From a virus, in IMG/VR virus record IMGVR_UViG_3300045009_000695, positions 1-25,219 of that record: 25,219 bases of DNA; one strand, written 5' to 3'. The translations under genes were made by a program, and so were the position numbers. The notes beneath the pieces were generated by a model. The model did not search any database. It saw nothing but the letters and a program-made list of their open reading frames with translations, and was not told the origin of the DNA. Positions 1 to 25,219 of the stretch are shown in pieces; the stretch's first letter is position 1, and every line of letters begins with the position of its first letter.

Positions 1-152
1 ACGTATACGATGTGCGTCACTTCAGGGGTGCACGCGATAGGCGCCCGTGGCCGTCCAAAATGAAACGTGGCGTACAGTTCCCTTTTGAGACACTAGAATT
101 TATGAAAGCCGATATCGAAGAAAAGCGGCCTGATAGCGGTGAGGTCTTTTAA
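1..152 (+). CDS. PC4/p15-like DNA-binding protein, C-terminal end (partial)
   Basis: An open frame (codons from base 3) runs from the left edge to TAA at 150-152, directly abutting the next ATG. The visible 49 residues read VYDVRHFR..., then ...WPSKMKRGVQFPFETLEF, and end in a charged helix. The order of a YDVR strand, a basic 'PSKMKRGVQF' turn, an aromatic 'FETLEFMK' helix start and a terminal helix resembles the end of the transcriptional coactivator PC4/p15 single-stranded-DNA-binding fold, which usually reads IR-..-PtkkGIsL..eqw..Lk. Phages carry such small ssDNA-binding proteins. The start lies outside the window, so length and N-terminus are unknown. The reading frame is well supported by the zero-gap junction with the terminase-like gene; the family call is tentative. 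Confidence 0.45.
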   Translation, partial: VYDVRHFRGARDRRPWPSKMKRGVQFPFETLEFMKADIEEKRPDSGEVF

Positions 153-836
153 ATGTCTGACGAAACCCCAAAAGAAAAGAAAACCGCGAAATCACTTACC
201 CGTGAGTTCCTGGCTGAGCGCGACCTCAGAATCTTCAAAATGCGTCAAGCAGGCATACCTCACACCGAGATAGCTCGTCGATTCAGCATGACCACGGGGG
301 CAGTTGGTTCGGCAATACGCAGGCAGCTCGAGAAACTCAATTCGGAGGCGATGCTCGCATATCCGGAAGTTTTGCGTATGGAATTGGAGCGTCTCGACTC
401 ATTGCAGCAGAACATTTGGCCGCAGACGCAACATCGCAAGCAAACATCGGAAGATGGACAAGAAGTGATGCTGGAACCGGATTTGAAAGCCGTGGATCGC
501 GTCTTGTCGATAATGGACCGGAGGTCGAGGCTTCTCGGCATGGAACGCAGCAATGTGTCGATACAAATGGACGTCACGTCTGGTGGCGAAACGATTCGCG
601 CGACATTGGCTGGTGCTCAGCAAGCACACGAGCGAACGAATCAGTTCACGCCGGAAATGGAAGCGAAGAAGCTGATAGAACTCATGGCTTCGAGCGGCGT
701 GTTGTCCAAGGAGGTATTGGATAACCTGATAGGACCTAAGGCTTTGGAGGCGGCCAGCTTTGCCACAGATCGATTGAGTGACGATAAACTGGCGTCAGAT
801 CTACCCGTGGACGAAAACGCGAACGCAGATGAGTGA
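153..836 (+). CDS. putative terminase small subunit
   Basis: This 227-aa protein has an N-terminal helix-turn-helix at about residues 22-62 (RDLRIFKMRQAGIPHTEIA, then RRFSMTTGAVGSAIRR). Helical segments follow, including EPDLKAVDRVLSIMDRRSRL at about 108-127 and then LGME. A DNA-binding HTH followed by a 'vl.im.RRs.LLG' helix is typical of phage small terminase subunits, which recognise the packaging site and load the large-subunit motor. The last 40 residues are acidic and probably disordered. The start is supported by GAGGT about 8 bases upstream. The gene abuts the preceding stop and overlaps the next ATG by 8 bases, so it sits in an operon. A large terminase is not seen nearby, which leaves a transcription-factor-like role possible. 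Confidence 0.6.
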   Translation: MSDETPKEKKTAKSLTREFLAERDLRIFKMRQAGIPHTEIARRFSMTTGAVGSAIRRQLEKLNSEAMLAYPEVLRMELERLDSLQQNIWPQTQHRKQTSEDGQEVMLEPDLKAVDRVLSIMDRRSRLLGMERSNVSIQMDVTSGGETIRATLAGAQQAHERTNQFTPEMEAKKLIELMASSGVLSKEVLDNLIGPKALEAASFATDRLSDDKLASDLPVDENANADE

Positions 837-1149
837 CGACAACAACGACAACCTAGACGCAGCGATGGACAAAGTCGCCGAAACGCTGGTACCTACGCGA
901 GCGAAGTCGACAGGAGCCAAGAACGGCGAAGCGGCACAGGCTCAAGTCATCATTCGCACGACAGACGAAGAGCGCGAACGCTGGAAGGACGCAGCCGCAA
1001 AAGCAGGCATGTCAATGAGCGAATGGTTGCGTGGCTTGGCTTCCAAAGAAGCCACATCGGTGCTTGAATGCGATCATCCTATGCACATGCGCCTGTCTTA
1101 CCCGTGGGCCGAATTCTGCCTGAAGTGTACAAAGCGGCTTCGTGGCTGA
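829..1149 (+). CDS. ribbon-helix-helix protein with Cys/His-rich tail
   Basis: This protein has 106 aa from the ATG at 829. A longer reading from 778 would lie inside the previous gene and adds only 17 unlikely residues. Residues 1-36 are acidic to mixed linker. Residues 38-72 (AQVIIRTTDEERERWKDAAA, then KAGMSMSEWLRGLA) match the ribbon-helix-helix pattern of Arc/MetJ and plasmid-mobilisation-type DNA-binding proteins: a beta strand, a helix, a turn and a second helix. Residues 81-100 hold C81, H83, H86, C97 and C100, which could bind zinc. It probably binds DNA as a dimer and may regulate this operon. It overlaps the terminase-like gene by 8 bases and the next gene by 8 bases, which indicates translational coupling. 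Confidence 0.65.
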   Translation: MSDDNNDNLDAAMDKVAETLVPTRAKSTGAKNGEAAQAQVIIRTTDEERERWKDAAAKAGMSMSEWLRGLASKEATSVLECDHPMHMRLSYPWAEFCLKCTKRLRG

Positions 1150-1513
1150 TACACCAGAGGCACGTAGGCGACGCAAACAGCTTCGCCGAAAACAGATGGA
1201 ACTGCCGAAAGAAATGGCGGAAATGATCGCATTCATCCCCCTAGGGGTGTCCACTACTCGCATAGCTCTGAACTTCGCGAGGATGACACGTTCGACTGGC
1301 TACGATCAAGCCGCTCTGATGAGCATCAATCCTGTTCTTTTCAAAAGCCAGGCAGTGTGCAAGAGGGCGTTGGTTCTGTTGCAAAACAACGGAATGGTCA
1401 TGCAACTCGATAACGGGAATTGGGTCGCGACATCACGCGGCCATTTGGCGATCGATCTACTGCGACTCCGGGAACCCTCTATTTCGGATCGCCCTGATCT
1501 CGAACTCGAATAG
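1142..1513 (+). CDS. small winged-helix-like protein of unknown function
   Basis: This protein has 123 aa with a GTG start at 1142, overlapping the previous stop by 8 bases. The N-terminus is strongly basic (RRRRKQLRRKQ). The middle is a run of predicted helices, and residues about 85-110 (KRALVLLQNNGMVMQLDNGN, then WVATSRGHLAI) look like a recognition helix followed by a beta-hairpin wing, as in winged-helix DNA-binding domains. The C-terminus is acidic. No specific family is recognised. The gene ends exactly where a convergent minus-strand gene ends (1513/1514), so it closes the plus-strand run that starts with the PC4-like gene. Confidence 0.55.
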   Translation: MADTPEARRRRKQLRRKQMELPKEMAEMIAFIPLGVSTTRIALNFARMTRSTGYDQAALMSINPVLFKSQAVCKRALVLLQNNGMVMQLDNGNWVATSRGHLAIDLLRLREPSISDRPDLELE

Positions 1514-1690
1514 TCAGCTGCCGAGCAACCAGGCAACGACGCGCTTTCTTAGCGCAGGCTTCTGGATGTCGTTCGCATAAACGACGACGGCTGACGGCGC
1601 ATCTTTTTCCTTCGCGTTTTTCTTGACTGTCGGCTTCTTCTTGGCTGTTGACTGTTTCTTCGCTGACGATTTCTTGTTGCTTGTTGACAT
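1514..1690 (-). CDS. lysine-rich histone-tail-like peptide
   Basis: This 58-aa protein starts at the ATG at 1690, where AGGAG sits 6 bases upstream. A longer in-frame reading to 1831 lacks a comparable signal and would run into the divergent gene. The first 35 residues are almost only K, S, T, A and P (AKKQSTAKKKPTVKKNAKEK), like bacterial histone H1-like proteins. The last 23 (SAVVVYANDIQKPALRKRVV...) are more ordered. It probably binds nucleic acid non-specifically, perhaps compacting DNA or acting on host chromatin. A second lysine-rich peptide lies at 5756-5947. It is convergent with, and exactly abuts, the preceding gene. Function is inferred from composition only. Confidence 0.6.
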   Translation of the reverse strand: MSTSNKKSSAKKQSTAKKKPTVKKNAKEKDAPSAVVVYANDIQKPALRKRVVAWLLGS

Positions 1691-1788
1691 TGCTGCTCCT
1701 ATCGGTTGCACAAGACAACTTAGTTGACGCAAGCTCACCCGTGGCGCAACATGCATTTTCGGGCACATAAAAAAGCGTACGATTGGAT

Positions 1789-2418
1789 ATGCTTCCAGCA
1801 TCGTTTCCATCACCACTAGACAAGCTCGCATTGGCTGTGTCGTCTGCTGTGGAAGTCAAAGAGCAGACAGTCAAGGAATATGGAATCGGCGAGGATATCA
1901 ACATCAACCTCTACGCCTGGAACGGGCCATTCCTGAGCGCCATCTGCCAGATGTCGTCGCAGCTTATGGATCAATCACATGAGGTAAGATTCGGTCGAGT
2001 CGTCGACGCATCAGTAATCATTCGCCAAGCACTCGGCATCGATTCGATCACGATGATCGCCGAAGGCTACGTCAGTATCGATCCCCTTCGCACGCAGGAA
2101 ATGCCTTTGCCGGAAGCGTTCGTCAAACTCCCTGACGTAGTCAAGGAGTGCATCACCTTCACACACGTCTACCAAGAACAAGTTCTATTCATGACGAAGC
2201 CCTACAAGTACACAGTGCCAAGATCCCTCATATGGGAAAAGGAGATCTTTACACCAGGTCGGACGATCATGCGAGGTGGTAACAGCAAGTACCCCCTGAT
2301 GTTCAGCAAAGTGCTCAACGAAGTCGAGAAGGCGGACGAGCCTCAGGAACGCGGCGTCTACCTCAAGACGCTCGGCCAGGGTCTAAGAGCGATTGGCTTT
2401 GAGATCACCTGGCTGTAG
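1789..2418 (+). CDS. conserved-looking protein of unknown function
   Basis: This protein has 209 aa from the ATG at 1789; a TTG at 1783 in the same frame is a less likely start, and neither has a clear ribosome binding site. The protein is mixed alpha/beta with no transmembrane segment and no signal peptide. It contains a hydrophobic beta-rich segment around VRFGRVVDASVIIRQALGID and an aromatic stretch near FTHVYQEQVLFMTKPYKY. I recognise no family. It is transcribed divergently from the lysine-rich peptide across an intergenic region of about 98 bases, which should contain promoters for both. It converges with the ADP-ribosyltransferase-like gene 13 bases downstream. Confidence 0.6.
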   Translation: MLPASFPSPLDKLALAVSSAVEVKEQTVKEYGIGEDININLYAWNGPFLSAICQMSSQLMDQSHEVRFGRVVDASVIIRQALGIDSITMIAEGYVSIDPLRTQEMPLPEAFVKLPDVVKECITFTHVYQEQVLFMTKPYKYTVPRSLIWEKEIFTPGRTIMRGGNSKYPLMFSKVLNEVEKADEPQERGVYLKTLGQGLRAIGFEITWL

Positions 2419-2431
2419 TCACCCGTAGGCG

Positions 2432-2896
2432 CTACAGGAAACTCTCGCCATCAAAGCGCTTCAACCTGAAACTGTCGAAAGACAGAATCGCACTAGGCGG
2501 CACAGTGCGAGAGTACCTGAATGACACGAGATCAAAAGGGTAGAAGCCACTCACCTCATCCTCCTCTTGGTGCACGGCCAATGCATCAGCATCAAGCAAA
2601 TCTGCAAGGATCGTGCACACGATCGCAGTATTCGTTTGGCTGATGTCGTACGTCATCTCCGTGCCACCCGTGGGAGTTTCGACTTCGATCGTGCCGAGCA
2701 TCTTGAAGCCATTGCGAATCCTGATGAACCCTGCCGCATACTCCGCCTTGTTGGCCAAGTACACGACGTTATCGATACCGGGCACGATACCTGCCTGACG
2801 AATCGTCTGCTCACAATCAGGGAACGTGGCGTGATACAGGAAGTCGTTTGTGAGGGTGGGTAGCAGCGGCGCTAGCGGACTGTTCGATTCGCTCAT
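2432..2896 (-). CDS. ADP-ribosyltransferase-fold protein (KptA/DarT-like)
   Basis: This protein has 154 aa, with a GGAG motif about 9 bases before the ATG at 2896. Residues 19-50 read FLYHATFPDCEQTIRQAGIV, then PGIDNVVYLANK. The 'YHAT ... I...GI.P ... VYLAN...A' pattern is the start of the NAD-binding fold of RNA 2'-phosphotransferases (KptA/Tpt1) and DarT-type ADP-ribosyltransferases, with H22 as the candidate NAD-contacting histidine. The second half, about residues 70-140, holds beta strands and an acidic cluster (HQEEDEVSG) that might supply a catalytic glutamate. Possible roles are modification of host nucleic acid or protein, or removal of a 2'-phosphate from RNA. Substrate and activity are not shown by the sequence. 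Confidence 0.45.
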   Translation of the reverse strand: MSESNSPLAPLLPTLTNDFLYHATFPDCEQTIRQAGIVPGIDNVVYLANKAEYAAGFIRIRNGFKMLGTIEVETPTGGTEMTYDISQTNTAIVCTILADLLDADALAVHQEEDEVSGFYPFDLVSFRYSRTVPPSAILSFDSFRLKRFDGESFL

Positions 2897-2963
2897 CGTC
2901 TACGCTCCACGTTTCCCGTGCAGGAATACGAACACCACGTCACCATACAACATCGACGAACGG

Positions 2964-3161
2964 TTATTTCTTGCGCTCAAAGATGGCGAGCAAGACAACT
3001 GCGACGTAAACGAACCAAGCAATCGTGGTGTAGGTGAACGGAACGTCGGTTTTCAGATCGAGAGCAAGCAAAGCAAATAACCAGACAATGGCCAGTATGC
3101 GGATCGCCAGTCGACGACGTTGCTCAATCTGATAATGAGCGAATCGATTTACGGCTGGCAT
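2964..3161 (-). CDS. small two-pass membrane protein
   Basis: This 65-aa protein starts at the ATG at 3161, preceded by AGGA about 7 bases upstream. It has a basic N-terminus (YQIEQRRRLAIR) followed by two hydrophobic segments, AIRILAIVWLFALLALDL and IAWFVYVAVVLLAIF, and ends in ERKK. The charge pattern fits both ends in the cytoplasm and a short external loop. No family is recognised. It could be a membrane-acting accessory protein, for example in superinfection exclusion or as a holin-like protein, but no lysis gene lies beside it, so that role is a guess. Confidence 0.5.
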   Translation of the reverse strand: MPAVNRFAHYQIEQRRRLAIRILAIVWLFALLALDLKTDVPFTYTTIAWFVYVAVVLLAIFERKK

Positions 3162-3350
3162 ATGGACATCCTACAGGTATTGACTTGTCGATCCCATGGC
3201 TCGCACGATCACCTGAGCCCCAATACAGTCAAGGATTATGTTGTCGAGCCAGTCTTGGTTTTGTCAACGGGGCTTCCGAAACTTTTCGCGCGCCGGCGGC
3301 GGGGGTGGGCAGGTGTGTGCCAGTGTTTGGGGCTCGGTTTTTGTTTGGAT
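3162..3350. other. 189-base gap between minus-strand genes
   Basis: No credible coding frame is visible on either strand. On the minus strand a perfect TTGACA lies at 3262-3267, but the nearest good -10 match is 21 bases away, so it does not form a convincing promoter. A GC-rich self-complementary patch (around 3288-3302) precedes the G/T-rich region that starts near 3290. The gap probably carries the promoter or leader of the membrane-protein gene. Confidence 0.3.
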
Positions 3351-3512
3351 TTATCTGGTTGGTGGGCTGGTTTTGGGGGTTGGGAGCATTTTGATTGGGG
3401 TGGAGGTGTGGGCTTCTTTGTTTCGGCAGATGACTTCGGTTGCTTTGATGTGGAGGGTGAGGGTTTGTCCGCATTTGGGGCAAGTCCATATGTATTTGCG
3501 TTGGTTGGCCAT
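3351..3512 (-). CDS. zinc-ribbon-like small protein
   Basis: This 53-aa protein runs from the ATG at 3512 to TAA at 3351-3353. It begins MANQRKYIWTCPKCGQTLTL and contains C11, C14, C29 and H35, a compact zinc-binding pattern of a CxxC knuckle followed by a Cys/His pair, then a Pro/Thr-rich tail. Similar short zinc-ribbon peptides are common in phage accessory regions. No Shine-Dalgarno motif is visible, so it may be leaderless or use an unusual start context. It lies divergently from the Cys-rich protein at 3564, with 51 bases between them. Codons strongly favour C and A at third positions, matching the local G/T bias of the plus strand. Confidence 0.55.
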   Translation of the reverse strand: MANQRKYIWTCPKCGQTLTLHIKATEVICRNKEAHTSTPIKMLPTPKTSPPTR

Positions 3513-3563
3513 TGTTTAGGGGGTGCTTTTTGTTGTTGGTTGGGTTGTGGGTAGTGTGGTGTT

Positions 3564-4034
3564 GTGGGTGAGGCCAGGTTTCGTGTTCGTGAGCCGGATC
3601 ATATTGATTTTTCTGATGATGTTTTGTTGGATAAGTTTATGTCTGAGGCGGCTGTTGGTGCTCAGAGGTTGTTTGACGATTATTTGAGTAGGGGTTTTGA
3701 GATTGGGTTGGAGTCTGTTGAGGGTGATGTGGCGAGGGAGATTTGTTTGCGTCTTGGGGACGTTTTGGATGAGCTTGAACGTCGGTGTGTGAATTTTTGT
3801 CCGCATATTGATTCGTTGCCTTTTTCTCGGCCGCATGTGATTTTGCCGGCGTATCGGAGTGTTGCTTGTTTGGTGTGTGCTCCGGATCATATGAGGCAGG
3901 TGGATCCGAATTCGTCGGCTTGTGATTTGTGTGGTTTGGACACGAAAATTTTTTATGAGTTGAATTTGCAGATGGGTCCTGGGGTGTTGGCGATGAATTG
4001 TGGGGAGTGTTGTATTTCTTTGTTTAAACCTTGA
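3564..4034 (+). CDS. Cys-rich (zinc-binding-like) protein of unknown function
   Basis: This protein has 156 aa with a GTG start at 3564. The first 90 residues are predicted helical and acidic (MSEAAVGAQRLFDDYLSRGF, DVAREICLRLGDVLDELERR). The C-terminal third carries C102-x2-C105, C120-x2-C123 and C146-x2-C149-C150, arranged like zinc knuckles of a treble-clef or ribbon fold. No family is recognised. Third codon positions are overwhelmingly T or G (for example GAT, GTT, TTG), unlike the rest of the window. The end overlaps the convergent oxygenase gene by 11 bases. No clear ribosome binding site is visible, so the exact start is uncertain. Confidence 0.55.
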   Translation: MGEARFRVREPDHIDFSDDVLLDKFMSEAAVGAQRLFDDYLSRGFEIGLESVEGDVAREICLRLGDVLDELERRCVNFCPHIDSLPFSRPHVILPAYRSVACLVCAPDHMRQVDPNSSACDLCGLDTKIFYELNLQMGPGVLAMNCGECCISLFKP

Positions 4035-4791
4035 AGTCTGTGGTGATGATGTTGCCGTCGAGGTGTGATTGTGGGGGTATGGGGTTGATGGTGAGGACGC
4101 GTTGGAGCCATCTGTCGGTTCCGTCGTAGCGGGCTTTGAAGGGTTTGCGGCCGTGGATGGTTGTTTTGTTGTTGATGGTGAGGAGTTCGCCGGTTTTGAG
4201 GGTGATTTCTTTGTGGACTGTTTTTATGGCTTGGCGTAGGGCGATGAGCGCTTCTTTTGCGGATAAATTTATCCCGTTTGTGAGTTCTCCGTCGTAGCAG
4301 ATTTCCCAGGCTCCGCATGTTTTGCGTAGTGGTGTAACGATCATTTTTGTGGCGGCCGCTCCGCCGATTCTGAAGCTTTTGTCGATGCCGGTTTCATACC
4401 AGGGTATTTGCAGGTTCTCGATCGTTGGCGAGGTGAGCTCGTTCATAATGTCGTCGATGTTTGCGTAGGTTGTTGCGGCGTTTTCGTCGCCCCTGAGGCA
4501 CAGGAGGTGGATGTGGGATGGTTTGTATGGGTGGAACGCGGATTCTGTGTGGAATTCGAGTTCGACTTTTGATGATCCGGAGATTTGTTCGTTTTCGTGT
4601 TCTTTGTTGGGGATCAGGTTGTGTACGAGGCGGCCGTTTTGTTCCTGCTTGTAGGCGACCGGAAAACCGTATTTTCGGGCATGGTCGATCAGGGCATCGG
4701 ATGCGTGTTTGACTGCGGCGTTATCGACGTACGCGTCTGGTGTGGTCGGTGGTATGTCGCCGATTTCGATGCGGCGAACTTCTATGCTCAT
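4024..4791 (-). CDS. TauD/AsnO-type Fe(II)/2-oxoglutarate oxygenase
   Basis: This 255-aa protein belongs to the TauD/TfdA superfamily, closest in motif to the clavaminate synthase / L-asparagine oxygenase / arginine hydroxylase branch. Residues 78-97 (LEFHTESAFHPYKPSHIHLL) carry the iron-binding H81-x-E83 motif in the branch-typical 'FHTE.AFHP..P' context. The distal iron ligand is H213 in NNKTTIHGRKPF, and R227 or R231 in DRWLQR would bind the 2-oxoglutarate carboxylate. Characterised members hydroxylate free or carrier-bound amino acids and are usually around 330-360 residues, so this is a compact version. All catalytic residues are present, so activity is expected; the substrate is unknown. 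It lies in the G/T-skewed island, just downstream of the HicA-like gene. Confidence 0.85.
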   Translation of the reverse strand: MSIEVRRIEIGDIPPTTPDAYVDNAAVKHASDALIDHARKYGFPVAYKQEQNGRLVHNLIPNKEHENEQISGSSKVELEFHTESAFHPYKPSHIHLLCLRGDENAATTYANIDDIMNELTSPTIENLQIPWYETGIDKSFRIGGAAATKMIVTPLRKTCGAWEICYDGELTNGINLSAKEALIALRQAIKTVHKEITLKTGELLTINNKTTIHGRKPFKARYDGTDRWLQRVLTINPIPPQSHLDGNIITTDFKV

Positions 4792-4837
4792 TTCAGTAAT
4801 CTTAGTTTGTTGCCGGGTGATGCGACAGCAACTAGAT

Positions 4838-5062
4838 CTATAGGTCTTTGACCGGCACTTCGACGCCGTAGATCTTTCGCATGTCGGACACGATGGGTTT
4901 GATCGACTGCGGTGTTCCGTGGGTGAAGTAGACGGGCCCTCCGATGTGTGCCGGGGGGTGGATTTTGTAGCTCCCCTTTTTCGTAGTTACTACGTTGAAG
5001 CCGAGTTTTTGTAGCTCCTTGAAAAGCCTCATAACTGCTTTGCTTCCGTGTTGTCTTGCCAT
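4838..5062 (-). CDS. HicA-like dsRBD-fold protein
   Basis: This 74-aa protein starts at the ATG at 5062 with a strong AGGAGGAG upstream. The pattern RLFKELQKLGFNVVTTKKGS, then YKIHPP, ...VYFTHGTPQSIKPIVSDMRK resembles HicA toxins and related phage proteins: a helix, a 'GF' turn, a 'KKGSYKI' strand pair and a C-terminal helix. The catalytic histidine of true HicA (GSH) is replaced by Tyr (GSY), with a His two residues later, so RNA cleavage is uncertain. No HicB-like antitoxin gene is adjacent, which argues against a classical toxin-antitoxin pair. It is probably co-transcribed with the oxygenase 46 bases downstream and divergent from the gene at 5157. Confidence 0.5.
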   Translation of the reverse strand: MARQHGSKAVMRLFKELQKLGFNVVTTKKGSYKIHPPAHIGGPVYFTHGTPQSIKPIVSDMRKIYGVEVPVKDL

Positions 5063-5156
5063 TTGATAACTCCTCCTTGTGGAGCTAATCTATGTATGTT
5101 GCTAACAGACTATAGTGTGTAATCAGAAATAGCAACCCCCCGGCTAGGATGGGGGT

Positions 5157-5465
5157 ATGGACGCATGGAATACCGAACATCGGCATATTGTCAGCGAAAT
5201 TTCGGCCGAAATCGCGTATATGGAGTTCAAGATCGCGGTTTACGAGCAGTACCTGTACGAGATTCGTAGGGGTAACGGGGACGAGATCCGGCTCGGCCAA
5301 CTGTATTTCAATATGCTCATCAATAGGCAGCCGAATGTAGCCAATGCCATCAGGGGCACGATTTATGACCCCTACCATCGCGAAAGTATTAGCCGCTCGG
5401 TGGAAGATCGGGTAATAGAACTTTGGGCGAGGCTACCCGAATACAGGGATTTGTGGGTTGTGTAA
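5157..5465 (+). CDS. small helical protein of unknown function
   Basis: This 102-aa protein starts at the ATG at 5157, preceded by a purine-rich AGGATGGGGGT segment. It is predicted mainly helical (HIVSEISAEIAYMEFKIAVY, SRSVEDRVIELWARLPEYRD) with no membrane segment and no recognisable motif. It is divergent from the HicA-like gene, with 94 bases between the two start codons, and precedes the run of small plus-strand genes. A reverse-strand open frame over the same region has no supporting signal. Confidence 0.55.
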   Translation: MDAWNTEHRHIVSEISAEIAYMEFKIAVYEQYLYEIRRGNGDEIRLGQLYFNMLINRQPNVANAIRGTIYDPYHRESISRSVEDRVIELWARLPEYRDLWVV

Positions 5466-5486
5466 CGCTGTACCCGCTTATATGAT
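5458..5486 (+). promoter_or_regulatory. candidate sigma70-type promoter
   Basis: TTGTGT at 5458-5463 and TATGAT at 5481-5486 are separated by 17 bases, and the -10 box matches five of six consensus positions. The element lies at the stop codon of the preceding gene and 33 bases before the ATG at 5519. It could drive the small-gene and tRNA operon. The -35 box is weak (three of six). Confidence 0.35.
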
Positions 5487-5518
5487 TCTTGTTCAATAGT
5501 TATCTACAAGGAGCGAAA

Positions 5519-5746
5519 ATGGCAAAATCACTCAAGCCCATTAGCGAATACGACAAGCTGGTCAAGAGCGGTATCGGCCGAAAGAGCAGGAAGAAGCTCA
5601 GCGTGGAAGAGCAGGCTCACCGCAACCGGGTCCGCCAGGAAGCGCGACGCCGAGCATTGCTGGTGCTTCAACACCGCTACTCGGAGGAGTACGCTGCTCT
5701 TTACCAAGCGGAACAAGAGTTCCTCAACCAGGAAGAATCAAAGTAA
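5519..5746 (+). CDS. small basic helical protein
   Basis: This 75-aa protein starts at the ATG at 5519, chosen because AAGGAG lies 5-6 bases upstream; an in-frame TTG at 5489 has no such signal. The middle is highly basic and predicted helical (GIGRKSRKKLSVEEQAHRNR, VRQEARRRALLVLQ), and the C-terminus is acidic (EEYAALYQAEQEFLNQEESK). This looks like a small nucleic-acid-associated helical protein, but no family is assigned. The next gene starts 9 bases after its stop. Confidence 0.6.
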   Translation: MAKSLKPISEYDKLVKSGIGRKSRKKLSVEEQAHRNRVRQEARRRALLVLQHRYSEEYAALYQAEQEFLNQEESK

Positions 5747-5755
5747 GGAGCCATC

Positions 5756-5947
5756 ATGGCAACGAAAAAGAAAGCAGCGAAGAAAGTGAAGAAGAAGCCG
5801 GTGGTCAAGAAGAAGCCGGCGGCGAACAAGAAGCCGAAGACGAAGAAGAAGTCTGCGGCGAAGAAAGTGGTTGTGAAGCCGAATGCGAAAGTTGTTGTCG
5901 AGAAGACAACGGCCGTCAAACAAAACAAACAATCTGCCTGGCTCTAA
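5756..5947 (+). CDS. lysine-rich histone H1-like peptide
   Basis: This 63-aa protein starts at the ATG at 5756 with AAGGAG close upstream. More than a third of residues are lysine, arranged as repeats of KK with A, P and V (KKPVVKKKPAANKKPKTKKK), typical of histone H1-tail-like bacterial proteins. It should bind nucleic acid by charge. It is the second such peptide in the window (the first is at 1514-1690), and the two share composition rather than an alignable core. The tRNA follows 15 bases downstream, in the same direction. Confidence 0.65.
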   Translation: MATKKKAAKKVKKKPVVKKKPAANKKPKTKKKSAAKKVVVKPNAKVVVEKTTAVKQNKQSAWL

Positions 5948-5961
5948 AACCAGCTCGGTCT

Positions 5962-6037
5962 GGGCCGGTAGCTCAGTGGTTAGAGCAGCACTCTTATAAG
6001 GTGTTGGTCGTGGGTTCAATTCCCACTCGGCCCACCA
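5962..6037 (+). tRNA. tRNA-Ile(UAU)
   Basis: This 76-base cloverleaf has acceptor arms GGGCCGG and TCGGCCC with A73 and an encoded CCA end, D-arm GCTC/GAGC, anticodon stem GCACT/GGTGT and T-arm GTGGG/CCCAC with loop TTCAATT. The anticodon loop is CTTATAA, so the anticodon is UAU, which reads the isoleucine codon AUA. Most bacteria read AUA with a lysidine-modified CAU tRNA, so a direct UAU anticodon is unusual and suits a phage that uses AUA more than its host. It sits between two small genes in the same direction, probably within one transcript. Confidence 0.93.
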
Positions 6038-6047
6038 GGAGGAAAAC

Positions 6048-6227
6048 ATGGAGAAAAATGTGGAGCATGAAGCACATCTGGGCGAGACATTTGATTCGGT
6101 TGCCGAGATGTCAGATGAAGAATTTGAAAAGTGGGCGGAGTCAATTTTTCATATTGACGAATGGACTATAGAAAAGTACGACGATTGGGCCTCCGCAATT
6201 TGCCCACTGGCGGATCTCCCCGAATGA
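6048..6227 (+). CDS. small acidic protein
   Basis: This 59-aa protein has AGGAGG 6 bases before the ATG at 6048. It is strongly acidic and helical (SVAEMSDEEFEKWAESIFHI, EWTIEKYDDWASAICPL) with several tryptophans, reminiscent of small phage inhibitor or DNA-mimic proteins, but no family is recognised. Its stop overlaps the next ATG as ATGA, indicating translational coupling. Confidence 0.65.
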   Translation: MEKNVEHEAHLGETFDSVAEMSDEEFEKWAESIFHIDEWTIEKYDDWASAICPLADLPE

Positions 6228-6541
6228 CATCCAGGGACACCCATGACATCGAGGAGTATGAGCGAGAGAAGGCTCGCATGGAGATCGCCGACAGGGCGTA
6301 TCGCGAGTGCGAGATGACAGGCAAACCGTCGAAGATTCTCAAGTCGGCGAACATCCAACCAGGTTTGGTCGTCAAGCTGATGGCAGCATCCGAGCCGTGT
6401 CTTTTCTCCAACAAAAACCCAATTGAAGTGAAACCGGTGGTCGTCGATCCGAAGGTGTTTTTGGCGTTGGGCCAAATGCTCGAAGCGGCAAAATTCCATG
6501 CCGAATATCAAATAGAGTTTTGGAAGGAACTTCAATCATGA
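6224..6541 (+). CDS. small protein of unknown function
   Basis: This 105-aa protein starts at the ATG at 6224, giving a 4-base ATGA overlap with the previous gene; an earlier in-frame start at 6161 would overlap that gene by 67 bases and is less likely. The N-terminal half is charged and helical (DIEEYEREKARMEIADRAYR). The second half has a short beta-like segment (VKPVVVDPKVFLALGQMLEA) and a final helix. No known motif is seen. It is coupled to the next gene by another ATGA overlap. Confidence 0.6.
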   Translation: MTSRDTHDIEEYEREKARMEIADRAYRECEMTGKPSKILKSANIQPGLVVKLMAASEPCLFSNKNPIEVKPVVVDPKVFLALGQMLEAAKFHAEYQIEFWKELQS

Positions 6542-7044
6542 CCCTGACCGAAAAAGAATCTTTATTGCCGTGGGCCGTGGCGATAACGCTTGAACCTTTC
6601 GAATATGCCACGGCATCGAATGTTGGGGTTCGTAGAGTTGTGACCGCCATCTATCGGAACAGCGCCAATCAGCATGGTTTTAAAAATGGTCATGGATGGG
6701 CGGAGCACATAGAGGGTGCATGTGCGGAGATGGCCGTCGCAAAACATTTTGATATTTATTGGGATGGATCTAACGGAACGTACAAAGTTCCGGATCTTTC
6801 CGGCTTGATGCAGGTTCGATGGACCCCGTATGCGACAGGGAAGTTGATCGTTCGCCCTGCGGATGACGATTACTGCAAATATGTTTTGGTCACCGGGTCT
6901 TGCCCGAATTATGTGATTCGCGGCTACATGCAGGGAGTGGTGGCCAAGAACCCAAAGTGGCTTGACAGCCTGGGTGATGTAGATCGACCGCAGACATATG
7001 CAATCCCCCAGTCGGAACTGTACGACATAAAGGACATCTGCTGA
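6538..7044 (+). CDS. nuclease-fold-like protein (possible PD-(D/E)XK)
   Basis: This 168-aa protein starts at the ATG at 6538 (ATGA overlap with the previous stop). The core reads HIEGACAEMAVAKHFDIYWD, VPDLSGLMQVRWTPYATGKL, IVRPADDDYCKYVLVTG and YVIRGYMQGVVAKNPKW. A glutamate in a helix, then an aspartate, then a Q-x-R strand and a following hydrophobic strand recall the E-D-(E/Q)xK layout of PD-(D/E)XK endonuclease folds. Proteins with this 'G..aE.avAk...yw.g' pattern are common in phages without known function. Activity is uncertain because the usual lysine is arginine here. It could act on DNA during replication, recombination or host takeover. Confidence 0.5.
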   Translation: MTLTEKESLLPWAVAITLEPFEYATASNVGVRRVVTAIYRNSANQHGFKNGHGWAEHIEGACAEMAVAKHFDIYWDGSNGTYKVPDLSGLMQVRWTPYATGKLIVRPADDDYCKYVLVTGSCPNYVIRGYMQGVVAKNPKWLDSLGDVDRPQTYAIPQSELYDIKDIC

Positions 7045-7045
7045 A

Positions 7046-7303
7046 ATGGTGGCAGACGTAATTTTTGTCGGCGTTTTGTTTTTGATGTTCGAGGTGATCG
7101 CGTTCGTTGGCGAAGAAATGATCCGGGCCCAGCGAGCGACTGGATGGATTTTGGTGTTTCCTCGCTACGTATTCATGGCTTACGCTTTCGTTGCTCTGGG
7201 CTATTTCGCGGTGTTGGTGCCGTTGTCTGTGTGGATTCTTCTGGATATTCGGCGTTGTCGAATGTGGTGGTCGTACTGGATGGACAAAAAACCATTCGGC
7301 TGA
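7046..7303 (+). CDS. small two-pass membrane protein
   Basis: This 85-aa protein starts at the ATG at 7046, one base after the previous stop. Two hydrophobic segments, DVIFVGVLFLMFEVIAFVG and VFMAYAFVALGYFAVLVPLS, are separated by a charged loop (GEEMIRAQRATG). The C-terminus is basic and aromatic (RRCRMWWSYWMDKK). It is co-directional and tightly packed with a methyltransferase that starts 4 bases after its stop. No family is recognised. The topology suits a small inner-membrane protein. Confidence 0.6.
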   Translation: MVADVIFVGVLFLMFEVIAFVGEEMIRAQRATGWILVFPRYVFMAYAFVALGYFAVLVPLSVWILLDIRRCRMWWSYWMDKKPFG

Positions 7304-7307
7304 TTCA

Positions 7308-7913
7308 ATGAGCGAAGCCAAGAAGCCCGGACCTTCGGCCCATTTGTTTTACGAAGATGAGAACGTCACTCTTTTTTGTGGTGACTCTTTCGAGATTCTT
7401 CCAAGAATTTCCGTGAAATTCGCCGAGGTGGTGATTACTGATCCACCATACGAACTTTCTCCCCAGCAAATAGTCGAAATAGATTCTCATTTTTTGAGAG
7501 TGGCCAACGGGAAAATTGTTTTCATGCCACCGGAGAATCAGTGGGTGAACTCTGATCAGTTTTGTTTTTGGATAAAGCCGATAAGCACCAAAAACACCAG
7601 CAAACGGTATTCGAGGTTTGTGGAAATGATTTTCATCGGTGGAAACTTGCAGTGGAACACCGGCAGGCATTGGAGTCAATACACCAACGTTTTTGCCGAC
7701 CTTGTCGAAGGAGAAACCGACCACCCATACGAAAAGCCGGTGTCTCTCATCAGGCGTCTCGTTCTCAACCACACCAATCCTGGCCAGGCGATCATTGACC
7801 CGTTCGCTGGGAGTGGAACAACGTTGGTTGCGGCAAAACGGACAGGTAGAAGGGCCATAGGTATTGAGATAAATGAAACGAATTGCAAAACAATCGTAGA
7901 GAGACTCAAATAA
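7308..7913 (+). CDS. DNA methyltransferase, beta class (N6-adenine or N4-cytosine)
   Basis: This 201-aa protein starts at the ATG at 7308. An earlier in-frame reading from 7191 lies inside the membrane-protein gene and is rejected. Catalytic motif IV is DPPY at 45-48, and the SAM-binding motif I is DPFAGSGTT at 164-172, followed by the acidic end of motif II (IGIEIN). Motif IV before motif I defines the beta class, and DPPY is typical of N6-adenine enzymes. HPYEKP at about 143-148 is the usual segment before motif I. It is about 200 residues, so compact and without an obvious separate recognition domain. It probably protects phage DNA from host restriction. It neighbours the ParB-like gene, a frequent phage pairing. 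Confidence 0.88.
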   Translation: MSEAKKPGPSAHLFYEDENVTLFCGDSFEILPRISVKFAEVVITDPPYELSPQQIVEIDSHFLRVANGKIVFMPPENQWVNSDQFCFWIKPISTKNTSKRYSRFVEMIFIGGNLQWNTGRHWSQYTNVFADLVEGETDHPYEKPVSLIRRLVLNHTNPGQAIIDPFAGSGTTLVAAKRTGRRAIGIEINETNCKTIVERLK

Positions 7914-7956
7914 AAACCTCCGCCACGGCATCGCGCAGCGAACTAATCTTTGATTT

Positions 7957-8175
7957 ATGGGAAAAAAGAAATCAAAGTCAACCAGGAGCGGGCCTCAGCA
8001 AAGACGGAGAATCAACCCGATTACGAAACAAATCGAATGGGTTCCTGGAACAAAAGCTGGTAAAAAACGCCAAAGACTTCCGGTCGGACATCCGCTGCGA
8101 ACCCACGACCTGCACGGTCCGGTCGGCAAAAAGAAACCGCGGCCAGTGACAAAAAATATTGCAGATGAAGATTAA
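7957..8175 (+). CDS. small basic protein
   Basis: This 72-aa protein runs from the ATG at 7957. It is very basic (MGKKKSKSTRSGPQQRRRIN and VGKKKPRPVTKN) with a central 'EWVPGTKAGKKRQRLPVGHP' segment, and looks like a nucleic-acid-binding or virion-associated peptide. Its last 11 bases overlap the start of the ParB-like gene. A different frame over 7883-8149 gives a less plausible protein. Chosen by composition and tight spacing; no family is recognised. Confidence 0.5.
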   Translation: MGKKKSKSTRSGPQQRRRINPITKQIEWVPGTKAGKKRQRLPVGHPLRTHDLHGPVGKKKPRPVTKNIADED

Positions 8176-8908
8176 TCCGTCTCTTGCATCGCTTGTTCTT
8201 CCGATCGAAAAACTTGTTCCTCTGGAAGGCAACCCACGAAGGGGAGTCGTCAGCGCCATAGCGGCGTCATACGCGGAATTCGGTCAAGTAAAACCGATTG
8301 TTGTCAGACCGAACGATGACGGAACGTTTACCGTCCTTGCCGGAAACCATCAAGTTGAAGCAGCTAAATCACTCGGTTGGGACTCGATTGCCGCAGTTCA
8401 AATGAACGAGGATGACCGCAAGTCGATTGCATTTGCTCTTGCGGACAATAGGACCAGCGAAATCGGTTCTTCTGATCCAGATTCACTAATTCAGATGATC
8501 CAAGAAGTTTCTCTTGACTACAAAGACCTTGTCGAAAACCTGGGTTGGGATGACTTCGAAATGGCCGCAATGGAGGAACTGGCCCACGTAGAGGTAGGCG
8601 TCGAGCGTGGGTATGTTCCTCCGGCGATCGTAGAGCCGCTCCCCGTCCCCATTTCTTCTTACGGTCAACAAGACGCCCAGCAGCCAAACGCAATCCAAAT
8701 AGATTCGCAAAAAGCGGCCGTGATGGGTGCGGCAAAAGCGAGTCTTGGACAAAAATCCGTCGTACAGTACACCCTGGTATTCGATAACGCGGATCAGCAG
8801 CGGCGATGGTATGAATTCATCAGATTTTTGAGATCCACCCCTGCCGGCGACGGTGACACGACTGCCGCAAGACTCATTGAATTTATTGAGTCTCACGCGG
8901 ATTTTTGA
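8165..8908 (+). CDS. ParB-like nuclease-domain protein
   Basis: This 247-aa protein starts at the ATG at 8165. Residues about 10-100 form a ParB/Srx-type domain: PIEKLVPLEGNPRRG, then FGQVKPIVVRPNDDGTFTVL, AGNHQVEAAKSLGW (the GNHQ box) and ALADNRTSEI. In phages this domain often stands beside a DNA methyltransferase, as here, and is thought to act in DNA binding, nucleotide hydrolysis or DNA modification rather than partition. Residues 100-140 continue the helical part (LVENLGWDDFEMAAMEELA). The C-terminal part (about 195-247; QYTLVFDNADQQRRWYEFIR) looks like a small alpha/beta domain with an aromatic strand. There is no ParA neighbour. Confidence 0.75.
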   Translation: MKINPSLASLVLPIEKLVPLEGNPRRGVVSAIAASYAEFGQVKPIVVRPNDDGTFTVLAGNHQVEAAKSLGWDSIAAVQMNEDDRKSIAFALADNRTSEIGSSDPDSLIQMIQEVSLDYKDLVENLGWDDFEMAAMEELAHVEVGVERGYVPPAIVEPLPVPISSYGQQDAQQPNAIQIDSQKAAVMGAAKASLGQKSVVQYTLVFDNADQQRRWYEFIRFLRSTPAGDGDTTAARLIEFIESHADF

Positions 8909-8921
8909 GCAATTTTTGCCT

Positions 8922-10541
8922 TTAGCTCTGTGAACACGGATGATCTTTTGCCCAGAAGCCTAGGTCCTGGCCTTTGTACCACCCGAAAGATGCGAGGTTG
9001 TCGTACATTCTTTGAAGTGACCTGAAGTGGGAGCATCGCCCGAAAACGAGTGCGGATCTGGCCATCTTGTAGAGACGGATTTGCGAAAGGGTTTGCGGTA
9101 CCTGATCTCGGTGTCTGATGTCATCGGGGATCCATCTTCCCGCCTTGATGTCCCACCCGTAGGCGGCGGCGACATTGATCAAATTGTCATCAAGGCGCTT
9201 CAAAAACTCTTTGTCAGATCTCAATTTTTTGACTTCGTCACCCGGAACACGAAATTGTTCACCGTAGGTATTTGATGGTTCTTCGATCGGAAATGCCCAC
9301 CAGTCGAAATGATCGTTGTGAAATTTGTACCATTCTTCGTTTTGGGCCCACGAATTGAATTTGCCGTGTTGTTCGATGTTGCGATTCATCAAATCTTCGG
9401 TTCCGCCATAGGTCTTGTAGGCTGCGCTGTCTCTCCAATTTTTATCACTGACGAAATTGTCCTGCACGATAGGATTGTCATACCACAGGTCGTATTCCTC
9501 CTGCGTCATAAATCCCGCTTCGGCCCAATCGGCAACACGCACATCACCGACTTCGTCGTACTCGAGTCCCCAGGAGCTGATTCCTGTCTCCGCCTCAAAA
9601 CTTTCCCGTATCTCTTCTTCGTCAACTGAATTCAAGAGTTCGTATAGATCGTCTTCGGTCGCGTTACGACCATTCCGTTCCCAGAAATCTGCTTCCCACG
9701 GCTGAATATATTTTTCAAATATAAAATCCGCAAAAGCCTGTTCGCGGTCTTCCCTATCTTGGGGTGTTTCCCACATGGGGTGATCATCCGGTGGATCCCC
9801 GGCCATCCTCCCAATCAGACCCGTTGGACTAACTCCAGTGTCCAAAAAAGCAGCATCTGCTGCGGCCGATATACGATCTCTTTTTTCCAGTTCATCGTCT
9901 TCAAGAAGTGATTGCTGGTCTCTTTTTTTCAATGAAGATGCTTTGAGTTGAGCCACTCTTTGTCTGGTAACACCAAGCTTTTTTGCGATTTCGGGTCCAC
10001 TTTTTCCTTCGGCTCTCAATTTCAAATAACTTTCCTCAATGTCGGTTATTGGTGTTGGGGGAATCTGACTTTTTTTCGGATAAAGGATCTGTTCGGTCAT
10101 CCAGACTTCGCCCCAAATTTCTATTGGGTGATATCCAAAGGCATTCAGTGCCAAATTGTCGGCCGCAAAAGAAGTCAGCGACGCGTCATTTTTTTTCATT
10201 TTGGCGAACGTTCTTCTGTCAACACCGAGAAAACTTTGTTGTTCGGCAGGTGTCAAACCACGCAGAAGATCCTGTTTGAAGATCTCGGACATTTTGAATA
10301 ACCCGCCCGTCGAGACTTCCCCCGGGGATACGTTGGTTGGCCTGAGCGGTACTGTTCTTTTATAGCTACTTGCTAAAGATGGTTTACTTTTCCCCCATCG
10401 TTTGCTCCTGTTGGCCGATAAGTTCGGTACGACTTTTGGTATTGACGGTTTGTTGGGTCGCTCGAACGGGGTGCCGTCTTGAACCTTGAAATCTCCGTCG
10501 CCATCCTTGGCGTTTGGATCGAAAACAATTCGTTTTGGCAT
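8922..10541 (-). CDS. 539-aa HTH protein sharing motifs with the giant virion protein
   Basis: This 539-aa protein starts at the ATG at 10541 (GAGGT lies about 12 bases upstream). Residues 7-29 hold an Asp-repeat motif (FDPNAKDGDGDFKVQDGT, then PFERP) with D-x-D-x-D spacing like an EF-hand or dockerin calcium loop. It matches residues 269-291 of the 2262-aa protein. Residues about 95-150 include a helical domain ending in GYHPIEIWGEVW, typical of phage HTH proteins. Residues about 167-200 (YLKLRAEGKSGPEIAKKLGV, then TRQRVAQLKASS) form a clear HTH. GLIGRM at 241-246 resembles the hexapeptide repeated in the giant protein. The C-terminal half is acidic and aromatic with many W and Y. It lies after the capsid terminator. 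A virion-linked DNA-binding role is inference. Confidence 0.6.
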   Translation of the reverse strand: MPKRIVFDPNAKDGDGDFKVQDGTPFERPNKPSIPKVVPNLSANRSKRWGKSKPSLASSYKRTVPLRPTNVSPGEVSTGGLFKMSEIFKQDLLRGLTPAEQQSFLGVDRRTFAKMKKNDASLTSFAADNLALNAFGYHPIEIWGEVWMTEQILYPKKSQIPPTPITDIEESYLKLRAEGKSGPEIAKKLGVTRQRVAQLKASSLKKRDQQSLLEDDELEKRDRISAAADAAFLDTGVSPTGLIGRMAGDPPDDHPMWETPQDREDREQAFADFIFEKYIQPWEADFWERNGRNATEDDLYELLNSVDEEEIRESFEAETGISSWGLEYDEVGDVRVADWAEAGFMTQEEYDLWYDNPIVQDNFVSDKNWRDSAAYKTYGGTEDLMNRNIEQHGKFNSWAQNEEWYKFHNDHFDWWAFPIEEPSNTYGEQFRVPGDEVKKLRSDKEFLKRLDDNLINVAAAYGWDIKAGRWIPDDIRHRDQVPQTLSQIRLYKMARSALVFGRCSHFRSLQRMYDNLASFGWYKGQDLGFWAKDHPCSQS

Positions 10542-10590
10542 GTGTATAGATTACCTCGCTAAACGTACTGAATTTCATGGCCTAGAAAGC

Positions 10591-10631
10591 CGAAACCCCC
10601 GCCTTCACCCTTTGGGGGCTCCGGCGGGGGC
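10591..10631 (-). terminator. Rho-independent-type terminator after the capsid gene
   Basis: On the minus strand an 8-base stem (CCCCCGCC at 10596-10603 and GGCGGGGG at 10623-10630 on the plus strand) encloses a 19-base loop and is followed by a TTTCGGCTTT tail. It lies 25 bases after the capsid stop and before the 539-aa gene. It would lower transcription into that gene, so capsid mRNA should dominate. The stem is very strong; the T tract is interrupted. Confidence 0.7.
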
Positions 10632-10654
10632 TGCGACTTACAGCGTTTCAGCTG

Positions 10655-11983
10655 TTATGAGGCGCTGGGCGCTTCGTCGAACGTGACCTTGACGAACGCT
10701 TCCGGACGCTTGACGGCGAGAGCGAGACGCTGCTCTGCGAGAATCACGATCGCGTTGCGCACGAAGAAGTCTGCGTGCTGCTCCGAGATGCGGATGCTGG
10801 CCGAGTCGCGGTCGTAGATCTGAGCCGCTGTACCGAACGCACCGACAAGGGCAGTGCCCTGATCCATGGCCGGAGTGTCGATGACCGGGATTCTCCACAG
10901 GCGTGGGGTTCCGCCGAGTGCGACCGACACAGCGACCAGATACTGGCCGTTGAGGTCCTTCGACAGCTCGATCTGCTCCCAGTCTGTCGGGTGCATGATG
11001 ACGCCCGTTGGCTCGTAGTACGCGAGGAACGAAAGCGTTGCGGCGCGACGAATCGCGTCAGCCTTCGTGTCCGGAACTGGAGTCGATGCGCCAGACGACC
11101 AGTCGTAGGTCTGGATGCCGGAGACCTCAAGGATGCCCTCGAGGTTCTCGCCGCTTCCGTCACCGTTGAGGAGCTGATCGTCCTCGAGGAGACGGAGACC
11201 GTACATCAGTTCGTTGTCGATGATGCTGCGAAGCTGTGGCTCGTCCGCAAGGACGTTGCGGTGAGCGGCTTCCCAGTGGGCCATCGTGCGAACCGGTGCC
11301 TGGTGACCTGTGAACTTCAGGCCTGACTGCGGCTTTGCACCAAACGCAGCACCCGAACGATCTGCGACCATGGCGGCGTTGTTCGTTGGAGGGTTGAGTG
11401 CCGCCGGCGACGTGTAACCGATCTGACGGAAGTACTCGATGACCGCTGCTGTCGTTGTGCGTGCCGGGAAAAGGTCACGAACGCGACGTGTGCGGGTCGG
11501 AGAAGCAACCATCGGATCACGCTGGAACGTGCCGAACTGCTCAACCGAGACAATCGGAGAAGCAGGACCGGTCGGCATAGCCGAGAAGACATCCTTCACG
11601 TTGTACGTGAATGGCGAAACCATGTTCGCACCATTCTTACCGGCGCCGAGCGCCTTGAACTCTGGTGATTCAAGGAACGCCTGACCGATCGACCTGGTGT
11701 TGTAGCCACGCGACTCGGCCGGTGAAACGGCGACCTGTGCGGCAACAGACTCTGTCTGCGGCTCTGACGACCACGACGAAACATCGTCCATCTGCTCGAG
11801 ACCCTCAATGAGGGACTTGATCTCGCGGATGTCGCTCATGTTGCGATCGAACGCGGCCTTCTGATCTGCTGAAACGATGACGGTGCCGTCTTCGACTTTA
11901 AAGGAGTCGGCAATCGCCTTGTTGTCAGCCATTTTTGTGCGGAGGGCTGTCTGCAGCTCCCTCACTCTTGACTTATCTGACAT
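10655..11983 (-). CDS. HK97-fold major capsid protein
   Basis: This 442-aa protein starts at the ATG at 11983 (AGGAGGA lies about 10 bases upstream); an in-frame GTG at 12040 has no such signal. Residues 1 to about 95 are helical and coiled-coil-like (SRVRELQTALRTKMADNKAI, IREIKSLIEGLEQM), matching the delta or scaffolding domain of HK97-type coat proteins. The rest carries family features: VRDLFPARTTTAAVIEYFRQ, a long spine-helix region (EAAHRNVLADEPQLRSIIDN, LMYGLRLLEDDQLLNGDGSG) and the C-terminal strands (FFVRNAIVILAEQRLALAVK) with PEAFVKVTF at the end. It builds the procapsid shell. A strong terminator follows. The delta domain would need removal by a protease that I do not recognise in this window. 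Confidence 0.92.
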   Translation of the reverse strand: MSDKSRVRELQTALRTKMADNKAIADSFKVEDGTVIVSADQKAAFDRNMSDIREIKSLIEGLEQMDDVSSWSSEPQTESVAAQVAVSPAESRGYNTRSIGQAFLESPEFKALGAGKNGANMVSPFTYNVKDVFSAMPTGPASPIVSVEQFGTFQRDPMVASPTRTRRVRDLFPARTTTAAVIEYFRQIGYTSPAALNPPTNNAAMVADRSGAAFGAKPQSGLKFTGHQAPVRTMAHWEAAHRNVLADEPQLRSIIDNELMYGLRLLEDDQLLNGDGSGENLEGILEVSGIQTYDWSSGASTPVPDTKADAIRRAATLSFLAYYEPTGVIMHPTDWEQIELSKDLNGQYLVAVSVALGGTPRLWRIPVIDTPAMDQGTALVGAFGTAAQIYDRDSASIRISEQHADFFVRNAIVILAEQRLALAVKRPEAFVKVTFDEAPSAS

Positions 11984-12112
11984 TGGAAATGATCCTCCTG
12001 GATCTTTGAAATTGCTTGGATTTTTTGGTGAGACAACCACTCAGGTGAGCACCCAGCAAATATGTCTTCACTTAGAGTAACAAACATTTGTTGGTTTATG
12101 GCGGAAGGCCTA
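11984..12112 (-). promoter_or_regulatory. capsid gene leader with ribosome binding site and palindrome
   Basis: The 129 bases between the 71-aa gene and the capsid start hold the AGGAGGA ribosome binding site (around 11994-12000) and a palindrome, AACAAA-CA-TTTGTT, at 12079-12092, which could be an operator or mRNA hairpin. This is the longest gap within the virion operon, so a separate capsid promoter is plausible. No good -35/-10 pair is seen. Confidence 0.35.
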
Positions 12113-12328
12113 TCAGGTGAACGGAATCTCCGCAGTAATCCCATCCCTCTCCATTTCATCGAAATCCTTGACAAGCGCCGCCCAGTCTTTTCTGTTCTGG
12201 GGGGTGTCTTTGACGCCCGCCTCTTCAAATTTCATCTTTCGTGAAGCAGCAATCGCCATACGCTCAACTTCGCCAAGACTCGGATTTTTGCGAAAATCAG
12301 AGAGTTTTTGGGGTTTTTTGTCAACCAT
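12113..12328 (-). CDS. small charged protein preceding the capsid gene
   Basis: This 71-aa protein starts at the ATG at 12328, with AAAGGT about 6-7 bases upstream. It is highly charged and helical (KLSDFRKNPSLGEVERMAIA, ASRKMKFEEAG, DWAALVKDFDEMERDGIT), with no motif I recognise. It starts 13 bases after the stop of the 2262-aa gene and precedes the capsid gene, so an accessory role in head assembly, such as small scaffold or head protein, is possible. That role rests on position only. Confidence 0.6.
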   Translation of the reverse strand: MVDKKPQKLSDFRKNPSLGEVERMAIAASRKMKFEEAGVKDTPQNRKDWAALVKDFDEMERDGITAEIPFT

Positions 12329-12341
12329 GATCTGACCTTTC

Positions 12342-15300
12342 TTAGTGATTCGTCAATCTGTCGATATTCAATGCCTGGATCAGGAATGAATCACCGACCG
12401 TTCCGTCTGGTCTCGTTATGGGCTCGATTGTCAATTGGCCACGAGTCTTACGCGCATTATTGACCGTCCTGCCTTGCGGGGGATTTGCGCTTAGTAGCGC
12501 CGTTGCCTGTGCCGGATCTTTAATATATACGACGGCACGTTGAATATTGGAAGCATCGCTCGTGTCGAACATAACGAGTTCGTCAAACAGATCGCGGTTC
12601 CTTATGGAATTGCCTATGCGAGATTGAATTCCATTCATGCTTTGGTCATACAGTCCATTGGGAACTCTTCTGCCTGTTCTTCTCGCTCTTTCACGCATAC
12701 GCTTCGATGCGGTGTCCTCATCTGCAAAGAAATAGTAACCGATAACTTTATATCCGGCCACCCTGAGCTGCTCGATCGCGTCTGTGATTTCAGAGTCTTG
12801 GAGTTGGCCGAGGCTGTCATAGACGATGTCTTTTCCTTGTCTCAGTACCCTCATTTCGCCTTCGCTTCTGAGAGTTGCTAACTTAAGTGAATTGATAGCC
12901 ACCGCTTTGCTTTCGTCGTGAACAATGTTGGCCGCAATTCTATTTTTCTGTACCGTGAGAGCAAAGTACTCCGGCGTTATCAATTTCACTTCATCGGGGT
13001 CGATCGTGATTGCCTGGGTGCGTGTAGGTATGCCAGCAAGACCAGATTCGCGGATGGTTGACTTCAAAGATCCACTCGGTCCGCCAATAAGGTAAATGAT
13101 GGGTTGGGCCCGCCTCTCCGCATCCGGAACAATCGCCTGGACCCCTTCTCGATACGGAACCCACAGCGAGTTAAATCTTTGTAAATTGACGTACGGCTTG
13201 TCTCCGGTTATTGCATCAACAACCTGTCTGTCCTGATAATGGGACAACGTTGACACCCCTCTACTGAAATCACTTTGCTGCATTGTGCTGGCCGGCATCT
13301 GGATCCCAAGTGTGGTGAGCAATTCCGTCGTTGTAATCGCGCCAGTTAACCCATCTTTTGATTGATCCAGTCTGCTAGCTGTTTCATTGTCGCCAAAATT
13401 TAGAGACAGTTGTTCTGGTTTTCGACGTTTGCGTGTGGCTTTTTTGGCGCCGGGTTTCTTTTTTCTCCTGCCCAGAAGTATTTGTGGATCAAAACCAGGC
13501 TCCCTGTCTTTCCTTATCGCACCGTAGAGAGCTTGTTTTCTCGATTTGAACGGCCCGGCGATTCTCGCATTGTTATTTTGAGTGTCGATAATGTCGAATG
13601 TTCCGTCTGAATTGACTCTGATGTCGTAGCGCTGAGACATTGCTCCAGTCAAACCGGATGCCGGGTCGTTGAGAGTGCTATAACGAGGATTGCTGGGTCG
13701 AATCAAATCAAATACTTTGTCAACTTCATCATCGCTTGCGACCGGGAAGAGCTTTTGTCCAGCCGCTTGTCTGTTGATGTTGATTTTTTCGATGAGTCTT
13801 CTGTTGCGAATTCTTCCTGCTCGCTCGTGAATCTCGAGTTTTTCCACAACCCTAAAATCCTCGTTCTTCAGGGCCTCCTTCATGAATGCAGCGTGACCAA
13901 AAGCAATGTGACCATCTCCGTCAAGGATCTCAGCAAGAGGAACAAACCGGGCTTTCTTTGCGTCGCTGCCGGCAACAGCTTCCGTGGAATAGGGAACTTT
14001 TACGGACATTCCCTGCACTGTTACACCCTCGACAAAACGCGGATCCCAATCGCGTGACTGGATGATTCCAAGATTTTGGACCTGCATACCGTCTGTCGAT
14101 ATGCCGACTTCCTCTCTCACCTCCCTCGTTGCCGTTTCCACGAGGGTTTCACCTTCATCATTCAGTCCACCAGGAAGCGCTCTCGCCCCAGTGAACGGGC
14201 CGCTCTTGCGGTCAATGACCAAAACCTCAATCGATTTCAAGGGATCTTTTTCGTTCGGATTGCGCCTATAGACGACCATGTCGGCTGCGCGAATCGGCTT
14301 TACTTTTCCATAAGACCAGTCATTGCTTGACCATTTGATGTCTTCTTGATCATCGCGGCCGTCAAAATATCTGCGGACGTTGATCTTGGATTTTTTCGCG
14401 CTTCTGGACAAGCCACGGATCATTTGGCGTTCACGGGCGGACCTCGCAAGGCCGAAATCGTCTTGATTCGCCCTGCGGATTTCATTTAGTGTTCGACGAG
14501 CCCGCAGTTGCGCGCGACTAGAGGCGGGGAAATTGCCGGTCATTCTTCTTGTTCTTGCGCGTGGTGATGAGAACTGATCCTCCAAGCCATCCAGCCATTC
14601 GGCCATCTTCTTAACAAATTGGTTGTGTCTCATGTCTGGCATTGTGTCGGCAAGGCGGCTCAAGAAGCCTCTTCTATCTCCGGAGTTTCTGCTCGAATAC
14701 TTGAAAAGTTCTCTTGCTTTCTTGCCGCGAGAAGCTCCACGAATCGCTCCTGCCATAGCGCCCGTTAGGCCGTCTTCGGTGCCAGTAGATTCAAACAACT
14801 TGTCGATCTCTGCGTCAGTCATATTTGGGTGTTGGCCGCGAATTGCTTTTCGCGCCAGTTCTTTGACGACGCTTATCGCCTGAATATTGTGTCTCTTGCG
14901 AAGATCTTCAAGGTCGGTGATTCCGGTTACGGCTTTTGCTCGCTCAATTTCGACATCGATCCGACGGATCATTAATCCGGCTCTGTCAAGTATTCTTCTT
15001 GAAGCGCTGACTCTGTCGTCGCTGTGCCACTGCATTGCGTCCACCTGACCAGCAATCGTCACGAGAGTTGGATAGATAGCGGCTACGCGCCTGAGCCATC
15101 TATTCTTAAAATTTGCCGCCGACTCTTTGTTGGGGTCCCACTTTCTTCCATCTGGAAGATCCATCAACAACATGTTGGCCAGTGTGGCCAGTTCGGCATA
15201 GCGTCGACGCGCTGAACGGTAACTGGCATTTGCCTCTGTTGAGACATCCTTGTAGTACTGGCGTGCTTCTCGGAGCGTATCAAGGTACGACTCCGGTGTT

Positions 15301-18300
15301 CCTTTTGTTATTTCTTTGATTCGCGCTACCTCGGAGTTGGCAAGGTCTACCCTGAACTGCTCTTCTCGGCTGTCTGCAGCAGATGCGGCCTTTCTGCCGA
15401 GTGCGTTAAATTGCTGCGTAGTAAGACCGCGTGATTTGCTCTCGTTCTTGAGAACTCTGTCAACCACGGAACCAGATATGTCGAGCTTTGCTGCAATTTC
15501 CTGTGCGGTCAATCCATCTGTTTCGAACATCGTCCAAATCTTGTCTCGCTCGGCCTGACCTGCAGCCGTTTTGGAATCAACGTAGGTTTTCTTGTCGGCA
15601 GCGAGTTTTTTTGCGCGCGTTTCGCGCGATTTGGCAATAATTGATTTGACACCCGGAAGATCGATGTCATCCAGGTGACTGCTTGCTTCGATCAATTCTA
15701 GAAGTTTGTCCCAATCCAGTTTGGAAGGATCTACTCGCTCTGTCTTTGGGGCCTCATACTGGTCTCCGTCAATAAAATCTGGTCGTACGTAGCGGTGTTG
15801 CTGAATGTCGTATCCGTGATACTTCTCTGCCAACGGATACGCCCAGTCTCTTGCGTTTCTGACGAATCTTCTCCACATCCAGCCAAAGGTTGAATCTTGC
15901 GCAAGTTTTGTTGTGGCCTCGGAGTCAAAAGTCAAGTCTCTGGGGTCGAGATCTGGAAGCGGATCAATTTCCTGCATATTGTCAATCGCGTCTGCGGCGT
16001 CGTCATTCAGGTTCTCCATGTCTTCTGGCTTCAGATATTTGAGCCTGAGCCCAATCTCCCAAAGAGATCCATAAAGACCTTGGGCTACTGCGAGTTCCTG
16101 TGCGGCTTCGTTGTACCTCGACGTTTTCTCCATCATGTCTTGGGCAGCTTGGTCGAAAGATTTGCGCCACTCTTCCTCTGTGAAAATGTTGCCCGTATCC
16201 GGATTGATCAGCGATTCATCAGTGAACTGACCGGGCAGCGTTCCGGTTTGTTTGTATTCATCATAGGCTTTGTTTATTTGGCCGACAAAATCTTCGAAAT
16301 CCTTTGATGTGGAGTCGAGCAACTCGGCCATGCCGGAATCAAAATCTTGTTGCGTCATGGCTGTTTGCAGACCAAGTTTTTTCAACTCAAGATATTCGGT
16401 GTAGTTTCGGATCAACTCTTCTTTTGTCGGGTCGATTTCGAACGGAATATCGTCCATTGGCATAACGGATGTTCCCGGCTGTTTGAGCAGTTCGGGAATC
16501 ACATAGGAACGCCACAACATGTCGACATCCGAGTCGGGCATGTTGACAGGATCAAATTGTGCAAACGGGCTATTCGGATCAAGTTTTACGGTCTCTTCGA
16601 TGAAAGCTGCAACAATTTTTCTCTTGTTGGCCCCAAGATTCTCGATGTCGAGCCGTGACATTGGTGCGTCCCAAATCTTGAAAGATTTTATTTCTCCAAA
16701 GATTTGCGTTTCGTTTGGTCCCCACTCTCGTTCAAGTCTCTTGTAGAGCAAGTCAACGACTCTGTGCGAGAACGAGGTGACTCCTGGTGCCCCACTAATT
16801 GTCGCAACGTCAAGCGTCCCAAATTGTTCCGTCCAATTCGGGAACGGAAGAGGAGGCTCTTTTGCCAGCTGTTCTGGTGTCATGTTTTGGCGACGAATCG
16901 CTTCGGCCTGGTTGCGTAGAAGAACCTGCGAAATAATGTTGGCTTGCCAGATTCTTTGTTTTCTTGCATAATCGGATTTGCGTTCATCGCCGCTCATGGC
17001 TCCAGTCAGGCCGCTGGCACGGTAATAGCGACGAGAAAAACGGCGACTGCCGTCGGCACGCATCGCTCCGGAAAGACCGCCGAGTTTCGATTTGGCTTCT
17101 TCAAGGTTGTCCAGGTATTCACCTTTTGCTATTCGCGCCCTTCTCCATTCGGCAAAGTCGTAAAACTCGGGGTTTTTCGCTCTGGACACAAGAGTTATGC
17201 GATCGAGGATCCTGGGATCTAGATTGGCTTTTGGTACCTCAACACCATAAAAGTTGATCGGTCCAAATTCAGCAACGAGGTCGAGGTCTGATTGTATTGA
17301 CGTGAGATAGCTCGGGTCGGATGGGATTCTACCCAGCTCGGCCAAAAGTTCGGTTTGTTGCAACTGAGAAAGAGAATTAATTGGATCGGTCTCAGACTTT
17401 TGAACGTCCGTCCACAGATTCCACCATCTTTGGTCCTCTGGGGACAGACGGCCTTTAGCTTTTTGTAGTTGTGCGCCGATTTCTTTAGCGCGTCGTTTTG
17501 ACGCGGCTATGGATCGTTTTATTCGTCCGGAGTCGTCATTCTCCAAGAAATTTCTTATTTCTTGCAGCGGAATTGGTGCAGCCGCAATTTCTTGCGCTCG
17601 ACGTTCGATGGCAAAAAAGCCGGGAAACGGATCTTTGCCATCAGCGTTTGTGACATCTACTTGTGCCAATTCGTCAAAAGCTTGAAAAATTGCATCTTTT
17701 TGTTCTTTTTTGAGATTGTATTTTGTTTGTTTGGCAAGTATTAGCTTGATGGCGCCAGGCTTCTGGCCCACAGCACTCAGGGGCAACATTCCCGCGTCGA
17801 TGGCTTTGTCGCGCAGCGTCCCCATGTCAAGGGTTGCGTACAGAGTTACCTGGCGTTGGTGTTTTGATCCGTCCGGTGCCACAAAGTCCATTGCATAGAT
17901 GAAATGATCGCCTTTGCCCTTCCTTTTGAAATACAGACCACGATCAATAAGAATATTAGCCAAATCCTCTACACCCTGATTGGGAAGCTCGGGTCGTTTA
18001 CCCCAACGGCCAACGCTGACAATTCTGCTCCCCTCTGGCGGTGGGTCGGCGTTTGGGTTCCCCAGGCGGGATAGCACCGTATCGGATCTTTGCGTTCTCG
18101 TCTTTACGCCCTTTTTCGGATTTTTGTTGTCGGCCATCGCTCCGATGAGACCGCTTCCGTCGTCGATTCGCCGCATACGGCGCGCGACTGTTTGTTGTTC
18201 CGGCACCACGATTCGACGTACCGCCGGAATGGTTAATTCGGGCTTATTGGGTGTATCTGGACGTTCGTAAATTGTTCCTTCTTGAATTATTTTGTCGCTG

Positions 18301-19130
18301 TCGGCGTCTCTTGCGTCGGGATCAAATCTTGCTGTCACGCCGCGAAGACCTCTTCTTGTACGGCCAATTGTTGCCCCAAGTGCTTTTTGGTTGAACATCA
18401 ACTCGTTGAGTTGTTTGCGCGCATTTCTTGCAGCGTTCATCGCCGACTCGGTATTTCTTACAAACTGTGATCCGGATCTTGAGCCTTGAATTTTCTTTCT
18501 ATTCGTTGCTCTCACCTGGGCAGGAGTAAGACGTGACCATGCGGCACGTGGAAGATATCTGCGCATCCCACCCGGTCTATTGGCCGGTTTTCCGTCAGAC
18601 GTAGTCCAATCTTGTCTAGTCCATCTTGAAAGACTTCTTTGTCTTTTGTCTTTGCCGCCCTTGTAACCCCCACCAGCTTTGCGATAAGCCTGTGCAAGGA
18701 GTTGGGCTTTTCTCGCAGACCACTGACCAGGACGACCGCCCTTGGAGCCGGCCATGATCCTGTTTTTGATTCTGTTTCTAAGTTCTGGCTTTGTGTATGC
18801 GCCAGACTTTTCGTCGATCTCTTCAAGAGCTTTGCCGCGAACAAATCTTCTGATTTCTGTTTGAATTTCTCTTCTGCGCTGCAAACGACCGGAGTGACTG
18901 GTGCCCATTTGTCTGCGATAATCAGACTCGTTTGTGCACGGCATCCATACATATCCACCAGACTGTGAATCATATCTCCTGATACCGATACAGCCGAGCT
19001 GACGCGCCCTGACTCTGGCCGAGTCTGGATTGGAGAAGACGTCAGGGTCGGTCGGACGCAAACGGCGGGATACCCCGACGTTTTTTGCCTCGACCACGTA
19101 ATCGGTCTCTGGGTTGGTGATGATTTCCAT
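12342..19130 (-). CDS. giant multidomain virion protein (polyprotein-like) with GLTGAM repeats
   Basis: This protein has 2262 aa from the ATG at 19130 (GGAAG sits 6 bases upstream); the GTG at 19163 lacks such a signal. Modules in order are: about 40-75, a Cys/Trp segment (GCIGIRRYDSQSGGYVWMPC); about 132-225, DUF5872-like (GRPGQWSARKAQLLAQAYRK ... GGMRRYLPRAAWSRLTPAQV); 269-291, an Asp-repeat motif (FDPDARDADSDKIIQEGT, then IYERP); about 386-449, HicA-like with H409; about 1190-1230, HTH; about 1620-1750, a Nudix hydrolase with box G1655-x5-E1661-x7-RE..EE.G; and about 2005-2262, a zeta-toxin-like kinase. In the kinase the Walker A is GGPSGSLKST, with Leu replacing the usual last Gly. The hexapeptide GL(T/S/I)GA(M/I) occurs at residues 327, 685, 707, 1454, 1826 and 1927. 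Between modules lie long helical stretches. The position just before the capsid gene suggests an internal or ejected virion protein; cleavage is inference. Confidence 0.75.
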   Translation of the reverse strand: MEIITNPETDYVVEAKNVGVSRRLRPTDPDVFSNPDSARVRARQLGCIGIRRYDSQSGGYVWMPCTNESDYRRQMGTSHSGRLQRRREIQTEIRRFVRGKALEEIDEKSGAYTKPELRNRIKNRIMAGSKGGRPGQWSARKAQLLAQAYRKAGGGYKGGKDKRQRSLSRWTRQDWTTSDGKPANRPGGMRRYLPRAAWSRLTPAQVRATNRKKIQGSRSGSQFVRNTESAMNAARNARKQLNELMFNQKALGATIGRTRRGLRGVTARFDPDARDADSDKIIQEGTIYERPDTPNKPELTIPAVRRIVVPEQQTVARRMRRIDDGSGLIGAMADNKNPKKGVKTRTQRSDTVLSRLGNPNADPPPEGSRIVSVGRWGKRPELPNQGVEDLANILIDRGLYFKRKGKGDHFIYAMDFVAPDGSKHQRQVTLYATLDMGTLRDKAIDAGMLPLSAVGQKPGAIKLILAKQTKYNLKKEQKDAIFQAFDELAQVDVTNADGKDPFPGFFAIERRAQEIAAAPIPLQEIRNFLENDDSGRIKRSIAASKRRAKEIGAQLQKAKGRLSPEDQRWWNLWTDVQKSETDPINSLSQLQQTELLAELGRIPSDPSYLTSIQSDLDLVAEFGPINFYGVEVPKANLDPRILDRITLVSRAKNPEFYDFAEWRRARIAKGEYLDNLEEAKSKLGGLSGAMRADGSRRFSRRYYRASGLTGAMSGDERKSDYARKQRIWQANIISQVLLRNQAEAIRRQNMTPEQLAKEPPLPFPNWTEQFGTLDVATISGAPGVTSFSHRVVDLLYKRLEREWGPNETQIFGEIKSFKIWDAPMSRLDIENLGANKRKIVAAFIEETVKLDPNSPFAQFDPVNMPDSDVDMLWRSYVIPELLKQPGTSVMPMDDIPFEIDPTKEELIRNYTEYLELKKLGLQTAMTQQDFDSGMAELLDSTSKDFEDFVGQINKAYDEYKQTGTLPGQFTDESLINPDTGNIFTEEEWRKSFDQAAQDMMEKTSRYNEAAQELAVAQGLYGSLWEIGLRLKYLKPEDMENLNDDAADAIDNMQEIDPLPDLDPRDLTFDSEATTKLAQDSTFGWMWRRFVRNARDWAYPLAEKYHGYDIQQHRYVRPDFIDGDQYEAPKTERVDPSKLDWDKLLELIEASSHLDDIDLPGVKSIIAKSRETRAKKLAADKKTYVDSKTAAGQAERDKIWTMFETDGLTAQEIAAKLDISGSVVDRVLKNESKSRGLTTQQFNALGRKAASAADSREEQFRVDLANSEVARIKEITKGTPESYLDTLREARQYYKDVSTEANASYRSARRRYAELATLANMLLMDLPDGRKWDPNKESAANFKNRWLRRVAAIYPTLVTIAGQVDAMQWHSDDRVSASRRILDRAGLMIRRIDVEIERAKAVTGITDLEDLRKRHNIQAISVVKELARKAIRGQHPNMTDAEIDKLFESTGTEDGLTGAMAGAIRGASRGKKARELFKYSSRNSGDRRGFLSRLADTMPDMRHNQFVKKMAEWLDGLEDQFSSPRARTRRMTGNFPASSRAQLRARRTLNEIRRANQDDFGLARSARERQMIRGLSRSAKKSKINVRRYFDGRDDQEDIKWSSNDWSYGKVKPIRAADMVVYRRNPNEKDPLKSIEVLVIDRKSGPFTGARALPGGLNDEGETLVETATREVREEVGISTDGMQVQNLGIIQSRDWDPRFVEGVTVQGMSVKVPYSTEAVAGSDAKKARFVPLAEILDGDGHIAFGHAAFMKEALKNEDFRVVEKLEIHERAGRIRNRRLIEKININRQAAGQKLFPVASDDEVDKVFDLIRPSNPRYSTLNDPASGLTGAMSQRYDIRVNSDGTFDIIDTQNNNARIAGPFKSRKQALYGAIRKDREPGFDPQILLGRRKKKPGAKKATRKRRKPEQLSLNFGDNETASRLDQSKDGLTGAITTTELLTTLGIQMPASTMQQSDFSRGVSTLSHYQDRQVVDAITGDKPYVNLQRFNSLWVPYREGVQAIVPDAERRAQPIIYLIGGPSGSLKSTIRESGLAGIPTRTQAITIDPDEVKLITPEYFALTVQKNRIAANIVHDESKAVAINSLKLATLRSEGEMRVLRQGKDIVYDSLGQLQDSEITDAIEQLRVAGYKVIGYYFFADEDTASKRMRERARRTGRRVPNGLYDQSMNGIQSRIGNSIRNRDLFDELVMFDTSDASNIQRAVVYIKDPAQATALLSANPPQGRTVNNARKTRGQLTIEPITRPDGTVGDSFLIQALNIDRLTNH
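13335..18152 (-). repeat. six dispersed GL(T/S/I)GA(M/I) coding repeats
   Basis: The hexapeptide is encoded at 18135-18152 (GLIGAM), 17061-17078 (GLSGAM), 16995-17012 (GLTGAM), 14754-14771 (GLTGAM), 13638-13655 (GLTGAM) and 13335-13352 (GLTGAI). It is usually preceded by S, D or G and followed by a small or polar residue. Codons differ between copies (for example GGC/GGT/GGA for the first Gly), so the peptide and not the DNA is conserved. Copies precede the HicA-like and kinase-containing segments and follow the Nudix segment. A variant, GLIGRM, is at 9804-9821 in the 539-aa protein. Confidence 0.85.
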
Positions 19131-19199
19131 TAGATCTTCCGATTCTTGAAACTCGCCACACACAGGGCGGATGGGGAAGCAAAACCATAATACATGTTG

Positions 19200-19334
19200 C
19201 TACCTGGAAACATTGTTACCGACCAGACCGCCGTCGGGAAGCGTTTCGATCGAATATATGCCTCTTTGACGAAGTTTTTCCCATCGCTTCTTGTTTCTTT
19301 GATTTTTTCCGGTGATACGACGCTTTTTTCTCAC
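19200..19334 (-). CDS. 44-aa basic protein
   Basis: A GTG at 19334 overlaps the stop of the preceding 131-aa gene as GTGA, and TAG lies at 19200-19202. The N-terminal half is extremely basic (RKKRRITGKNQRNKKRWEKL); the rest reads RQRGIYSIETLPDGGLVGNN. The 4-base overlap and the contrast with the alternative frame (a 70-aa reading that overlaps its neighbour by 98 bases) favour this frame. It would be an arginine/lysine-rich peptide made in the virion operon, perhaps DNA-binding or head-associated. No family is recognised. Confidence 0.55.
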   Translation of the reverse strand: MRKKRRITGKNQRNKKRWEKLRQRGIYSIETLPDGGLVGNNVSR

Positions 19335-19726
19335 GGCACCCACCCGTCTTGATACAGTGGCGCAACCAGATCGCCCGGTTTGTATTCGGATGTACCCCTA
19401 TATATCTCCGCAGCGCGAATGGGATCATTGTTCGACTTTTTTATCCACTGATTAGCTTCCTTGAACATTTCTGGGTAATTGCCTACCAATGGCGCAAAAG
19501 TTTGTTTCGCAGATTTCAGTTTTCCGCCGACGGCCAGGTTTCTGGATTTCGAGTAAATTTTCATCATTTCATCGAAAATCTTTATCATTTTGGGCGTGTT
19601 GTTTCGCAAAGTAAAAGGAGGAAAGCGGAACTGATTCAAAACTATAATTTTTTGACCGTCGAGATCATTGATTATGTCGGAGACGTCAAGGCCCATTTCA
19701 CTGTTTTCGTTTTTTGAGTTTTTCAT
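19331..19726 (-). CDS. 131-aa protein of unknown function in the virion operon
   Basis: The ATG at 19726 lies 1 base beyond the stop of the upstream giant gene, so translation is probably coupled; no strong ribosome binding site is visible. The N-terminus is polar and acidic (SEMGLDVSDIINDLDGQKII). The middle has a hydrophobic strand and helices (FDEMMKIYSKSRNLAVGGKL), and the end reads YRGTSEYKPGDLVAPLYQDG. The 'YRG' and following strand recall the start of an ADP-ribosyltransferase motif, but no full fold is visible. Its end overlaps the 44-aa gene by 4 bases. Confidence 0.55.
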   Translation of the reverse strand: MKNSKNENSEMGLDVSDIINDLDGQKIIVLNQFRFPPFTLRNNTPKMIKIFDEMMKIYSKSRNLAVGGKLKSAKQTFAPLVGNYPEMFKEANQWIKKSNNDPIRAAEIYRGTSEYKPGDLVAPLYQDGWVP

Positions 19727-19727
19727 A

Positions 19728-22700
19728 TCAGGGAATCTCTAGTTTGTAAATTGGATTGCCGTTTGCGTCAACCACATCGTTGATGGCATCAACGATGTCA
19801 TCGACAACCCATCCATCCTGTGAAACAATCATTGCGGATCTGTTCAAAACGTTAATGTGGTTGATGGATCCGATACCGTCAGCCCTGCTTCCCTGTTGAG
19901 CGATACGAATAGTTGAAAAAAATTGTCGCGTTGCAACTTCGCCGTTTGAAAAACTACTCGCACCGTCGGCTATCGTTATGTCATAACCCAAAATCGAAGC
20001 CAGAGTTGTCGCATCTGCGTGCATTAGCGCTCTTTGTGCTTGCCGAATGCGAACATTTTGTGCAGCGCTCATTGGTTGCGTTCTGTCATAACTTCTTTCG
20101 AGTTGAACCCATGCATCGGCCATTCGTTTGACTTGGGCGGCGATTCTGTCTTTCACTACCTGCATTTGATATCGAGCAGCGCGATTATTACCGTAGCCGG
20201 ACTGTTGTGCTACTCGGAGAATTCGAGAGAGCTGATTGTCAACTGCCGCTGCGTCTGTTGGGTCGATTGAGCCTTTTACTGCATTCGTGTACCTGTCACC
20301 GTGGGTGTTCTGGAAAATTTGTTTGCCCCTTATCGTTGGCGTAGTGATGGTGAGACTTTCTTCGTTCGGTTTTCTGACGGCGTGATCCAGGGCCCACAAT
20401 GTTTCATGTACCTGGTCCTGGATTATGGTCATGTCGTCCATCAAAACAGCTTCTGCCGACACCGGCACGAAAGCAAGAATAGATCCGCCCGCACCGTCGT
20501 GATACGAGTAGAGACCATACGGGTTGTGGCCAAAGTTTTCACCGTTGCCGTAGGCCGTACCACCCGATCCGGGGATCCAGCGTTCGCCCTTGGCAAATTG
20601 TTCCACCTGTGCTGTTCGTGATGCTTGGTCGTCAGCCGAAAGTCCACGAGTAATTGGCAGTACGGCAAGCGTTCCATCCGCTTCTCGTGCCGCCACAAGA
20701 TCCGCGATTTCATCTCTGTGGATATGTACCGGCCCGTCGTTGTACCCCCCATATTCCCATGCGGTTGCGTGGATATATAGCCAAGTATCACGCTGTGCTC
20801 TCCTTCCCAGATCTGGGTCCGGCACAGCTGCCCCCCTCTTTATAAACATGCGGCCTTCGTAGGCGTCCGACAGCTGAACCAGGTAATCGATATCACCCTC
20901 ATCCAATTCGATTAGGTCGGCAACCCCTACATCCGTTGTATCCAATTGTCCTGTGGCCTGATGGGCTACGACCGCTTCGAGAAGTTCTTGTGGGGTGCGC
21001 TTTCGTTTGAGATTTCCGTTTGCATCAACGTCGGGAGCAATTTCTGAATCAATACCGCTCGCCAATGGCTTTGATGATTTTCGATATAGGCCAGCACGAA
21101 TCAGTTCCTTGATCGCACGTTTTTTGTTTTTGCTCTTTGCGGCAGATGCTCTGTTTGCCTTTTCCTTGTCGCGGAATCGGTCGAACATTTCCGGTGTAAT
21201 GAATTTCGCAAGAACTTGCTGGGTCATGTCGACTTGTTCTCCAGAAAAAATCAAGTCTTGTATAGCATTTTGGGATCTTGCCTGTGGTTGGGCTCCAGAC
21301 CCCTTTTTGCTTGCCCTCCAACTTGCAAGTGCTGTGTCGCGTCTATTTTTCCAATAGGCGATTCGCCCTCGGCCAAGGTCGTATACCCTTTCCCATGCAT
21401 CTGGCGAATCCAAGCGGAGTGCCTCATTTAAAGCCTTAATGAATACCTGCGGGGATTCTGTTTGTTCTCCTCTCCACCATCTGTTTCTTCCAGACGCAGA
21501 AATTTGACTGGAGGCTCTCCTCATATCTTCGCTGTCCATTCTTACGTCATTTTTTCCCGAACTCGAATAACGTGGTGCAAAAAACGTGCGCCATCCGCCG
21601 GTCTGGCCAACTGGTCGCGGCCTACCCGGACGTTGTGGATCATGCAAATTCGGGTCATAGTCCAGATCGTGCGCATCTTTGAGATCGTAATATTGCTTGA
21701 CCGGCAAGCTCCAACCTCGATTATTCGGATCTTCAATGAGTCCGAACAGTTCAAGTAGTGTTCTTTCTCTCATGAGAGTTCCCACCGGAACAGACATGCC
21801 ATATCGAGGGTTCGGATCATATAGAAATACTGGTCGAGCCTCAAGGTCGCCGTTTGCATCTCTATTCTCTACGAGAATCCATTCTCTGCCCCATGCACGT
21901 ACTGCCGGACTCCAGGCGGTATACACTTTTCCTCCGACGTCTAGGGTTGGGTCGCCGCGTCTCTGGTCTGCTGATTCTGTCCAGTTTTTCGGAGCACTAG
22001 TGGAAACACCAGGAATAACCGGCACGCGGCCCCCAGGGGTGTTTCGTGAGGGATAATCACTTGTTTGTGCTGTTGGGGGATATGGTCGTGCGCTTACTGT
22101 CGCATCTTCTGGAAGAGTGTTATCCAGTGTGATAACAGCCTGCGAATAATCCTCGACTGCATATCCGGTTATTTCGTGAATGAGGACGTGATTTGCGTCT
22201 GGTTTCAGATTTGGATCGTTCGGGTCGTAGGCGGGAATATTTGCCGGATCAACCGCGACATCTTTTACGCTAGTTACGACTTTTTGGCCGGCGGGTACGG
22301 GTGTGTTTTTCGCTGAGAGAGCTATTCGTTCTCTCGCATTTCCGACCGTCACCTGAGCGATGGTCGCCGTCTGCGGAACGGGTGCGTTGGGATCGTCAGC
22401 TGGATCCGGAAGTGTGATGGTTTTCGGCGCAACACCTCTCGGTGAGGCTGCAGATGGAACCGTTGGGGTTTTGGGAGCAACGGGAGTGGGGGGAGGGGTT
22501 GGCGCACCCGCCGGGGTGGCTGGGATTGTTGTTGGTTGATTGTTTGGATTTACGGGAGGAGGATTCGGTGCTGTTGGTGGAGGTGTAGGCGGTGTTGGCG
22601 GAGTCGGAGTCGGAGTCGGAGTCGGAGTCGGAGTGACGTTCGTCGGCGGAGTCGGTGTAGGAGCAGGGGTCGGGGTTGGGGGTGGGGTTGGGGTTGGGGT

Positions 22701-25219
22701 TGGGGTTGGGGGCGTGGGAGTCGGAGCGGGCGTTGGGGCTGGCGTTGGGGCTGGCGTTGGTGTGGGTGAGCTTGGCGTTGGTGAAGGCGTTGGCGTTCCA
22801 CCTCCAGGAGTTGGTGGAGTTGGACCAGACGGAGGTGGAGGCGTCGGACCAGACGGAGGCGTCGGGCCAGATGGAGGAGTGCCCGGTTTCGGGGGTCTCT
22901 TTGTTGCCGTCTTCGAGGGTTGAGTACCTGGTGGAAGCAAACCGGCCGTAACCAAAATCTCGACCCGCTTATTCGGCTTCACATCGTCCATGTTGTCAAA
23001 TTGTCCGTTTTGCTCCATTTCCGACAAGGAAAGGAAGTTGTGCAAATGGGTTCTGTAAATTGCCGCTTTTCGTGGATCACCCGGAGTATTTGCGTCTCCC
23101 TGGTCGACCTTGTCGATGAACGCAAGAATGGCGTCCTCATCCAGCGGAGTTGTGTCCGTCGGAGAAACACCCATTCTTCTTCTCCACCTGGCCTCAATAT
23201 CGTCAAGCGCGTCTGTCGCCGCTGTTGTCAGGGCATCTTTTTGTACCTGGGTAAGCGTGGAATAATCTGGGGCAAAGGGACCTTTGGTTTTTCCTGACTG
23301 GCCGTAGAACTTGCCTGTTTTCCCTGTTTGTGACATTTGAACTCGACGCAATCTGTTGCGCAAGCCCTTTGGGTAAAGAGTGAGATCGTTTGGATCAATC
23401 GTTGGTGTCGACGGGGTCGCGCCCGGCGCAGGGGTGGTTGATGGCTGTCCTGGACGAGGACCCGGGGGTGGTTGTGTTCCACCCCGGGGTGTTCGTCTCC
23501 TGCTTGGAATAATTCTTCTGCGTGGTCGCTTTTGACCCGCCGGCAAAAATACCGGCAGATCTTCTTCTTTTACGGGCTCGCCTAACAGCCTGCTCGCTCT
23601 TCTTGACTGCCACTTGGCTAGACGATCCCTAAATGACTCGGCTCGTCTCTTCCCACGACTGGCCATGGCTCTTCTGCGTTGTCTGCTTGTCTGTGGCTTT
23701 TCTGGAATCCTGTCGTCATCAAGCGCTCGCTGAACAATTTCGGATTGCCTCGGGCTTCTCCCGCGAAATTTTCTGCCGGGCTGAATGGTCCATTGCCCGT
23801 CACGGCCGCGTGATGCCATAACGTTTCCGTTCGAATCAAGAAGCTCGATCTCTACGTCGAGAAGTTCACCGCGTTCTTTGCGTCCATATCCTGAAGTTAT
23901 TCTGCTTCTTGGAAGCACCCTTACAGATCCATCCGGCAATGTGATCTTTTCGGTTACTTCCTGCAGTATCGACGTTCGATCTGGGTGCGGGGTAACGTCA
24001 ATGGCCGGCCTGATTGATCCGTCCGGAATCGGTCCGCCGATTTCAGCTTCGATTGCTTTCCTGAATCTGTCCTGCTCACTTTCCAGCATCTTTAAGGCAG
24101 TTGCTTCTTTTGCGTAGTTGTCAATGAGTCTTTGAACCGAACTGTTCTTCACTCCACGCTTATTGTCAAAAACCACAGTTGATTTTAAGTCTGTAGCCAT
24201 ATCGGCGAATCCAGAACCATAATCGCCGAATAACTTTTTGCGTTCTTCCGGCGTCAAATTCGGTCCATATGGAAATCCACGAAGCTCTGGAAGATTAAAT
24301 CTAGATATCAAGTCTTCTGACCTGATCCGTGTTTGGAAATATCCGTCCTTGTCGGTATGCCGCACCGCTGGAATCTCAGGCACCTCGGTGATGCGAGCCG
24401 CACCATATTTTCCGTATGGATCTATTTCATAATCGATTCCAAGAACTTTGTGTGGTTCAAGGAACGATACTGGCGACTGTGAGTCGGATATTGAAAACGC
24501 ATACTTTCCGTCTTCGTCAAAAACGTCTATCTTTTCCGGTTTCAGTGCGTACAGCGGCCGCAAAGTCTCGGTGTCGATTATCACTATGTCTTCGTCAGGA
24601 AAATTTCCATCTGGCCGATCTGCGTACGTCGTCAATACTTCGGTTTTGCCGGAATGTATTTTTTCTGCATGATGAGTCATGATTCTTGCGGTTTTGTCAC
24701 GGTTGGCTTTGCGTTTGACCATCGATTTTTTGACCCTGCGAAACATTCGGCGAGAACCACCGGTTGCAACCATGTCCAAAACATCATCTCGATCTATCGC
24801 CGGCACGCCCGGAGGTTTTGGATCAATCAGGCCAGCTTGTTCAAGTTTGCGTCTGCGGCGCGACCTCGAAATCGCACGCCCACCGCCCGCAAATTCCTGC
24901 ATTGCTTCAGACGCTTCGGCCAAAGTCCGGGCACCACGCCCTGCGATTTGTCTTAATGGCGATGGGCGCCTCGGGCGCTCTCCCCTGAGGGCTTGAGCGA
25001 TCCGCTCTTCGGTTTCTGCGGTATCTGGAAGATTTTGTCCCCTTAGCTTGTTTGCTGCCGCTTCGGCTCTTGCCACCCTTCGCCTGGTTCTCCTTCCCGC
25101 TCGTTCGAGGGTAACTTGTCGATTGGCGTAACCAATTCGTTCGATAGCGGTTCCAAGCTTTTGAAGTTTCGGCATATCGATTGCCCCCGCAGCAATAGCT
25201 CGTCCGATCCTTCTTATGG
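19728..25219 (-). CDS. giant virion-type protein with Pro/Thr linker and ADP-ribosyltransferase-like end (5' partial)
   Basis: An open frame of more than 1815 aa continues through the right edge without a stop. Residue numbers here count from the Met at 25175, but at least 14 upstream codons are open, so the true start is probably outside. The N-terminal part is basic and helical (RRTRRRVARAEAAANKLRGQ). Residues about 160-480 contain beta-rich segments (DEDIVIIDTETLRPLYALKP). Residues about 755-905 are a Pro/Thr/Gly linker with PTP repeats. The C-terminal region (about 1505-1610) reads VLPITRGLSADDQ, FAKGERWIPGSGGTAYGNGE and NFGHNPYGLYSYHDGAGG, similar to the RG ... G.G.yGnG.yF core of ADP-ribosyltransferases. 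The position upstream of the capsid gene suggests a head-associated or ejected protein. Confidence 0.7.
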   Translation of the reverse strand, partial: IRRIGRAIAAGAIDMPKLQKLGTAIERIGYANRQVTLERAGRRTRRRVARAEAAANKLRGQNLPDTAETEERIAQALRGERPRRPSPLRQIAGRGARTLAEASEAMQEFAGGGRAISRSRRRRKLEQAGLIDPKPPGVPAIDRDDVLDMVATGGSRRMFRRVKKSMVKRKANRDKTARIMTHHAEKIHSGKTEVLTTYADRPDGNFPDEDIVIIDTETLRPLYALKPEKIDVFDEDGKYAFSISDSQSPVSFLEPHKVLGIDYEIDPYGKYGAARITEVPEIPAVRHTDKDGYFQTRIRSEDLISRFNLPELRGFPYGPNLTPEERKKLFGDYGSGFADMATDLKSTVVFDNKRGVKNSSVQRLIDNYAKEATALKMLESEQDRFRKAIEAEIGGPIPDGSIRPAIDVTPHPDRTSILQEVTEKITLPDGSVRVLPRSRITSGYGRKERGELLDVEIELLDSNGNVMASRGRDGQWTIQPGRKFRGRSPRQSEIVQRALDDDRIPEKPQTSRQRRRAMASRGKRRAESFRDRLAKWQSRRASRLLGEPVKEEDLPVFLPAGQKRPRRRIIPSRRRTPRGGTQPPPGPRPGQPSTTPAPGATPSTPTIDPNDLTLYPKGLRNRLRRVQMSQTGKTGKFYGQSGKTKGPFAPDYSTLTQVQKDALTTAATDALDDIEARWRRRMGVSPTDTTPLDEDAILAFIDKVDQGDANTPGDPRKAAIYRTHLHNFLSLSEMEQNGQFDNMDDVKPNKRVEILVTAGLLPPGTQPSKTATKRPPKPGTPPSGPTPPSGPTPPPPSGPTPPTPGGGTPTPSPTPSSPTPTPAPTPAPTPAPTPTPPTPTPTPTPPPTPTPAPTPTPPTNVTPTPTPTPTPTPPTPPTPPPTAPNPPPVNPNNQPTTIPATPAGAPTPPPTPVAPKTPTVPSAASPRGVAPKTITLPDPADDPNAPVPQTATIAQVTVGNARERIALSAKNTPVPAGQKVVTSVKDVAVDPANIPAYDPNDPNLKPDANHVLIHEITGYAVEDYSQAVITLDNTLPEDATVSARPYPPTAQTSDYPSRNTPGGRVPVIPGVSTSAPKNWTESADQRRGDPTLDVGGKVYTAWSPAVRAWGREWILVENRDANGDLEARPVFLYDPNPRYGMSVPVGTLMRERTLLELFGLIEDPNNRGWSLPVKQYYDLKDAHDLDYDPNLHDPQRPGRPRPVGQTGGWRTFFAPRYSSSGKNDVRMDSEDMRRASSQISASGRNRWWRGEQTESPQVFIKALNEALRLDSPDAWERVYDLGRGRIAYWKNRRDTALASWRASKKGSGAQPQARSQNAIQDLIFSGEQVDMTQQVLAKFITPEMFDRFRDKEKANRASAAKSKNKKRAIKELIRAGLYRKSSKPLASGIDSEIAPDVDANGNLKRKRTPQELLEAVVAHQATGQLDTTDVGVADLIELDEGDIDYLVQLSDAYEGRMFIKRGAAVPDPDLGRRAQRDTWLYIHATAWEYGGYNDGPVHIHRDEIADLVAAREADGTLAVLPITRGLSADDQASRTAQVEQFAKGERWIPGSGGTAYGNGENFGHNPYGLYSYHDGAGGSILAFVPVSAEAVLMDDMTIIQDQVHETLWALDHAVRKPNEESLTITTPTIRGKQIFQNTHGDRYTNAVKGSIDPTDAAAVDNQLSRILRVAQQSGYGNNRAARYQMQVVKDRIAAQVKRMADAWVQLERSYDRTQPMSAAQNVRIRQAQRALMHADATTLASILGYDITIADGASSFSNGEVATRQFFSTIRIAQQGSRADGIGSINHINVLNRSAMIVSQDGWVVDDIVDAINDVVDANGNPIYKLEIP
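22440..22905 (-). repeat. low-complexity Pro/Thr-coding repeat tract
   Basis: This region codes for a long Pro/Thr/Ala/Gly linker (PTPTPTPTPP-type). Short tandem repeats are visible on the plus strand: GGAGTC about 5.8 copies at 22601-22634, GGGGTT about four copies at 22684-22710, and GGCGTTGGGGCT-like units at 22726-22755. The GGGGTT stretch could fold into a G-quadruplex on the plus (template) strand. The tract is probably length-variable between relatives. Confidence 0.85.

Follow-up and report, generated by a model that had tools for sequence, protein, structure and literature searches.

A short clavaminate-synthase-like oxygenase of phages, predicted to hydroxylate free basic amino acids at C3

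Introduction

The clavaminate-synthase-like (CSL) family includes amino-acid hydroxylases whose main known role is the tailoring of bacterial natural products. A gene in a viral DNA of 25,219 nucleotides (IMG/VR record IMGVR_UViG_3300045009_000695; this whole stretch is referred to as the window) raises the question of what an enzyme of this kind does in a phage, on which substrate it acts, and how the gene came to lie there. A preliminary description presented the gene product as an amino-acid-hydroxylase-like TauD oxygenase of shortened form with all catalytic residues intact. It was assigned to the branch of asparagine and arginine oxygenases, and its gene was considered a possible auxiliary metabolic gene acquired with an island of skewed base composition. 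Here, we examine the integrity, family, ancestry, active site, and surroundings of this oxygenase.

Results

The oxygenase gene (positions 4024–4791, minus strand) is uninterrupted from ATG to stop and encodes 255 amino acids. Its product carries H81-T82-E83 within the sequence EFHTESAFHP, together with H213, R227, and R231, and matches the TauD family of Pfam (PF02668) with 45.7 bits against a cut-off of 27 bits. Among solved structures, phmmer retrieved CmnC (2e-28), OrfP, KDO1, AsnO, clavaminate synthase, and VioC with E-values of 2e-28 to 3e-21, a resemblance to the CSL family that is far beyond chance. With a profile built from three phage homologues, KDO1 became the top solved relative (2.5e-41).

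An AlphaFold model of the protein that drew on 49 related sequences has high confidence along its whole length (mean pLDDT of 94.3). Its first Foldseek match was KDO1 with bound lysine (E-value of 8.8e-25; TMq of 0.92), and VIA-align superposed it on residues 96–357 of KDO1 with a Z-score of 31.3 and an RMSD of 1.8 Å over 252 residues. The 43 top PDB entries in the VIA-align comparison are all CSL enzymes (Z-scores of 31.3–24.8); carbapenem synthase comes next with 19.1. Scores for KDO1, VioC, CmnC, and AsnO are nearly equal (31.3 to 30.1), and the fold cannot pick a substrate because these four enzymes lie within about one Z unit.

The features that define the CSL family were found in the window protein: the HxE…H iron triad (H81, E83, and H213), two conserved arginines (R227 and R231) accompanied by Glu or Gln at position P2 (here E50), and a catalytic-domain fold closest to that of solved CSL members. 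The N-terminal helices that precede the core are absent from the window protein, which begins at KDO1 residue 96. These helices are a structural correlate of CSL enzymes and not the sequence definition of the family. The window protein is thus a CSL Fe(II)/2-oxoglutarate oxygenase of a short variant. Pfam, phmmer, and the fold uphold the initial description of an amino-acid-hydroxylase-like TauD oxygenase, and its catalytic residues are indeed all in place.

Shortness proved to be shared across the viral clade and not to reflect a local truncation. A profile scan of IMG/VR yielded 322 stretches, of which 310 encode confirmed relatives; the best 80 of these 310 were kept, and 58 distinct proteins were examined. 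These 58 are nearly all 250–290 amino acids long and are without the N-terminal helices found ahead of the core in known CSL enzymes. Viral ORFs measure 252–294 amino acids except for a contig-cut copy and an over-long frame, and bacterial relatives mostly measure ~305–360 amino acids or carry the domain as a fusion with a larger N-terminal portion. Fusions to a long N-terminal part, ~590–670 amino acids in total, occur in Streptomyces, Streptosporangium, Sphaerisporangium, and others (loci L099–L106; for example, 4747–6687 of L101). The idea that a missing N-terminus is encoded upstream was rejected, since the gene is not extended by any open frame and almost every viral homologue is equally short. 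The ORF list contains an upstream frame of 74 amino acids (4838–5062, minus strand; context only) with just a weak PHROG match; it ends 46 bases ahead of the oxygenase start codon and is not a missing N-terminus. Relative to homologues that are 67–71% identical, the window gene has a dN/dS of ~0.22–0.28, and other close viral pairs range from 0.02 to 0.38; the oxygenase gene is under purifying selection.

In an unrooted maximum-likelihood tree, a branch with a support of 100/100 and a length of 0.98 changes per column separates all 58 viral proteins from the rest. Next to this viral clade are proteins from metagenome-assembled genomes (MAGs) of Acidimicrobiia and a few Pseudomonadota. AsnO, OrfP, CmnC, and NapI lie outside the group formed by these bacterial and viral proteins (support of 94/93). 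KDO1 forms a long branch that is not sister to the viral clade, and AsnO is likewise a long branch. The tree gave no placement with dioxygenases acting on substrates other than amino acids. Viral copies are not nested among host copies in this tree of 58 viral proteins, contrary to what would be seen if an auxiliary metabolic gene had come recently from a host. The oxygenase is not a one-off phage acquisition. Phage DSL-LC01, a phage of Actinomycetia, encodes a copy that is 43% identical and annotated only as a TauD/TfdA dioxygenase; this phage (L007; record OQ999401.1, 102221–126390) also encodes several collagen-like proteins as well as a tryptophan halogenase. A search of the open-access literature, with partial coverage, found no paper on phage CSL enzymes or phage amino-acid hydroxylases, and the phage branch is apparently both large and undescribed.

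Candidate roles for individual residues come from KDO1, the L-lysine 3-hydroxylase of Catenulispora acidiphila (PDB 6f2a; PMC6224419), whose whole catalytic domain superposes on the model and whose reported contacts are all kept. KDO1 holds iron through H178, E180, and H314, contacts 2-oxoglutarate through R328, R332, and T204, and contacts lysine through E180, R332, S168, S236, D234, and D268; in CSL enzymes, the Glu or Gln at P2 holds the amino group of the substrate (PMC6224419). In the window protein, the first two iron ligands are H81 and E83 of H81-T82-E83 (4543–4551, minus strand, as for all residues below) and the third is H213 (4153–4155). R227 (4111–4113) corresponds to R328, which binds 2-oxoglutarate, and T107 aligns with T204. 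R231 (4099–4101) and S71 (4579–4581), equivalent to R332 and S168, are predicted to contact the substrate carboxylate, and E50 at P2 (4642–4644) its α-amino group. D137-x-S139 of the lid (4375–4383), equivalent to D234 and S236, would contact a side-chain ammonium group, and D167 (4291–4293), equivalent to D268, is the second acid of this sub-pocket. Every one of these positions is invariant in the 58 distinct viral proteins, with the reservation that the viral scan used the peptide patterns AFHPYKP and YDGTDRW and thereby partly built in conservation at residues 85–91 and 222–228; among contact residues this bias touches R227 alone, and the other substrate and cofactor contacts fall outside the patterns. 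Seven characterized references and two annotated GntD proteins were compared, and only KDO1 has the full residue set. Nor do the residue and fold comparisons suggest a blocked active site in the modeled protein, a defect that the preliminary description had considered.

The phage proteins also differ from KDO1. Identity is 28%, position P3 is Gln in the phages and Gly in KDO1, and KDO1 has ~95 more N-terminal residues. By helix count, the part absent from the phage form should hold α-1 to α-3. Helices α-2 and α-3 of KDO1 are part of a conserved dimer interface (PMC6224419), and we infer from their loss that the phage enzymes differ from KDO1 in assembly.

Other characterized CSL enzymes depart further from the viral residue set. 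AsnO, the asparagine oxygenase, has the same fold (Z-score of 30.1) and, like the window protein, Glu at P2. However, it lacks the DxxD sub-pocket and has Pro at D137, Asn at S71, and Leu at T107. Conversely, its hallmark PPSD sub-pocket motif and Asn at P6 are absent from the window protein, which has D-x-S…D and Ser at these positions. VioC, OrfP, CmnC, NapI, and GntD, which are of the arginine or enduracididine type, share family, fold, and iron and 2-oxoglutarate residues with the window protein. However, E50 is replaced by Gln or Leu and F140 by His in OrfP, CmnC, NapI, and both annotated GntD proteins, and the lid motif reads DxSH or DxEH in the arginine-type enzymes and GntD versus DxSF in the window protein. 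In CAS, Leu takes the place of E50 and Ala that of S139. The DxS…D arrangement is partly common to OrfP and CmnC, and an acidic sub-pocket occurs also in CAS and the arginine enzymes. NCBIfam scores of the window protein were 124.9 bits for the VioC equivalog TIGR03946 (cut-off of 418.6) and 156.3 bits for GntD NF041363 (cut-off of 345), and the score for the CAS equivalog was also far under its cut-off. These residue differences and the tree argue against the proposed asparagine/arginine branch. Phage TauD-family proteins in BFVD and PHROGs share only the broad Fe/2-oxoglutarate fold; the best match among the predicted viral structures of BFVD had a TM-score of 0.62 and 15% identity, and PHROGs v4 contained no fitting family.

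The closest bacterial relatives, CSL proteins of Acidimicrobiia and Pseudomonadota (L083–L097 and L107), are 35–42% identical with identical active-site residues and, unlike the phage form, carry an N-terminal extension (~305–345 amino acids in total). To our knowledge, none has been characterized. This long form is sparse, being present in 4 of 198 genomes in the order of genome G001. An RpiR-type regulator adjoins the CSL gene in most Actinomycetota loci, and an Lrp/AsnC regulator is found in the four Pseudomonadota loci. A threonine-aldolase-type gene (PF01212) lies nearby in 5 of ~16 bacterial loci, all on MAG contigs (L085, L087, L091, L095, and L107), and overlaps the hydroxylase gene by 4 bases in L107. 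The nearest NCBIfam models, both below cut-off, are the GntG PLP-dependent aldolase for the aldolase protein and GntD for the hydroxylase. Aldolases of this type split β-hydroxy amino acids, releasing glycine and an aldehyde, and the names of the GntD and GntG families suggest what we take to be the order of reactions, a β-hydroxylase followed by an aldolase. This pairing independently favors a free amino acid as the substrate and C3 as the site of hydroxylation. The set of RpiR regulator, CSL oxygenase, and threonine-aldolase-type enzyme is possibly an undescribed operon for amino-acid breakdown. PF01212 was absent from all 18 viral records searched, which argues that these phages do not carry the second step of the bacterial pathway; a phage-borne β-hydroxylase/aldolase pathway was accordingly rejected. 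An MTTB-type methyltransferase gene lies beside the bacterial homologue in L094.

We turned to base composition to address how the gene reached its present location. The G+T content of the plus strand is about 0.61–0.79 across positions ~3200–5060 of the window (0.65–0.79 between ~3.2 and 4.8 kb). This region includes a convergent neighbor of the oxygenase (3564–4034, plus strand), which has no assigned function and no match in Pfam, PHROG, or NCBIfam; gene maps show it kept beside the oxygenase in L008–L011, and we treat it as context only. Third codon positions are 95% G or T in this plus-strand gene and 86% A or C in the minus-strand oxygenase gene, so the bias tracks the DNA strand and not gene direction. 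The same strand-bound bias is found in L008, L009, and L011 and is absent from oxygenase genes of other viral clades, and relatives at 67–72% identity retain the oxygenase beside the same convergent neighbor. The skew looks like the result of long-term mutation pressure on one strand, for example deamination of an exposed single strand. Because the skew is limited to the clade of the window and the gene occurs in all viral clades, the oxygenase gene most likely predates it. Recent acquisition with a skewed island was therefore rejected, and the initial suggestion that the gene came with this island finds no support.

No universal partner gene accompanies the viral oxygenase; contexts vary by subclade, and a single conserved neighbor that would reveal its function was sought across the viral subclades and rejected. 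Hypervariable cassettes of several kinds, with glycosyltransferase and methyltransferase genes, lie directly 3′ of the gene in one viral subclade (L002–L005, L017, L025, L031, L036, L039, L061, L070, L076, L082, and others). By family, such cassettes were counted downstream in 16 of the 48 distinct viral loci with enough sequence for a neighborhood count, or in 18 of 48 when L022 and L082, read by eye, are included. In other subclades the gene is near ribonucleotide reductase, ThyX, or ferredoxin. L008 and L009, which belong to the group of the window, have a PAPS-reductase-like gene upstream, and no glycosyltransferase was seen near the oxygenase in the window. Collagen repeats were present in only 2 of 18 viral records. 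A second, different Fe/2-oxoglutarate oxygenase is encoded near the CSL gene at 6985–7776 of L003 and 6950–7870 of L035 (TauD type and prolyl-hydroxylase type).

Discussion

Our comparisons suggest that the window protein hydroxylates C3 of a free basic L-amino acid, with lysine as the leading candidate, a reading to which we assign a probability of roughly 60%. Its parts differ in strength. The residues that are predicted to bind a free amino group and carboxylate are invariant, which argues that the substrate is very probably a free amino acid. The two aspartates of the sub-pocket (D137 and D167) favor a side chain that is likely basic, and the position attacked is probably C3. Lysine itself has somewhat less than an even chance. 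The predicted reaction would begin with iron held by H81, E83, and H213 and 2-oxoglutarate bound by R227 and T107; splitting of 2-oxoglutarate into succinate and CO2 would give an oxidizing iron-oxo species. R231 and S71 would hold the carboxylate of the free L-amino acid and E50 would hold its amino group, with the positive side chain extending into the acidic sub-pocket (D137, S139, and D167). This arrangement would bring C3 to the iron, and a 3-hydroxy amino acid would result; the most likely product is (3S)-3-hydroxy-L-lysine or its counterpart derived from a different basic amino acid. Against a KDO1-type reading stand the low identity, the position of KDO1 in the tree, the close fold scores, and the occurrence of the sub-pocket in CAS and arginine enzymes. 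The lack of the aldolase in the viral records, and its presence in just 5 of ~16 bacterial loci on MAG contigs, weigh against the overall reading as well.

Other substrates deserve consideration. The oxygenase might hydroxylate a residue in a phage or host protein, or in a surface polymer that contains amino acids, and thereby prepare it for glycosylation with the adjoining cassettes. The cassettes 3′ of the gene, the collagen-like proteins of phage DSL-LC01, and an active site that loss of the N-terminal helices might have opened would all suit such a role. We nevertheless regard it as unlikely, given that the cassettes occur in a single viral subclade and are missing from the window, that collagen repeats are so infrequent, and that E50, S71, and R231, which would hold the amino and carboxylate groups of a free substrate, never vary. 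For the same scarcity of repeats, hydroxylation of collagen lysines was rejected as a general role. Assignment as an AsnO-type or arginine-type oxygenase of free amino acids would agree with the common family, the close fold scores, and the sub-pocket partly shared with OrfP and CmnC; AsnO has no equivalents of D137, T107, and S71, the arginine enzymes differ at E50 and F140, and the VioC and GntD scores are far under their cut-offs, which makes this assignment quite improbable.

More doubtful still is that the enzyme acts on another small molecule, such as the precursor of a peptide antibiotic or a basic amino acid that is methylated or cyclic, or that it catalyzes desaturation or cyclization instead of hydroxylation. 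CSL desaturases and cyclases (NapI and CAS) do have the same fold, and the methyltransferase gene in L094 is compatible with a methylated substrate. However, no biosynthetic cluster surrounds the phage gene, and the residue set fits the hydroxylase KDO1, not CAS or NapI.

If the window protein is a C3 hydroxylase of a free basic amino acid, the simplest idea is that the phage gains from an altered pool of free amino acids in the host during infection, and it is plausible that the gene is an auxiliary metabolic gene whose product acts on a free amino acid. It is tempting to speculate, with some reserve, that an old and large phage clade carries a compact, N-terminally reduced 3-hydroxylase of L-lysine or another basic amino acid that changes this pool. 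We found no report of host takeover through hydroxylation of the amino-acid pool in the open-access literature, of which coverage was partial. A widespread branch confined to phages, short yet invariant in its active site, implies that phages benefit from hydroxylating an amino acid, and this benefit can be tested with one small protein and a panel of amino acids. Should the proposed function prove true, the phage proteins would be compact natural biocatalysts for building blocks of the hydroxy-lysine type. The bacterial sister genes, with their regulators and aldolases, hint at an uncharacterized route of amino-acid breakdown.

Elsewhere in the window, two very long ORFs of 2273 and 1815 amino acids occupy 12342–19163 and 19728–25175 of the minus strand. 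By eye, the 2273-amino-acid ORF has a recurring GLTGAM-like motif between segments and stretches that resemble Nudix proteins and zeta-toxin-like kinases. A tRNA-Ile gene with the anticodon TAT is located at 5962–6037.
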